NCBI RefSeq assembly: GCF_007860125.1
Contig: NZ_SJPW01000003.1
Span: 372,001 to 436,000, forward strand
DNA length: 64,000 nt
Reading direction: 5' to 3'
DNA from: Rubripirellula tenax
GTDB taxonomy: Bacteria > Planctomycetota > Planctomycetia > Pirellulales > Pirellulaceae
This document shows, piece by piece, positions 1 through 64,000 of the stretch. Position 1 is the first letter of the stretch, and each line of letters starts with the position of its first letter. Made by a program: the position numbers and the translations under genes. The notes under the pieces were generated by a model that saw only the letters and a list, made by a program, of their open reading frames with translations, was not told where the DNA came from and did not search any database.

Positions 1-8
1 GCTCGCCC

Positions 9-1031
9 ATGCAAACGCCCGCGTTGACTGATTTTGAACTCGGTCCTGTGCTTGGCGTTGGCACGGTTGGAACGATCTACCTTGCCACAGAGAATGCGAC
101 GGGGAACCGTGTTGCACTTAAGAAACTGCACCCTGGCGTCAGCCAAGACGTCAACATCCGCGCCCGATTTGAACGCGAGATGCTGATCCTCTCGCGGCTG
201 CGGCACCCCAACATCATCGCCTATCACGGCGGCGGTGATGACGGGGGAACACTTTTCTACTCGATGGAACTGGTCGAGGGCGGCACAGTCCGGGATCTAC
301 TTGAGACTCGCGGGGCATTCGCGTGGCCGGTTGTGGTCGAACTGGCTCGCCAGATCTGCTCGGCATTGCAGTACGCCCACAACCACGGAGTGATCCATCG
401 CGACCTCAAGCCGGGCAACCTGTTCCTGACTCGCGAAGGGGAACTAAAACTCGGCGACTTCGGAATCGCTCGCGATCTCCATAACGCCGACCTGACATCC
501 AGCGGGATGACCGTCGGGACGCACGCCTACATGGCCCCCGAACAGATCACAGGCGATACGTCGATCTCGGGAAAAGCCGACCTGTACGCACTCGGCTGCT
601 GCCTCTACGAGATGCTAGTAGGCAAGAAGGCCTTCAGCGGCGAGAACTTTGCCCAGCTTTTCGAACAGCACCTTCGGGCGGCGCCGCCTCGCGTTCGCGA
701 CTCGATCCCCGATTGCCCTCCCGAGCTGGACGAAATCATCAACCAATTGCTTGAAAAACGCCCGGAAGACCGCCCGTTCAATGCGCGCAAGGTTCAAGCA
801 ACGATGCTGCAACTCGACGAGACCTATCACACTCACGACCTCGCCGCGGAAATGCAGCGAGACGTTGCGGCCGATGGTGTCGTCGTGTCGCGTGGTCGTC
901 GAATCCTGGTCGACGAAATCCGAAACCGCATGGAAGGCGTCGAAGGCCGAACCATCAGCTGGAGTCGCTTGGCAATCCTTGCGGGCGTGATTGTCGCCGG
1001 AATCGCCATCGCCTCGACGCTTAGCCGTTAG
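9..1031 (+). CDS. PknB-type Ser/Thr protein kinase, C-terminal membrane anchor
   Basis: Predicted Hanks-type serine/threonine kinase of 340 residues. It starts with a glycine loop (GVGTVG, about residues 16-21), then the ATP-binding lysine in ALKKL, the catalytic loop HRDLKPGNLF, the magnesium motif DFGIARD and an APE motif, so all core catalytic residues are visible. The kinase domain ends near residue 265. A hydrophobic stretch at the extreme C-terminus (about 320-337) would anchor it in the membrane with the kinase in the cytoplasm. There are no extracellular repeats or PASTA domains, so it is shorter than many planctomycete kinases. The frame is open to the window edge, so the true start could lie upstream. 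Substrate unknown. Confidence 0.9.
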   Translation: MQTPALTDFELGPVLGVGTVGTIYLATENATGNRVALKKLHPGVSQDVNIRARFEREMLILSRLRHPNIIAYHGGGDDGGTLFYSMELVEGGTVRDLLETRGAFAWPVVVELARQICSALQYAHNHGVIHRDLKPGNLFLTREGELKLGDFGIARDLHNADLTSSGMTVGTHAYMAPEQITGDTSISGKADLYALGCCLYEMLVGKKAFSGENFAQLFEQHLRAAPPRVRDSIPDCPPELDEIINQLLEKRPEDRPFNARKVQATMLQLDETYHTHDLAAEMQRDVAADGVVVSRGRRILVDEIRNRMEGVEGRTISWSRLAILAGVIVAGIAIASTLSR

Positions 1032-1201
1032 TGCACGACAATTCGATGACACCGTCACCGAGTCAGGGGGTCGTGAACGGATAGCGATTCACTGCTATTC
1101 TGCCTGCCCAGGATCCAACCCTCAGCGTGACGATCCGCAACCCAACACCATTCGAAAGCCAAATTCGGTCATCGAATGCAAACCCTATTAGGAATACCCT
1201 G

Positions 1202-1888
1202 ATGACCCCACGATGTTTAGTCGGCGGTTTGGCGATGTCGTTCTCGCTTTTGATCGCCCCCGCCGTGAACGCCCAAGAGAAAGACGCACCAAAAGTGGAT
1301 CGCAACGAAGCCCAATCAATCGGATACTTCCTAGGAGTCTCCGTCGGCCAACAGATGAGCCAAAACGGATTCGAACTCGGCGACATTGATATCGAAGCAA
1401 TGCTTGGCGGTTTCAAGGACGGGATCAACAAAGCCGAAGCGTCGATGAGCGATGACGAACTCCGCGAAACTCAAGCGAAGATCCAGAAACTTCTGGAAAC
1501 TCGGTTGCGCAGCAAGGGCGTCAACTACCTGGCCAAAAATGCCAAAGATGAAGGCGTCGAAGCACTCGAAGGCGGCCTGCAGTACAAGGTCATCAAGGCG
1601 GGCGACGGCGAGTCACCAGCGGCTACCGACACCGTCAAGGTTCACTACACCGGCACACTGATCGACGGTACCGTCTTTGACAGCTCCGTCAAACGTGGCG
1701 AACCGGCAACGTTCCGCGTTAATCAAGTCATCAAGGGATGGCAGATGGCACTGCAAAAAATGCACGTTGGCGACAAGTGGATGCTCTACATCCCTTCGGA
1801 CCTGGCCTATGGCGAACGCGGATCCCCGGGCGCAATCGGACCTCACGAAGTGCTCGTGTTCGAAGTCGAGCTGCTGGAAATCCAGTAG
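1202..1888 (+). CDS. FKBP-type peptidyl-prolyl cis-trans isomerase, exported
   Basis: A 228-residue Mip/FkpA-like folding catalyst. A signal peptide ends in AVNAQ near residue 25. It is followed by a helical dimerisation region (about 35-115, starting with the YFLGVSVGQQM stretch typical of FKBP N-domains) and a C-terminal FKBP domain with VKVHYTGTLIDGTVFDSS, VIKGWQMAL and the YGERG..IGPHEVLVFEVELL end. It should isomerise X-Pro bonds of secreted proteins in the periplasm. I chose ATG 1202 because it places the signal peptide at the N-terminus. The longer frame from 1127 adds 25 polar residues before it and is unlikely. Confidence 0.92.
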   Translation: MTPRCLVGGLAMSFSLLIAPAVNAQEKDAPKVDRNEAQSIGYFLGVSVGQQMSQNGFELGDIDIEAMLGGFKDGINKAEASMSDDELRETQAKIQKLLETRLRSKGVNYLAKNAKDEGVEALEGGLQYKVIKAGDGESPAATDTVKVHYTGTLIDGTVFDSSVKRGEPATFRVNQVIKGWQMALQKMHVGDKWMLYIPSDLAYGERGSPGAIGPHEVLVFEVELLEIQ

Positions 1889-1926
1889 TCGCCGCAAGCG
1901 ACTTCCAGCGATCCTGATGAACCTAC

Positions 1927-1954
1927 CCATGCGGCGATTTTGTTCGCCGCATGG
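1927..1954. terminator. Hairpin between convergent genes, probable terminator
   Basis: An 11-bp perfect inverted repeat (CCATGCGGCGA at 1927-1937 and TCGCCGCATGG at 1944-1954) with a 6-base T-rich loop. It lies between the end of the FKBP gene (1888) and the end of the convergent AraC gene (1974). There is no clear T-tract on either side, so a classic rho-independent terminator is not proven, but the position suits a bidirectional transcription stop or an mRNA 3' stabiliser. Confidence 0.6.
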
Positions 1955-1973
1955 CTCGGGTGCTCACTTCGAA

Positions 1974-2843
1974 TCAACTTGCAGGCGCGTTTCGATTTCG
2001 ATATTCGCGAGGCGACACGCCCATGAAGACCCGAAACTGGCGGCTGAAATAGTTGCTATCCGAGAAGCCCACTGCCAGCGCGATATCAGTGACGCTTCGT
2101 TCCCCTCGCTGCAGCATCAAACAGGCTTGACGAACCCTCAACTGAATCAAGTACTTGATCGGCGGGCACCCCATCGTCGATTCGAACGTACGCAAAAAAT
2201 TGCGGCGAGACATCCCCGAAATATCAATCAACTCGTCAAGCGTGATGGGATCGGCGTAGTGCCGCTCGATGTGCGAGATCGCGTCGGCGACTCTTAGCAA
2301 CGATTTACTCTGAGGACTTCGCGACTTGCTGTAACATCGCGACAGGAAAGTCGCCAACTGAAGCAGCGCCGTTGTGGCCATGACCCCAAACCCTGGGTCA
2401 CGTTCGGTCAGTTCCGCGTCAAGCTGGTCCACCAATCGCATCGCCGCAACCAAGTCGAGCGGCGACAACTGCAACCGACTGCTAAACATGTGCCGCTTGC
2501 GCCACGCTGGTTCGAGCGTGAAGAGCGCGTGATAACCGGGCAACGATTGCAGATCCCCCATCCCCATCGGCAAATCATCCGCGTCGAACAGAATATTGAT
2601 CAAACGCAGTTGATCCATGTTCAGATAGTCGTGAGGCCGCGCGCCGCCGATCACAAACGTGTCGCCCGTCGTCACCTCGTAAGAGTCTTCGCCGGTAATG
2701 TGCACACCATGCCCACCGGTGATGATGACGATCTCCGAAAACTCATGCGAATGCAGACCGAACGGCTCCTGTGGATCCCGTCGTTCGACGACGATCGGGA
2801 ATCCGTCTTTGTGAAACCAGTCCTCTTTCTTCAACACCTGCAT
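1974..2843 (-). CDS. AraC-family regulator, probable rhamnose operon activator
   Basis: A 289-residue regulator with an N-terminal cupin sensing domain ([14 protein letters not shown] near residue 30) and a C-terminal pair of AraC HTH motifs (about 185-285, including [19 protein letters not shown] and [21 protein letters not shown]). The architecture is that of RhaS/RhaR, and it is divergent from the L-rhamnose isomerase gene. The inference is that it senses L-rhamnose and activates the operon at 3071-15387, and perhaps itself. I chose ATG 2843 ([10 protein letters not shown]) over the upstream in-frame start at 2912, since the extra 23 residues look unrelated to the cupin fold. It could be called rhaS/rhaR-like, but orthology cannot be settled here. 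Confidence 0.85.
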
Positions 2844-3070
2844 GGGCCAGAAAACACTCCAATGCCGACGAACCGGCCAGTAAAGTTCGAGTAAGCGAAA
2901 CGCAACAGCCATCGCCGCACCCTGCGAACTGGCATTATTGTGCTATAAACTGACACGATCGTCAAGGTTTCGGTCCCCAGATGAGGCTACATTGGCAACC
3001 ATCCAAGGAAGAGTCTTTTCGTCAATACAATGACTCGCATTCTAATTTCCTCCTTTCTCGGACCTTCGGC
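2844..3070. promoter_or_regulatory. Divergent regulatory region, AraC regulator / rhamnose isomerase
   Basis: This 227-bp spacer separates the divergent starts of the AraC gene and rhaA, so it should carry both promoters and the activator sites. A TATAAA hexamer at 2944-2949 is a possible -10 element for rhaA, but no convincing -35 stands 17 bp upstream. Two GGCCAG hexamers about 28 bp apart (near 2845 and 2874) could be half-sites. Only the divergent geometry is strong evidence. Confidence 0.4.
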
Positions 3071-4354
3071 ATGACACACTCGGCCAACTCACAAAAAGCT
3101 TACGAGCTTGCGATCGAAAAATACGCATCGATGGGTGTCGATGTGGAACAGGCCCTTCAACGACTCAAATCGGTCGCCATTTCCGTTCACTGTTGGCAGG
3201 GCGACGACGTCGCTGGCTTTGAAGACAACGGCACGGCGTTAGGAAGCGGACTGGCCGTGACCGGCAACTACCCCGGGCGGGCCCGTACTGCGGATGAACT
3301 GCGAACCGACCTCGAGATGGCGTATTCGTTGATCCCGGGAAAACATCGTTTGAATCTGCACGCGTTGTACGGCGAATTCCACGGGCCCGTTGATCGAAAC
3401 GAGATTGGTGTCGAACACTTCCAAGGTTGGATGGATTGGGCGGGAAGCAACGGCATCAGCCTGGATTTCAACCCCAGCTACTTCTCGCATCCCAAAGCCA
3501 ACGACGGATTCACGCTCTCGCACCCCGATGCCGGCATTCGTCGTTTCTGGGTCGACCACGGAATCGCGTGCCGCAAGATTGGCGCCGCGATGGGCAAGGC
3601 CCAAGGCAACGCATGCGTCAACAACGTTTGGGTTCCCGACGGCTACAAAGATACGCCGGCCGATCGCAAGGCGCCGCGAGAACGCCTGGCCGCGTCGCTT
3701 GATGCCGTCTTCGCTGAATCGATCGACAAGTCCTATTTGTTGGATGCGGTCGAATGCAAATTGTTTGGCATCGGTTCCGAAAGCTACGTCGTCGGATCGC
3801 ACGAATTTTACATGGGCTATGCGATCTCGCGCGACAAAGTCCTATGCTTGGACGCCGGTCACTTCCATCCCACCGAAGTAATCTCGGACAAGATCACGTC
3901 GACCTTATTGTATGTCGACGAACTGCTGTTGCACGTCAGCCGAGGCGTGCGTTGGGACAGCGATCATGTGGTGACGTTTTCGGACGAACTGCAATCGATC
4001 ATGCAAGAAATTGTTCGTGGCGACTATCTAGACCGGGTCCACATCGGATTGGACTTCTTCGATGCCAGCATCAACCGGGTTGCCGCCTGGGCAATCGGGA
4101 CTCGCAACGCGCTCAAGGCCGTGCTGGCCGCGCTCCTTGAGCCGACGGAAATGTTGCGCCGATACGAAGCCGATGGCGATTACACGGGCCGATTGGCGAT
4201 TCTTGAAGAACAAAAAATGATGCCCTTGGGCGCCGTTTGGGACCACTACTGTGAAATCTCCGGTGCACCGGCTGGTTCGCAGTGGCTCGAAAAAGTTCGC
4301 GATTACGAAACGGATGTGTTGTCACACCGGGCCTCGCACACCGCTTCGGTCTAG
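3071..4354 (+). CDS. rhaA: L-rhamnose isomerase
   Basis: A 427-residue L-rhamnose isomerase that converts L-rhamnose to L-rhamnulose in the cytoplasm with a divalent metal. Recognisable family stretches are [17 protein letters not shown] near the N-terminus, [47 protein letters not shown] and [12 protein letters not shown]. The last contains candidate metal ligands. The length matches the family (about 415-430). Start ATG 3071 gives [11 protein letters not shown], and the extra 30 residues of the frame from 2981 are not family-like. It is the first gene of a same-strand run reaching 15387 and anchors its interpretation as a rhamnose pathway. Confidence 0.96.
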
Positions 4355-4416
4355 TTCGGCCATTCATATTTTTCTTTACTTGCTACCTCTCTATTCTTTC
4401 CAATCATTGAGATCCC

Positions 4417-5841
4417 ATGAGTGATGAGACGTCCAATTCAGGCGGCGAATTTGAACGCGAACCGGTACCTGATTCAGCACTGATGGGTTCGGGCAAGTTT
4501 TGGGGAATGTACGCGGGAGAGCATGCCGCGGGTACAGAATTCATGATCGGCCCGTTGTTTTTAGCAACCGGTGCCAGTCTGCAAGACTTGCTGCTGGGGC
4601 TACTGCTGGGCAACGTTCTGGCCGTATTGACGTGGCGTTTTTTGGTCACGCCGATCGCGATCGCAAAACGCATGACGCTGTACTATCAGCTCGAACGGAT
4701 CGCGGGCGGGTCGCTGGTAAAACTTTACAACGTCATCAACGGTTTACTGTTCTGCTTTTTAGCCGGTGCAATGGTGACGGTTTCCGCATCCGCAGTCGGT
4801 GTCCCGTTTGGAATCACCTTTGACGTGCCCGAGGCGATGTTCGGACTGAGTAACGGGTCGTTCACCGCGCTCGTTGCGATCGTCGGTGTTGTCATCGCAG
4901 TCGTTGCGGCGGGCGGCTATGACCGCGTTGCTCACTTCGCCAATATCGCAGCACCCTGGATGATCGGCGTCTTCGCCGCTTGCGGGATCGTGTCGCTCGG
5001 TCTGATGGGGGCGACGACGTCGGCTTCACTGACCGAAGGGAAGTTTTGGACCGACGCGATCGCGTTCGTGCAAGAAAAGAACGGACCGCAAACGTTTGGG
5101 TTCTGGCAAATTGTTGTGTTTGCCTGGCTGTGCAACGGGGCGATGCACTTTGGAATGGCCGACCTTTCGATCTTCCGTTTTGCACGCAGCAAGGCATCCG
5201 GATGGGCACCTGCGATCGGCATGTTCCTGGGCCACTATATGGCCTGGATCGCGGCCGCACTTTTGATGGCCGCGCTGATCAAACTGCAACCTGAGTTGGC
5301 ACTCGGTAGCGACGGCAAGGTTTCCGCCAATCCCGGACTGCTTGCGTTTCAATCAGTCGGCTGGACCGGAATCATTTGCGTGGTGATTGCTGGCTGGACG
5401 ACCGCGAACCCAACGATCTATCGCGCGGGACTCGCGTTCCAGGGCGTCATTCCCGGCAGCTCGCGAACGGCAATGACTTTGGTTGCCGGTGCAATCGCGA
5501 CCATCGCCGGCGCGTTCCCCAACCTGTCCGCACAACTGCTGGGATTCGTTGGAACCTATGGAACAGTACTGGGCCCGATGGGTGCGATCATCTTTGTCGA
5601 CTTCTACTTCATGAAACGTTTCGGACTCCGCGACGAGTATGCCGCCCACAACAAGATCGCGATCAACGCCGCGGTGCTGATCGCCTGGCTGCTTCCTGTT
5701 GCGATCGGGATTTACATGATTTTCGCGCAAGGATTGTTCGCGGCCTATGCGGTACTTCCATGTTGGATCGCAAGCGGTGTGATCTACCTTCTGCTCAGCA
5801 AAGTGATGCAGAAAAACGACACCACGTCCGTCGTCTCCTAA
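4417..5841 (+). CDS. NCS1/cytosine-permease-like transporter, candidate rhamnose permease
   Basis: A 474-residue polytopic protein with about 12 hydrophobic helices. The N-terminal GMYAGEHAAGTEFMIGPLFLATGAS stretch and the layout recall purine-cytosine permeases of the NCS1 family, which are cation symporters for nucleobases. Here it sits 62 bp after rhaA and before a rhamnosidase, with no nucleobase gene nearby. Its most likely cargo is therefore L-rhamnose or a related deoxy sugar (inference from context). No RhaT-type transporter is in the locus. The following small membrane gene starts 29 bp downstream and may be an accessory subunit. Confidence 0.8.
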   Translation: MSDETSNSGGEFEREPVPDSALMGSGKFWGMYAGEHAAGTEFMIGPLFLATGASLQDLLLGLLLGNVLAVLTWRFLVTPIAIAKRMTLYYQLERIAGGSLVKLYNVINGLLFCFLAGAMVTVSASAVGVPFGITFDVPEAMFGLSNGSFTALVAIVGVVIAVVAAGGYDRVAHFANIAAPWMIGVFAACGIVSLGLMGATTSASLTEGKFWTDAIAFVQEKNGPQTFGFWQIVVFAWLCNGAMHFGMADLSIFRFARSKASGWAPAIGMFLGHYMAWIAAALLMAALIKLQPELALGSDGKVSANPGLLAFQSVGWTGIICVVIAGWTTANPTIYRAGLAFQGVIPGSSRTAMTLVAGAIATIAGAFPNLSAQLLGFVGTYGTVLGPMGAIIFVDFYFMKRFGLRDEYAAHNKIAINAAVLIAWLLPVAIGIYMIFAQGLFAAYAVLPCWIASGVIYLLLSKVMQKNDTTSVVS

Positions 5842-5870
5842 CGCAAACCACTCTCGAAGAGATTCTTCCC

Positions 5871-6068
5871 ATGAATGCAATCACAAAAATCGTTTCGTTG
5901 GTTTCGTTAACCGCCGTCGTCCTCCCTTGCGTGCTGTTCTTTTTCGGAACCGTTGAATTGAACGTCGTGAAGTGGGCCGCTTTGGCCGGTACGATCGGAT
6001 GGTTCATCGCGGCACCACTTTGGATGAGCAACAAGCCCGAAATCGACGACGCTGAAGTCCAAATCTAA
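5871..6068 (+). CDS. Small two-TM membrane protein of the rhamnose operon
   Basis: A 65-residue protein with two hydrophobic segments (about 8-27 and 35-52), a short turn between them and an acidic tail ending EIDDAEVQI. It starts at ATG 5871, 29 bp after the permease, and the rhamnosidase gene begins 62 bp later. I do not recognise a family. Position and size suggest a stabilising or regulatory partner of the permease, comparable in size to small subunits of some symporters. Coding status rests on operon position, a good membrane-protein composition and a clean reading frame. Confidence 0.7.
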   Translation: MNAITKIVSLVSLTAVVLPCVLFFFGTVELNVVKWAALAGTIGWFIAAPLWMSNKPEIDDAEVQI

Positions 6069-6130
6069 AGCCCGAAAGCTTGAAGGACCTCTGCCCTGTC
6101 CCGCCTCCCCCTCCCGCCGTTCGACACACC

Positions 6131-9100
6131 ATGCAGCGCACCGTGAAACCAACCACCCTTTCTTTTATTTTCCTTTCCCTTGCATCTCTGGCGACACTCC
6201 AAGCCTTCGCCGTCGAACCGACGCATCTTCGATGTGAGTATCGGGAAAACCCGGTCGGCATTGACGTTGCATCACCTCGCTTGAATTGGCGTCTGGAATC
6301 ACGCGAACGCGGCCAAGTCCAAACGGCGTATCGCGTGCTCGTGGCTTCGTCGGCGGAAAAGTTGGCAGCGGGCGAGGGAGATCTTTGGGATTCGGGAAAG
6401 GTCGAATCGGATCAGTCGCTGTTCATTCCATACGCCGGCAAGCCACTGCTTTCGCGCACGGGGTGCTTTTGGAAAGTGCAAACCTGGGGCAACGACGGGT
6501 CCGAACCGACGACCAGCGAACCCGCATTCTGGTCGATGGGCTTGTTGGCGGACTCTGATTGGTCCGCCGATTACATTTCGTATCGCGACGAGTCATCGAT
6601 TCATACCGACGTCGAGAATCTGTACCTTCCCGCGGCGCGGCAATACCGAAAGGACTTTGCCGCCGCCAAACAGGTCGCACGCGCGACCGTCTATTCGACC
6701 TCGCTGGGTATCTATGAACTCCATCTCAACGGCAAACGTGTTGGCGACGCTTACTTTGCACCGGGATGGACCGACTATCGCAAGCGAGCTTACTACAACA
6801 CCTATGACGTGACGGACTTGGTTCGTGTCGGCGACAACGCCATCGGTGCATGGGTCGCCGACGGCTGGTACAGCGGTTATGTCGGATTCGGATTGCTAAC
6901 CGCGATGGGCACCGAACGCACCGGACGGGCGACGTATGGCAAGACGCCTTCGGTGATGGCACAGCTTGAAATCGAATACACCGACGGTTCCCGTGAAACG
7001 ATCGGTACCGACGAGAGTTGGAAGGTATCCGGGGACGGCCCGATTCAAGAAGCCGACCTGTTGATGGGTGAAGCCTATGATGCTGAAAAAGAAATGAAAG
7101 GCTGGACAGAATCCGGCTTTGACGACGGGGCTTGGCAGTCGGCCATCTTCGCTCGCGACAACGGCAACCCCACCGCGACCTTCTATCAACGGCGAAACCC
7201 GACGAAGCCAGGACAGGGCATCCGCAACTTGGGTGCCGAAGAAGAATTTGGGTTCAAACGCCCAAAGCTAGAAGCCTTTCCCGGCGTCCCGGTGCGTGTG
7301 ACCGAAGAAATCTCAGCGAAGAAAGTGACCCAACGAGAACCAGGGGTCTTCGTCTTTGACCTCGGCCAAAATTTTGCTGGCGTGATTCGGTTGAAGATCA
7401 AAGGACCAGCCGGCCAACGCGTTCGCATTCGCTATGCCGAAATGCTTCATCCCGACGGCCGAATGATGACCGAGAATCTGCGCAAAGCACGCGCGACAGA
7501 CTTCTATACGTGCAGCGGTGATCCCGATGGTGAGATCTACCAACCGCGGTTCACGTTCCACGGATTCCAATTCGTCGAACTGGAAAATTTCCCGGGCACG
7601 CCTTCGCTGGACACGGTCACCGGTTTGGTGATGCACAGCGACACGCCGATGGTCAGCGAGTTTGAATGCAGCGACTCGATGGTCAATCGCTTGTTTCAAA
7701 ACGTGCTGTGGACACAACGCGCCAACTTCTTGGACTTACCTACCGATTGCCCCCAGCGCGACGAACGAATGGGATGGACCGGTGACGCACAAGCCTATGT
7801 CGCCACCGCCGCCTACAACGCGGACATCGGTGCGTTCTATACCAAGTGGCTTCGCGAATTGATGGAGTCGCAGCGTCCCAGCGGCGCGTTCCCCGGCTAC
7901 GCACCGTTCCCGTTCCAACACGGCTGGGACTTTGGCACCGCATGGGCCGACGCGGGTGTGATTTGTCCGTGGACGCTTTGGCAAGCCTACGGCGACACTC
8001 GCGTGATCGAAACGTGCTGGGAACCGATGACCAAGTTCATGGATTGGCGCAACCAAACATCGGTTGATGACCTGGGGATCAATCACGGGAACGCATGGGG
8101 CGACTGGCTGGCCCAGGGCGCCGAAACTCCGCTCGATTACGTCGATTCGATCTACTACGCGATCTCGGCCAAGATGATGTCCGAAATGGCTGCCGCAATC
8201 GGTCGTGACGAAGAAGCCGCCGCCTATCAAAATCAATTCGAGAAAACCAAGGCGGCGTTTCAGGCCAAGTACGTCAATGATGACGGCAGCGTGAACGTCA
8301 AAACACAGACCGCTCAAGCATTGGCGTTATTCGCCGACTTGATTCCCGACGACAAACGCGAAGCGACCGGGCAACACTTGGCCGACATGCTGGCCGACAA
8401 CGGCAACCACATGGCCACCGGCTTCTTGGGCACACGTCCGCTGTTGCCCGTTCTGTCCGCATCGGGCCAACACGATTTAGCGACGTTTTTGTTGCAGTCG
8501 CGTGAGTTCCCGTCGTGGGGCTACGAGATTTCCAACGGCGCGACAACGATCTGGGAACGCTGGGACAGTTACACCAAAGAAGACGCTTTCGGCCGGCACA
8601 ACGCGGCGATGAATTCGTTCTCGCACTACGCATTCGGTGCCGTTTGCGAGTGGATGTTTCATACGTTGGCTGGCATTCAGTCCGATGGACCGGGATATGC
8701 AACGATCAGCATCCGGCCGCAACCGCCCGCACCGGCCAGCAACGCGATGCACACGCCGATCGACTGGGTCAACGCGTCGTACGATTCGATTCGTGGTCCA
8801 ATCCAAAGCAGTTGGAAACTCGCCGATAGTGACTTCCGATTGAACGTGACGATCCCGGCCAATACGACGGCAACCGTCTATCTGCCGACCGGTGATACCG
8901 CCAGCATCAAAGAAGGCGGCAAGTCGATCAGCGACAACCCGCACATCAAACTGCTGCGCGCCGATGCAAACGAAGCGGTACTAAGCGTTGCATCGGGGCG
9001 ATACGAGTTCGTCGCATCCAACAGCATTGCCAAGGCCGACGTCACGCTGAAAACGACGAAGCCCAAAGACACTTCGATCAACCCCGACGGGATCGACGTC

Positions 9101-11044
9101 AGCGACGCGAAGCAAGTTGCCCGCTGGGACTTCAGCAATCCCGTCGATTTGGCAAAGTGGACGCATCGCAGCAACATTGAAATTCAAAATCGCGACGGGA
9201 AAACGTTTTTGGTCGCTGCCGGTGACGATTCGCAAATGGCGACGACGCTCGACAACGAAATCTCCGGCCGACTGGTTATCGAAATGAAGGCGATGCCGAA
9301 GAACCGTATGGCAAGCCAGTTCTTCTGGGCGAAACCGGGCGCCGGATTTGATGGGATACATCAAACCAAGCGAAACCTATCGGCATCCGAAACCGTCAAC
9401 GCCTACTTGTTGGCGATCGCGGACAACGGACCGATCAAGTCGATTCGTTTCGATCCCTTCGATACGTACGACCAATACGCCAACAAGGGCGAACTGATGG
9501 TCGAGTCAATCACGATTTATCAGTTGCCTTCGCCGAAACCGGAAACCAAAAAGTCAGCCGACGGTGCGTCGAACCAAGACACGTCGAACCAAGACACGTC
9601 GAACGTAACAACCAAGGGACGCCCCAATGTCAAGGGACGCCCCAATGTGCTGTTCATTCTTAGCGAGGACCAAGGCGCGCACTTGGGAATGATCGGCACA
9701 CCGGGTCTATCGACACCGAATCTGGATGCGATCGCAACGTCTGGCGTGTACTTCGACAATGCGTTCGTGGCTTACCCGGTTTGCTCGGCGTCGAAGGCGG
9801 CGATCTATACCAGTCTGCACAATCACACCAACGGGATTCTGAACAACACGCACAACTTTCATAAGCCGGCCGACCAAGTCTCTGCGGGTGAGCGGAACAT
9901 GCGATTGGCAAAAACCAATCGTGTTCGTGACCAGTTTCTGACGATACCAGAAATCTTGAAGGCTAACGGTTACTACCAAGGCGTGACACACAAGCTGCAC
10001 GTGCTGCCGAACGAAAAATTTCCGTTCGATGAATTCATGCACGGCGGCGTCGGTGAAGTTCGCAGCTTTCTCGATCACGCCAAAGCGAACGATCAACCGT
10101 GGTTTTTGATGGTCAACATTCCGTACTCCCATCGCCCCTATCCCAACAGCGACAAGAACCCGATCGGCGTCAACCCGGACGACGTTCAGTTGCCCGATTA
10201 CCTTCCCGACACGCCGGTTGTCCGCCAAGACTGGGCCGAATACCTAGCGGGCATCGAAGCCGTCGACGTCGCGGTTGGCCAGACGATGGACGTCCTTCGT
10301 GAATCGGGCGAACTCGAAAACACATTCATCGTTTACATGAGTGATCACGGTCCGACGTTCCAACATGGGAAGATGACGCTTTACGATCTGGGGCTTCGCG
10401 TTCCGCTGTCGTTTTCGGGTCCAGGCATCCCTCCGGGTGTTCGCACCGACGCGCTGGCAAGCGAGTTAGATTTAATGCCGACGTTGTTCGATTTGATCGA
10501 GCAGCAAAGCGGCCGTCCCGTTCGCGTCGGAGGAAATGACGACGACGCATTTCCTTACCGCATCGACGGGATTTCGCATTTTGCCACAGTAACCGGCGGT
10601 GCAAAATCAGGACAACGAGCCCATGTCTTCGCCGAAATTTCGAACCGCGGTCCCCTTCCCAACGATGGCATTCAAGAACGCAGCGTGTTTGACGGCCGTT
10701 GGAAACTGATCTACCGCGAAAACGTCGAAAAAGCCTGGCGGCAAGTCAATGACGATACTCGGATGTTCAAGACTTGGGGCAATCGCACTTACGACGAAAC
10801 CATCCGAACGAAGCAACGGTTCCCGGTCCAATACCGTATCCTGGCTGAAATGGATCCGCAAGAATTGGGCGGTCTTGTTCCCTCGCTCGAGCTATACGAC
10901 CTGCAAAGCGATCCCCACGAAATGCGAAACCTAGCGACCGACTCAACCCACCAAGCCAAACGGATTGAGTTGATCGCCTCGCTTCGTAAGTGGGTGGCCG
11001 AAACAAACGACTCTTCTGTCTCCCTCGACTCGATCAACCCCTAG
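6131..11044 (+). CDS. GH78 alpha-L-rhamnosidase fused to a sulfatase
   Basis: A 1637-residue secreted bifunctional enzyme. A signal peptide (1 to about 28) is followed by rhamnosidase N-terminal beta domains (about 30-435), the six-hairpin GH78 catalytic domain (about 440-860) and its C-terminal beta domain (to about 960). The catalytic acid E545 lies in DERMGWTGD and the catalytic base E809 in WERW. A beta-type accessory region (about 985-1150), a low-complexity linker with tandem repeats and a sulfatase domain (about 1172-1637) follow. The sulfatase has NVLFILSEDQG, the nucleophile C1218 in CSASK, and SDHG/GKMTLYDLG. CSASK has Lys where the usual maturation motif has Arg. The protein should remove sulfate and terminal rhamnose from one substrate. 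As I recall, a GH78/sulfatase multimodular protein occurs in the ulvan locus of Formosa agariphila, so the combination has precedent. ATG 6131 is chosen over TTG 6080 because the signal peptide starts there. Confidence 0.93.
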   Translation: MQRTVKPTTLSFIFLSLASLATLQAFAVEPTHLRCEYRENPVGIDVASPRLNWRLESRERGQVQTAYRVLVASSAEKLAAGEGDLWDSGKVESDQSLFIPYAGKPLLSRTGCFWKVQTWGNDGSEPTTSEPAFWSMGLLADSDWSADYISYRDESSIHTDVENLYLPAARQYRKDFAAAKQVARATVYSTSLGIYELHLNGKRVGDAYFAPGWTDYRKRAYYNTYDVTDLVRVGDNAIGAWVADGWYSGYVGFGLLTAMGTERTGRATYGKTPSVMAQLEIEYTDGSRETIGTDESWKVSGDGPIQEADLLMGEAYDAEKEMKGWTESGFDDGAWQSAIFARDNGNPTATFYQRRNPTKPGQGIRNLGAEEEFGFKRPKLEAFPGVPVRVTEEISAKKVTQREPGVFVFDLGQNFAGVIRLKIKGPAGQRVRIRYAEMLHPDGRMMTENLRKARATDFYTCSGDPDGEIYQPRFTFHGFQFVELENFPGTPSLDTVTGLVMHSDTPMVSEFECSDSMVNRLFQNVLWTQRANFLDLPTDCPQRDERMGWTGDAQAYVATAAYNADIGAFYTKWLRELMESQRPSGAFPGYAPFPFQHGWDFGTAWADAGVICPWTLWQAYGDTRVIETCWEPMTKFMDWRNQTSVDDLGINHGNAWGDWLAQGAETPLDYVDSIYYAISAKMMSEMAAAIGRDEEAAAYQNQFEKTKAAFQAKYVNDDGSVNVKTQTAQALALFADLIPDDKREATGQHLADMLADNGNHMATGFLGTRPLLPVLSASGQHDLATFLLQSREFPSWGYEISNGATTIWERWDSYTKEDAFGRHNAAMNSFSHYAFGAVCEWMFHTLAGIQSDGPGYATISIRPQPPAPASNAMHTPIDWVNASYDSIRGPIQSSWKLADSDFRLNVTIPANTTATVYLPTGDTASIKEGGKSISDNPHIKLLRADANEAVLSVASGRYEFVASNSIAKADVTLKTTKPKDTSINPDGIDVSDAKQVARWDFSNPVDLAKWTHRSNIEIQNRDGKTFLVAAGDDSQMATTLDNEISGRLVIEMKAMPKNRMASQFFWAKPGAGFDGIHQTKRNLSASETVNAYLLAIADNGPIKSIRFDPFDTYDQYANKGELMVESITIYQLPSPKPETKKSADGASNQDTSNQDTSNVTTKGRPNVKGRPNVLFILSEDQGAHLGMIGTPGLSTPNLDAIATSGVYFDNAFVAYPVCSASKAAIYTSLHNHTNGILNNTHNFHKPADQVSAGERNMRLAKTNRVRDQFLTIPEILKANGYYQGVTHKLHVLPNEKFPFDEFMHGGVGEVRSFLDHAKANDQPWFLMVNIPYSHRPYPNSDKNPIGVNPDDVQLPDYLPDTPVVRQDWAEYLAGIEAVDVAVGQTMDVLRESGELENTFIVYMSDHGPTFQHGKMTLYDLGLRVPLSFSGPGIPPGVRTDALASELDLMPTLFDLIEQQSGRPVRVGGNDDDAFPYRIDGISHFATVTGGAKSGQRAHVFAEISNRGPLPNDGIQERSVFDGRWKLIYRENVEKAWRQVNDDTRMFKTWGNRTYDETIRTKQRFPVQYRILAEMDPQELGGLVPSLELYDLQSDPHEMRNLATDSTHQAKRIELIASLRKWVAETNDSSVSLDSINP
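9567..9648 (+). repeat. Two adjacent tandem duplications at the fusion seam
   Basis: Within the linker of the rhamnosidase-sulfatase gene there are two exact 15-bp units (CGTCGAACCAAGACA at 9567-9581 and 9582-9596, plus a partial third) and an 18-bp unit (AAGGGACGCCCCAATGTC at 9614-9631, repeated at 9632-9648 with its last base changed). They encode SNQDTSNQDTS and KGRPNVKGRPNV. The second copy of GRPNV runs directly into the sulfatase fold, so that duplication copies the first residues of the sulfatase domain. Confidence 0.9.
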
Positions 11045-11062
11045 ATTGAAAAGGTTCAACCG

Positions 11063-12553
11063 ATGTCCATCGCATCCGGCGTTCAACTGCTTCCCGAAGT
11101 CGAAGCGTTTCTAAATCGTGATTCGTTACCAGCATTCGTCGGCGGCAAGCCGTTTCCGGCGGCCAGCGGCGCGACCGTCGCAACGATCGATCCTGGATCG
11201 GGCAACAAGCTAGCCGACATTCACGATCTGGATGCATCTGAAATTGATCGTGCGGTCGACATTGCCAATCAAGCTTTCCCCGCTTGGTCGGCGCTATCGG
11301 TGGACGAACGAAGCAAGATCCTTTTGCGTTTGGCCGATGCCGTTGAAAAACACAAACCCATCATCGCTCAAATCGAAGCTCTCGACGCGGGCAAGATCGA
11401 AGCTCAAGCACAAGGTGACGTCCAGAACTTCGTCGACACGTTGCGTTACTTCGTCAAACTTTCCGGAAAAGTCGAAACGCGAACTAAGTTGGATGCCCCC
11501 GGTCACGACGCATGGACCTACAAACAACCCTGGGGCGCGTGTGCGTTCATCTTCCCCTGGAACTTCCCGTTCCTGCTGATCGGTTGGGGGATTTCGCCCG
11601 CGCTGGCCGCCGGCAACACGGTCGTGATCAAGCCCGCCGAAGACACATCGCTGTCGGCCATCTACTTAGCCGAACTGGCCAAAGAAGCGGGTGTTCCCGA
11701 TGGCGTGATCAACGTTGTCACCGGACGCGGCGCCACCGCCGGTGCCGCATTGACGAACAACACCAAAATCAAACGCATGTCGTTTACCGGTTCGCCCGAA
11801 GTCGGCCAGTTGGTCGGTGAAACGTGCGGTCGAAATTTGGTTCCCGTCAAGCTAGAACTCGGTGGCAAGGGTGCCGCGGTCGTTTTCGATGACGTGGATG
11901 TAAAAGCGACGGCCGAAGCACTGGTCGGCGCGATCACGTTTCACTCTGGCCAAGTCTGTTGTGACGCGACGCGTTGGATGATTCACGAAAAGATCTACGA
12001 CGAATTCGTGGGCTACTGTGTCGATCTGATGAAGAACGTTCGCGTCGGTCACCCGCTGGACCCGAACAGCCAAATGGGTCCCGTTGTGAATCCCAAGCAA
12101 TGCACCCGAGTCCTCAGCTATCTTGAAAAAGGACAAGCCGAAGGCGCAGAGTGCTTGGTCGGCGGCGGCCAAGCAGCGGTCGATGGATTCAAAGGCAATT
12201 ACATTCAACCGGCTTTGCTGAGCGGAACGCTGAACAACGTCGCCGCGCGGGAAGAAATTTTTGGCCCGGTCGCCTATCTGGTCAAGTTTTCGACCGAGGC
12301 TGAAGCGATCGAAATGGTCAACGATACCGATTACGGGTTGGCCAACAGCGTTTGGACAAAGGACATGGAACGCGCCGCTCGCGTCGCCGAGTCAATGACG
12401 GCTGGCAACAGTTGGATCAACGCCCACAACGTGTTCGCCCACGGCGTCCCCTACGGCGGAGTCAACAAGAGCGGGATGGGCGGCGGAGTACTGTCCGTCG
12501 AAACTTTGATGGACTACTACCGTAGCACGTCGGTCGTTCGGCCCCTTGCCTAG
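11063..12553 (+). CDS. NAD(P)-dependent aldehyde dehydrogenase, probable lactaldehyde dehydrogenase
   Basis: A 496-residue ALDH-superfamily enzyme with the expected motifs: FPWNFPF cofactor pocket, [14 protein letters not shown] with the general base E265, and the nucleophile in [10 protein letters not shown] (C299/C300). It starts 18 bp after the rhamnosidase-sulfatase gene. In the standard rhamnose pathway the aldolase releases L-lactaldehyde, so oxidation to L-lactate is the likely role (inference). Closest-looking families are betaine/retinal-type ALDHs, so the substrate cannot be read from sequence alone. No microcompartment targeting peptide or shell gene is seen, unlike the planctomycete fucose/rhamnose compartment systems. 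Confidence 0.88.
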
Positions 12554-12596
12554 TGCTTTCGATTCATCGCCTTACCCTTCCAACTGCGCTCGCTTC

Positions 12597-13889
12597 ATGA
12601 ATCCTCTTCGAAATCTTGTACACCCGCGTGACGAAATCATGCGGACGATGGACCGAATCTACCGCTACCGAATGACGACCACGTCCGGTGGCAACCTTTC
12701 GATCCGAGACGACGAAGGAAACATCTGGATCTCGCCTGCGAGAGTGGACAAGGGCGCCCTGACTCGCAAGGACATCGTCTGCGTTCGCGCCGACGGTTCT
12801 GTCGATGGACTTCATCCGCCGTCGTCGGAATTTCCGTTTCACAAAGCGATCTATAAGGCTCGTCCCGACATTCGGGCGATCGTTCACGCCCACCCGGTCG
12901 CATTGGTTGCGTTCAGCATCTGTCGCCAAACGCCCAACACGCGGCTGTTCCACCAAGCCCACTCGGTATGCGGGAAGCTAGGCTTTGCACCCTATGCGTG
13001 TCCGGGCAGCGAGGCGCTCGGGGCCAGTATCGCCGCCACGTTCGCCGAAGGTTGTGACAGCGTCATCCTAGAAAACCACGGTGTTGTCGTCGGCGGCCAA
13101 TCGTTGGCCAGCGCATTCGAGCGTTTCGAAGCGTTCGAGTTCGCTGGCAAGACGTTGGTCAAAGCAAGCCAACTGGGCGGCGTTCGGTTCTTGGAAGACA
13201 AACATCTTCAGCAAGCAGCCAATCGCGGAGTCGACTTCCAGTCCTACGATCCGCCAGCCGCATCGGCGAACGAGCAAGAGCTGCGACGACAGTTGTGCGA
13301 ATTTGTGCGTCGCGGCTGCCGGCAACGATTGTTGATCAGCACCGAGGGCAGCTTTTCAGCACGCGTCGACGCCGATTCTTTCCTGATCACTCCGACGCAA
13401 AAAGACCGCGAACTGCTGGACATCGACGACCTCGTTCTGGTCAACGGTGACAACCGCGAATATGGCAAGCTTGCCAGCCGTGCGGCACGCGCTCACCAAG
13501 CGATCTACAAAAAGCATCCCGCCGTCCAAGCCATCGTGTTTGCACACCCGGTCAATGCGACCGCGTTCAGCGTGACCGATTCGACGTTCGATGTCCGGAC
13601 GATTCCGGAAAGCTATGTGTTCCTTCGTGACGTCAAACGCGTTCCCTATGGAACCCAGTACCGCGACGAAAACGAATTGGCAACGTATGTTTCCGAATCG
13701 TCACCGGCAGCTATGCTAGAAAACGACGGCGTGATCGTGACGGGGCGAAGCGTGCTGGACACGTTCGACCGTTTGGAAGTGCTGGAATCGACGGCCGAAG
13801 CCGTGATCAATGCCAAGTCGATCGGTGAAGTCGCTACCATGCCCGACACCGTGATTGATGAACTTAAATCTGCTTTTAACTTAAACTGA
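12597..13889 (+). CDS. Duplicated class II aldolase; second half catalytically degenerate
   Basis: A 430-residue protein made of two class II aldolase/adducin domains (about 5-205 and 215-425). The first keeps the zinc and catalytic residues: SSEF glutamate, H97 and H99 in HAHP, and H161 in ENHGV. In the second the same positions read as a Glu-less stretch, FAHP (F315 replaces the first His) and ENDG (D377 replaces the third His), so it can hardly bind zinc. It probably cleaves L-rhamnulose-1-phosphate to dihydroxyacetone phosphate and L-lactaldehyde (context inference); known enzymes are single-domain oligomers. ATG 12597 is preferred to TTG 12546, which would overlap the dehydrogenase gene. 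Confidence 0.88.
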
Positions 13890-13890
13890 T

Positions 13891-15387
13891 ATGTCTATCG
13901 AGAATCCCGACGTCATCCTGGTCGGCAGCGGCGTCATGTCCGCAAACCTGGGCGCGTTGCTGAAGTGTTTACAGCCGAGTCTGAAGATCCAGCTTTACGA
14001 AGTGTCGAAGGAACTCACTCAAGAGAGTTCCAACGCTTGGAATAATGCGGGTACGGGTCACGCCGGCATCTGCGAACTCAGTTACACGCCCAATCAAAAC
14101 GCCGATGGTACCGTTGACGTTTCCAACGCCGTCTCGATCTTCGAACAATTCGAACAGTCGCGTCAGTTTTGGGCATACGCGGTTGAATCGGGAATGATCG
14201 ATCAACCGAGCGAGTTCATCAATCCGGTCCCCCACATCAGCTTCGTCCATGGTCAAAAGCAAGTCGACTTTTTAAAGGCCCGGCACGCCGCGATGTCGAA
14301 GCATCACTTCTTTGAAGAGATGCAGTACTCGACGGACCCCGAACAGATTCGCCAATGGGCACCGCTGTTGGTTGAAAACCGCGGTGAAGGTCCGATCAGT
14401 GCAACGTACATGGCGGGCGGTACCGACGTGAACTTCGGTTCGGTGTCTCGCAAGTTGATCGGTTGGATGGCAAAGCAAGAAGGGTGCGATGTCGCGACCG
14501 GACATCGCGTCATCGGATTGAAACGAACCCAACGAGGCTGGGATGTTACCGTCAAGGACGTCGCCACCGGAAAGCAAACCACCTCATCCGCCAAGTTTGT
14601 GTTCATCGGCGCCGGAGGTGGCAGTTTGAACCTGCTTCAGAAATCGGGCATCGATGAAAGCAAGGGCTTCGGCGGCTTTCCCATCGGTGGCCAGTGGATG
14701 GTGTGCGACGATCCGACGATCGTTTCCAAACACCAAGCCAAGGTTTACGGACAAGCCCAGGAAGAAGCGCCAACGATGGCCGTGCCTCACTTAGACACTC
14801 GCGTGATCGATGGCAAAAAAGCCTTGCTGTTCGGCCCTTTCGCGGCGTGGACGACACGCTTCTTAAAGGAAGAGGGCAGTCTGACCGACTTGCCATTCTC
14901 GATTCGTCCCGACAATATCGCATCGCTGTTGAAAGTCGGTGCCTACAACCTGCCGCTGGTGAAATATCTGATCCAGCAGGGCACGCAAAGCATGGCCAGT
15001 CGCATCAAGCTACTGCGAACGTTTTACCCCGCCGCTGATGCCAAGGATTGGCGACTGATGGACGCCGGCATTCGAGTCCAAGCGATCAAACGCGAAGACG
15101 GCGAAGCGGGCATCGTTCACTACGGCACCGAAATTGTAACCGACAAAGACAAGAGCATCGCAGCGCTTTTGGGTGCATCGCCAGGTGCTTCGGTATCGGT
15201 CGCGCTGATGCTGAAAGTGATTCAGGACTGTCTTCCCGACTTGATCGCGCCGGCCGACGCTGCCGCGCGGATGAAAGAGATGATTCCGACCTACGACGTC
15301 CCCATCCAAGAACCATCGACCGCCGACCAGTTCCGCGAAATCCACCGGCACTGTGACGATGCACTGCAATTGCATCCCAAAGGCTGA
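13891..15387 (+). CDS. mqo: Malate:quinone oxidoreductase-like FAD enzyme
   Basis: A 498-residue flavoprotein with a Rossmann FAD motif at the N-terminus (VILVGSGVMSANLGALL), NAGTGHAG, the mid-protein FIGAGGGSLNLLQKSG and the C-terminal LLGASPGASVSVALML, all characteristic of Mqo. Family members are peripheral membrane enzymes that oxidise malate and reduce quinone. The start codon lies one base after the aldolase stop, so it is almost certainly co-transcribed with the rhamnose genes. That makes a role in oxidising a product of rhamnose breakdown, L-lactate or malate, to feed the respiratory chain attractive; this is inference, and no lactate dehydrogenase is otherwise present in the operon. 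Confidence 0.9.
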   Translation: MSIENPDVILVGSGVMSANLGALLKCLQPSLKIQLYEVSKELTQESSNAWNNAGTGHAGICELSYTPNQNADGTVDVSNAVSIFEQFEQSRQFWAYAVESGMIDQPSEFINPVPHISFVHGQKQVDFLKARHAAMSKHHFFEEMQYSTDPEQIRQWAPLLVENRGEGPISATYMAGGTDVNFGSVSRKLIGWMAKQEGCDVATGHRVIGLKRTQRGWDVTVKDVATGKQTTSSAKFVFIGAGGGSLNLLQKSGIDESKGFGGFPIGGQWMVCDDPTIVSKHQAKVYGQAQEEAPTMAVPHLDTRVIDGKKALLFGPFAAWTTRFLKEEGSLTDLPFSIRPDNIASLLKVGAYNLPLVKYLIQQGTQSMASRIKLLRTFYPAADAKDWRLMDAGIRVQAIKREDGEAGIVHYGTEIVTDKDKSIAALLGASPGASVSVALMLKVIQDCLPDLIAPADAAARMKEMIPTYDVPIQEPSTADQFREIHRHCDDALQLHPKG

Positions 15388-15440
15388 TCCAAGAGCGGCA
15401 TTTGCGGTTGTGTATCGCGTCGCCTCTACGAAACGAACCG

Positions 15441-18400
15441 TCACTCCGCCGTGACGGCCATGATCACAGGGGCGATGACGTCGGGGCCTTTCACGAAATC
15501 GATCTGAGTGATTGATTCGTTGCGTTTGGGATGGATTGCGAGGTAACGGATTTGCTGGCCACGCAAGTCAAACGCAAATTCCGAACCGGGCACGTCGACG
15601 CGGCGCATGTAGTCCGCGAACTCCTTTCCGTTGCGGAGGTCGTGGTCTTCCGTTTCGCCATCGGTGTAGTGCAATCGAACGGTCATCGCGACCACGTCCT
15701 TCTCGCTGAACGGAAACGCCCACCCCCCGACACCGCTGAGCATATGGATCGCTTTCGCGGAACCGTTGAAGGGTACCGACACCGACCTAGGCATGGCTCG
15801 ACAAATTTCTCCATTAGCGCCTTGCAAAACAATCACATTGGGAACCGTTCCGTCACGTGGATCGATCAGTTGAAACGGGACACCCGCGAACGTTTTTGGC
15901 GACCAATTTGAAAAGATCAGTCGCTCCGATGTGTTGTTCTTGTTCACAAACAGACTGCGATCGCTGGGAAGTGTTGCCACCTTGCCCAAATCGATCGGCA
16001 CGAACTTGCCTCGCTTGACAAGAAACTCCAGCAAGTCGGTAAGCTCCTCGGGCTTCATCGTCTTCTCGAACCCTTCCGGCATGATCGAGTTTTTCGACAT
16101 TCGGAACTCATCGATATCGTCTCGCAACACGCTGATTTTTTTACCTTCGGTGTCAAAGAGCTCAATCGATGTTTTCGACTCCGAAGCCAACATTCCGTTG
16201 ATGATGACGCCGTCCAAAGTCAGCACACTGTACGCGCGAAAGTTGCCTTCGACGTTCCGGTTCGGATCAAGAATGTGCGTCAACAATTCTTCTTTCGGGT
16301 GAACCGCCATTCCCGTCAAGTCGGGCCCCACCGTCGCACCGGCGCCCGAGTGCATGTGACACTTCGAGCAGTGCGTGGTGAAGGCGAGCTTGCCTTTGAC
16401 CGGATCACCCGTCGTCGTCGTGACAAACGACAACTCTTCCAAAACCTTCATGCGATCAGCACTGGGCAGCGAACCGCCTTGTTCAAGCAGTGTTTTCGCA
16501 AAGTCACGAATCGCTACGTCCGAATGCGATGTGAGAGCCTGTTTTTGGTCGAGCGCAAGATCGGTGAGTGTCGCTTTGCCGCCCTCGATTCCTCGCAGCA
16601 GTGCGAGCGTCGAGGCAGGACGTTTGAGCAGCTGTAGGATTGCCGACTTTTTCAGTGCCGGCGTCATCCCGGCGAAACGCTCAACAATCCCGTCACCGAC
16701 AGCATCCGAACGACTCGACCCCATCACTTCGATCAATCCGAATGCGACGGCGGGCGGAGTCCGAGCGGTCACTTCGTCCAGCAACGACACCACAACGCCA
16801 GCATCCTCGGGCATAAACTCAACAATCTGCTTCGCCGCGTCGATCCGGTCTTGGTCCGAAGCCGATTCATCGCGAACGGTTGCGAGCATCGAGTCGGAAA
16901 TTTCTTGACCGTACTTGGCAAACCGCTTGCTGCCCCAACCGGTTACCAACTTGACCATCAAACCTCGTGTACCGGATGCGACTCGCGGAAGCGCATCTTC
17001 CAGACGAGTCTCGATGGCATCGGACAAGATGACCTGCTTGGACGCTTTCACTGTCGATCCGAACCCGACCGCGAAGCCGCGGACGACCGTGTCAAGCATG
17101 CGCGGATCTGCCGCCGCGGCGCTGGCCAACAAGTCGGCGGCATCAAGAACGTTCTCGCCACGAGCGTAGTGGTCGGCGACCCGACCGACGACTTCGATCG
17201 CACGAGGCGATGGATCAGCGACGCTTGCCAATGACTGCAGCAAGTATCCGCTATTGCGTGCCGCAGCACTGGTCACAGCATCGGGAATCCAGCGATCGGC
17301 CATCGCACCAGCATCACCGATCACGTCGACCACAATCTTAGCGCCACCAACGCTGGCGGGCAAATCCGCGATCGCCAGCACAGCCGCCAAACGAACTTGA
17401 GCGTTCGCATCACGATGGGAGTTAGCTGTCTTGATCGCAGCGATTGAAGTGTCGATCGGTGGAAGAACTTGCAACGCGTTACGGCGCACACCAGCCGAAG
17501 GATGACGCAGGGCAGCGAAGACGACTTCATTCGCTTCGGCATCCGTTCCATCGAGCCGCCCCAAGCCATGCAGCGTCCATAGTGCGTGAATGGCCCCCAC
17601 ATTCAAACCGATGGCGTCGACCGATTCGGATCGGATCAAAGCGAACAACGATGGCACCACGTCGGCGGCGCCGCGTTCGATCAGCAACCGCTGGGCATGT
17701 TTCCGAACGATCATGGTTGGATCGGCGAGCGAGTCGACCAACTGTTGCGGCGTCGCCTTGGACAGGTCAGTTGTCGAGCGATGCTGGGAATTGTTGGCGA
17801 CCAAACGATAAATTCGGCCGTGCTTTTTGTCTCGCAATTCGGTTTCGTACGCCGCTCCCTTGCCCTTCGTGAATCCCTTGGGTGTCGGATTGTGCTGGAC
17901 GATGTAGTTATACCAGTCAATCACCCAAACTTGTCCGTCGGGTCCGACCTCTGCCATAATCGGTGCGGTCCACTCGTCATCACTGGCAAACAAGTTGAAC
18001 GGACTTGTGGAACGAAAGTCGCTTCCGCTGGAATCCAAAACAAACGAGCCGACAAGGTGACCGGTCGGTCCGCAGACAAAGCTGACTCGGTTCCAATACT
18101 CTTGTGGGTATTCACGAGCCGTGTAGATCGCATGCCCGGCCGCTGCCGTGTAACCACCGTGGTGGTCGACCTGACGTACTTTATCCGTGATCGGATGAAA
18201 ATCGTTCGTGTCAGCAATCGAAGAGAGTGTCAGCGATGTCGCCCAGCCGCGAACTTGTTCATAATAGCGATTGGCAATCGGCATATAGATGCTGGGGTTA
18301 CCGTTGGCTGTGGATCCGAAGATCAATCCTTCCTCGCTGATACCGAGGCCCCACGTGTTGTTGTTGGTCGATCGAATGAATTCCACTTCACTGCCATCGG

Positions 18401-19805
18401 GCTTCATGCGAAAGAAACCCATGCGGAAACTCTGTTGCTGCTTTCCGTCGGCGACGGGTCGCGAGGTGTTGTAACCCTGCATCGCCCAAATCCAGTTGTC
18501 TAAGCCGTATTGAAAATTGCTGACGCCGCCGTGCGTGTCACCGAGTTGCCAGTTCGAAACCAACACGCTCCGTTGGTCGGCCTTGTCGTCGCCATCGGTG
18601 TCCTTCAAATACAACGTCTCGGTCGCATTTTGTACGATGACACCGCCGCGCGAGAAAGCGATGCTGGTGGGGATGCTCAGTTGTTCGGCGAAGACCGTGA
18701 ACTTGTCCGCTTTGCCGTCACCGTTGGTGTCTTCACAAATTCGAATCCGGTCACGTGCTGTTTCGCGGGGCTGTAATTCGTTCGGATAGTCGACCGTTTC
18801 GGCGACCCACAACCGTCCACGTTCATCCCACGCCATACAGATCGGTTTGCCACCCAAATCGGGCTCCGACGCAAACAACTCGACATGCAGACCTTCCGGA
18901 ACCACGATGTGCTTGAGCGACTCGGCCGGTTCGATCGGCTTCTGCATCGTGCTGAGCGGTTCGCCTTGGTCGCCCCAAGTCTTTGACGGTGTGTAGTTAG
19001 GAATTTGACCACCAACGTCGACGTAGTCAAACGGCTTCAAGTCTTTGGGCATCGCGGTGATTTCTGGGACCCCGAACGGGCGATCGGATTGATAATCGCC
19101 CGCTTCTTTTGGATCATCCCCAGCGGCCCAACGAACGCCTCGCTCGACCAAGTTTTGGAAACCTGGATTGGTCCAAGTCCGACCGTCGTGTCCCCACGCG
19201 GTATAGAAGACACGGCCGCTGCCTTGATTGCGAACCCAAGTCCACGGCTCACGGCCTTCGGCATCGACTCGGTATTCCAGCACCGTTCGATCTTTTTCAT
19301 TGTGCAAATGATGCACGTAGGTTTCGTCCCAGCTTTTGAATCCGCCGAAGCCCGACATCAACGTGTGACCCGACTTGGCATCTTCGGCGCGAAAGACACC
19401 GGTACCATGACGTTTGAACTGGGCACCCATCAAGGCCACCAACTCAGGCTGATTGCGAAAACAGTACGTCGCACAGTGCAGCGGAACAAAGCCGCCACCT
19501 TCGGCAACGTAAGCCAACAACGCATCGGCACCCGCTTTGTCGATTTCGTCGACGTTGGCATACAGCGCGAAGACATCGAACTGTTTCAGCTTGGCAAGGG
19601 TGACGTCCGACACATCGTCGGTGTATGTCATTTTGATCCCACGCGCGTCGAAGATCGGTTTCAATTCGTCGAAACGCACCTTCGGCTGGTGAGCGCCACG
19701 GTCGCCCAAGAACAGAACACGAATGTCCTCGCACTGCCCGATCGATGGCGAATGAGACATCGCGATGCAATGCAATACGAAAACGATAGCGATGAGAGAC
19801 TTCAT
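15441..19805 (-). CDS. Secreted ThuA / beta-propeller / cytochrome c giant protein
   Basis: A 1454-residue exported protein with a signal peptide ending near SIGQCE. Domains in order: ThuA-like glutamine-amidotransferase fold (about 28-240), a PVC-type membrane-bound dehydrogenase beta-propeller (about 290-660), a HEAT-like helical region (about 680-1080), a cytochrome c-type haem site C1146-H1150 (CSKCH) with a downstream methionine region, and a C-terminal beta domain (about 1240-1454) of the NPCBM/CBM sort. The family is expanded in Planctomycetes and Verrucomicrobia and thought to act on sugars outside the cytoplasm, passing electrons to the haem (family knowledge, not demonstrated). It faces away from the rhamnose operon, converging on mqo with 53 bp between stops. 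Confidence 0.85.
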   Translation of the reverse strand: MKSLIAIVFVLHCIAMSHSPSIGQCEDIRVLFLGDRGAHQPKVRFDELKPIFDARGIKMTYTDDVSDVTLAKLKQFDVFALYANVDEIDKAGADALLAYVAEGGGFVPLHCATYCFRNQPELVALMGAQFKRHGTGVFRAEDAKSGHTLMSGFGGFKSWDETYVHHLHNEKDRTVLEYRVDAEGREPWTWVRNQGSGRVFYTAWGHDGRTWTNPGFQNLVERGVRWAAGDDPKEAGDYQSDRPFGVPEITAMPKDLKPFDYVDVGGQIPNYTPSKTWGDQGEPLSTMQKPIEPAESLKHIVVPEGLHVELFASEPDLGGKPICMAWDERGRLWVAETVDYPNELQPRETARDRIRICEDTNGDGKADKFTVFAEQLSIPTSIAFSRGGVIVQNATETLYLKDTDGDDKADQRSVLVSNWQLGDTHGGVSNFQYGLDNWIWAMQGYNTSRPVADGKQQQSFRMGFFRMKPDGSEVEFIRSTNNNTWGLGISEEGLIFGSTANGNPSIYMPIANRYYEQVRGWATSLTLSSIADTNDFHPITDKVRQVDHHGGYTAAAGHAIYTAREYPQEYWNRVSFVCGPTGHLVGSFVLDSSGSDFRSTSPFNLFASDDEWTAPIMAEVGPDGQVWVIDWYNYIVQHNPTPKGFTKGKGAAYETELRDKKHGRIYRLVANNSQHRSTTDLSKATPQQLVDSLADPTMIVRKHAQRLLIERGAADVVPSLFALIRSESVDAIGLNVGAIHALWTLHGLGRLDGTDAEANEVVFAALRHPSAGVRRNALQVLPPIDTSIAAIKTANSHRDANAQVRLAAVLAIADLPASVGGAKIVVDVIGDAGAMADRWIPDAVTSAAARNSGYLLQSLASVADPSPRAIEVVGRVADHYARGENVLDAADLLASAAAADPRMLDTVVRGFAVGFGSTVKASKQVILSDAIETRLEDALPRVASGTRGLMVKLVTGWGSKRFAKYGQEISDSMLATVRDESASDQDRIDAAKQIVEFMPEDAGVVVSLLDEVTARTPPAVAFGLIEVMGSSRSDAVGDGIVERFAGMTPALKKSAILQLLKRPASTLALLRGIEGGKATLTDLALDQKQALTSHSDVAIRDFAKTLLEQGGSLPSADRMKVLEELSFVTTTTGDPVKGKLAFTTHCSKCHMHSGAGATVGPDLTGMAVHPKEELLTHILDPNRNVEGNFRAYSVLTLDGVIINGMLASESKTSIELFDTEGKKISVLRDDIDEFRMSKNSIMPEGFEKTMKPEELTDLLEFLVKRGKFVPIDLGKVATLPSDRSLFVNKNNTSERLIFSNWSPKTFAGVPFQLIDPRDGTVPNVIVLQGANGEICRAMPRSVSVPFNGSAKAIHMLSGVGGWAFPFSEKDVVAMTVRLHYTDGETEDHDLRNGKEFADYMRRVDVPGSEFAFDLRGQQIRYLAIHPKRNESITQIDFVKGPDVIAPVIMAVTAE

Positions 19806-20000
19806 GGTGAGTTCGCCGTGGATAGAGCTGCAAAAAGATGGATCGTCGAGTCGATTGAGTGAACCGCGACGCGTGAGCGGACAGGTCTGCTCGCATCACC
19901 CGAGACCCTACGGCCTTCGGCTGACGGTGAATCAGGAACTCGGGATGGACCATATAACCGACAAACCGTTGGTAACACTTGCTGCCAGCGGAATCAGTTT

Positions 20001-21137
20001 CTAGACCCGTGAACTACGCTTGAGTGTGAACTCGGGCAGGTGAACGATTTGGCCACCGCTGATTGCCGATTCGTGCGCACAGATACCAACGCACGTCCAG
20101 TTGGCCGATGTGACTGCATCGGGGCGAGGTGATCGGTCGTCCAACACCGCACGCACAAACTCGTTGACCAGGTGAGGATGCGAACCTCCGTGACCACCAC
20201 CTTGCACGAATGAAAGGTGCTCGGCATCGTGGATTTCTTGTGCCTGTGTGAACCGTCGAATGGGCTCGGGCAAGCGGTCCGCAAAGTCGGGCACCTCGAT
20301 CGGTTGTGCGATCTCGGGTTCCGGCATCTTTGCGGTGTGCAGAACGTGAGGCTGGTTTTCAATCAATGTCCACTCGAAACTCTTCTTCGTCCCGTACACG
20401 TCAAAGCTCTCGCGGTACTGTCGCGCGACGTCATACAGGGTTCTCCAAATGTGAGCTGTCAGATCCATGTCTTGGATCTTGATATGGCAAGTTTCGACCG
20501 CAAACTTGCATCCCGATTTCTTGGCGATGTCTTCGCGAACGGTGCCCGAACCAAAGCAACTGACGTATTCGGCAAGCCCGTCGACCAATCCCAGACAGGG
20601 GCTGACCACGTGTGTCGCGTAGTGCATCGGGACCATCTTTTGCCAGTATTCCGGCCAGCCATCCATGTCTTGCGGATGCGATGCCGCCAAGTGTTGGATA
20701 TCACCGAGCTCGCCTCGTTCGAACATCTCCTTGATGAACAAATACTCACGGCTGTAGACAACCGTTTCGGCCATCATGTACTTCAGACCCGTCTCTTCGA
20801 CCTTTTCGACGATCTGTCGGCATTCATCAATCGTCGTGGCCATGGGCACCGTACACATGACATGCTTGCCCGCATCGAGTGCACGCAGAGACATCCACGC
20901 GTGATCGCCGATCGGGCTGTTGATGTGGACCGCGTCCACATTTGGGTCCGCCAGCAACGCGTCAAAGTCTGTATAGCGACTGGCGATGCCGAATCGATCC
21001 GCCGTTTTGTTCATTTCAACTTCGTTGCGACGGCACACCGCGATCACCTCGGCATCCGGGTGTGCGTGATAGATCGGTATGAATTCGGATCCAAAACCCA
21101 ACCCCACCATCGCCATTCTGACTCTACGGTCGCTCAT
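20001..21137 (-). CDS. Gfo/Idh/MocA-family oxidoreductase lacking the usual catalytic lysine
   Basis: A 378-residue protein with an N-terminal NAD(P) Rossmann fold (MAMVGLGFGSEFIPIYHAHP; INSPIGDH) and a C-terminal alpha/beta domain including GGHGGSHPHLVNEFV. In the family, the GKHV..EKP motif supplies the catalytic Lys. Here it reads AGKHVMCTVPMATT, with Val in place of Lys. It may use different chemistry or belong to a subfamily with a displaced catalytic residue. Start ATG 21137 is preferred to the frame beginning at 21248. It is divergently transcribed from a XylR-type regulator, so it is probably induced by the sugar that regulator senses. Substrate unknown. Confidence 0.88.
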   Translation of the reverse strand: MSDRRVRMAMVGLGFGSEFIPIYHAHPDAEVIAVCRRNEVEMNKTADRFGIASRYTDFDALLADPNVDAVHINSPIGDHAWMSLRALDAGKHVMCTVPMATTIDECRQIVEKVEETGLKYMMAETVVYSREYLFIKEMFERGELGDIQHLAASHPQDMDGWPEYWQKMVPMHYATHVVSPCLGLVDGLAEYVSCFGSGTVREDIAKKSGCKFAVETCHIKIQDMDLTAHIWRTLYDVARQYRESFDVYGTKKSFEWTLIENQPHVLHTAKMPEPEIAQPIEVPDFADRLPEPIRRFTQAQEIHDAEHLSFVQGGGHGGSHPHLVNEFVRAVLDDRSPRPDAVTSANWTCVGICAHESAISGGQIVHLPEFTLKRSSRV

Positions 21138-21333
21138 TATCGCGGATTCCTTTTTAGTTGAGGTCAGAGTGCTGACCACACAAACAAGTTGCCAACACGC
21201 AACGCACCCGACCTCGGACTCGTTTGCTTTTGCTGAGTATAGGTTCAACGAACACGAAAAAAATGTGAATTTACAAACTCTTCATGTGAACTTTCACCAC
21301 TGCGACAGGCACCTTCGAATACACTCCGAAGCA
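21138..21333. promoter_or_regulatory. Divergent control region, oxidoreductase / XylR-type regulator
   Basis: The 196-bp spacer between two divergent starts. The arrangement of a sugar-sensing regulator facing a metabolic gene suggests operators for the XylR-type protein here. I see no strong palindrome or promoter pair. Confidence 0.35.
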
Positions 21334-22521
21334 ATGGAAAAACAAAAATCAGTTGCGTTGCTGATCGAGTCTTCGAATGCCTATGCGCGGGGACTTTTAA
21401 GCGGCATCGCCTCCTACATTCACGAACACGAGCTCTGGTCGATCTACATGATCGAACAAGAACGCGGCGCTCCCCCGCCGGCCTGGCTGAAGGATTGGAA
21501 CGGCGACGGACTGATCGCGAGAATCGAGAACGATGCGATCGCAAACGTTGTTAGAAAACTAAAGATCCCGTTGGTCGACGTCAGTGCCGCTCGCAAGGTT
21601 AAAAAGATTCCCTGGGTCGAAACCAATGACACTGCGATCGCACGAATCGCCTTTGAACATTTTCGTGAACGCGGATTCGTACACTTTGCTTTCTGCGGTG
21701 AACTGGAATTCATGTGGTCGATTCAGCGACAACAGGCGTTCGAACGTTTCGTGAACGACGCGGGATTTTGTTGCAGCGTGTTCACACCAAACACCAAACC
21801 CACCAAGACTCTCTCCCTCAAACGCGAGCGAACTCGAATGGCGAAATGGCTGCTGGCATTGCCGCGGCCCACCGGGATCTTGGCTTGTTACGACATCAAG
21901 GCTCAACAAGTCTTGGACGTCTGCCGTGAATACGGCATCAAGGTTCCGATGGAAATTGCGTTGCTGGGCGTCGACAATGACGAACTCCTGTGCGATCTGT
22001 GTACACCTCCGCTATCGAGCATCATTCCGGCCGCCCATCAAACCGGTCGCGAAGCAGCCGCCATGCTAGATGTGCTGATGAACGGAGGGACAGTCGAACC
22101 ACTGGCCAAACTTCTTGAACCGCTCGGCGTCGCGACTCGCCAATCCACGGACGTGCTGGCAATTGACGATCCCGAAATCGCATGCGTTGTTCGCTTCATT
22201 CGCGATCATTGCTGTGACGGCATCAACGTCAAAGATGTGCTCAAGACCGTCCCACTTTCGCGCCGCGTACTCGAGCATCGCTTTCAATCCATCATCGGCC
22301 GCACGCCTCACCAAGAGATCGTCCGACGTCGAATCGATCGAGTTCGGCAACTGTTAGTCGAAACAGAGTTGACGCTGGCGGAAATCTCCCAGCGATGTGG
22401 ATTCCAGAACCAAGAATACATGAGCGTTTCCTTTCGACGCGAGATGGACGTGCCACCCGCCACGTACCGCCGAAACGCGAGAAGACGATACGAGGATGAT
22501 CCGACGAACGAATCCTCGTAG
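21334..22521 (+). CDS. XylR-type regulator: periplasmic-binding-like sensor plus AraC HTH
   Basis: A 395-residue regulator. Residues about 5-275 form a LacI/periplasmic-binding-like sugar sensor (VALLIESSNAYARGLLSGIA; GILACYDIKAQQVLDVCREYG; LLGVDNDELLCDLCTPPLSSI). Residues about 285-390 are an AraC-type double HTH (INVKDVLKTVPLSRRVLEHRF; LTLAEISQRCGFQNQEYMSVSFRRE). This is the domain order of E. coli XylR, and the family is expanded in Planctomycetes. It should bind a pentose or other monosaccharide and activate neighbouring genes. ATG 21334 gives the family-like start MEKQKSVALL; the longer frame from 21079 runs over the divergent oxidoreductase gene. Confidence 0.9.
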   Translation: MEKQKSVALLIESSNAYARGLLSGIASYIHEHELWSIYMIEQERGAPPPAWLKDWNGDGLIARIENDAIANVVRKLKIPLVDVSAARKVKKIPWVETNDTAIARIAFEHFRERGFVHFAFCGELEFMWSIQRQQAFERFVNDAGFCCSVFTPNTKPTKTLSLKRERTRMAKWLLALPRPTGILACYDIKAQQVLDVCREYGIKVPMEIALLGVDNDELLCDLCTPPLSSIIPAAHQTGREAAAMLDVLMNGGTVEPLAKLLEPLGVATRQSTDVLAIDDPEIACVVRFIRDHCCDGINVKDVLKTVPLSRRVLEHRFQSIIGRTPHQEIVRRRIDRVRQLLVETELTLAEISQRCGFQNQEYMSVSFRREMDVPPATYRRNARRRYEDDPTNESS

Positions 22522-22672
22522 CCGACTTCTTACGGACAACGCTGGATTCAGACACTTACGGATTCAACGGATGGATCAACGGTGAGCTGACGCCATTGCC
22601 AGACGCTCCGGTAGAGACATACTACGCCAGCGACCTGAGCCACAACGTGTGTGTGATTGGAATTCCTGAATG
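22498..22672 (+). pseudogene. Possible C-terminal remnant of a lost gene
   Basis: A stop-free stretch in a frame different from the upstream regulator. It reads protein-like (for example DSDTYGFNGWINGELTP and ending SHNVCVIGIPE) and terminates at 22672, but has no good start codon and overlaps the last codons of the regulator. It may be the tail of a deleted secreted-protein gene or a chance open frame. The interval to 22800 holds nothing else I can name. Confidence 0.2.
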
Positions 22673-22800
22673 AAACTTCGTCATTGTGGCGAAACGGCGT
22701 AGCGTGATCGGCCAAAGGTCTCGCTTTCGAAAACGAATGTCCGCTTTCCTGTTGTCAAGAAAGACTTCTATTGATCCCAAGTGGCACATTTTGGTGCGCG

Positions 22801-23697
22801 ATGACGGCAGCACTTCTGTACACACTCGGCATTCTAATGCTGAAGCGGTCGACCGACTGGAAGCCTGGACCGTGGCGTACCACTCTGTTTTGCAATTGGG
22901 TCACCGCGATCATATTCTTGCCGATGCTGTGGTGGGGCGAACCGGTCCATGACTGGTCGCTGTGGTGGCAACCCGTGGTTTCGGGAGGGTTCTTTGCTGC
23001 TGGACAAACGTTGGTCGTTTTGGCGCTGACGCGCGGAGACGTTTCTGTTGCGACGCCGATGCTTGGGCTGAAGATTCTGTTCGTGGCTGTACTATTGGCT
23101 TGTTTTACCGACCAGTCGCCATCGGCGAGAACCTGGCCTGCGGCGGGACTGGCGGTCGTTGCAGTCGCCTGCCTTAGTTTTCGAGGGCAATCTCTCGTTC
23201 CTGGGTCAGCGAAAGACGATGGATCGAAGGCCTCTCGTTTCGCGATGGGAAAACTGAGCTATACGGTGATCACCTCGATTGCGGCCGCCGTGGCGTACGC
23301 AACTTTCGATTCGACGGTACAAGTCTGGGCTCCTCGGTTTTGCGCAGCAACTTTTCTGCCATTGGTCATGATTTCGTCCGCCACTTTTTCACTCGGCATG
23401 ATTCCGATGTTGGAAGGTCGCTTCCGTGATATTCCTCGGCCGACATGGCGATGGTTGCTACCCGGTGCGGCACTAACAGGTTTACAATCCGTTTTCCTTA
23501 CGTACGCGATCGGAACTTGGGGACATGCCGCGGCAACCAACGTGGTCTACAGCTCTCGGGGTTTGTGGAGTGTGCTTGCCGTCGTATTCGTGGGACAGTT
23601 TTTTTCGCGAGAAGAATACCATGCGCCGCGCAGCGTTCAGGCGATGCGGTTGTTGGGGGCACTGCTGATCATGATCGCGATCGCTTTGATCCTTTAA
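22801..23697 (+). CDS. EamA/DMT-family transporter
   Basis: A 298-residue membrane protein with about ten hydrophobic helices in two halves, typical of the drug/metabolite transporter superfamily (EamA). Helix 3-4 carries the usual APMLGLKILFVAVLLA-like stretch, and the C-terminal half ends in VVFVGQFFSREE and a final IMIAIALIL helix. Substrate cannot be inferred; relatives export amino acids, nucleotides or sugars. ATG 22801 begins just before helix 1. TTG 22771 would add ten residues and cannot be excluded. It lies alone between the XylR-type regulator and a sulfatase. Confidence 0.8.
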   Translation: MTAALLYTLGILMLKRSTDWKPGPWRTTLFCNWVTAIIFLPMLWWGEPVHDWSLWWQPVVSGGFFAAGQTLVVLALTRGDVSVATPMLGLKILFVAVLLACFTDQSPSARTWPAAGLAVVAVACLSFRGQSLVPGSAKDDGSKASRFAMGKLSYTVITSIAAAVAYATFDSTVQVWAPRFCAATFLPLVMISSATFSLGMIPMLEGRFRDIPRPTWRWLLPGAALTGLQSVFLTYAIGTWGHAAATNVVYSSRGLWSVLAVVFVGQFFSREEYHAPRSVQAMRLLGALLIMIAIALIL

Positions 23698-23958
23698 ATC
23701 AAATCAGCCGATTCAAACCAGCTAGAATCAACAACACTCGTTTCACTTCGAATGTCCTGGGGGGGAATACGTTGCCCAAGCCATCGGTAACGCGACCTGA
23801 TTTAACGAGCGACCTCACAAGTGCATTGATTGTCAAACAGAGACAAGGCACATTGGATGCCTGGGTTTAGAGTTCCAATCTGCTTCCTGTTCTGTATTGT
23901 TTGTCGTTCTGCGAGCGGTGAATGTGCGAGATTTTTCCGATTATCTCAAGAGATTCTC

Positions 23959-25470
23959 ATGACACCTCATCCATTTGCTTTTTGCCTCTACCTGCTCGCC
24001 GGCACACTGACGCTCAACGTGACGACTGCCCTCGCCGAGCGACCTAACTTTGTGATCTTGATCGCCGATGACGTCAGCTACAACGATCTCGGCTGTTTTG
24101 GCAGCCTGGATGCCCGCACCCCCAGAATCAATGCTCTTGCGATGGAAGGCCTGCGTTTTTCGAATGCGTTTCTAACGGCCAGTAGTTGCAGCCCGAGCCG
24201 CAGCAGCATCATCACCGGGCGCTACCCACACAACAATGGACAAGCCGCCGAACTTCATCAAGCAATCTCGGGGCACTTGCCTTCGTTCACCGGAACCCTG
24301 CGTGACAACGGATACTTCACGTGCCTGGCCGGCAAACACCACATGACGTGGGATGACGCCGCGACCGTGGCCGCGCCGACGGAGCCGTTCGACAAAGTTT
24401 TTCAACCCAACAACAAGGGCAACTCGGGTGGTCACGCGAACTGGATCAACGCGATCGAGCAGCGTCCGGTGAATCAACCGTTTTGTTTTTGGTTCGCCTC
24501 GTTGGACGCGCATCGCGACTGGGATAGCGACCAACAGTGGGACGAAGCGTCGTACGGCCCGATGCATGAACCCGACCGTCTGCATCTGCCGCCGGCGTTT
24601 GTGGACACCCCAGAGACTCGCGAGGATTTCGCATCGTACCTGAACGAGGTCACTCGATTCGATCACTTTGTCGGTCGGGTAATTGACCGTCTGAAAGTCG
24701 AAGGCGTTTTCGATAACACGTACATCTTTGTGTTGGCCGACAACGGACGTCCGTTTCCGCGAGCCAAGACACGACTGCATGACGACGGGATGCAAACGTA
24801 CCTGATTGCCACGGGGCCAAAAATTCAACGGCCCGGTGCCGTCTGCGACTCGCTGGTCAGCGTGATTGACATCGCACCCACGATCACACAATTGGCGGGT
24901 GCTGAGAAGCCGGAGAGTTTTCAGGGCGAATCGATGCTACCGTTGTTCGAAGACCTGACGTCAACCATTCGTCCGTATGCGTTCTCGGAACACAACTGGC
25001 ATGATTACGAGTCGCTTGCGCGTAGCGTGCGAGATGGCCGGTGGCTGTTGATCAAAAACTTCCGCCCACAGTTCGCGATGCAAGGACCAGCCGACTCGGT
25101 TCGCAGCCCGACGCACCAAGCATTGCGATCCGCCGCCGCTTCGGCGGAACCCTTGACTCCGATCCAGGCGGACGTATTGGCAGCACCGCGACCCGAAACC
25201 GAACTCTATGACACCGCAGGCGATCCACACCAAATTCACAACTTGGCCGACGATCCGAAATATGCTGTGATCCAATCGCGTCTTCTCAGCACGCTTCGAA
25301 CGTGGCGAGAAAAAACAGGAGACGATATTCCCGAGAAGATTACACCAGATTTTTTCGATCGCGACACCGGTGATTCGCTGCACCTGGGAAAGGCGGTCGC
25401 CGACCAACGAAGGCAACCGTATCCAGGGAATCGGCATCGGGCCGACACAATCAACCACGCGGGGTTCTAG
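23959..25470 (+). CDS. Secreted sulfatase, heparan N-sulfatase-like group
   Basis: A 503-residue sulfatase with a signal peptide ending TTALAER. The metal motif is PNFVILIADDVSYNDLG, and the formylglycine cysteine C77 sits in a canonical CSPSR. GKHH, LADNGRPFPRAKT and the LHDDGMQTYLIATGP segment resemble the sulfamidase/S1_8-like group. It would remove sulfate esters or N-sulfate from extracellular glycans after maturation by a formylglycine-generating enzyme. ATG 23959 is favoured because the signal peptide follows. An in-frame upstream extension with ATG 23857 would place about 34 residues before it. The next gene begins 78 bp downstream. Confidence 0.92.
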   Translation: MTPHPFAFCLYLLAGTLTLNVTTALAERPNFVILIADDVSYNDLGCFGSLDARTPRINALAMEGLRFSNAFLTASSCSPSRSSIITGRYPHNNGQAAELHQAISGHLPSFTGTLRDNGYFTCLAGKHHMTWDDAATVAAPTEPFDKVFQPNNKGNSGGHANWINAIEQRPVNQPFCFWFASLDAHRDWDSDQQWDEASYGPMHEPDRLHLPPAFVDTPETREDFASYLNEVTRFDHFVGRVIDRLKVEGVFDNTYIFVLADNGRPFPRAKTRLHDDGMQTYLIATGPKIQRPGAVCDSLVSVIDIAPTITQLAGAEKPESFQGESMLPLFEDLTSTIRPYAFSEHNWHDYESLARSVRDGRWLLIKNFRPQFAMQGPADSVRSPTHQALRSAAASAEPLTPIQADVLAAPRPETELYDTAGDPHQIHNLADDPKYAVIQSRLLSTLRTWREKTGDDIPEKITPDFFDRDTGDSLHLGKAVADQRRQPYPGNRHRADTINHAGF

Positions 25471-25548
25471 TCCGTCGTACTGGCCCGATGGCCTGCGCTG
25501 AAAAGGCTGCTCGCCCTAATAATCGACAACTCACTACCGGAAACGATC

Positions 25549-26769
25549 GTGCTGTTAAACAAAATCAGCCTCGCCGTACTGATCGCATTGAACCTGCCGT
25601 CGGCGGCATTTTCCGCAACGATCGAACTTGGTCCCGACGGAGACTGGTTCAGCATACTTTCGGGCGATCGTCTTGCGCCAGGCGACGAAGTCGTATTGCG
25701 ACAGGGTGTCTACAGCGATGCACGACGCTTGGTGATCCGACATTGTGGCGTCTTGGGAAAACCAATCACGATCCGGTGCGCCACACACGAAACCGTCGTC
25801 TTCAAACGTCCCGATGCCAAGCAAAACACGCTCAATTTGGAAGGCACCCAACATTTGCAACTAGTCGGATTTGAGATTACCGGCGGATCATCTGGGATTC
25901 GCATCGGACCTTACCAGGGCCGACAACCCAGTGACGTGGTCCTGGAAGGTTTGCATATTCACGATATCGGTGGAGTCGCGGTGACATGCAACCACGAAGC
26001 CGGCGACTACAAACGAATGACGTTTCGCGGCAACCATATTCACCATACCGGTGGTCATGGCGAAGCGTTTTATTTAGGAGGCAACAACGGGACCGCGATC
26101 ATCTCTGACTCGTTGATCGAAGACAATTACATCCACCACCTCGACGGAGACAACATCAGCCAAGGCGACGGTGTCGAGATCAAACAGGGAAGCTACGGAA
26201 ACCGGATCGTCAGCAATGTCATTCACGACACCAAATACCCGGGGATCACGGTCTATGGAACTGCCGGCCGAACGCAAAACCTGATTGAGCACAATTTGAT
26301 CTGGAACACCGGTGATCACGGCATCCAGGCCGCTGCGGATTCGATCATTCGCAACAACTTCATTGCCGATGCCGGTGGTTGCGGAATCTATTCGCGCGAA
26401 CATCAGAGGGCTGTCCCCAACAGTTTAAGAATCGAAGGCAACTTCGTTATCACTCGAAAGAATGCGGCGTTGCGAATCATTGGATCGACATCGGAAGCGA
26501 CCGGTTCAGGCGTCCAACTGATTGCCAACCGATTGTTTACCGCGAATGGCCACCCCGCAATTCGAATCGACAATGTCGTGAAGGTCTCCATCGACCAGAA
26601 CCGAGGACAAGGCGAAATCATTGGCAAAGATGTGGATTCCAAGCAATGGAGTACACTCACGCAACCCGATCACGTCGACTTCCCCGAATTGAGTGGTCAC
26701 CTTGTGTGGCGGTATCTTAGGCGATCCATCGTCGAGTCCATTTTTACCGAATCGGTGATTCGGAAATAG
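25549..26769 (+). CDS. Secreted right-handed parallel beta-helix protein
   Basis: A 406-residue exported protein starting at GTG 25549 (MLLNKISLAVLIALNLPSAAFSA as signal). It consists mainly of repeated 22-25 residue strands of the type IRNNFIADAGGCGIYSRE, the signature of parallel beta-helix repeats found in polysaccharide lyases, chondroitinase B-like enzymes and epimerases. Placed between two sulfatases, it is a candidate lyase or glycan-binding protein for a sulfated polysaccharide. I do not see an identifiable catalytic residue set, so the enzyme class is unassigned. Confidence 0.8.
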   Translation: MLLNKISLAVLIALNLPSAAFSATIELGPDGDWFSILSGDRLAPGDEVVLRQGVYSDARRLVIRHCGVLGKPITIRCATHETVVFKRPDAKQNTLNLEGTQHLQLVGFEITGGSSGIRIGPYQGRQPSDVVLEGLHIHDIGGVAVTCNHEAGDYKRMTFRGNHIHHTGGHGEAFYLGGNNGTAIISDSLIEDNYIHHLDGDNISQGDGVEIKQGSYGNRIVSNVIHDTKYPGITVYGTAGRTQNLIEHNLIWNTGDHGIQAAADSIIRNNFIADAGGCGIYSREHQRAVPNSLRIEGNFVITRKNAALRIIGSTSEATGSGVQLIANRLFTANGHPAIRIDNVVKVSIDQNRGQGEIIGKDVDSKQWSTLTQPDHVDFPELSGHLVWRYLRRSIVESIFTESVIRK

Positions 26770-26821
26770 AATCACATTCTTTGTCGGCACCACTGATCTG
26801 ACGATTTCTAAGGCTACCGAA

Positions 26822-28708
26822 ATGAAACGATCTCAAACCATTTTCGCTATCGCTCTTTTCGCACTGGTCTCGGCCCGTTTGGCGGTCGCTGGTCAGCCGA
26901 ATATTTTGGTGATTCTGGCGGATGACTTGGGATACTCCGATATCGGTTGCTACGGTGGCGAGATTGCGACACCCAACATCAATGCGATGGCTAACGCAGG
27001 ATTGCAGTTCACTCGTTTTCGCGGGACTCCGATGTGCGTCACGTCGCGGATTGCGTTGATGGCGGGAATGCCGATGGACTATGCCGGCGGACACGCGTAC
27101 TCACATGCCGCACCGCTTCCGATGGTGATGAAGCAAGCCGGCTATCGAACGATGATGACGGGAAAGTGGCATGCCGGCGAACCCGACCCCAGATCGAAAG
27201 ACTTGTTTGATCGATCATTCGGATTTCTCGGCGGCATGACCGACTGTTTCATTGGCGGCAACGATTGGTTCTTGGACGATCAACCGTTCAACGACTTTGC
27301 CAACGATTTCTATTCGACCACTGCTTTTGCCGACAAAAGCATCGAGTTTATGAAAGAGTCGGTGGCGATGAAGAAGCCGTTCTTGATGTATGTGGCGTTG
27401 AATGCGCCCCACCATCCATGCCAGGCTCCTGAAGCAACGGTAAAAAAATACGAGAACCGATACGGCGTTGGGTACGATGCGATTCGCCAGCAACGTCGTG
27501 CGAAGCAGATCGAAATGGGATTGATTGATCCGGCGTGGACCATGACGCCGCTTGGAAATGAAGTTCGTGTCTGGGATCAACTGAGCGATCACCGACGTCG
27601 CATCGAAGCCGGGCGAATGGCCGCCTACGCGGCCGCCGTTGACGAAGTCGACATCGCGGTGGGGAAGCTAACGACTTTTGTGCGTGATGCGGGAATCGAA
27701 GACGACACGATCGTCATTTTTTTGTCGGATAACGGCGGCGACTACAGCAACGGTTCGATCGACGGCGACGAGAAACAGATCGCGTGGAAACCCCATGGCA
27801 ACCCGTCATCAAGCAACGGATGGGCAGCGGTGAAGGCAACTCCATTTCGATACTACAAGCACGCCTGCCATGAAGGTGGGATCGCCGTACCGATGGTGAT
27901 CCAATGGCCCGCTGGCATCTCTCTAGACTCAGGCGACCGTGTGGATGCAGCAGCCAGCATCGTTGACTTGTACCCGACGCTGATCGAATTGGCGGGTGCG
28001 ACTTACCCGGCTGAGTTCGCCGGTCATGCGACTCGCCCGCTGGCGGGATCGTCACTTGTTCCTTTGATGAAACCGAACGGCCATCGCGAATCAAAACCGG
28101 TCTTCGAGTACTACGACTTCTCGCGGTCGTGGATCGACGACGAATGGAAGGCCGTCAGCCTTTACAACGGACCCTGGCAATTGTTCGACCTGCGGTCCGA
28201 TCGCGGCGAGTCAATCGACTTGGCTGCTCAACATCCCCATCGATTGAAACAACTTTCGGATCGATGGATAGCGTTCGCCGACGAATCCGGTATTCCAAAC
28301 GCGACCGAACCCGTATCGAGCGTCCAACACGGTTGGGGATGGCACCGATTGAAGATGGCTTGCCCGAGCCTCGTTGCGATGACACCGGCAAACGGATCGG
28401 TAACCGAATCGACATCGGTACGCCTTCGCATCGAATTTGCCGGCGCGATCGATTTTCGCGGCACCGAGAATCGATCGATTCGCGTCTACTGCGAGCCCGA
28501 CGAAGCGACGCCGATTTGGACTCTGGATCCCGACGCCACTCACCCGTCGCAGGGCAAACGGCAAGTCGATCTTGGCGAGTTGCCGATGCTGGAACCAGGA
28601 AAACAGTACTACGTCCTCTGGGATCCGGGTTGGATCCGCGTCGATGGTCGGCCGGTAGGCCCGCTGAACGACGGCGCGTATTGGTGGCGTTTCACGACAC
28701 CGAACTAG
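26822..28708 (+). CDS. Secreted sulfatase with CVTSR motif and Ig-like C-terminal domain
   Basis: A 628-residue sulfatase with a signal peptide ending VAGQ. The metal-binding start is PNILVILADDLGYSDIG. The modified residue C72 lies in PMCVTSR, where the usual Pro/Ala two positions after Cys is Thr while the Arg is kept. Other landmarks are GKWHAGE, LSDNGG and KHACHEGG. The arylsulfatase-type fold ends near 515, and a C-terminal Ig-like domain (about 520-628, AMTPANGSVTEST... ending YWWRFTTPN) resembles SbsA/Big_5 domains of surface proteins. It starts 52 bp after the beta-helix gene, so the two may be co-expressed. Confidence 0.9.
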   Translation: MKRSQTIFAIALFALVSARLAVAGQPNILVILADDLGYSDIGCYGGEIATPNINAMANAGLQFTRFRGTPMCVTSRIALMAGMPMDYAGGHAYSHAAPLPMVMKQAGYRTMMTGKWHAGEPDPRSKDLFDRSFGFLGGMTDCFIGGNDWFLDDQPFNDFANDFYSTTAFADKSIEFMKESVAMKKPFLMYVALNAPHHPCQAPEATVKKYENRYGVGYDAIRQQRRAKQIEMGLIDPAWTMTPLGNEVRVWDQLSDHRRRIEAGRMAAYAAAVDEVDIAVGKLTTFVRDAGIEDDTIVIFLSDNGGDYSNGSIDGDEKQIAWKPHGNPSSSNGWAAVKATPFRYYKHACHEGGIAVPMVIQWPAGISLDSGDRVDAAASIVDLYPTLIELAGATYPAEFAGHATRPLAGSSLVPLMKPNGHRESKPVFEYYDFSRSWIDDEWKAVSLYNGPWQLFDLRSDRGESIDLAAQHPHRLKQLSDRWIAFADESGIPNATEPVSSVQHGWGWHRLKMACPSLVAMTPANGSVTESTSVRLRIEFAGAIDFRGTENRSIRVYCEPDEATPIWTLDPDATHPSQGKRQVDLGELPMLEPGKQYYVLWDPGWIRVDGRPVGPLNDGAYWWRFTTPN

Positions 28709-28731
28709 CACCAGTGCCGATCGACCAGCGA

Positions 28732-30246
28732 CTAACCGATCGATGAAGACTCGATCGACTCCAACAATTCCTGAGCCATTTCGAGCGGCGGAGTTGATTT
28801 CGCGACTAACTTGGCAACTGGCTTCGCCGCGATCTTCGCGACCGCCGGTTTACGATAGCCGAAGAAGCCGCGATTCTGAATCAGTTCCGCGACTTCGGTT
28901 GGAACGTGGTCAACCCAATTCGGATCGCCTTTTTCGATTTGCCGCAGGACTTCACGAGAGAACGTCGATAGGTGCGACGGATCGTGCGTGTCGAGCTGTT
29001 CGATACAACCCTTGTCGACCAAGTATCGATAGAGCGTGCGAATCTCTTCGGCCACCTTCAAGTTATCCACCGTCGTCAGATCGCCGCTTTCGCGGTTGAG
29101 CAACGGATAGATGTACAACTTCAAATCGTTCTTAAACAACCGACCGAACGATTCGAGGATTCCGCCATCGAGGCTGGTGTAATACTTTTCGTCGAACAGC
29201 TCGACAAGGCTGGCCGCGCCCATCGTGATGCCGATCTTCTTTTTCGAGTAGCGAGCCAAGTAGGCGGCCAATCGATAGTATTCGAAGTAATCGGAAATCA
29301 GAACGGTCATCCCGCAAGCCGCCAACATATCGACTCGAGCGAGGAAGTCCCGAAGATCGATATCCCCGTTCGCTTTCAAGTTTCGCATCGTGATCTCGGC
29401 CAGCGAAACCACTTGATCGGCGTCGACGCCTTCTTCTTCAACGAACTTTGCCTTGGCAGCATCCAGCATGTCGACATTGACGTTCGTGACCGGGCGGAAA
29501 CTACCGCGTTCGACCAAAATGGGCTTCTTGTACAACACTTCCGACGGCTGCAACACTTCGCCATCGGCCGAGAACATCGCTGCGCTGCTAAGTCCTAGTT
29601 GAACCAATCGCAAGCTCATCACCCGATTGTCCACGTGACGGAACGCGATCCCCGAGAACTCGATCATGTCGATCTCGATGCGTCGCGTGCTCAGATTATC
29701 AAGCAGCGATTCGATCAATTGGTCCGGTTCGTGGTTCAGGAAGAACGCACCGTACAATAAGTTCACGCCGACGATGCCGAGAGCTTCTTGTTGCAACGCG
29801 TTTTCGGTGTCCAACATCCGGACGTGGATGATGATTTGGCTATCTTGGTCGCGTGGGTGAGCTTGGAAGCGAATGCCCATCCAACCATGACACTCGTTGG
29901 TGCCGTGGAAGTTGCGAGCCGAAACGGTATCGGCGAACGCGAAGAATGCCGTTGTGTCGCCGCGACTTTCTTTCAGCCGCTCGAGGTTCAACGCATGTTC
30001 GCGGTCCAGCATGTCTTGCAAACGTTGGCGGCAAACATACCGTTCGCAATGCCCATAGATCGCGTCGCTGACGGACATGTCATAAGCCGACATGCTCTTT
30101 GCGATCGTTCCGGCGGCGGCACCGACTCGAAAGAACCAACGAACGACTTCTTGGCCGGCGCCGATTTCGGCGAATGATCCGTAGCGGCGGGCGTCCAAGT
30201 TGACGGCCAGTGCTTTGCGTTCTGTGTTTGGTCGTTCGGTAGTCAT
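28732..30246 (-). CDS. Conserved cytoplasmic protein of unknown function (often misnamed TonB receptor)
   Basis: A 504-residue soluble protein with no signal peptide or membrane segment. Conserved-looking stretches are RYGSFAEIGAGQEVVRWFFRVGAAAGT, YDMSVSDAIYG, NECHGWMGIRFQ, GILESFGRLFKNDLKLYIYPL and a C-terminal LIQNRGFFGYRKP. I recall this as a widespread family in Planctomycetes, Bacteroidetes and Myxococcota that databases label TonB-dependent receptor or nicotinate-nucleotide adenylyltransferase. Neither name fits: it has no beta-barrel features and I see no nucleotidyltransferase HxGH motif. The C-terminal tail is Ala/Lys-Pro rich. Start ATG 30246 is chosen over the longer frame. Confidence 0.85.
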   Translation of the reverse strand: MTTERPNTERKALAVNLDARRYGSFAEIGAGQEVVRWFFRVGAAAGTIAKSMSAYDMSVSDAIYGHCERYVCRQRLQDMLDREHALNLERLKESRGDTTAFFAFADTVSARNFHGTNECHGWMGIRFQAHPRDQDSQIIIHVRMLDTENALQQEALGIVGVNLLYGAFFLNHEPDQLIESLLDNLSTRRIEIDMIEFSGIAFRHVDNRVMSLRLVQLGLSSAAMFSADGEVLQPSEVLYKKPILVERGSFRPVTNVNVDMLDAAKAKFVEEEGVDADQVVSLAEITMRNLKANGDIDLRDFLARVDMLAACGMTVLISDYFEYYRLAAYLARYSKKKIGITMGAASLVELFDEKYYTSLDGGILESFGRLFKNDLKLYIYPLLNRESGDLTTVDNLKVAEEIRTLYRYLVDKGCIEQLDTHDPSHLSTFSREVLRQIEKGDPNWVDHVPTEVAELIQNRGFFGYRKPAVAKIAAKPVAKLVAKSTPPLEMAQELLESIESSSIG

Positions 30247-30430
30247 ATCGCGATCCCCGGTGAGTGCCCTTTGAGTGAGTCCAACGAAAATGAATGGACT
30301 ACGCAAAGGGCCGGGGTTGCGAAAAACTAAGCGATCGTGACGAAAAAACGGATCGACGACGAGACAATCGTTACGAGCGATTCATTCCGACGCGAGGTGC
30401 GAATTGCAGAGCGTGTCCTACAACAACGAC

Positions 30431-33400
30431 CTAACGACGAAGTAAGACGATCCAGTCCTCGGTTGCGTCGCTCGGCGGTTGGCCGACATTTACCGACGAT
30501 CCACCGTCGACACTTGTCACTGAGCCCGACTGCATCGCACCGCCGACGCGAGGATTGAACCATTGGACGCGGAACTGCCCGGTCGCATCGGAAAGATCCA
30601 AATCGGCCGACCCTCCCGATGACAGATACACCACATAGGTATCGTTCGGCTTTGCCAGACAGTACTTGGTGTTTTCATGCTTTGCATTTCCGACCAAGGC
30701 ATCGCGATTGGACATTTCCCAGAACGGAATCTGGTTGTCGTGAAAGAAGTTGATCGCAATTCGGCAGTAGTCCCAACTCTGATCGCGGCTTCGCCAGTCT
30801 TCGCAAACCAAATCATTCTCTTCGAACTGATAGCCAAAGTAGTACTCGACACCAGCGCCACCTCCCATCAACGTTCCCCACAGCGTTTGCTTGCGGATCT
30901 CGTGCTGGGTATAGGCCATCTTTCCCGTTTTGTCGTGGCCATCAAAACCACGGTATCCGAGATCGGGGCATTGCCCGTGCGCGGCGCTGCCTGATTCATC
31001 AAACGCGACGATCCACGGCTTGCCAGCGGCGGCCGATGCATCGACCCATTTGACAACCTGCCAATGAGTATCCGCGATGGCGCTGTTTTGTAAGGACGCG
31101 CCAGTCATCGCAGAGCCTTTACCGAGCAGCGGTTGGTACTGCTTGTCCTGTTCACCCGGAAACGTGTGCGTCACTCGATTGTGCTGATACGCATCCAGCG
31201 AAGCGATGTAGTCAACCATCGCGCGGATTTGCTGTGTCGTCTGAGTGTTCTCTTCGCTGATGTTCCAATTCAAGGCCAAGTTGTGCGCGTAACGTGCGAT
31301 CAGTTCACGGCAATACAGTTTTCGCTGGACGCCTAAGTTGCCGCCATCGAGCGACTCGGGGATCTTGTCGTCGTTTTCGGTTTCTTGCAACTTGAAGTGC
31401 AAGTACATCCCTTTGGCCGTTCCGTGATCGAAAACGACACCCCACTGGTCCAACTTGCTGCAATCGTAATGCAGCTTGTCATCGCGATGAATGAACGGCC
31501 ACACGTTGTCGCCATCGCCACCTGCGTTGTACGTCAAAAACGAAAACGCGTTACAGCCTTTGCCCGAAAGATAGTTGACCGCACCGATCAAACCTTTTCC
31601 TTTCCCGTCTTTCCAAGTCGGATTGCCCGCTTGCCAATCCTTAACGTGCGGTGCCCAAGTTTTCAGCGGCACCTTCTTTTTGATTTTGCTTGCCGTCGTG
31701 CCATCAAAGTCAACGTAGCCGAGCAACGTTTCGGGCGCGTCGGCGCCCGCCTTCAAAAAATACTGACCGCTGCCGGCAAACTGCAAATAGTGTTTCCCAA
31801 CGTAACTCAAGCGTCCCTGCCCACGCAGGTCGCGGCCGGTCTTGTCCGATTCACCGATCGTCAGGGTCCCCGATTTTCCGTCATAGGGCGCAAGTGCTTG
31901 GCCACCACCATCCAGCGCAGCTAATTTCCCTGCTTTGAAGGCGATGCTGTAATTCCAATCACCAATTCGATCGGCAGCAAAGTGAGCTCGCCAAGCGATC
32001 CCCGACTCGGCCGACGTGTTCCCCGCATTTCCATCGGCAGCAAAGTATCCGGGAACCGTATACGTCGTTCCATCGGAGTGCTTGAACGTCACCGACATCG
32101 CATAGTCGGTGAAAGGGTTTGGTTCGTTGTCCTTTTCGTGCGCGTATGGCCCAGCCAGCGTCAGCGAAACCTTGTGCCAACGCTTCGTTTCGCCAATGAT
32201 TGCGACCGAACCGTCACCGTTACTTTCGCGTGGTTGAATCAAGGGCAAATCACTGACCGGTCGGGTGGGACTGGCGTTGACCTGCTGCGTCTTTTCAACC
32301 GGCTTGGTTTGCCTGCTCTGAACCGCGATCAAGGATGCGGCTTGCTTGCGAGTCGCATCATCGGCCGGCTTGAACTCGACCGCAGCCCAACGGGCGCGGC
32401 TAAACTCTTTGCCATCTTCCGACGCGATGGCCGACGAAATCGAGAGGATGGTGCCGTCGGTGACCTGCACGTTCGTCCAAGTCTTTCGGTATTGAGATCC
32501 TTCTTCGTAGGTCACCGTGCTTAGCGGGCAAGTGAAGTCACCCAGTACTTCGTCGTCTAACTTCACGCTGTAGGTCGACATTCCATCACTCTCGCCGATG
32601 GCTTGCAATGAAATGTCGTAACGACCCGTCGGATAGGGGATCGTCATCGACGTGGTGGCTTTCTTGGCTTTGTCGGGATTGATCGCCATCCACTTGCCCT
32701 TGTCCAAGTAGTAGCCCGTACCGGCAAGATTGAAGTCGGCCGCGTTTATCCGGAGCGAATCAGATCCGCTTTGCGTTGCTTTCGCTTTCGACTGGGAAAC
32801 CGACGGAGGCTCGGCAATCAGTGTTCCGGCGGCTGGCAATGTTCCCGAATGAAGTTTGGATGTCGGACCCGCGTCGGCGGGGCGAACGAAGTCGCGATCC
32901 GTCGTCATCAGCCATTTGTCGAACTCGAAACCGTCTTCACGCATCGAAAACGAGATCGTGTGTTGGCCCGGCGTCGTGATTTCCAAAAAGATCTTGTGCG
33001 GTTCACCGCAATGTTCCTTCTCGGTGCGTTGTTTGCTGCCCCACCGCCACGTGTTCTTGCCTTCGCACCACTGCATCCGTTGACCGCTTGCCGGCCACTC
33101 GCCGTCCAGGCCGACGTGCAAACCGTTGTCTTCGCTTCCGCTTGAATAGCAACGCACCCATACGTAGTACTTGCCGGGCGTATCGAAATTTACTTTGTAA
33201 TTCAGAACGGCCATCTTGCCTGGATCGGGCGAGAAGTTGGTTCCAACGATCAACTTGTCCGCGTGGGTCCGGCGGGTGTCGGGCAAGACTTCCAAGTACG
33301 CACCGCCACTTGCACCATCGGCGTGCGAGGGATCTCCGTCCGGTTCGACGCCAGGACTATCCGCCGCGCTGGTCAGATGAAACGCTCGCACTTGCGTTTC

Positions 33401-33526
33401 CGTCTGGCTGGCATAGTGTTCGGCCTCGACGGCGACGACGCCACCGAGTTCTTGAAAGACGACTTCTTCGCTACGAGCCGACGCAGCAACCAAACTTAAG
33501 GCGAGTACAAAAAGGGTCATTTTCAT
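30431..33526 (-). CDS. Secreted DUF5060 glycoside-hydrolase-like protein with carbohydrate-binding modules
   Basis: A 1031-residue exported protein with a signal peptide (1 to about 19). A CBM6/GH115-tail-like domain (about 25-215, [12 protein letters not shown]) is followed by a second CBM6-like domain (about 275-390), a DUF5060 beta domain (about 440-545) and a TIM-barrel-like catalytic region (about 560-930, including [20 protein letters not shown] and [11 protein letters not shown]). A small beta domain closes the protein (about 950-1031, [13 protein letters not shown]), as in the collagen-binding-like tail of DUF4038 proteins. NISEEN and FDESG are the best candidates for catalytic acidic residues. 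It probably acts on a plant or algal glycan; exact activity unknown. It precedes a DUF1080 gene on the same strand side. Confidence 0.82.
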
Positions 33527-33598
33527 GGAAGCAGTTCAAAATCTGGAGTGTGTTTCAGTAGCTAGACAGTTCACCAATGTTCACGACGATCGCTTGGA

Positions 33599-34321
33599 TC
33601 AGTCAACAAACTCTTTGATGAACAGATTTCGAAACCGATAGGTCTGTCCCTTCTCGCCATGGTGCTGGATCGCGATGTAGCCCTCGGCATCCGTCGTGTC
33701 GTGCAAGTCCGTGACCTTCACGCCGTTGAGCGTGATCACGATATGATCGCCACGGCACGTTACCTCGTAACGATTCCAGTCGTTGCGTTTGAGCGCGTTG
33801 CGGATCTCGGGTTGCTTGAAGTACTCTTGCGATTCCTTCTCGTACTTCAAGAACTCTTTCTCGGATCGGCCTTTGGTACTGGGCCAGACCCATTTGCGGC
33901 GACCTTCATCGAACAAGCCTGCCGACCAACATCGGTCGGAACCATCGCACTCGGCTTGGTAGCCATATACCTTATTGGGTTCGACGTGACATCGAAACAT
34001 GACGCCCGAATTGGCTGGACCGTCGGGCAAATGGATGTCGACGACCACGTGAAAATCGGCGTAAGTTTTCTCGGTCACCAAGAAGAACTTTTTATTCGCC
34101 AGCAAATGGATCTCGCCATCGACAACCTTGGCGTCGCCATAGTCGAACGGGTTGCGCCAACCTGAAAGATCCGTTCCGTTGAACAGCGGCGTGAAGCCAT
34201 CGGCGACCATTTGCTGGGAGGTTTGATCGACCGATACGGAAGTCGAGTCTTCCGCGTTGACGCGATCCATCGCGAACGTCAACCCAAGCAGGATCGTGGC
34301 GGCGGCCAAAGTGAATTTCAT
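33599..34321 (-). CDS. Secreted DUF1080 (3-keto-disaccharide hydrolase-like) protein
   Basis: A 240-residue exported protein: signal peptide (MKFTLAAATILLGLTFAM), then a single DUF1080 beta-sandwich. Landmarks are FTPLFNGTDLSGWRN, SGVMFRCHVEPNKVYGYQAECDG, WNRYEVTCRGDHIVITLNG and the final QHHGEKGQTYRFRNLFIKE. Family members were described as 3-keto-disaccharide hydrolase-like and are very numerous in Planctomycetes. It lies 72 bp upstream of the DUF5060 gene on the same strand, so they may share a transcript. Start ATG 34321 precedes the signal peptide; the frame from 34360 adds 13 polar residues. Confidence 0.88.
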   Translation of the reverse strand: MKFTLAAATILLGLTFAMDRVNAEDSTSVSVDQTSQQMVADGFTPLFNGTDLSGWRNPFDYGDAKVVDGEIHLLANKKFFLVTEKTYADFHVVVDIHLPDGPANSGVMFRCHVEPNKVYGYQAECDGSDRCWSAGLFDEGRRKWVWPSTKGRSEKEFLKYEKESQEYFKQPEIRNALKRNDWNRYEVTCRGDHIVITLNGVKVTDLHDTTDAEGYIAIQHHGEKGQTYRFRNLFIKEFVD

Positions 34322-34578
34322 GGGTGAGTTCTTTCGTTTCAAGAGATTCAATTCATTCAAGGCATCAAAGTATATCTAAACATTCATCGTAAACTTGCTC
34401 ACATACGAACGAAAACACTGATTCTCAATCACGATGAGAGTCTTCCCAATGGCTAAAACTTCACTTCACCGTTTGCGAACACCTGCTCGAACTGCCGGTC
34501 TCGCTGATGCCGTAAACGGAGTATATTTGGGCTGACCTCGCCGCTCCGTGAATTCGAACCAGCAACGACGACACGACC

Positions 34579-35859
34579 ATGAGAAACCTTTGCGTCTTGC
34601 TATTACTTTTGGTTTCGACTCGCGGGGGTGGCGTGATTGCGGACGAATCGCAACCCCCGCCAGCCACGCCTTTGCCGACCACACCTCGAAGCGACGGCGT
34701 GATCGACCCAACGACGCTAGACGGAAAGGTCATCTGCGGGTACCAAGGCTGGTTCAATTGCGACGGCGACGGCGCAGAGTTGGGGTGGACCCACTGGGCA
34801 AAGAATCGCAACCGACCGCTCGCTCCGGGCAACGTCAGCGTCGATCTGTGGCCAGACGTTTCGGAACTGGAACCCGAAGCACGCTATGCGACGGATTTCC
34901 TGCACACCGACGGGAGCTCGGCCGAAGTCTTCAGCAGCGGCGATCGATCGACCGTGATGCGGCACTTTCAATGGATGAAGCAATACGGCATCGACGGTGT
35001 CATGATCCAACGATTCGCCAACGGACTCGCCGATCCGAAACTGCGACGACACAAAGACAACGTTCTGGCCCATGCACGCAAGGCCGCCGCAGCTAATGGC
35101 CGAGGGATCGCGGTGATGTACGACTTGTCGGGACTTCACCGTGGCGCGGTGAAGCGAGTTCGCGAGGACTGGCAACGACTGCAAGAGACAAGGCTGACCG
35201 CTGACCCAATGTACTTTCATCATCGCGGCGGCCCCGTCGTCGCGATTTGGGGAATCGGATTCAGTGACGATCGCGACTATTCGATCGAAGAGTGCATGAG
35301 TCTGGTGAAGTGGCTGAAATCACAAGGCTGTACCGTGATGCTGGGCGTTCCTTCGTTTTGGCGTGAAGGAACTCGCGATGCGACGAGTGATCCAAGACTT
35401 CATGCCATCATCGAACTGGCCGACATCATCAGCCCCTGGACCGTCGGCCGGTATCGATCACCAAGTGAAGCGACGAAACACGCAACCGCGGTTTGGCAGT
35501 CGGACTTAAAATGGTGCGTCGAACGCGAACTCGACTTGATGCCGGTCGTTTTCCCAGGGTTCAGCTGGCACAACCTGACCGGACAATCATTGGATTCGAT
35601 CCCGCGTTTGAAAGGCAAATTTCTATGGTCGCAAGTGGTCGCCGCCAACCGAATCAAGTGCCGAATGATCTATGTGGCGATGTTTGATGAAGTTGATGAG
35701 GGAACGGCCATTTTCAAATGCACCGATGATCCGCCGACTCAAAATGGCGGAAAATTCTTGGCGACCGAGGGACTGCCAAGCGACCACTACTTGAAGGTGG
35801 TCGGTCGAGCAGGGCAACTCTTTCGAAACGAAATCGTGATCGAGAAGCAGACACCATGA
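34579..35859 (+). CDS. Secreted GH99/GH71-like putative glycoside hydrolase
   Basis: A 426-residue exported protein with signal peptide (1 to about 22) and a Pro-rich spacer. The catalytic-like fold includes VICGYQGWFNCDGDGAELGWTHW, GIDGVMIQRFANG, IAVMYDLSG, DIISPWTVGRY and PVVFPGFSWHN, a layout seen in GH99-like endo-mannosidase-fold proteins that databases also call xylosidase/arabinosidase. The activity is not assignable by reading alone. Its stop overlaps the next start (ATGA at 35856-35859), so the small downstream gene is translationally coupled. Confidence 0.8.
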   Translation: MRNLCVLLLLLVSTRGGGVIADESQPPPATPLPTTPRSDGVIDPTTLDGKVICGYQGWFNCDGDGAELGWTHWAKNRNRPLAPGNVSVDLWPDVSELEPEARYATDFLHTDGSSAEVFSSGDRSTVMRHFQWMKQYGIDGVMIQRFANGLADPKLRRHKDNVLAHARKAAAANGRGIAVMYDLSGLHRGAVKRVREDWQRLQETRLTADPMYFHHRGGPVVAIWGIGFSDDRDYSIEECMSLVKWLKSQGCTVMLGVPSFWREGTRDATSDPRLHAIIELADIISPWTVGRYRSPSEATKHATAVWQSDLKWCVERELDLMPVVFPGFSWHNLTGQSLDSIPRLKGKFLWSQVVAANRIKCRMIYVAMFDEVDEGTAIFKCTDDPPTQNGGKFLATEGLPSDHYLKVVGRAGQLFRNEIVIEKQTP

Positions 35860-36329
35860 AAGCAGCGACGATCAGCCAACTCAAAAAAACGCTCGTCAAA
35901 TTGGATCACGATGCCTTGTTGGATGCCTGCTTGCGATTGGCAAAATCGAAGGTCGACAACAAGGAACTGCTAACTTACGTCTTGATGAAGTCCGTCGACG
36001 AACCCGCCTACGTCGCCGAGGTTTGCGACGAGATCGACGAACAGATCCCCGCCGCTAAGACGATCCACAAGAAAACGCTCCGAAAGATCGTGCGGGTCAT
36101 GGACAAACGGATTCGACATTCGGGCGATCGCGAAACGGAACTACAAATTCGCATTTACTTCTGTCGACAATTCGTCGATCGGGGCATCCGATTCGGGAAC
36201 TGCCGAGTCAGCGCAAACATGTACGCATCTCAGCTGAAGAAAATCGAAAAGGCGATCGAGCGAGTCCACCCCGATTTGCAGTTTGACTTTCGCCAAGACA
36301 TGCGCGGTCTTGATACCTGGATTCGATGA
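35856..36329 (+). CDS. Small helical protein of unknown function, coupled to the GH99-like gene
   Basis: A 157-residue basic protein, predicted mostly helical, without signal peptide or membrane segment. It contains SQLKKTLVKLDHDALLDACLRLAK and a middle segment KTLRKIVRVMDKRI. I do not recognise the family with certainty; it may correspond to a DUF6155-like group. The four-base overlap with the preceding gene shows coupled translation, although one product is exported and this one is cytoplasmic. Confidence 0.75.
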   Translation: MKAATISQLKKTLVKLDHDALLDACLRLAKSKVDNKELLTYVLMKSVDEPAYVAEVCDEIDEQIPAAKTIHKKTLRKIVRVMDKRIRHSGDRETELQIRIYFCRQFVDRGIRFGNCRVSANMYASQLKKIEKAIERVHPDLQFDFRQDMRGLDTWIR

Positions 36330-36352
36330 ACCGCAATGGCGCGGGAGGTGAA

Positions 36353-37420
36353 CTACTTCGTTCGCCGTGCATCAACCGAGTCGGCCAAGTCCTGCAGCAT
36401 CGCAACCGTATCTTTCCAACCGATACAGGCGTCGGTGACACTCTTGCCACGAACCAGATCGGGATCGCTGAGGCTTTGATTGCCTTCGACCAAATTGCTT
36501 TCGACCATCACACCCATGATTCGACGGTCGCCGTCGGCCACTTGGCTGCAAATGTCGCGGCACACGTATCGCTGGCGCGCGAATTTTTTGCGACTGTTCG
36601 CGTGAGAGGTATCGATCATGATCCGCGCCGTTAGATTGGCTTGTTCCAATAAAGCGGATGCGGCATCGATGCTGGCGGCATCGTAGTTGGTGTGCAGGCC
36701 GCCTCGCAGGATGACGTGACAATCGCTGTTGCCGGTCGTTGCAAAGATCGCAGACGTGCCCTCTTTGGTGACTGACAAAAAGTGGTGTGGCCGCCGGGCC
36801 GAACAGATCGCATCGACGGCGATTTGCACGTTTCCGCTGGTGCCGTTCTTGAATCCAACCGGACATGACAAACCGGACGCCAACTCGCGATGCCCCTGGC
36901 TCTCGGTCGTGCGGGCACCGATGGCGCCCCAACCGACCAAGTCGGCGATGTATTGCGGGCTGATCAGATCCAAAAATTCCGTTCCGGTTGGCAATCCCAG
37001 TTTATTGATGTCGCGAAGCAATCCTCGCGCGGTGCGAAGACCACGGTTGATCTCGAAACTGTCGTCGAGTCCCGGGTCGTTGATCAGGCCTTTCCAGCCA
37101 ACGGTCGTGCGTGGCTTTTCGAAATAAACCCGCATCACGATCAACAGTCGATCTTGGTGTTTTTGTTGTTCGGCCGCCAACAAACCGGCGTATTCCATCG
37201 CCGCTTCGGGGTCGTGGATCGAACAGGGCCCGACGACAACGACCAAACGGTCATCTTTTTCCGCCAAAACTTGCTGAATTCCACCACGGCCTTTGGCAAC
37301 AGTTTCAGCCACTTCCGGCTCGACGGGAATTTCTGCCATCAATTCTTGTGGCGGCATCAAGGGCTTCATCGCCCGAATTCGCAGGTCATCGGTAGCCGGC
37401 GTTGGAGTCTTTTCGGTCAT
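36353..37420 (-). CDS. aroG: 3-deoxy-7-phosphoheptulonate (DAHP) synthase, class I
   Basis: A 355-residue class I DAHP synthase condensing phosphoenolpyruvate and erythrose-4-phosphate, the first step of the shikimate pathway. Diagnostic stretches are VVVVGPCSIHDP, YFEKPRTTVGWKGL, GTEFLDLISPQYIADL, GARTTESQGHRELASGL, PVGFKNGTSGN and IMIDTSHANSRK. Length and motifs match the E. coli AroF/G/H type. It is a housekeeping gene isolated among secreted-protein genes, converging on the small helical-protein gene with 23 bp between stops. Which feedback amino acid controls it cannot be told from the sequence. Confidence 0.94.
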   Translation of the reverse strand: MTEKTPTPATDDLRIRAMKPLMPPQELMAEIPVEPEVAETVAKGRGGIQQVLAEKDDRLVVVVGPCSIHDPEAAMEYAGLLAAEQQKHQDRLLIVMRVYFEKPRTTVGWKGLINDPGLDDSFEINRGLRTARGLLRDINKLGLPTGTEFLDLISPQYIADLVGWGAIGARTTESQGHRELASGLSCPVGFKNGTSGNVQIAVDAICSARRPHHFLSVTKEGTSAIFATTGNSDCHVILRGGLHTNYDAASIDAASALLEQANLTARIMIDTSHANSRKKFARQRYVCRDICSQVADGDRRIMGVMVESNLVEGNQSLSDPDLVRGKSVTDACIGWKDTVAMLQDLADSVDARRTK

Positions 37421-37609
37421 CGTGGGGGCCTGACAGGCTATCGAGTCGAACTAGGAGCCTCGACTATCGTTGATGCGCCGAAAATATCAATCGGGGATCC
37501 AGACTCGATCATCGGTTTTGTCGCAAGATCCTAACCTCGTTACGGCCCATCAACTATGATGCCGCCTGATAACCCTACGCTCGCGTTTGCCATCCCATAG
37601 GAAGTTCCC

Positions 37610-39592
37610 TTGCCCACGCCCGTTCAAGATTTCCAAAGAAATGATCGTTTCGTCCGCTTGCTTTTGTCGATCTCGGCGATTCTGGCGATGGCCGTTTCGC
37701 TGGACCGATCGTCTGCATCAGCACAAACTGCGAAGCCGAACATCGTCTTTATTTTGGCGGATGACTTGGGCTGGAGCGACACGACGCTGTTCGAAACGAC
37801 CAAGTTTTACAAAACGCCGAACATCGAACGGCTCGCCGCGCGAGGAATGACGTTCACGCACGCGTATTCATCCAGCCCTCTGTGCTCGCCGACTCGCGCC
37901 AGCATCTTGACCGGACTCAGCCCCGCACGGACGGGGATCACGTCACCGACGTGCCACCTGCCGCAAGTGGTTCTGCAGGCCGAGTCGACCGCGGCGGGAG
38001 CCGCCAACATGATGGCGACCATCCCCAGTTCGGTGACCCGACTGGATCCTAAATATTACACGCTTGCCGAAATGCTAAGTGACAACGGTTATGCGACCGG
38101 CCACTTCGGCAAGTGGCACTTGGGCCCTGAGCCGTACTCGCCGTTGCAACACGGGTTTGATGTCGACATTCCGCATTGGCCCGGCCCCGGACCCGCCGGC
38201 AGCTACGTTGCGCCGTGGAAGTACCAAGACTTCGATCCGCAAACGCCCGACGAACACATCGAAGATCGCATGGCATTGGAAGCCGTCGCTTTCATGGAAG
38301 CCCACCGCAACGAACCGTTCTTTTTGAACTACTGGATGTTCAGCGTTCACGCGCCATTCGATGCGAAGGCAGCCCTGATCGAAAAATACCGAAAGAACAT
38401 CGACCCCAATGATCCACAACGGTCACCGACGTACGCCGCCATGGTGGAAAGCATGGACGATGCCGTTGGATCATTGCTCGACACGCTCGATCGATTGCAA
38501 ATCGCTGACAACACCATGATTGTCTTCGCATCGGACAACGGCGGAAACATGTACAACGAAGTGGACGGCACATCGGCCACCAGCAACGCGCCGCTAAAAG
38601 GCGGCAAGGCAACGATGTACGAAGGCGGCGTTCGCGGACCTGCGATCGTGACATTACCCGGTATCGTGGACGCGGGGACCCGCAGCGATGAAGTGATTCA
38701 AAGCAGCGACTTTTATCCAACCATCCTTGAACTGCTCTCGATCGCACCCCAAGGTGATCAATCGTTCGATGGGATCAGCATTGCACCGGCTCTCCGGGGC
38801 GACACATTGCAACGCGGTGCCATCTTCACGTTCTTTCCGCATTCGCCGGGAATCCCCGACTGGTTACCGCCGGCGGTTAGCGTCCACCAGGACGACTGGA
38901 AACTGATTCGCATTTTCCACGGTGGTGAAAATGGAAAACACCGCTTTAAGCTCTTCGACCTAAACAACGACATCGGCGAATCGAATGACCTGTCTGCGTC
39001 TCAACCGCAGCGAGTCGCGGCAATGGATTCGTTGATCGAAGCATTCTTAACTGACACCCAAGCAGCGTTGCCCCTGCCCAATCCCAACTTCGATCCGTCA
39101 AAATACGATCCTGACAAAGAAGGGAAGGCGGCATTGAAAGGTGGTGCCGACGCGCCACCGAGAACCCCGCCACGCAAAGCCACCAAGCCAGTCGCCGGAT
39201 GGCAAGCCGAAGGCAATTGCACCGTGAGCGTCAATGATGGTTCGCTCGTCTTTTCCAGCGACGGCGGCGATCCGCACGCGGTCTATTCATTGGATAAACC
39301 GGTGCCACCGGGCAAGCGGACGCTACAGTTCACGATGACGTCGAATTCGACAGGCAACGGACAAGTCTTTTGGCACGAACAGGGAATCAAACCGCCGTTC
39401 ATCGCCGATCGCAGCGTCTCGTTTGATGTCACGCACGATGGCAAACCGCAAACCTACTCCGTTCCCTTCACAACCAGTCATCCGATCTTGGCCGTTCGCA
39501 TGGATCCCTCACGCGGCCCGGGAACGCTGACCATCACCGACCTTTGCTTGATCGCCGAAGACGGCACCGTTTTGAAGACCTGGCAGTTTTGA
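37610..39592 (+). CDS. Secreted sulfatase with C-terminal beta accessory domain
   Basis: A 660-residue sulfatase starting at TTG 37610 with a signal peptide ending ASAQ. The first metal motif is [16 protein letters not shown]. The formylglycine residue C92 lies in a canonical [26 protein letters not shown] and [14 protein letters not shown] complete the active site. The catalytic region ends about 500. After a Lys/Pro-rich linker a beta domain (about 530-660) follows, with a QVFWHEQG stretch, a serine-rich strand and an [18 protein letters not shown] end. That domain resembles the one inside the rhamnosidase-sulfatase fusion. It probably acts on a sulfated algal polysaccharide. Confidence 0.92.
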
Positions 39593-39698
39593 TCCACGCT
39601 GCTTAGCAAAGCTCCCTTCGTTTTGCTTTGACAATCGATGCGATCGCGTGCCAGACACCTAACCGTTGTAAATCTGTTTCCTTGGAGCTTGCTTGACG

Positions 39699-42600
39699 AT
39701 GAATCGTCTTTTTCTTTTGCTATCGATGATGATCAGTTGCGTCTCAATGTCGGCAGCCGAGACGACCTTTGACGTTCTTTTCAACGGCAAAAACCTAGAT
39801 GGATGGAAAGGCCTGGCCCCATTTTGGTCCGTGCGTGATGGAGCGATCGTCGGTGAATCAACCGCCGAAAACCCAATCAAGACGAACACGTTTTTGATTT
39901 GGCAGGGCGGCGACTTTGGCGACTTCGAGTTCCGATGCTTGGTTCGATTCACGGGCAACAACTCGGGCGTCCAATACCGCAGCGGCATCGTCGACAAAGA
40001 CAACTTAGCGTTGGCCGGCTATCAAGCCGATCTGCATCCCAAACAAAACTACTTGGGCATGATGTACGGCGAGAAAACCGGACGAGGCATCATCGCAACG
40101 GGCGGCCAACGTGTGGTGATTGGTGACGATGGGAAACCACAGGTCACCGATCAATTGGCGCCAATCGAACCAACCGACGGTGACCACTGGAACGAACTAC
40201 GAATCGTTGCTGTCGGCAATCGTATGGTTCATCAAATCAACGGCGTCACGACCGTCGATGTGACGGACGACCACGTTGACGCCAAGATGTCCGGCTTGCT
40301 GGGGCTTCAATTGCATCAGGGCCCCGCGATGAAGGCCGAGTTCCGCAGCTTGCTGATTCGTAAACTGGATGGCGAAGACGCCGCCCAAACGATGGCGAAC
40401 GCCGTCGAAACGACATCGCTTCGAACGGACGATGTCGTCACTTCCAAAGCGTCGCCGCGTCCGACGAGCAACTCACGGGTCGAAGAAACTCCCAAGCCGA
40501 CGTGGATCTGGGCTGACGAAGCTTCCAACGGTCAATCCGTTTGGTTTCGCCATCGCTTCACCGTTGCCGGCAAGGTTAAGAACGCTCAGATCTATGCCAC
40601 GTGCGACAACAAGATCCAAGTCTCGATCAACGGTAAAAACATCGGCGCCAGCAACGCGTGGGAAAAACCGCTGACGCAAGACATCACCGCCGCGATCGAG
40701 AAAGGTGAAAACGTGATCGCGGTGGCCGGCCAGAACGAAGGCGGTATCGCTGCGATGGTCGCCAAGATCGTGATCGAAATGGCTGACGGAAAACTGCAAA
40801 CGGTGGTTTCCGATGGTTCGTGGAAGATCAGCGAACAGAAAGCGGACGACTGGGATGCTGCCTCGTTCGACGATGCGAGCTGGAAAACCGCGACGACGAT
40901 TCGCACCATCGGCGGACAACCTTGGGGCGTTCCGGGTTCGCCCAATGACGCGGGTGATGGATCACGGCCATTAGATCCACGGGATATCGTTGTGGCACCC
41001 GGATTCGTGGTGGATCGGATTTACGACGTGACCGACGACCAAGGCAGTTGGGTGTCGCTAGCCACCGATCCGAAGGGACGTATCTACGCGTCGGATCAAC
41101 AACAAGCGGGACTGTATCGCTTGACCATCCGCGAAGACGCCGCACCGTTGGTCGAAAAAGTTTCGGTCGGACCGTTGAAAGACTTATCGGGCGCTCAGGG
41201 GATGGTGTGGGCCGACGATAGTTTGTGGTTTCACCAAAGCGGTGGCAAGCTGCAACGCGTTCGTGACTCCAACGGCGACGATGTCTTAGATACCATAGAA
41301 GTGATTTCGAACTCCACGGAAGGCGGCGGCGAACACGGCAACCATGCCGTCATCCGAACCGAAGACGGCGAGGCGTTGTATCTGGACGGCGGCAACCACG
41401 CGCCGTTGGCCGATCACAAATCAAGTCGCGTCCCCATGTGGTCCGAAGGTTTGCTGCTGCCTCGGATGTGGGACGCTCGCGGACACGCACGTGGCAAACT
41501 GGCACCGGGCGGATGGGTCACTCGGTTGGATCCGAACACTCATGAACAAACCGTTCACTCGATCGGTTACCGCAACCAATACGACATCGCACTGAATCGT
41601 CACGGCGATTTGTTCGCCTACGATGCCGACATGGAATGGGACCTCGGATTGCCCTGGTATCGTCCGACGCGGATTTGCCAAGCGACCAGCGGATCGGATT
41701 TCGGTTGGCGAAGCGGTTCAGGGAAATGGCCCACCTACTACGAAGACACACTGCCACCGGTCGTCGAAATCGGGCCCGGTTCGCCGACGGGAATGGTGTC
41801 GGGCGGGGGAACCGATTTTCCGACCAAGTATCAAGACGCGATCTTCGCGCTCGATTGGACTTACGGAACCATGTACGCGATTCACTTGACCGAAGACGGT
41901 GCAGGATATCGCGGCGAAGCGGAACCGTTTCTCTACAGTTCGCCGCTGCCTTTAACGGACGCCGTCGTGGGCAGCGATGGAAGCCTCTACTTTGCCGTCG
42001 GTGGTCGCGGCACTCAATCGGGATTGTTTCGAGTCCGTTACGTCGGTAACTCGCGACGAGACGCGCCGACGGCCAACGATCCCGCGTCGACGAACGCTCG
42101 ATCACAACGACGGAACCTGGAAGCCTTCCATGGCATCATCAGCGACAATGCCATCGCAACAGCTTGGCCGTTTTTGGCAAGCGACGATCGCTTCTTGCGT
42201 CATGCGGCGCGCATTGCCATTGAAAGCCAGCCCGTCGACCGCTGGGCAGATCGCGTCGCCGGTGAACCCGAAACACAGTCTCGGATCACGGCATCCGTCG
42301 CGCTAGCCCGAATGGGCAACGATTCGCATCAGGCAAAACTTGTCGACGGCTTGCTGGCGATGGATGCTGCTTCGTTGTCGACCAACCAAACACTCGGCTT
42401 ACTGCGTGCCTATGCACTCGCGTTTTCGGAACTTGGCCCACCCAACGACCAGCAGCGATCGGCCGTGATCAAACAGCTAAGCCCAATGCTGCCTAGCGAT
42501 GACGCCGACGTAAACACGGAATTGATTCGTGTGCTGACTTACCTACGTGACGAATCGTTGGCGGCGAAAGCCATTGAGTTGATTCAACATCGCGATGCAC

Positions 42601-43445
42601 CAGAGCTTCCGCCGTGGTTTGAGTTGGCCCAACGGAACTCGCGATACGGCAGTGCAGTGAAGCAGTTGATCGCTAATCATCCGCCGACACGCGAACTGGG
42701 CTATGCGTTCATGCTTCGCAATCTTCGTCAAGGTTGGTCGATGGATGCTCGTCGCGCGTACTTCGAATTCCTGAACCAAGCCGCATCGGCATCGGGCGGT
42801 GCCAGCTATGCCGGATACTTGACCCGAATTCGGGACGAAGCCCTCGCGACGTGCAGCGGCACCGAACGTAAGGCACTGGAAGGCTTGACTGGAGAAGACT
42901 TCAATCCGAAGCCTGACTTTGCGATCGTCGAACCGGTCGGCCCCGGTCGCAAGTGGACCGTGGAATCTGCGCTCGGCGCTAACCGCGGATCGAAAGACTT
43001 CCAACGTGGGCGTTCGTTGTTCTTCAGCGGCAAATGTGCCGCGTGTCACCGATTGCAGGGACTGGGCGGCGACATCGGCCCAGACTTGACCAGCGTTCGA
43101 AACAAGTTCGACGAAAAATATCTTGTCGAAGCGATCATCCACCCCAGCAAGCACATCTCCGATCAATACGGATCGTCGCGAGTGTTGACTGCCGATGGTC
43201 AAGTGCTGACGGGACTGGTCGTCACCAAAGACAACGGCGATCTGACCATCTATCCGATCGACGAGAACGCAAAGTCGGTTGAAGTGGCAGCCGACGATAT
43301 CGAGTTGGTCGAGGAGTCGAAGATTTCCCAAATGCCCGAAGGCTTGATCGATCGGTTCAACGGCGACGAAGTCAAAGACCTGATCGGCTACATCATGGCC
43401 GGCGGCGATGCCGATGACGGCGTGTACACGAAGGGCAAGAAGTAG
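39699..43445 (+). CDS. Secreted DUF1080 / beta-propeller / cytochrome c protein
   Basis: A 1248-residue exported protein. After the signal peptide come a DUF1080 domain (about 22-225, FNGKNLDGWKG), a Ser/Thr-rich linker, and a lectin- or GH2-like beta-sandwich (about 268-410, VWFRHRFTV; VSINGKNIGAS). A PVC-type dehydrogenase beta-propeller (about 430-800), an HEAT-like helical stretch and a cytochrome c haem site C1113-H1117 (CAACH) follow. The C-terminus has the family tail ending in a short domain before KGKK. It is a second example of the propeller-haem type also seen at 15441-19805, here with DUF1080 replacing ThuA. Likely a periplasmic or surface sugar oxidoreductase; substrate unknown. 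Confidence 0.84.
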   Translation: MNRLFLLLSMMISCVSMSAAETTFDVLFNGKNLDGWKGLAPFWSVRDGAIVGESTAENPIKTNTFLIWQGGDFGDFEFRCLVRFTGNNSGVQYRSGIVDKDNLALAGYQADLHPKQNYLGMMYGEKTGRGIIATGGQRVVIGDDGKPQVTDQLAPIEPTDGDHWNELRIVAVGNRMVHQINGVTTVDVTDDHVDAKMSGLLGLQLHQGPAMKAEFRSLLIRKLDGEDAAQTMANAVETTSLRTDDVVTSKASPRPTSNSRVEETPKPTWIWADEASNGQSVWFRHRFTVAGKVKNAQIYATCDNKIQVSINGKNIGASNAWEKPLTQDITAAIEKGENVIAVAGQNEGGIAAMVAKIVIEMADGKLQTVVSDGSWKISEQKADDWDAASFDDASWKTATTIRTIGGQPWGVPGSPNDAGDGSRPLDPRDIVVAPGFVVDRIYDVTDDQGSWVSLATDPKGRIYASDQQQAGLYRLTIREDAAPLVEKVSVGPLKDLSGAQGMVWADDSLWFHQSGGKLQRVRDSNGDDVLDTIEVISNSTEGGGEHGNHAVIRTEDGEALYLDGGNHAPLADHKSSRVPMWSEGLLLPRMWDARGHARGKLAPGGWVTRLDPNTHEQTVHSIGYRNQYDIALNRHGDLFAYDADMEWDLGLPWYRPTRICQATSGSDFGWRSGSGKWPTYYEDTLPPVVEIGPGSPTGMVSGGGTDFPTKYQDAIFALDWTYGTMYAIHLTEDGAGYRGEAEPFLYSSPLPLTDAVVGSDGSLYFAVGGRGTQSGLFRVRYVGNSRRDAPTANDPASTNARSQRRNLEAFHGIISDNAIATAWPFLASDDRFLRHAARIAIESQPVDRWADRVAGEPETQSRITASVALARMGNDSHQAKLVDGLLAMDAASLSTNQTLGLLRAYALAFSELGPPNDQQRSAVIKQLSPMLPSDDADVNTELIRVLTYLRDESLAAKAIELIQHRDAPELPPWFELAQRNSRYGSAVKQLIANHPPTRELGYAFMLRNLRQGWSMDARRAYFEFLNQAASASGGASYAGYLTRIRDEALATCSGTERKALEGLTGEDFNPKPDFAIVEPVGPGRKWTVESALGANRGSKDFQRGRSLFFSGKCAACHRLQGLGGDIGPDLTSVRNKFDEKYLVEAIIHPSKHISDQYGSSRVLTADGQVLTGLVVTKDNGDLTIYPIDENAKSVEVAADDIELVEESKISQMPEGLIDRFNGDEVKDLIGYIMAGGDADDGVYTKGKK

Positions 43446-43502
43446 CCGCTTGGCATAGCCTGCGATGCTGCCGAACGGATTTCCCCAATTCGTAAGCGAA
43501 TG

Positions 43503-43521
43503 GGCTTGCCAAAAGCAAGCC
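43503..43521. terminator. Short perfect hairpin after the DUF1080/cytochrome gene
   Basis: A 7-bp perfect stem GGCTTGC / GCAAGCC with a 5-base loop, 57 bp after the stop at 43445. There is no T-tract, so it may be a terminator, an mRNA-end structure or chance. Confidence 0.35.
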
Positions 43522-43597
43522 GTGCAGGATAATTCGTACAGTCGGTCACGAGTTTCGACGATTAGTTGAACCGTTGTACCGCTTCTTTTGCGAATCC

Positions 43598-44008
43598 ATG
43601 GCCCGTCGCCAATCCTTTCACCGCTTTTTCTTGTTGGGTTCAAACCCCAAGAGATCGTGTTTTGCCGGTGGTCGGTTACTGGCGAATCTGGTTTTGCTGG
43701 CGGCTTTGGTTCAAGTCTTCCCCGCTAGCGTCGCATTTTCGAACGCAAGGGTAGCCGACAACGACTCCTGTGCGGTCGCCGTCGACGCTCACGAAATGCA
43801 GTCGTGGGTAACACAGCCCATCGGCCCCGCTCGGGTGATGCTTTCGGAATCCACGGATCCCGAGCATTCGCTGGGTGGTTTGGGAAGCTGGACCGTAGCT
43901 TCACCTTCGACGCCCACCTTGCGACTTTGCGAGAAACAGAACAGCGTTGGCATGGCTTGCCGACCTGTTTTGACACTCGTGGACATGAACGTGCGATTGC
44001 AGATCTAG
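43598..44008 (+). CDS. Hypothetical secreted or anchored protein
   Basis: A 136-residue unrecognised protein. It starts at ATG 43598 (an in-frame TTG exists at 43574) with an Arg/Phe-rich N-terminus and a hydrophobic stretch (about 31-48, LLANLVLLAALVQVFPASVAF) that could be a signal anchor. The rest is polar with Cys residues at several positions and ends before the TPR gene at 44073. No motif is recognised. Evidence for coding is the signal-like region and an open frame of useful length; a chance ORF is possible. Confidence 0.45.
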   Translation: MARRQSFHRFFLLGSNPKRSCFAGGRLLANLVLLAALVQVFPASVAFSNARVADNDSCAVAVDAHEMQSWVTQPIGPARVMLSESTDPEHSLGGLGSWTVASPSTPTLRLCEKQNSVGMACRPVLTLVDMNVRLQI

Positions 44009-44072
44009 GAACGCTTTGCGTTTCGATCGATCTCACTCCAAGTACGTTTTTTATCCTACGAAAGTCAAACCT

Positions 44073-44690
44073 ATGTCTGCGCGCATCAAGTCAAACCAAT
44101 CCAAGAAACAAGCGACCAACACCAGTCCCGTCGCCAGTAACCCCAACGCCTCGCCGCCAAAGCAATCCCTCAGCCCCGCACTGCAACGCGCCTTGGGATT
44201 GATCCAAAAGAACGACTACGCCGGCGCCGCGAATTCGCTGTCCGCCGCAGGACGCGATCCGCAAGTCCGCAACACGCTGGGCGTTTGCCTGATGCGGATG
44301 GGGCGGGTCGATGCAGCGGTGGACACGCTTCGATCGCTGGTGCTGATGCCGGGAACTTTGATCGAGCGCTGCGATGTCAGCAACGCAGCCAAACGCAATT
44401 TCGCGACTGCGCTACTGATGAAGGGACTCCCCAGCGGTGCCCTTTCCGTACTCGCCGAAATTCATGAACCGGAAAACCTGATGGCAATTCGGCTGCACGC
44501 GGCGATCAAGCAGTGGGAAAAGTCGCTGCCGTGGCTCCGCCGACTCGATTGGAAGATCAACGGAATCGAGCCCTCCCATTGTTGTGTACCACTTGATTTC
44601 GAGCCCGGTGAGTTTGATTTTGAGGTGAATCCCAAAAGTCCCATCAAGCCAGGAAAGTCCAGCAAAGGTTCTCTGAAGCTGGCTGCATAA
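44073..44690 (+). CDS. Short TPR-like helical protein
   Basis: A 205-residue cytoplasmic protein. A low-complexity Ser/Thr/Lys/Asn N-terminus is followed by helical repeats (about 35-165) of TPR character (NDYAGAANSLSAAGRDPQVRNTLGVCLMRMGRVDAAVDTLRSL) and a C-terminal tail with two Pro/Lys runs. No catalytic motif; a protein-interaction scaffold role is a guess. ATG 44073 (MSARIK) is preferred over the 44016 start. A strong hairpin with a T-run follows the stop. Confidence 0.7.
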   Translation: MSARIKSNQSKKQATNTSPVASNPNASPPKQSLSPALQRALGLIQKNDYAGAANSLSAAGRDPQVRNTLGVCLMRMGRVDAAVDTLRSLVLMPGTLIERCDVSNAAKRNFATALLMKGLPSGALSVLAEIHEPENLMAIRLHAAIKQWEKSLPWLRRLDWKINGIEPSHCCVPLDFEPGEFDFEVNPKSPIKPGKSSKGSLKLAA

Positions 44691-44716
44691 GCAGTCTCGC
44701 CAAAGCATCACAACAC

Positions 44717-44783
44717 AAAACGCGGCGCAATCCGATCTGCCAAATCAATGACTCATTGGCAGGTCGATTGTTGCCGCGTTTTT
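44717..44783 (+). terminator. Strong rho-independent terminator
   Basis: A long hairpin whose outer arms AAAACGCGGC (44717-44726) and GCCGCGTTTTT (44773-44783) pair, with an inner GATCTGCCAA / TTGGCAG-type stem interrupted by a few mismatches and a small loop. The run of Ts follows directly. It lies 27 bp after the TPR gene stop and should end that transcript. The remaining 200 bp to the MFS start at 44982 hold no gene. Confidence 0.8.
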
Positions 44784-44981
44784 CTGTTCTGATATTGGTC
44801 ACCGCTGTCCGCGCTGCGAACATCGATCCGTTGCCGACCATGCTTCTGATACATTGGCGAAGGAGTGTCACATCTGCACGCGACTCAATTGCCCGCCCGA
44901 AAATCCAGTCAGCGACACTGCGCGTAGGGACTCGAGTCATCCCGAATGCCATGAACTCACCTTCATTTCCACGAGAAATCC

Positions 44982-46403
44982 ATGCAGTCGCCACTACCAC
45001 TCCAAATCGAATCCATCGACACTCGACCCTGGTGGAGACAACTCACGTCTTATCACTGGTTTGTGTTTGTGATGGCAGCGCTTGCATGGCTGTTTGATTG
45101 CCTCGATCAACAAATTTTCATCCTCTTCCGCGATACGGCGCTCACGAATTTGATGCCCGAGGGCGCGAATGTGAAAACGTTTGGCGGTTATGCCACGTCA
45201 ATCTTTGTGGCCGGCTGGGCTACGGGCGGACTGATCTTCGGTTCGTTAGGGGATCGGATCGGGCGAGCGAAGACGTTGACGATCACGGTATTGCTTTACT
45301 CCGTCTTCACAGGCTTGTCGGCATTGTCAACTTCGTGGATCGACTTCGCCATTTACCGATTCATCACCGGCTTGGGCGTCGGTGGCGTCTTCGGTTTAGC
45401 AGTCGCCCTGACCGCCGACACGCTGCCGACGGGCGCAAGAACGTGGGCGCTCGGCGTGCTACAAGCGTTGTCCGCGATTGGCAACGTGGCGGCTGGCTTG
45501 ATCAGCATGTACATGGGCACGCTGATCTCTGCCGAACGGATCACGTCAGATCAAGCGTGGAAATATGCGTTCTTGATCGGCGCGATTCCGGCGTTTCTGT
45601 GTGTGTTCATTCAATTGCGATTGAAGGAACCGGAAAAGTGGGTCAAGGCTCGCGAGGCCGGACTTTTGACGGGTGCTAAGTTTGGTTCGTATGCGTCGTT
45701 ACTTGGCCCCGGCCGATGGCGAAAGCCGGCTTTGTTGGGAATGCTGTTGTGCATTGCTGGCGTCATCGGACTTTGGGGAATTGGATTCTTTGCGCCCGAA
45801 TTGGTCGGCGACGTCATTCAAACATCGTTGAAAGAGAAAGGGTTAAGCGATACCGAAATCGTTAGCCAAACGACGTACTATAAAGGACTCAACAGCATCA
45901 TCCAAAACGTGGGCGCGTTCTTGGGCATGCTGTCGTTTGCGTACGTGGCGCAGCGAACCGGACGAAGGTTCGCTTTCGCCATCGCGTTCGTGGGCGCGTT
46001 CTTGGCCACCAATTTGTACTTCCGCATGTTCCAAGGTGTCGACCAGTTGTGGATGAGCGGCGTGATGGGCTTTTTCCAGTTGGCGTTGTTCGCGGGGTTC
46101 GCCATCTATTTGCCGGAACTGTTTCCGACGAGGCTGCGCAGTACCGGCACAAGCTTTTGTTACAACGTCGGCCGATTCTTGGCCGCCACAGGCCCCTTCA
46201 CGCTTGGCATCTTGCAACAAAAATTGGGCGAATCGGCGATTGCCAACCTTCCGCAAACGGCTGACGCGGCGGCCCGCGCTGCGGCCCGTTTATCAGCATT
46301 CCGCGACGCGACCAGCTATGTCAGTCTGGTCTTCATCGTCGGCTTGGTCGTTGTCTATTTTCTTCCCGAGACAAAGGGACAACCGCTTCCCGAAGATGAT
46401 TAA
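44982..46403 (+). CDS. MFS transporter
   Basis: A 473-residue 12-helix major facilitator. The conserved loop 2-3 motif is present as GDRIGRAKT, and a second copy as YVAQRTGRR in the second half. LPELFPTRLRSTGTSFCYNVGR and the QPLPEDD tail resemble the sugar/metabolite porter branch. Solute unknown; carbohydrate or organic acid are both possible. The stop overlaps the end of the convergent antiporter gene by 4 bp (46400-46403), a tight tail-to-tail pair. Confidence 0.88.
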   Translation: MQSPLPLQIESIDTRPWWRQLTSYHWFVFVMAALAWLFDCLDQQIFILFRDTALTNLMPEGANVKTFGGYATSIFVAGWATGGLIFGSLGDRIGRAKTLTITVLLYSVFTGLSALSTSWIDFAIYRFITGLGVGGVFGLAVALTADTLPTGARTWALGVLQALSAIGNVAAGLISMYMGTLISAERITSDQAWKYAFLIGAIPAFLCVFIQLRLKEPEKWVKAREAGLLTGAKFGSYASLLGPGRWRKPALLGMLLCIAGVIGLWGIGFFAPELVGDVIQTSLKEKGLSDTEIVSQTTYYKGLNSIIQNVGAFLGMLSFAYVAQRTGRRFAFAIAFVGAFLATNLYFRMFQGVDQLWMSGVMGFFQLALFAGFAIYLPELFPTRLRSTGTSFCYNVGRFLAATGPFTLGILQQKLGESAIANLPQTADAAARAAARLSAFRDATSYVSLVFIVGLVVVYFLPETKGQPLPEDD

Positions 46404-47692
46404 GAAGTCGCATTGGTCTGCGATGGGCTTCCCATTTCCTGCGGTGAATCGATTCGAAGCAACCGACGCAGCATCGGTGCCGTGATCAACGTGGTCGCGA
46501 TCGCCATCACGACCATCATGCAGAAAACGGAATCGGGAATGACGCCAAGATCACGGCCGATGTTCACCGCAATCAATCCCATCAGCGCTCGAGTGTTCAT
46601 CATGATGGCCACGCTTGCGCTGTCTCGCCACGTCAGTCCGCCCATACGTGCTGCGACACCGCAACCGACGACTTTACCCACCGTTGCGACGATCACGACC
46701 AGCCCGCACACCACCCATAAGAACATCGAGTCAAGCGTACCGATATTCGTGCGAAGTCCGGTATAGGTAAAGAACACGGGCAGAAAGAAGACGGTCACGA
46801 ATTCTTCCAACCGAACACGAATGGCCGTTTGCAACGCGTGCTGATCACACAACGATGCGCCCAGCACGAACGGACCGAAGATCGAAAAAATCCCGATCCA
46901 GTTTGTAAAAACAGCCGACGCCAGGACCAGCAACAACACCACCGAAAACGGAACCAGTGGTAATGCTCCGCCGTGCCGCGTCAACACGCTTTGGCTCCAT
47001 CGAACGACGATTGGTCGGACGACGAAGAAAACAGTCGCGATAAATATCGCCGTGCAACCCAACATCTGTAGCAGCGGCATCAGAGCAAACGAACCGTGCA
47101 CTGCGGCGCTGACCGCGGCCAACAACATCCAACCAATTGCGTCGTCAATCGCGGCAGCCGAAATCGTTAGCACGCCCAGTGGCGTCTGTGTGATTCTAAA
47201 TTCCATCATGATGCGTCCCAGTATCGGGATCGCCGTGATCGAAAGAGCCGTCGCGGTAAACAGAATGAATCCGGGCCGACTGTATTCCGCGGCGACTTCG
47301 GAATGAATGCAGTACGCCAAGAACGCCCCCAAACCGAACGGCAACACAATCCCAGCGAGCGCAACGCCTGCCGCGGTGCGGCCGATCGTTCGCAGGTGAC
47401 CGAAGTCGAATTCCAGACCCACAATGAACATCAAAAAAATCAGTCCCAGTTGGCCCAGAACCATGAATATTTCGGAGGTTTCGCTTGGAAAGGTCTGCGC
47501 CGATAGCTGGGGACTCAGACGCCCGAAACACGACGGACCAAGCAGCAGACCGGCGGCGATCTCACCGACGACTTGCGGCTGCCCCCACCATCGAAAGATC
47601 CAACCGCCCACACGTGCCGCTGCAATGATGATGATCAGTTGCAGAATCACCTGCAGCAGCAACGATTCGCTGTTCAAGTTGCCCAAAAACAT
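46400..47692 (-). CDS. Kef/CPA2-type monovalent cation:proton antiporter
   Basis: A 430-residue membrane protein with about 12 helices. Family-like segments are QPQVVGEIAAGLLLGPS, MFIVGLEFDFGHL, IDDAIGWMLLA (the paired Asp region of CPA2 exchangers) and GLRTNIGTLDSMF. It lacks the C-terminal RCK/TrkA-N domain of KefB/C, so it is the short NhaA-like variety. It should exchange Na+ or K+ for protons across the inner membrane. It lies in a block of ion-transport genes on the same strand. Confidence 0.9.
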   Translation of the reverse strand: MFLGNLNSESLLLQVILQLIIIIAAARVGGWIFRWWGQPQVVGEIAAGLLLGPSCFGRLSPQLSAQTFPSETSEIFMVLGQLGLIFLMFIVGLEFDFGHLRTIGRTAAGVALAGIVLPFGLGAFLAYCIHSEVAAEYSRPGFILFTATALSITAIPILGRIMMEFRITQTPLGVLTISAAAIDDAIGWMLLAAVSAAVHGSFALMPLLQMLGCTAIFIATVFFVVRPIVVRWSQSVLTRHGGALPLVPFSVVLLLVLASAVFTNWIGIFSIFGPFVLGASLCDQHALQTAIRVRLEEFVTVFFLPVFFTYTGLRTNIGTLDSMFLWVVCGLVVIVATVGKVVGCGVAARMGGLTWRDSASVAIMMNTRALMGLIAVNIGRDLGVIPDSVFCMMVVMAIATTLITAPMLRRLLRIDSPQEMGSPSQTNATS

Positions 47693-47778
47693 AGGAGAGC
47701 TGAACCGTAATAGGGATGTCGTTTATGTGATGTATCGCCACTCGCGTCATTGTGTTGCCGGGCAAAGTGTCCCTTTGA

Positions 47779-49554
47779 TCAGAATGGCCAAAACATTGGA
47801 ATCAAAACCACCGCGACGCACCCAAGGATCACATTAAGCGGAGCTCCTATTCGCAAGTAGTCGGTGAAGCGATAGCCGCCTGGCCCGTAAACCATCATGT
47901 TCGTTTGATAGCCGATCGGAGTCATGAAGCTGGCAGATGCCGCGAGCGTCAGTCCGATCAAAAACGGACGTGCGTCCACGCCGTACAACCGCGCCAGCTC
48001 AATGCAAAACGGAAACAGCAGCACCGCCGCAGCGTTGTTGGTAATCACTTCCGTCAAGAGCGATGCGAAACAGTAGAGAATCGCGAGTGCGGCCAGCGGT
48101 CCAAGCGACCCGGTGGCGCCGACGATGCCGTTGGCAATGGTCGTTGCGGCTCCGGAATTCTGCATTGCCGCGCCGACGCCGAACGAGGCAGCAATCGCAA
48201 TCAGCAATTGCCACTCGATACTTTGCCGCGCACCGTCGGATGACAGACATCGCAACGCGACCATCGACACAGCCGCCAAAGCGGTGGCAATCGCAATCGG
48301 GACGATACCGGTCGTCATCAAAACCATCAGCACCGCAAAGACGGCAACCGCGATCCGCGCCCGCTCGCGGCGCAGCGGACGCCACTGGTCGACCATGCTG
48401 ACCATATAAAACGCCGGATCGTGGCGGTGCAATTGCACAAAGTCTGGCCGAGTTTGCAACAACAACGTGTCACCGGGCTGCAGAATGATATCACCCAACT
48501 TTCCTTCGATACGTTTTCCGAACCGATGAACCGCAAGCACGACGGCGCCAAATCGAGACCGGAACCCGGCGTCTCGGATCGACGTGCCATTCAGCGACGA
48601 GTTTTGCGACACCACGACTTCGCACATCCGTCGATCGCGTTTCTCGCTTGCCGACAATTCGGCATTCGAGTCCACGACGGGAACCAAACCGCTGATCTTC
48701 TCAAGCTCGATAATACCGCTTACGACCCCTGCAAAGATAAGGTGATCACCGGCTTCGATTCGGTCCTCTGGACGTACCGGTGTGATCGTTTCAGTTCCTC
48801 GCTCGATTTCGATCAGGAACAGTGCTGGCAATTGCCGCAGACCACCCGCTTCGACCGATTTGCCACTCAATCGACAGTTCGCCTCGACGCTCATTTCGAT
48901 CAAATAGTCTCGTCGCGATTCGCCGAATCGCTCCATCAACTCGGCCCGTTCGGGCAACAATTTTCCGCCAAGGAAGTATAGATAGAACGCACCCACGATC
49001 GCGTAGGGAACGCCCACCTTGCCGAGTTCCAACAGGCTCATGCCGGGCATTCCGTTTTCGACCATCAATCCATTGACGACCAAGTTGGTGGAAGTGCCGA
49101 TCACCGTGCAGGTCCCACCGAGGATCGTCAGATACGACAAGGGGATCAGCAACTTGGACGGCGAGACCCCGTTGCGGCGGCACCAATCCATGACGATGGG
49201 CACAAACATTGCCACGATCGGTGTATTGTTCAGTAGCGCCGACATCGGCATGACCACCATCGACAATCGGAGCAGCGCATTGCGTTGTGTCTTTGCTTTT
49301 CCAAGAACATGGTGTCCGACTTGATCGAGCACTCCGGTTTCGCGCAGCCCTGCAACGACGACGAACAAAAAGGCGACCGTCAGAACTCCCGAGTTGCTAA
49401 ATCCAGAGAACGCTTCTTCGGGCGAAATGATACCCGCTGCCGCAAATAATGCTGTCGCTGCAACGAACAAGATATCCGTCGGAGCGAGGTTCTTCATCAA
49501 CGCAACAAGCAGCAACCCAACGACGCTGAGCGTGAACCAACCTTCGTAGCTCAT
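47779..49554 (-). CDS. SLC13-family permease with two RCK_C domains, possible sulfate transporter
   Basis: A 591-residue transporter with helices at both ends and two cytoplasmic TrkA-C/RCK_C modules in the middle (about 215-300 and 305-385; SVEAGGLRQLPALFLIEIERG and SIRDAGFRSRFGAVVLAVHRFGKRI). Membrane hallmarks are ALLNNTPIVAMFVPI and TEVITNNAAAVLLFPF, the paired substrate motifs of SLC13/DASS, and GGTCTVIGTSTNLVVNGL. Members with RCK_C pairs include algal and bacterial sulfate permeases. Given five sulfatase domains nearby, sulfate or another oxyanion is the best guess. The next gene's stop overlaps this ATG by 4 bases (49551-49554), so they are an operon. Confidence 0.88.
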   Translation of the reverse strand: MSYEGWFTLSVVGLLLVALMKNLAPTDILFVAATALFAAAGIISPEEAFSGFSNSGVLTVAFLFVVVAGLRETGVLDQVGHHVLGKAKTQRNALLRLSMVVMPMSALLNNTPIVAMFVPIVMDWCRRNGVSPSKLLIPLSYLTILGGTCTVIGTSTNLVVNGLMVENGMPGMSLLELGKVGVPYAIVGAFYLYFLGGKLLPERAELMERFGESRRDYLIEMSVEANCRLSGKSVEAGGLRQLPALFLIEIERGTETITPVRPEDRIEAGDHLIFAGVVSGIIELEKISGLVPVVDSNAELSASEKRDRRMCEVVVSQNSSLNGTSIRDAGFRSRFGAVVLAVHRFGKRIEGKLGDIILQPGDTLLLQTRPDFVQLHRHDPAFYMVSMVDQWRPLRRERARIAVAVFAVLMVLMTTGIVPIAIATALAAVSMVALRCLSSDGARQSIEWQLLIAIAASFGVGAAMQNSGAATTIANGIVGATGSLGPLAALAILYCFASLLTEVITNNAAAVLLFPFCIELARLYGVDARPFLIGLTLAASASFMTPIGYQTNMMVYGPGGYRFTDYLRIGAPLNVILGCVAVVLIPMFWPF

Positions 49555-50639
49555 GGGCTTGCGATATTCTCGCCCCTATCCTTTGCTGCATCACGACTTC
49601 GCCAAGCAAGGTACGAAACGACGATGCAAACCAGTGGAAATACAACAAAAACGAAGCCCCACTTGGCCGTTGTCGCCCACGGCAACAACTGTGACGCAGC
49701 AATCAAGATTGTCGTGTAGCTGACGTAGAGCAAGAACATCACGACACCTTCGGCGCGACTGACGGTTGCCTGACTGATGAAGATTGGCCAGCACAGCAAT
49801 GCGGTCAACACCATCACGCTGCCATCGAACCAAAGAACGTCCGGCGAAACAGGGACTCCGGATTTCGACACGATCGAGGCTGTCGCCAACACCATCAGCA
49901 AGTTGAAGACGTTGCTGCCGACCACGTTTCCGACCGCAATGTCGCGCTGTCCCTTGATCGCAGCGACGATCGACGTTGCCAACTCTGGAAGCGAAGTTCC
50001 TGCTGCAACGATCGTCAGTCCGATCACGATGTCGCTGACGCCCCATGACCGAGCAATCGTCGTCGCCGAATCCACCAACAACTTGGCTCCCCAAACGAGC
50101 AACGCCAGACCAGCGAACAACAGAACGACATTGAGCACCAACGTCCGCAACGACGGCTTGGTGGACGCGTCTAGCGGATCGATGTTCTTTTGAGATTCCC
50201 GTCGACCAGCACGAATCAGCCATCCGGTGTAAAGCACGAACGCCAGCAACATGCACGCGCCTTCCCATCGCTCGATCACGCCATTGAGAGCGGCCAGCCA
50301 AGCCAAGACCGAAACCGCGATCATGATTGGCACGTCCAACCGGACAAGCTGGGACGAGACCGACAGGGGAACGATCGCGGCCGAGAGACCCAAAATCAAC
50401 AGCACGTTAAAGATATTGCTGCCGACCACATTCCCCAGTGCGATCGCCGAGTCGCCTTTGAGACTCGATACCGCGGACACGGCTAACTCCGGCGCACTGG
50501 TCCCGAACGCCACCACCGTCAGACCGATGACCAAGGGTGAGATTTTCGCAACCTCTGCCAGGCTGACCGCTCCTCGAACCAGCAACTCGGCTCCGACGAC
50601 AAGAATCACCAAACCAAGCAACAGAGAAAGGTAGACCAT
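49551..50639 (-). CDS. Calcium/sodium antiporter, CaCA family
   Basis: A 362-residue membrane exchanger with the two inverted alpha repeats of the YrbG/CaCA family: VVAFGTSAPELAVS plus GNVVGSNIFNVLLILG, and VAAGTSLPELATS plus GNVVGSNVFNLLMVLA. These supply the ion-binding Glu/Asn/Ser residues. It would exchange Ca2+ against Na+, fitting a marine cell. It is the first gene of an overlapping operon with the SLC13 permease, and possibly with the Kef-type antiporter 86 bp beyond that. Confidence 0.94.
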   Translation of the reverse strand: MVYLSLLLGLVILVVGAELLVRGAVSLAEVAKISPLVIGLTVVAFGTSAPELAVSAVSSLKGDSAIALGNVVGSNIFNVLLILGLSAAIVPLSVSSQLVRLDVPIMIAVSVLAWLAALNGVIERWEGACMLLAFVLYTGWLIRAGRRESQKNIDPLDASTKPSLRTLVLNVVLLFAGLALLVWGAKLLVDSATTIARSWGVSDIVIGLTIVAAGTSLPELATSIVAAIKGQRDIAVGNVVGSNVFNLLMVLATASIVSKSGVPVSPDVLWFDGSVMVLTALLCWPIFISQATVSRAEGVVMFLLYVSYTTILIAASQLLPWATTAKWGFVFVVFPLVCIVVSYLAWRSRDAAKDRGENIASP

Positions 50640-50941
50640 GAAGCGGTAAAAATAACCTCGATCGGAGTTTGAATTTCGAATGGAAAGATCAGTTTAGTAA
50701 CTGTTGTTGGCCTGGATAGCTGGCATCACGTTGAAACAGACCGTTCGTTCTTCCCGTTGTGACCGGCCATCTGCCCGTCCGATCCGCCGTCCCGCCCAGA
50801 CTTTTTTCGCCGTGAAACACAATCGGTGTAGAGCCGTTTCGGGAAACTTCGTATGGGTGACGTCGCCGATGTGCGCTGCGGCAGGAAGTTGTCCCGTGGC
50901 GCCACGTTTCCGATGCTCTTACACCCAGGCAGCGGTCAACG
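50640..50941. other. Divergent intergenic spacer, no gene seen
   Basis: About 300 bp between divergent starts (antiporter operon and mechanosensitive channel). Apart from short, unconvincing open frames I see no gene, RNA or repeat. It should contain two promoters, but no clear -10/-35 pair stands out. Confidence 0.5.
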
Positions 50942-53900
50942 ATGACCCAACCAACCAATCGATGCCCCGATCAGGCGATCTGCGAATTTGACCCGCGTTT
51001 GCGTCCAAGGCGTGAACCGGCAATCGGCCGATTCTGGTTCGCCAAGAGCATGCTCGTGCTGCTGGCGCTAGCATGTTCGTCGACGAGCAACCGCTGCGCC
51101 GCTCAATACTCGACGATTCAGTATCCGAGCGTCCAATATCCGACCTCGCAGCCTGTGATCACGAGCTATCCCAGTTCCTCGTACCCAACATCTTCGTACC
51201 CAACATCTTCGTACCCAACATCTTCGTACCCCAGCTCGTCGTATCCAGTCGTTTCGTATCCAGGCTCACAGCCGGTGATCACCAGCTATCCCAGTTCAAC
51301 CTATCCCGCCGCCCAGTCGTATCCCACGGCTTCGTCGGTCATCAGCCAACCGATCCGCTCGTCGGTCGTGACGCACCCCACCCGCGTCTGGTCAGATTCC
51401 GGCAATACGGCTTCGACATCGACGGTATCCGAATCGCCCATCGACGCATCGCAATCGACCAACCGTCAACGCGACGATGATCGCGACTTAGCCCAAAACC
51501 CGCTGACACGATTGGCAAGTACACGAGACTACGACTCGCCGCGTTATGACTCCCAGCGCCGTGATCGCTACTCGCACATGAACGAGTCCCGACCTTGGCC
51601 GGTCGAACCGCCCTCGCCCTACGGTTCATCGCAAATCGAATCGGCGCGGCAAAGCGAGGCACGATTTCGCAGCATCGCGCAGTCCACGTCACCGACGACG
51701 GCCACCGTCGCCGATGAGAACGCAGACTTGGCCCAGCAGTGGATCGACCTAGCGACGGCATACAACAACTTGTCGCAGCGGGTCGATGAAGCCAACACTC
51801 AACTGCGATCCACTCAGCGAGACTTCGACGATGTGAACTCGAAGATCACACACTATGGCCTGACGCCAACGGTGGGGCTGTTGCTTCGTCACAAGAAAGA
51901 GCAACTCGACCTTTGGCAGGTCCAGGATTCACAAACGCTTTACACCAGTTCCGAACTCGGACGGTCGCGGCAAAAACAACTCGAACTGGAAATGGTTCGC
52001 CATGACGGCAGCGACCCGACCGGACAAGCCAAGGAAATCCTGACCAGTGCGGGGCTGCACGCCAACAACCCCGAACGCAGTACGCTGTCGGCACAGATCC
52101 AAAACTTGCTGGACCAGCGGCGCAGTTGGCTGTCGTCTTTGCAACAGGGCTACCAAGACTATCAACACAAACTCAGCGAGCTCGATTCGGCCAGCACCGA
52201 ATCGGCAAAGTTGACCGATGAATATCGACAACTGATCGATCGACACGTCACTTGGATTCGCAGCGGCGACCCGCTTGCGTTTCGAGATCTGCGGAACTTG
52301 AAAAGCGGCATCGCGGCCCTGTTCGATTCACGACGCAGTCAAGACTTCGGCTATTCCTTCGGCCAAAAGTGGGAAGCCAACCCCGTCAGCGGCATCGGAC
52401 TGATCGCGACGATTTTGGTCGTCATCCTGGTTCGACTGTTCGCGCGATCATGGTTGGTCAGCATCGGCAACCGCAAGAAGATGAAGGATGCGAGTGACAA
52501 TTCCCGCAAAGTTGTTGCCGGTCTTTTGACGACGCTGCTGGCATCGCTGTACCCGTACATGCTGTATGCGATCGGAAACTGGTTGAGCACCGGTGTCGTA
52601 TCGGAATCAACGCTGCACGCTGCAAGTGGTTTCTTTGCTGCCAGTTTGGTGGCGTTGGGCGTCGAGGTTCCGCGGCAATTGCTTCGCACATCGGGATACA
52701 TCGACAAGCACGTCGATATCACACTACCCGGACGCGAACGCGCCTTCACGTATTTGACCCTGATCGGTTTCGGATTGGTTTTAGCGGCCTACGTTGTGAC
52801 GCTGATGGGGCTGATCGATCGAGGCATGTGGCGAGACTCGGTCGCCCGATTCGGGTTCATTGCCGCGTTATCGTTGGTTGCTTGGACCGCCCACCGGGCA
52901 CTGCGACCCAACGGCGGATACCTGGAACCGTTGATCGCCAAGTTTGGCGGCAAAGTGATTCATCGAGTTCGATACGTGCTGTACATCGCCGGCATTGGGT
53001 TTCCGTTGGCGATGATCGCCCTTTCGTCGCTAGGCTATGGCTTCACCGCGAATGAGTTGATCAAGCGAGCCATCATCACGATGTCGGCCCTATCGATCGC
53101 CGCAACCGTTTGGGCGGGTGTCAAGATCGTGTCGGCTCATCTGTGGCAAATGCTGACCGGATCAACGCCTCCGCCGCCTAAGCACGATGCTTACGGCCCG
53201 ATCGACGCGCCGAACGAATCCGAAGTGGGCATCCTGGGCGAACACTTCTTGGAACTCAAACATCACCTAGCGTTCCTTTGTCAGTGCGCGCTGGTTCTGG
53301 GCGCGATCGCGTGCATCGGATGGATGTGGTTGGACGTTTTCCCGAACGCTCGAATGGGAAACCCGGTTGTTTGGACGATCCAAGACACGATCACCGAAAC
53401 GTCGCTGGATGCAACGGGCGACACCATCACCAATACGATTGTTACGCCACGACCGGTGACAGCCTTTCACTTGTTGTTGGCCGTGGGAACTCTGTTCATT
53501 GCGTTTCAAGTTGCCAAACTGTTGCCGGCGTTGTTCGACGCCTTGGTACTGCAACGAGTCTCGTTCGACGAAGGCATGGAACACTTTACGTTGGTGATGG
53601 GCCGGTGCCTATTGTTCGGAATCGGATGCTTGATCGCGTGTACATTGATCGGTGTTCGTTGGCAAACGATCCAGTGGCTTGCCGTCGGGTTGATGGTTGG
53701 ACTTGGATTCGGATTGCAGGATATGGTCCGCAACCTTTTCGGCGGCTTGATCGTGTTATTCGAAAAACCCGCGCGACTGGGCGACTTCATCTCCGTCGGC
53801 AAAGTGACCGGACGCGTCGCGGCGCAGAAATTTCGCACCACGGTGCTGTCGGACGACGACGGTCGTGAAGTGATCGTGCCCAACAAAAACTTTGTCAGCG

Positions 53901-54295
53901 AAGAAGTCGTCAATTGGATGGGCGCAGGTCGGTTGAGTGTGATTCCGATCGAAGTCGCCGTCACGCGAGACGAACGCCCCGCCGACATCTGCCGCACGCT
54001 TCAGGAATTGATCATCGACCAACCCGATGTGCTGCTAACACCGGCCCCTCAGGCCACATTGGTGTGTGTCGGCAAACGGTCCCAGCGCATTGAACTTCGT
54101 GCTTGGATCGAAGACGGGAGCGATGCCTCGCGATTCCGCGACAGCCTGCTGACAACGGTTCGGAGATTCTTGGACCAGAAAAAGTGGCTAGCCAGTGTCC
54201 AGCCCTCGCAACCATCGATGCGAGACCTGGAAAACAGCGACTCACATGGTTCTCGCCGTTCGCCGATCGGGGGCAACCGAAAACGTTCCGCCTAG
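50942..54295 (+). CDS. Large MscS-type mechanosensitive channel with Tyr/Pro/Ser-rich periplasmic region
   Basis: A 1117-residue channel related to MscK/KefA-type proteins. A signal-like hydrophobic stretch (about 37-50) could be reached from ATG 50942 or ATG 51050. It is followed by a repeat region rich in SYPTS/QYPTS units (about 55-135), a polar and coiled-coil periplasmic domain (about 250-470), several membrane helices (about 485-900) and the MscS pore and beta domain (about 905-1080; GFGLQDMVRNLFGG, EKPARLGDFISVG, DDDGREVIVPNKNFV). It should release osmolytes under membrane tension. The position after ion-transport genes fits osmotic adaptation. Confidence 0.92.
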   Translation: MTQPTNRCPDQAICEFDPRLRPRREPAIGRFWFAKSMLVLLALACSSTSNRCAAQYSTIQYPSVQYPTSQPVITSYPSSSYPTSSYPTSSYPTSSYPSSSYPVVSYPGSQPVITSYPSSTYPAAQSYPTASSVISQPIRSSVVTHPTRVWSDSGNTASTSTVSESPIDASQSTNRQRDDDRDLAQNPLTRLASTRDYDSPRYDSQRRDRYSHMNESRPWPVEPPSPYGSSQIESARQSEARFRSIAQSTSPTTATVADENADLAQQWIDLATAYNNLSQRVDEANTQLRSTQRDFDDVNSKITHYGLTPTVGLLLRHKKEQLDLWQVQDSQTLYTSSELGRSRQKQLELEMVRHDGSDPTGQAKEILTSAGLHANNPERSTLSAQIQNLLDQRRSWLSSLQQGYQDYQHKLSELDSASTESAKLTDEYRQLIDRHVTWIRSGDPLAFRDLRNLKSGIAALFDSRRSQDFGYSFGQKWEANPVSGIGLIATILVVILVRLFARSWLVSIGNRKKMKDASDNSRKVVAGLLTTLLASLYPYMLYAIGNWLSTGVVSESTLHAASGFFAASLVALGVEVPRQLLRTSGYIDKHVDITLPGRERAFTYLTLIGFGLVLAAYVVTLMGLIDRGMWRDSVARFGFIAALSLVAWTAHRALRPNGGYLEPLIAKFGGKVIHRVRYVLYIAGIGFPLAMIALSSLGYGFTANELIKRAIITMSALSIAATVWAGVKIVSAHLWQMLTGSTPPPPKHDAYGPIDAPNESEVGILGEHFLELKHHLAFLCQCALVLGAIACIGWMWLDVFPNARMGNPVVWTIQDTITETSLDATGDTITNTIVTPRPVTAFHLLLAVGTLFIAFQVAKLLPALFDALVLQRVSFDEGMEHFTLVMGRCLLFGIGCLIACTLIGVRWQTIQWLAVGLMVGLGFGLQDMVRNLFGGLIVLFEKPARLGDFISVGKVTGRVAAQKFRTTVLSDDDGREVIVPNKNFVSEEVVNWMGAGRLSVIPIEVAVTRDERPADICRTLQELIIDQPDVLLTPAPQATLVCVGKRSQRIELRAWIEDGSDASRFRDSLLTTVRRFLDQKKWLASVQPSQPSMRDLENSDSHGSRRSPIGGNRKRSA
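51180..51224 (+). repeat. 15-bp tandem repeat in the MscS-type gene
   Basis: Three perfect units of CGTACCCAACATCTT (51180-51194, 51195-51209, 51210-51224), with degenerate copies on both sides. They encode SYPTS pentapeptides. Around them, imperfect 33-bp direct repeats (starting near 51149 and 51269) encode QPVITSYPSS. Such a tract is prone to length change. Confidence 0.9.
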
Positions 54296-54363
54296 GAACG
54301 ACGCTGTTGATGCCGATTGGTTAGACTGATCCTTGACCCATTTACCTTGGTTGAGGACGTGCC

Positions 54364-55725
54364 GTGTATCGACTTTTTGCTTTAGCGTATTTGACATTCT
54401 CAGTTGTCACGGGCGCATCGGCCCAGCAGCCGAACATCGTTTTCATGATCGCCGACGATTGCACGTTTCGTGACATCGGATGCTATGGCGGCCAGGCGTA
54501 TACGCCGAATATCGACAAACTGGCCGGCGAAGGCATGCGGTTCACAAGGTGTTTCCAATCGGCGCCAATGTGTTCGCCGACGCGACACAACATTTACACC
54601 GGTCTGTATCCCGTCACTAGCGGCGCGTATCCCAATCACACGCGTGTCGAACCGGGTATCAAGACCGTTGCCACCTACATGAAAGATCTCGGCTATCGCG
54701 TGGCCCATAGCGGAAAGGGACACGTGGGACCGGCAACCGCGTTCGACTGGGAAGAGATCCCAGGCAAATCGAATCCCGATTTTGACAAAGTCGATCAGTT
54801 CGTCGGCCAATGCGCGGATTCGAAAACGCCGTTTTGTTTGATGTTGTGTTCAAACGAACCGCACACACCTTGGAACAAGGGCGACGCCTCGCGATATCCG
54901 CCGGAACGAATTAAGCTGCCACCGTATTTCGTCGACACACCGGAGACTCGCCAGGGTATGTCGAACTACTTGGCCGAGATCACTTACTATGACGGTCAAG
55001 TCGGTGAAGCGATCGATGTGATTGACAAACACGGGTTGGCCGGACAAACGTTGCTGGTCGTCGTCAGCGAACAAGGCAGTTCGATGCCGTTTGCGAAATG
55101 GACTTGCTATGACAACGGGTTGCAGTCCGCCATGATCGCCCGCTGGCCGGGCCACATCCAACCGGGCACCGTCAACCCAGCAATGATTGAATACGTGGAC
55201 CTGTTACCGACGTTCGTCGAAGCGGGTGGCGGAATACCTATCGAAGCGTTCCAGGGTCAAAGCCTGATACCCGTCTTTGCCGGCAAACAAGATCACAAGC
55301 ATCACGTCTTCGGCATCATGACCACGCGAGGCATCAACAACGGTTCTGATCATTTCGGAATTCGTTCCGTCCGATCTGAAACCCACAAGCTGATTCGCAA
55401 CTTGACACCGGATCAAATCTTCAAGAACGCTTGCACCCAGTCCAGCGAATTCAAAAGCTGGGTCGCGAAAGCCGATACCGGTGATCGCGACGCGGCCGAA
55501 AAAGTGCGAAAGTACCAGCGCCGACCAGAATTCGAACTCTACAATGTCGTAGCGGATCCGATGGAGATGGATAACCTCGCCGACGAATCCGAGTACGCCG
55601 ATGTGGTCGCATCGCTGCGATCCGAACTGGATCAATGGATGGAACGCTGTGGCGACGAAGGGCAGCCAACCGAGATGCGGGCGATGGAGCACATGGGCCG
55701 CGGATCGAGAAAGAAGGCGAAGTGA
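54364..55725 (+). CDS. Secreted sulfatase, CSPTR type
   Basis: A 453-residue sulfatase starting at GTG 54364 with a signal peptide ending GASAQ. Motifs: PNIVFMIADDCTFRDIGCYGG, the modified C70 in a canonical CSPTR, HSGKGHVGP, VVSEQGSSMPFAKWT and LPTFVEAGGG. The SEQG..PFAKWT segment recalls the S1_8-like/heparan N-sulfatase group. A Lys/Arg tail (GRGSRKKAK) closes the protein. The following unrecognised secreted protein starts 46 bp downstream, so they are likely co-transcribed and may act on the same glycan. Confidence 0.93.
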   Translation: MYRLFALAYLTFSVVTGASAQQPNIVFMIADDCTFRDIGCYGGQAYTPNIDKLAGEGMRFTRCFQSAPMCSPTRHNIYTGLYPVTSGAYPNHTRVEPGIKTVATYMKDLGYRVAHSGKGHVGPATAFDWEEIPGKSNPDFDKVDQFVGQCADSKTPFCLMLCSNEPHTPWNKGDASRYPPERIKLPPYFVDTPETRQGMSNYLAEITYYDGQVGEAIDVIDKHGLAGQTLLVVVSEQGSSMPFAKWTCYDNGLQSAMIARWPGHIQPGTVNPAMIEYVDLLPTFVEAGGGIPIEAFQGQSLIPVFAGKQDHKHHVFGIMTTRGINNGSDHFGIRSVRSETHKLIRNLTPDQIFKNACTQSSEFKSWVAKADTGDRDAAEKVRKYQRRPEFELYNVVADPMEMDNLADESEYADVVASLRSELDQWMERCGDEGQPTEMRAMEHMGRGSRKKAK

Positions 55726-55771
55726 CGCGGCTCCAACGTTTCAAATCAGATTCCAGCAGAAACCTGATCGG

Positions 55772-56704
55772 ATGCCCCCATTGAATGCTTACACACTATC
55801 CGTCGTGATGTTGTTCACTTGGTTGACTGTCGTGTCCGCGGATGACTTAGTGCACATCGACCGAGGCGGTGTTCGCGTGGGTGTCGATCGCGGGAAGGGT
55901 GCCGCGATCACGTGGCTGTCTTGGCCTGGGCACCCGACCAACGTGGTCAACGTGGCGGACCCCGGACGACTGATTCAACAATCCTATTACGCGGGGGCTT
56001 CGCTTGATCGACGTGCCGAAGGCCAAAGCCCGGCGTGGAGCCCATGGACGTGGAATCCGATTCAAGGTGGCGGCGTTGGGTCTTGGGCTCGCGTTGTCGA
56101 TGCGAAGGTGACCGACGGAGTTCTGTACAGCGAAACGATCCCGAAACTCTGGGACATGCCCAGCGAAGAAGCAGGCGCCGTGATGCGTCAATGGACGGCG
56201 TTCGAACCGGCGATGGATGGCGTCATCGTGGTGACTTGCCAATTGACGTGTCAGCGAGACGATCGCGATGCATGGGGCCCGCCAAAACCGCGTCACCAGG
56301 AATTGCCGGCATGCTATTTCACGCGTCGATTTGATCAAGCGAAAAGCTATTTGGGGAACAACCAATGGCGCGACGAGAACCATCCGCCGGGTCCACCGTG
56401 GGGCAAGGCCAATCCACCTCTAGCCGCTATGGCTTGCTTTGAACCCGATGGCCAGGGCGTTGCTGTGTATAGCCCGGTGTCGAAAGGCCATTGGAATTTT
56501 GGTCCTCACGGAACGGGCGATAGCGACAACCCGTCGGATGGACCATGCATGCATCTGGCACCGATCCAATCGGTGACGTTGTCGCCCAAGTCCGTGTTCC
56601 GATATCGCTACTGGATCATCACGGGCGATGCTGAAGCACTGTCCGATCGACTCGATCAGTTGATCACTTTGTACTGCAAGGAATCGTTTGAACTCACGCG
56701 GTAG
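55772..56704 (+). CDS. Unrecognised secreted protein next to a sulfatase
   Basis: A 310-residue exported protein: a signal peptide of the form TLSVVMLFTWLTVVSA, then beta-rich sequence with many Trp and Gly residues (AITWLSWPGHPTNVVNV, SPWTWNPIQGGGVGSWARV, PGPPWGKANPPLAAMACF) and a final helix. No catalytic motif is recognised, although the aromatic surface suggests a carbohydrate-binding or lyase-like beta sandwich. ATG 55772 gives the signal peptide at the N-terminus; an upstream frame to 55601 overlaps the sulfatase gene and is rejected. Role in glycan degradation is inferred only from the neighbour. Confidence 0.75.
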   Translation: MPPLNAYTLSVVMLFTWLTVVSADDLVHIDRGGVRVGVDRGKGAAITWLSWPGHPTNVVNVADPGRLIQQSYYAGASLDRRAEGQSPAWSPWTWNPIQGGGVGSWARVVDAKVTDGVLYSETIPKLWDMPSEEAGAVMRQWTAFEPAMDGVIVVTCQLTCQRDDRDAWGPPKPRHQELPACYFTRRFDQAKSYLGNNQWRDENHPPGPPWGKANPPLAAMACFEPDGQGVAVYSPVSKGHWNFGPHGTGDSDNPSDGPCMHLAPIQSVTLSPKSVFRYRYWIITGDAEALSDRLDQLITLYCKESFELTR

Positions 56705-56922
56705 ATGCTGACGCATCGCCATCGTTACCCCGGAAAATTGCCGATTAGAAACTAAATGCAGCCATCGAGTCTCTGGCTTGCTAGAATTTCAACCGATGTT
56801 AGTTCTTCCTCGTTCGAAACGAATCGCCCCATTACGAGCGACGTAACAGGAATGCGCGTTCATAGCGAATACGTGGCGACCTCGAATTCCAACTGTCGCA
56901 CTCTCGATGCATCGGTGCTTCC

Positions 56923-57487
56923 ATGAAATGCCTCCTTACGATCCTGACTTTTTTCGTGAGCCTTGCCCCTTTGCGGCCATGTTTTGGACAGGATGTGCGA
57001 GATGCAAAACCAGATGGACGTGACACCCAAGTTGAAGCGGCGTCTCTACTTGGAACCCTCCGAGATAACCTAGCAGCCTGTTGAAAAAGGCAACGATGGC
57101 CTTCGCGAGAAAACGATGGTCGACCGTTGGATTCGTGATGAGTCGACAAACAAGTCCTTGTTTGTTCGGCGATTGCATGAAACCATCACGCACGATGGAA
57201 AGACGTCGTCAAAAAAGTCGAAACGCGACCGGTATTTCGAGAGGACATCAAGTGGGCGAAATTCATGGCGTCTATATCCCGCAGTAAATCCACGGTGAAA
57301 AAGTTATTCAGGACGCGGACGTCGAGGGGGCGACGGAACTCTATGACGCGAGCTTTCGATGGATGGATGCCAAGGAAGGTGAGTTTGATGAATTACTCTT
57401 TACGATGGATGTACTTTCGGACCTAAAAAAGATCGATGAACTGCTGAACTTCGATGAACTGAAAGACGTGTCGACATCACGTGAATG
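56923..57487 (+). pseudogene. Broken secreted-protein gene with a solitary transposon-end copy
   Basis: The frame starts at ATG 56923 with a convincing signal peptide (MKCLLTILTFFVSLAP...CFGQ) and runs only 53 residues to a stop at 57082-57084 formed by TGTTGA inside a CAGCCTGTTGAAAAAGG element end. Further protein-like pieces occur in two other frames: about 57092-57298, and 57288-57487, where the second reads ELLFTMDVLSDLKKIDELLNF and ends at TGA 57487. This pattern is best explained as a gene inactivated by insertion and frameshifts; the ancestral function is unknown. Upstream 56705-56922 holds no gene. Confidence 0.5.
57074..57090 (+). mobile_element. Solitary copy of the MITE terminal sequence
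   Basis: CAGCCTGTTGAAAAAGG, identical to the left end of the MITE at 58411 for 17 bases, preceded by CTAG (57070-57073). No matching inverted end is found downstream, so it is a remnant or a one-ended copy. Confidence 0.7.
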
Positions 57488-57586
57488 AGCCAACGATTTT
57501 AGAAATCGAAAGGCGTGCTTTGGAGTCTGATTAGAAAGGCCGCTCTACATGACGCGGGCCGTTTTGAAGCGGACGATGCTTGACGG

Positions 57587-58075
57587 TCAGTTGATACGAT
57601 CGGTCAACGGAAGTCGCTCGAGATCGATCAAGTCGATGGGACGACCTGCGGCTTCTTTCATTCGTCGCAACCACGCAAGTGAAGCGAAACGCCGACCTCC
57701 GACCGTGATGCACTGTTCCACCAAATCCGCAGCGGATTCATGGGGTAGGCCGGGGATGTGGTCGAAAATGTCTAGAAATCCTCGATCTGTACCGAGCATC
57801 ATCAACGCTGAACTGCGGATGTAGTCGAAATTCACCGGGTAAGTTTTCTCGATCCCAGTCGCCGGATCGATCTCGTCGCCGATCCAGTATGCTCCGATCG
57901 ATGTCAACGCGCCGAACAGCGCACGCTCGCTTTGCTCATTGCGGACAAAGACGACATCGACATCTTCCGTCGACCGAACGTAGCCGTGAATATTCACCGC
58001 GTGCCCACCGATAATGGCCGCCGACACACCGCTGGCCGCAAGCACGTCGAACAGACTCAACAAGCTGTCCGTCAT
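57587..58075 (-). CDS. Nucleotidyltransferase-fold protein, possible toxin
   Basis: A 162-residue cytoplasmic protein beginning with the nucleotidyltransferase-like pattern AAIIGGHAVNIHGYVRSTEDVDVV (residues about 19-42), whose GG, R-T-D and DVD elements match the AbiEii/DUF6036-like minimal nucleotidyltransferases. The remainder has helix-rich sequence ending LDLERLPLTDRIN. It sits 13 bp after a 67-residue partner on the same strand, a typical two-gene toxin-antitoxin arrangement. The function of this family as a toxin is known for some relatives only; here it is inference. Confidence 0.7.
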   Translation of the reverse strand: MTDSLLSLFDVLAASGVSAAIIGGHAVNIHGYVRSTEDVDVVFVRNEQSERALFGALTSIGAYWIGDEIDPATGIEKTYPVNFDYIRSSALMMLGTDRGFLDIFDHIPGLPHESAADLVEQCITVGGRRFASLAWLRRMKEAAGRPIDLIDLERLPLTDRIN

Positions 58076-58088
58076 GATTCAATTTCCG

Positions 58089-58292
58089 TTATCTGTTTTC
58101 GGGGCGATGTCGGCGGGCTCTGAAATTTCGTTCCAAGTAGGCTCGATATCCGTCTTGCGACGCTTTCAGCATTTCCATCGACTGACGGTTCAGTTCCTCG
58201 GCACGCTCGATCCGTTGCTCGGGGGTCAGCAAAAGCATGAGCTTGCGGCGGTAATTTTCGTTTGCGATGGAGCTGTTCGGTTCGTGGGTCAT
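58089..58292 (-). CDS. Small partner protein of the nucleotidyltransferase
   Basis: A 67-residue, strongly helical protein (PEQRIERAEELNRQSMEMLK and a basic end RNFRARRHRPENR). It lies directly upstream of the nucleotidyltransferase gene. I do not recognise a named family. Its size, charge and gene order suit an antitoxin or regulatory partner. A second open frame on the same strand (58072-58302) overlaps it and is less protein-like, so this frame is chosen. Confidence 0.6.
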   Translation of the reverse strand: MTHEPNSSIANENYRRKLMLLLTPEQRIERAEELNRQSMEMLKASQDGYRAYLERNFRARRHRPENR

Positions 58293-58406
58293 GATAGGAC
58301 AAGTTTACTCAACGCAGCGTCGGATCAGAAACCAGTTTGGGCCAATATCCGCGAAGAATTCGCGAGCGTCGTTCGGATCGCATCTCGAAATTGCTTCCAA
58401 TCGAGC

Positions 58407-58512
58407 TTACCAGCCTGTTGAAAAAGGGGGCTGACCCTTTGGAGACGTTGCTGAAACATTGTGAATTCGAAACGTCGGAGATGGCCAGACCCTTTTTTCA
58501 ACAGGCTGTTAC
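58407..58512. mobile_element. 98-bp MITE with 15-bp inverted repeats and 4-bp target duplication
   Basis: The element spans 58411-58508. Its ends are perfect inverted repeats CAGCCTGTTGAAAAA (58411-58425 and the reverse complement at 58494-58508). It is flanked by TTAC on both sides (58407-58410 and 58509-58512), a 4-bp target duplication with a central TA. The interior is a looser palindrome (GACGTT...AACGTC), so the RNA would fold into one long hairpin. It encodes nothing. The right target copy holds the stop codon of the DUF4129 gene. Confidence 0.85.
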
Positions 58513-60353
58513 GCCATCGAGCGCCATACCTGGTCGGCGGCGGCAACGTCTTGCTCGGACGCATTGCCTCGGCCGTAGACGATTCGGTTGTAGGCGTCGA
58601 CGACTCGGGTTGCCGGCGCGGTCATGGATCCGGTGGCAGCGGCCACGCGTGAGAGGAACTCGCTGGGTGTTTCGTCGCGTGCACGACTGATGCCGTTTTC
58701 GCGGCACCATGCTTCCCAGGCCGAGAACGTGATCACGATAACGCGTCGCGGATCGGTCTCTTTGCCGATCGGATTGACGAACGACGAGAACGATCGCGGT
58801 GGCACGCGAGTCTCGGCGGACAGAAATTCGTCAAAGGTGGATTTGTCCGCGATGGGACCGCGGGCGAACAGGTTGCTCCACCAAAGTGCGAGTGCATGAC
58901 GGTTGAGATAGACGAAAGTGGCGACGATGGCCGCCAGCGCGACGAAGATGATGAACTTCAACATATCCGAAATGCCAGGCATGGCATCCGCGATCGACTG
59001 AGCCGGATTGGATGATGGTGGGCTGGCCGATGGCTTCGGTTGGCCGGCAGCTTGGTTGGGATTCTGTTTGGGCGGAGGACTATCGTTCTTGGGCGGTGAT
59101 TGCTTGGGATCGGATTCGCTTTTTTCGTCAGGTTGCTTTTCGTTCGACTCGTCCAGTGGTGGTTGCTCGGCGCCGTCGGCTTTGTCCGTTTGGGGTGGGT
59201 CCGATTTTTGAGCGTCGGACTCATCGGCTTCCGATTTTTCGCCATCGGATTTTTGCCCTTCCGATTTCTCTCCGGCCGACTTTTGACCTTCTTGCTTTTG
59301 TTGATCCGATTTTTGACCGTCTTGTTTTTGATCTGATGGAGGCGGTTGCTTTGACTCGCCCGAGTCGTTGTCGCCGGATTCGCCTTTCTTGTTGCCTTTT
59401 TGCTTCCCCGCAGGTCCGTCGTCTCGCTTGCCATCGCCCACGTCGCCTGCCGGTGCGTTCTGGCCAGGCGTGATGTCTTCGACTTCTTTGTCGGAAGGGT
59501 TTTGGTCTTCGGAGGTCGACGACGCGCCGTCGGATGTCTTGTCAGCGCCGTCTTCGCCCCAACCCTGCTTGCTGGCCACGGTGTCACCCGGCGAATCCAA
59601 GAACGCGGGCAGTTCGAACGACGCCAACCATTGACCGGGTACGGGTGCCATGAAGGCGATGAATAGGATTAACGCGATCAGCGCCGCGCCGCCGGACAAC
59701 CAGGCGACCGAAACGTCGGACGGCATATCGACTTTTCGTTGCCGAAGATAACGCCTTAGACCTAGGAAGCTGGTCGTCACCAAAAGTGACAAGCTGGCGA
59801 ATAGATAGAACGCCAAAAGTTTCTGAGCTCGCGACCAAGTCTCGGGGTCTTGATGCAAAAAGAATTGGCCGATACCGAATAAAGGTAGGGCACCGAGCGC
59901 CAGGTATAACACCGTGCGTCCGGGTTGATGCGCCGGCTTGCCCTTTGTGGCGGTCGCGTCGATGGCCACGCCGCCCGGCCCCTCTTGCACAGGCGACTTG
60001 ATCTGCTTCTTTACGAACAATCGCCCGGAGTCGACCAAACCCTGTCCGCTGGCATCGACTTCATCATCGATCAAGGTACAGTCACGCGTGATGCGATCAG
60101 CCAAGTAGGCAATGACAACCAAGATGATTGCGGAAAAAATCGGTGAATCGACGAATTTCAACATCGACACGAACGTGACCATGCCAAGAATGCCGGCGTA
60201 CCCGAGCGAGTACATGCGATCTTTTTCGATCGCAACTCGGGCGATGCCAACGGCGCCCATGGTGAACATCAACAGCGTCCACGAGACGCGACCGGGTTGG
60301 CCGCCGCGATACATCACCAGCATCAAGAAATTGGCCAGACTGCTGATCATCAA
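58509..60353 (-). CDS. DUF4129 membrane protein with long charged linker
   Basis: A membrane protein with several N-terminal helices (to about 250), a 220-residue low-complexity linker full of Ser/Asp/Glu/Lys/Gln (SDGEKSEGQKSDG types), one more helix (about 470-490) and a C-terminal DUF4129 domain (about 495-614; RVIVITFSAWEAWCRENGISRARDETPSEFLSRV). DUF4129 usually accompanies MoxR/DUF58/transglutaminase genes; none is seen here. The annotated start TTG 60353 (ATG 60350) would cut the first helix: the same frame stays open and protein-like to 60473 (ERALARPPRSKTTADYAAIA) but has no ATG, GTG or TTG. An ATC at 60467-60465 is the likeliest unusual start. Confidence 0.75.
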   Translation of the reverse strand: MMISSLANFLMLVMYRGGQPGRVSWTLLMFTMGAVGIARVAIEKDRMYSLGYAGILGMVTFVSMLKFVDSPIFSAIILVVIAYLADRITRDCTLIDDEVDASGQGLVDSGRLFVKKQIKSPVQEGPGGVAIDATATKGKPAHQPGRTVLYLALGALPLFGIGQFFLHQDPETWSRAQKLLAFYLFASLSLLVTTSFLGLRRYLRQRKVDMPSDVSVAWLSGGAALIALILFIAFMAPVPGQWLASFELPAFLDSPGDTVASKQGWGEDGADKTSDGASSTSEDQNPSDKEVEDITPGQNAPAGDVGDGKRDDGPAGKQKGNKKGESGDNDSGESKQPPPSDQKQDGQKSDQQKQEGQKSAGEKSEGQKSDGEKSEADESDAQKSDPPQTDKADGAEQPPLDESNEKQPDEKSESDPKQSPPKNDSPPPKQNPNQAAGQPKPSASPPSSNPAQSIADAMPGISDMLKFIIFVALAAIVATFVYLNRHALALWWSNLFARGPIADKSTFDEFLSAETRVPPRSFSSFVNPIGKETDPRRVIVITFSAWEAWCRENGISRARDETPSEFLSRVAAATGSMTAPATRVVDAYNRIVYGRGNASEQDVAAADQVWRSMA

Positions 60354-60473
60354 GAAGATCAGTATTGGCGCTACGGCAATGGCGGCGTAGTCCGCGGTTG
60401 TCTTGGATCGAGGCGGACGAGCGAGTGCGCGCTCGATGACGGCCGATGGTCGGAGGGGCGTTTCGATCGTCGC

Positions 60474-60695
60474 CTACTTCTTTTCTTCGGGGTGCAGCTT
60501 TCGCCACCGCTGCATCGCCGGCCCGATGGTGTTCATGGGCACCCACTTTCCTTTTGTCTTGGTGCTTTGCAATAGCGTATCGGGCGCGATCTTTCCCTGG
60601 TCGATTCTCATCAACAGGTCATTCTCGGTAATCGGCCCCAAACGACGCCCCTTTCGAAGCCAACCGCTAGCCATGTAATACCAACTCGCACTCAT
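60474..60695 (-). CDS. Small GYF-type domain protein
   Basis: A 73-residue protein with the form of a GYF_2 adaptor domain: WYYMASGWLRKGRRLGPITENDLLMRIDQGKIAPDTLLQS and a final helix. GYF_2 modules bind partner proteins in Planctomycetes and other bacteria. It ends with TAG at 60474-60476, directly before the open frame that precedes the DUF4129 gene, so the two are probably one operon, maybe with translational coupling. Function beyond binding is unknown. Confidence 0.75.
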   Translation of the reverse strand: MSASWYYMASGWLRKGRRLGPITENDLLMRIDQGKIAPDTLLQSTKTKGKWVPMNTIGPAMQRWRKLHPEEKK

Positions 60696-60880
60696 CGCCT
60701 TTTCTCCCAGAAATCCGACGAACCGGGCTGCATGATGCTGTCCAGAAAACTCCGGTCGTCATTTGACTCATACCTCACTTTAGCGTGATTGGGCCAGCCG
60801 ATGGAAGAGATTTCTGTATCGGAATGTCAATTTGGGACGCTTTGTGGTCACTTGGCGGTCATGGAACCAGCGGCCGGGGC

Positions 60881-61660
60881 CTACCAGCGGCCGCTGTGGC
60901 GGTCAGCATCCCCGATGCGACGGGCTTCGGCGCTGATCCCGTAGACCAGGCTGGGCTGGTTCAGCTCCAAGAAAACCGTGTATTTTTGGTGAACGGCGTC
61001 GGAATAGACGACAGGTGCGTGGGTCAATCGTACGAAATGGACGGGCATTCCGTTCCAGCGTTTTGTGTACACGCCGGCCTCGAGTGCTGGTTCGGCCTTC
61101 AATCCGTAATGGCTAATCATGGTTTGGACCAAACGACCGGGATCGCCGGTGAAGCCGTGGAAAGTTGCCCGCTGCAGCTTCCCTTGCTGGTCAAAGTAAT
61201 AGGTCAACGTCCCGGCAAGATCGTCGGCCCGCGTGCCGGTGACGATGGGAACCCGTAACCCCTCAAGTCGCAAATCGGCAAGCACCGTGCTGACCCGCGA
61301 GAATCGGCTGAGCACCCAGTCGGGCGAGATGTCGAAGCGGATGACTTCGCGTAAGTCGCTGACCCGAGTTCCCGCCAGCGTCGGTGTGGCGGCCGGATCG
61401 GTGGGGATCGCACCCAATTTCCGGGCGAGTTCTTCATCCAATCGATATCGACGGGCATCGGTCCCGCGCAGGGCTTCGACTTCGTGGTGCGCGTGCGCGG
61501 CGCCGGTCGCGGTGATCGACGGCAGGTCGCCGCGATACGATGCGGTGTTCGTTTCACCGAGCACCGTCATGGCGCTGCGCCCCCACTCGGTTTCCGAAGC
61601 GACGTAAGGACCGCCGGCGGCGGCGACCAACAGCGCGGCGGTTTGAACGCGTGAAAACAT
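60881..61660 (-). CDS. Hypothetical exported protein
   Basis: A 259-residue protein with an N-terminal hydrophobic signal or anchor (VQTAALLVAAAGGPYVASE). The mature part has helix-and-strand sequence with the stretches LREVIRFDISPDWVLSRFSRVST, DDLAGTLTYYFDQQGKLQRATFHGFTGD and VVYSDAVHQKYTVFLELNQPS. I do not recognise a catalytic motif; it may be a planctomycete-specific DUF6690-like family. ATG 61660 is preferred to 61717 because the signal follows. The next gene is divergent. Confidence 0.7.
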   Translation of the reverse strand: MFSRVQTAALLVAAAGGPYVASETEWGRSAMTVLGETNTASYRGDLPSITATGAAHAHHEVEALRGTDARRYRLDEELARKLGAIPTDPAATPTLAGTRVSDLREVIRFDISPDWVLSRFSRVSTVLADLRLEGLRVPIVTGTRADDLAGTLTYYFDQQGKLQRATFHGFTGDPGRLVQTMISHYGLKAEPALEAGVYTKRWNGMPVHFVRLTHAPVVYSDAVHQKYTVFLELNQPSLVYGISAEARRIGDADRHSGRW

Positions 61661-61886
61661 GGTACATCGAATGGATGGAAGGAAGCGGCGTGTGATCGCG
61701 AAAGGGGAAGCGACCATCGGTGTTATCGACAGATACCGAATCGTGCATTGAAAAAGTGAATCGCGATCCCCCGGCCCGAACGATCGCGTCTTCGCCTACA
61801 ATCCGCGCAGTCGGAACGGGCGTTGTTCCGACATCCGTCGCTCCAAGACGTTCGTCGACGAAAGAACGCGACACCAGCGAAAACGA

Positions 61887-63137
61887 TTGCCAGTGACACA
61901 AGGTTTGCCAGTGACAGAAGGTTTGGTGGAACGACTGCATGACTTGCACGACACGATGGTCAGCTTGGCCGACGGACCATCGCCCGATGCCAAGACGATC
62001 AAGCGGCTTCGTGACGAACTGGGCGAAGACATTGCATCGCTCGTATTGACGTCTGCGGCGCTGCTTTCCAAAACCCAAGCGAAACTCGGGACGGGTGTTT
62101 GGTGGGCGACCGAGAAATCGTTACAGCAAGCGACTCCTTGGCAAGTCGCGAAATTAAAGGCGACGTGGTTTGGCGATCGCCCGATGATGGATTTGTGTTC
62201 GGGCATCGGCGGCGACGCGATCGAGCTTGCCCGACGAGGCGACGTCATTGCCATCGATCAAGATGAAGTGACAGCGGCCATGGCTGGGGCGAACTTATCG
62301 CGAATGAACTCTCCATCGCTTGCAACCGCGCGATGCGACGACGTGACGACAGTTGACATTCCGGCAGGTCATGGTGTTCACATCGATCCGGATCGACGAC
62401 CGTCGGGCCATCGCACCAGTGATCCAGACCAGTACTCGCCGTCGTGGTCCGATGTCACCGCCATCCTTGGCAAAACGGATTCGTCCATCGTCAAGCTAGC
62501 GCCCGCGGCAACGGTGGATACATCCACGTGCCCACCCGCCCATCGGTCGTGGATCTCGCTGGCCGGCACCGTTCGGGAACAGACGATGATATGCGGCGAC
62601 GCTATCCGAATGGCCGATCTTCCCGTCATGGGTCGTTCGGCCTTTCGCGTTCGAAACGACGCGTCATGGTCATCGTTTGTTTCGCTGACCGCACAAGACG
62701 AGCGATCCAAAAAGGCGACGCGAATCAGTGAGTACCTTGTTGACCCCGATGCTGCGATTCGTGCGGCCGGGTTAACGATCGAGTTCGCGAATCGATTCGC
62801 GATGGCGACGCTCGGAAAACCGTCTGGCTTTTTGACGGCTGACGAAACAGCCGCGCGAGCGATCGCCGAATCCGATCTGGCGGTGGTGGGACGCGTGATT
62901 TGGTCCGGAGCAGCCGATGATCGAAAGCTACGCCGAGAACTGAGGTCGCGAAACGTCTATCCCGAAACGATCAAAGTCCGCGGGTCCGACCACGACCCCA
63001 CGGTACTGGCCAAACGCTATCGTCCGACCGGCGAAACACCGGTGACTCTATGGATCGGACGCAATTCGGAACGGGTCTTCGCCGCACTGACCCAACCGCT
63101 AGAGACCGTCGATTCGATCGCTACAAGAATTCTCTAG
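61887..63137 (+). CDS. SAM-dependent methyltransferase with THUMP-like C-terminal domain
   Basis: A 416-residue class I methyltransferase. Motif I reads MMDLCSGIGGDAIELARRG, followed by IAIDQDEVTAAMAGANL and a catalytic-loop-like DPDRRPSG. The C-terminal 100 residues (about 310-400) resemble the THUMP_like domain that follows such methyltransferases. Substrate, most probably RNA, is unassigned. The start is uncertain: TTG 61887 opens with a near-duplicated TTGCCAGTGACA.AAGG unit (61887-61926), and TTG or GTG codons in it are equally possible. Confidence 0.82.
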   Translation: MPVTQGLPVTEGLVERLHDLHDTMVSLADGPSPDAKTIKRLRDELGEDIASLVLTSAALLSKTQAKLGTGVWWATEKSLQQATPWQVAKLKATWFGDRPMMDLCSGIGGDAIELARRGDVIAIDQDEVTAAMAGANLSRMNSPSLATARCDDVTTVDIPAGHGVHIDPDRRPSGHRTSDPDQYSPSWSDVTAILGKTDSSIVKLAPAATVDTSTCPPAHRSWISLAGTVREQTMICGDAIRMADLPVMGRSAFRVRNDASWSSFVSLTAQDERSKKATRISEYLVDPDAAIRAAGLTIEFANRFAMATLGKPSGFLTADETAARAIAESDLAVVGRVIWSGAADDRKLRRELRSRNVYPETIKVRGSDHDPTVLAKRYRPTGETPVTLWIGRNSERVFAALTQPLETVDSIATRIL

Positions 63138-63180
63138 AAATTGCTGTTAGGTTTCGGGTGTAGCGGCTATCAACGATAGT

Positions 63181-63732
63181 ATGCCGATGCATGATTCCGC
63201 CAACGAACCGTCCAGCACCGAAGAACTCGCGGTCCGAATCACGGAGATTCAGCCGCGTTTGTACGGATTCATCCTAAAACGGCTGGCCGATCGCGAGCAA
63301 ACGCTGGAAGTGCTGCAGAGAACTAATTTGGTCCTTTGCCGTAAGGCGGACCAATTCCAGCAGGGTTCCAGCTTCACCGCTTGGGCGTTCACGATCGCCA
63401 AATTCCAAGTGATGGCATGGCGAAAATCCGCGCACGCCGGCAAGCTAATTTTCTCTGACGACGTGGCTCAGTTGATCGATCGCAGCGCGGCCGAAGAATC
63501 AGCGTCGGTCGATGACCGCGTCCCGGTTTTGAGGGGTTGTTTGGAACGACTACGCGACCAGGACCGCGAACTGATCCAGCTTCGCTATCGCGATGGCCAA
63601 CCGATCGGACCGATCGCCGCCGCACGATCGACGACGGCGGATGCGGTCGCGATGCGGTTGACGCGAATTCGCAAACAGTTAGCCGATTGCGTTCGAAACG
63701 GACTCCAACAGGACGTGCAAGTTGATGTCTGA
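63181..63732 (+). CDS. ECF-type RNA polymerase sigma factor (planctomycete group)
   Basis: A 183-residue sigma-70-like factor with a region 2-like segment (LYGFILKRLADREQTLEVLQRTNLVLCRKADQF; AWAFTIAKFQVMAWRK) and a C-terminal region 4 helix-turn-helix (LRYRDGQPIGPIAAARSTTADAVAMRLTRIRKQL). It belongs to the Rhodopirellula/Verrucomicrobium type of short sigma factors, expanded in these phyla. It overlaps the next gene by 8 bp (63725-63732), the usual sigma plus anti-sigma arrangement. Confidence 0.9.
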   Translation: MPMHDSANEPSSTEELAVRITEIQPRLYGFILKRLADREQTLEVLQRTNLVLCRKADQFQQGSSFTAWAFTIAKFQVMAWRKSAHAGKLIFSDDVAQLIDRSAAEESASVDDRVPVLRGCLERLRDQDRELIQLRYRDGQPIGPIAAARSTTADAVAMRLTRIRKQLADCVRNGLQQDVQVDV

Positions 63733-64000
63733 TCCAAAATTGGAAATCGACGAACTGGTCGCTGCCGTGATTGACGGCCGACTGTCCAGCGATCAAACCG
63801 GTCGACTGGAATCGTTGTTGGCCCAATCGCCCCAGGCGGTTACCCGGTACATCGAATTGCTGGACAACCACGAAGCTCTGTGCGCGATCTATCCCGGCGA
63901 CGTCTTCACAAGCAACATTCCGGTCGAAATTGCGCCGATGCAGACCGAGCCGAGCATGGCGACCGTTCGTCGATTGCTCAGTTTGCCACTGCTCGGGTTG
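63725..64000 (+). CDS. Anti-sigma/FecR-like protein, N-terminal part (cut by window end)
   Basis: An open frame from ATG 63725 to the edge (92 codons, no stop). It opens MSDPKLEIDELVAAVIDGRLSS...LESLLAQSPQAVTRYIELLDNH, the short acidic zinc-less anti-sigma start seen in planctomycete FecR-type proteins. It overlaps the sigma gene by 8 bp. The rest, likely including a membrane segment and a FecR or LamG part, lies outside the window. Confidence 0.8.
   Translation, partial: MSDPKLEIDELVAAVIDGRLSSDQTGRLESLLAQSPQAVTRYIELLDNHEALCAIYPGDVFTSNIPVEIAPMQTEPSMATVRRLLSLPLLGL

Follow-up and report, generated by a model that had tools for sequence, protein, structure and literature searches.

The DNA analysed here is a 64,000-nucleotide stretch of the Rubripirellula tenax genome (the window), which carries a rhamnose operon on its + strand. 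Divergent to the operon lies the gene of an AraC-family, RhaS/RhaR-like regulator (1974..2912, - strand; Pfam HTH_18, 1.9e-23, plus AraC_binding), which reaches 143 bits against the NCBIfam RhaS model, under that model's cut-off of 288. The L-rhamnose isomerase RhaA (2981..4354, + strand; PF06134, E 1e-202; NF002203, 693 bits against a cut-off of 572) may have its true start some codons later, with the domain running from residue 38. Its gene ends 62 nt before that of a 474-aa permease (4417..5841, + strand, ATG start), which is followed after 29 nt (5842-5870) by a small ORF of 65 aa (ATG at 5871, stop ending at 6068, + strand) encoding a predicted two-helix membrane protein, the proposed permease subunit. 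The first-pass annotation had described such a permease and small ORF inside a rhamnose operon, and both the coordinates and the rhaA neighbour were confirmed. On the other side of the pair, a single 1654-aa ORF combines a GH78-type alpha-L-rhamnosidase with a sulfatase (6080..11044, + strand; Pfam Bac_rhamnosid6H, 1.3e-126; Sulfatase, 7e-38; an alternative start at 6131 is possible), and is presumed to be the source of the permease substrate. It is followed by an aldehyde dehydrogenase (11063..12553, + strand; PF00171, E 1.7e-157), which, judging from the pathway, presumably acts on L-lactaldehyde, and by a tandem double class II aldolase (12546..13889, + strand; PF00596, E 3.5e-76, in two stretches), presumably a rhamnulose-1-phosphate aldolase. 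Among the 25 NCBIfam families listed for the double aldolase, of 32, none was over its cut-off.

The 8.0-Mb genome encodes RhaA once and the permease family once, while two rhamnulokinase-like candidates are encoded elsewhere (494 and 454 bits, under the model cut-off of 528). Microcompartment shell genes are also present in the genome, on another contig. Among the matches listed, the closest named permeases belong to Stieleria sedimenti (85%) and Planctomycetes bacterium K23_9 (84%), and those of Rubripirellula obstinata (84%) and a Rhodopirellula baltica record (82%) are also close.

The AlphaFold2 model of the permease (62 alignment rows; pLDDT 89.9, pTM 0.88) has a LeuT-type fold, and its best solved match was found to be CodB (7qoa; Foldseek E 5.1e-11; VIA-align Z 33.6 over 394 residues, 3.4 A). 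Mhp1 was the second best fold, with Z scores of 29.4, 27.3 and 25.9, and the next family was represented by an SSS protein at Z 23.4. At the level of single sequences, the window permease matched no Pfam or NCBIfam model at E <= 0.1, and the RhaT profile PF06379 was likewise without a match by this Pfam threshold. A search of the sequences of solved structures gave no match for the window permease, and only chance matches for the family profile and for a fused member. When 24 family members were scanned, six matched the cytosine permease model PRK11017 (best 2.1e-13), one matched TIGR00800 ncs1 (7.7e-9) and one matched CytX (1.3e-4); no SSS Pfam match was found among the same 24 members at E <= 1. 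PF02133 had no match in the whole window genome and matched in 4 of 14 control genomes. The alignment of the permease family could be related to E. coli CodB with an hhalign P of 7e-7. The label 'NCS1-like', given on first reading, thus stands for the predicted fold, which is nearest to CodB and Mhp1, but the window protein itself has no Pfam or NCBIfam match, so that the relationship is distant only. We therefore place the permease in an NCS1-related sister family and do not classify it as a nucleobase transporter; the family is called NCS1-related, rather than a member of NCS1, because the aromatic residue of TM3 is absent.

In CodB, the base is described as sandwiched between Trp108 (TM3) and Phe204 (TM6), both conserved throughout NCS1, and the TM3 stacking aromatic of NCS1 as mostly Trp (PMC9379551). 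Residues at the corresponding positions were counted in 124 distinct homologues aligned with CodB. Seven sequences were left out of these counts and of the tree described below, namely L044 (in-frame stop), L046 (broken), L131 (C-terminal reading unclear), L102 (cut by a contig end) and the duplicates L050, L147 and L148. The solved CodB and E. coli CodB align without gaps over 1-410, and the residue numbering therefore carries over. The equivalent of Trp108 is V122 in the permease, with V in 123 homologues and I in one; no aromatic occurs in TM3 columns 115-128, so the loss of Trp108 would hold even if the register were off by as many as six residues. The equivalent of Phe204, A242, is occupied by A (112 homologues), I (10), G (1) or T (1), in a TM6 whose register is less sure than that of TM3, with the invariant W237 at the end of TM6a and a long TM6 break in the model. 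The equivalent of Gln105 is M in all 124. At the ion site, CodB Thr278 and Thr279, which we take to be ligands of Na2, correspond to T328 (123 of 124) and T329 (124 of 124). The position of CodB Asn275, named as a Na2-site residue in PMC9379551, is Ala throughout the 124 homologues. Besides T329, the residues invariant in all 124 are E35, H36, T40, E41, W237, N240, H244, D249, R254, H273, W277, W327, N331, Y335 and R336. The charged and amide residues among them at the TM1 and TM6 breaks would suit a polyhydroxy substrate better than a base.

Homologous loci were gathered in a genome_contigs scan, and the 80 loci analysed are the best of at least 565 relatives, so that they lean towards the window's own subfamily. 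A rhamnose isomerase gene (RhaA or RhaI, called by tblastn at E <= 1e-20) was found in 59 of the 80 loci, in 44 of the 56 whose flanks each extend at least 4 kb and in 35 of the 43 whose flanks each extend 9 kb; at 30 of the 80 loci it ends no more than 400 nt upstream, on the same strand. This linkage spans Planctomycetota, Verrucomicrobiota and Bacteroidota, and the representatives of neighbour clusters include RhaA, RhaI-like proteins, a bifunctional rhamnulose-phosphate aldolase/SDR and a rhamnulokinase-like protein. For loci without a rhamnose enzyme, nine neighbours picked by eye and one plasmid kinase were scanned; the hand-picked neighbour is a GH78-type rhamnosidase at five loci (L101, L107, L078, L092 and L098), a sulfatase at L087 and a GH28 protein at L074; a PfkB protein was identified at L026.

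Co-occurrence was analysed in 60 related genomes, including that of the window. The permease family is present in 11 of the 12 genomes with a strong RhaA (E < 1e-150, a threshold of our own setting) and in 4 of the 48 others (Fisher p 4e-8, kinship ignored). With the Pfam cut-off for RhaA the counts become 11 of 14 against 4 of 46, the two added genomes (27-28 bits) being without the permease, and with intact short-type permeases only they become 10 of 12 against 1 of 48 (p 9e-9, again ignoring kinship). Moreover, the isomerase gene is adjacent to the permease in 10 of the 12 strong-RhaA genomes. The linkage in three phyla, the co-occurrence with RhaA and the altered substrate site all support the earlier proposal of a sugar permease.

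The small gene is real and more than a chance ORF. When 14 chosen copies of equal length were compared with the window small ORF, codon position 2 had the fewest differences in all 14, and the summed differences at codon positions 1, 2 and 3 are 410, 221 and 500. A profile built from 75 small proteins located the gene directly 3' of the permease in 63 of the 80 loci; one of the 17 other loci ends at a contig edge. Elsewhere among the 31,137 six-frame ORFs of the loci, the profile gave one further match at E <= 0.1 (E 0.031, at L062). The gap between the permease and the small gene has a median of 6 nt, and 13 of the 63 pairs overlap by exactly 4 nt, as measured with mechanically chosen starts. 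The first 12 short homologues (the window, ten from whole genomes and one from a plasmid) all have the small gene, and five whole genomes used as positive controls contain exactly one copy each. The search of whole genomes without the neighbour gene covered 15 genomes, that is, the rows scored as none apart from L079 and L145; the small gene was found nowhere in 13 of them, in another the copy lies directly after a second permease with 41% identity to that of the window, and the last gave a weak match (E 0.004) with no permease adjacent. Across 20 whole genomes there were six profile matches at E < 1e-10, each behind a permease homologue.

The small protein has no Pfam family at E <= 0.1 and a single NCBIfam match, TIGR02226 (E 0.095; 13 of 23 bits, far under the cut-off). 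Its two-helix structure is a prediction. The second segment of the window protein is only mildly hydrophobic (Kyte-Doolittle about 1.2), and in the model of the fused homologue L139 (pLDDT 87.2 overall) the small domain forms two helices, at 477-498 and 504-529, with a pLDDT of 54-74 there. Because of this pLDDT in the fused tail, a docking surface of the small domain is not claimed.

The states of the small part among the 124 distinct homologues could be sorted into a separate gene (87), a fused C-terminal domain (20) and none (17), with the permease and its tail or small gene being examined at 24 further loci. The homologues without the small part, 14 of which belong to Bacteroidota, comprise L077/L079, three Cyclobacteriaceae, a clade of 11 rows from Flavobacteriaceae and Saprospiraceae, and L145, which was scored as having no small part and on a second look showed no hydrophobic candidate. 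Direct fusions are represented by L138 (526 aa), L139 (530 aa) and L143 (517 aa), in which the small-protein HMM found matches at 4.1e-12, 2.7e-12 and 4.8e-9, respectively, in a search of 24 proteins. The other fused proteins form a long-tail clade of 17 rows, about 560-590 aa in length, with a linker and two hydrophobic segments at the C terminus; its hosts are Planctomycetota and plasmids of Alteromonas, Pseudoalteromonas and Catenovulum. With an HMM built on 12 small proteins, the link to the long tails was weak (best E 0.007 among the matches listed). Comparison of a profile of 12 long tails with the small-protein profile scored 38.7 (probability 88.5%, P 3.1e-7), against highest control scores of 10.0 (26 permease windows), 8.6 (100 block-shuffled tails) and 4.4 (60 column-shuffled tails), and a score of 4.5 for reversed tails. 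An origin of the small protein as a duplicate of TM11-TM12 found no support, as no permease window scores above 10.0 against it.

On a tree of 125 rows, built by a quick method with E. coli CodB on a very long branch as outgroup, the three states require 8 changes in all; shuffling the states gave a mean of 34.6, and a value as low was reached in 0 of 200 shuffles. The fused state accounts for three of the changes, two of them forced by well-supported branches, in counts that cannot separate gain from loss. Since the small part is joined to the permease repeatedly and is otherwise adjacent to it, it is best read as a permease subunit, and since it is absent in some lineages, it is therefore dispensable there. 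The suggestion of an accessory subunit, made from the window alone, is strengthened by the three direct fusions and by the long-tail clade, homologous by profile comparison. Absence of the small gene in relatives, which the first-pass annotation had named as evidence against the pair, does occur, in 17 of 124 homologues, beside 87 in which the gene is separate and 20 in which it is fused.

Rhamnose is the main, but not the sole, company that the family keeps. Among the 12 long-tail fused loci with surroundings, seven lie beside a gene of mannitol dehydrogenase type, two lie beside rhaI and one lies in a kduI/kduD cluster, while no sugar gene was identified for the remaining two; in the three plasmid records of the mannitol dehydrogenase type that were viewed, a carbohydrate kinase follows. 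L096 adjoins an FGGY kinase and a class II aldolase. These neighbours of other sugar types (mannitol dehydrogenase, kduI/kduD and those of L096) indicate that substrates vary within the family, and by context the permease family is a sugar family.

Several other readings of the permease have to be weighed against these data. It is highly unlikely that it is an ordinary NCS1 transporter of nucleobases, nucleosides or vitamins that is merely located in a rhamnose operon. CodB and Mhp1 are indeed its closest solved structures, cytosine permease models match some members, and three plasmid copies carry the annotation 'nucleoside transporter'; yet the isomerase linkage is repeated across phyla, the family co-occurs with RhaA, and none of the 124 homologues has an aromatic residue aligned with the base-stacking positions (with the TM6 register less sure than that of TM3). 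Moreover, the ten representatives of neighbour clusters that were scanned are sugar enzymes, kinases, regulators and lactate/aldehyde enzymes, and base salvage is represented by none of the ten. A cargo related to L-rhamnose, such as a rhamnose-containing disaccharide, another deoxy sugar, rhamnulose, or exported L-lactaldehyde or lactate, would fit the loci where the isomerase is kilobases off or was not found and where hydrolases, sulfatases and other sugar kinases adjoin, as well as the family members that adjoin other sugar genes. We regard it as unlikely nonetheless: GH78-type enzymes should release free L-rhamnose, the substrate of the isomerase is free L-rhamnose, and the commonest site of the permease in the window's subfamily is directly beside that isomerase. 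Rhamnose uptake could also be carried by another protein, for example a distant member of the RhaT family, with the permease in an accessory role, and the genome does contain one PF06379 match (G000:C2:1027268; 39.9 bits against the Pfam cut-off of 27), its sole RhaT-family match. By reading, however, the ORFs surrounding that gene resemble those of an aldose epimerase, of dehydrogenases and of a sugar kinase, and none resembles a rhamnose isomerase, and the single RhaA of the genome adjoins the permease, which makes this division of labour very unlikely.

The small protein, for its part, might be an assembly factor, a regulator or a separate co-expressed function and not a lasting subunit. 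A part that is missing in 17 of 124 homologues, and for which the structure model offers no confident docking, would be compatible with such a role. Against it stand the fusions in 20 of 124 homologues, which require three changes of state in the tree, two of which are forced by well-supported branches, and the 20 whole genomes, in which no match at E < 1e-10 was found away from a permease homologue; on balance, a non-subunit role appears improbable.

The permease and the 65-aa protein are thus probably the large and the small part of one inner-membrane L-rhamnose uptake system, an ion-coupled symporter with a small subunit. From the predicted fold, the linkage, the co-occurrence, the conservation and the split and fused forms, all of which were computed, we infer the substrate, the ion, the binding residues, the contact surface and the role of the small part as follows. 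Rhamnosidase-sulfatases would free L-rhamnose, and the 12-helix permease of NCS1/LeuT fold would import it by alternating access, coupled to an ion, with T328 and T329 at the Na2 site. The sugar would be held by invariant polar residues at the breaks in TM1 and TM6 and in TM8 (E35, H36, E41, N240, H244, D249 and N331), and not between two aromatics, unlike the bases in NCS1. RhaA would convert L-rhamnose to rhamnulose, a rhamnulokinase-like protein encoded elsewhere would phosphorylate it, and the double aldolase and the aldehyde dehydrogenase would complete the degradation. The small protein may pack on the C-terminal helices of the permease with its N terminus in the cytoplasm; in the fusions the small domain is joined after TM12, which requires its N terminus and the C terminus of the permease to share one side of the membrane. 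Like MAP17 in SGLT2, the small protein may contribute to stability, to assembly or to the part of the transport cycle that stays fixed. Algal polysaccharides contain rhamnose.

Known L-rhamnose carriers belong to at least three protein families, and RhaT (DMT), RhaFGHJ (ABC) and a permease of another family share the predicted job and the gene company of the system described here but not its family (PMC3870299). No NCS1-related carrier is named among the L-rhamnose carriers in the excerpt of PMC3870299 consulted, and a genome study of Verrucomicrobiota credits rhamnose uptake to rhaT-type proton symporters (PMC8857213). As excerpted, a 2026 paper states that characterised bacterial NCS1 proteins share nitrogen-heterocycle substrates, with metformin as the exception, and that NCS1 uptake of other compounds remains unknown; the metformin transporter MetT is an NCS1 protein whose substrate has no heterocycle and is not a sugar (PMC13390362). 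A literature search of titles and abstract openings, with partial coverage that included few subscription journals, found neither an NCS1-related sugar carrier nor this small protein. PMC7746861 was considered as a precedent for small symporter subunits and set aside, the 'small subunit' in the part consulted relating to malic enzyme. The evidence suggests that the permease and the small protein form one sugar-uptake system, so far uncharacterised. The family would provide a direct test of non-heterocycle uptake by NCS1-type carriers, its gene partner being clearly defined. The split and fused forms that occur in nature offer ready-made means of studying how small subunits contribute to carriers of LeuT fold.

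Among solved transporters, the cytosine:Na+ symporter CodB (7qoa) shares its fold with the permease over 394 residues at 18% identity. CodB residues Trp277, Thr278, Thr279, Tyr285 and Arg216 are kept in the permease family, while the base-site residues Trp108, Phe204 and Gln105 and the Na2 residue Asn275 are missing; unlike CodB, the family has a charged TM1 break, a partner protein and a rhamnose context. The hydantoin:Na+ symporter Mhp1 (4d1a, 2jln and 2x79) is 13% identical, and its entry titles name no small partner. SGLT1 and SGLT2 with MAP17, of the SSS family (Z 19 to 22), likewise pair a sugar symporter of LeuT fold with a small auxiliary membrane subunit, and SGLT2-MAP17 may serve as the closest working analogy for the permease and its small protein. 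In the excerpt available, MAP17 is presented as an essential auxiliary subunit and part of a fixed scaffold, credited with stability and localisation and not with directly affecting activity, and its tethering is mentioned for structures (PMC10803289). The two systems differ in that human MAP17 is a single TM helix, whereas the small protein is predicted to have two helices and has no Pfam family at the threshold given above, and in that the permease, unlike SGLT, is closer to NCS1 structures than to SSS. It is quite conceivable, and in our judgement evenly balanced, that these proteins represent an uncharacterised bacterial family of sugar symporters, transporting chiefly rhamnose but also other sugars, whose members occur in Planctomycetota, Verrucomicrobiota, Lentisphaerota, Bacteroidota and some Gammaproteobacteria. 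Such a family would have an NCS1-related fold in which invariant polar residues replace the base-stacking site, and its two-component form, with a small two-helix subunit that has been repeatedly fused, split or dropped, would make it the counterpart of SGLT-MAP17.

The window encodes a class II aldolase of tandem double form, in which both units lie in a single protein (window 12546-13889), and no NCBIfam family reached its cut-off for this protein among the matches listed. Clustering of neighbour genes placed a cluster of such double-form aldolases close to the permease at 10 loci, some of them in Bacteroidota. A single 1654-aa ORF (window 6080-11044) combines, by its Pfam domain matches, an alpha-L-rhamnosidase of the GH78 type with a sulfatase domain. 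Its sulfatase motif, read by eye, is CSASK, at variance with the arginine that is customary in this motif. Two further ORFs were read as sulfatase-like (window 23830-25470 and 26822-28708), as might be expected of an organism that degrades sulfated polysaccharides.

The window's own genome also encodes a distant RhaT-family protein (positions 4269-5378 of locus L172; G000:C2:1027268), a possible further sugar carrier. Judged by reading, the ORFs next to it encode an aldose epimerase, dehydrogenases and a kinase for sugars.

Among the permease homologues of other records, a subfamily with the fused C-terminal tail adjoins a mannitol dehydrogenase-type gene (loci L026, L027 and L040-L045), and in the plasmid records examined the gene after that one encodes a kinase; the substrate of these permeases is perhaps a polyol or a uronate. 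Two family members are interrupted, by an in-frame stop (L044) or by a split in two (L046), and their host genomes belong to the same order. In Cecembia rubra (L096), FGGY kinase and class II aldolase genes adjoin a permease that lacks the small two-helix gene, and these two enzyme genes look like an L-arabinose set.
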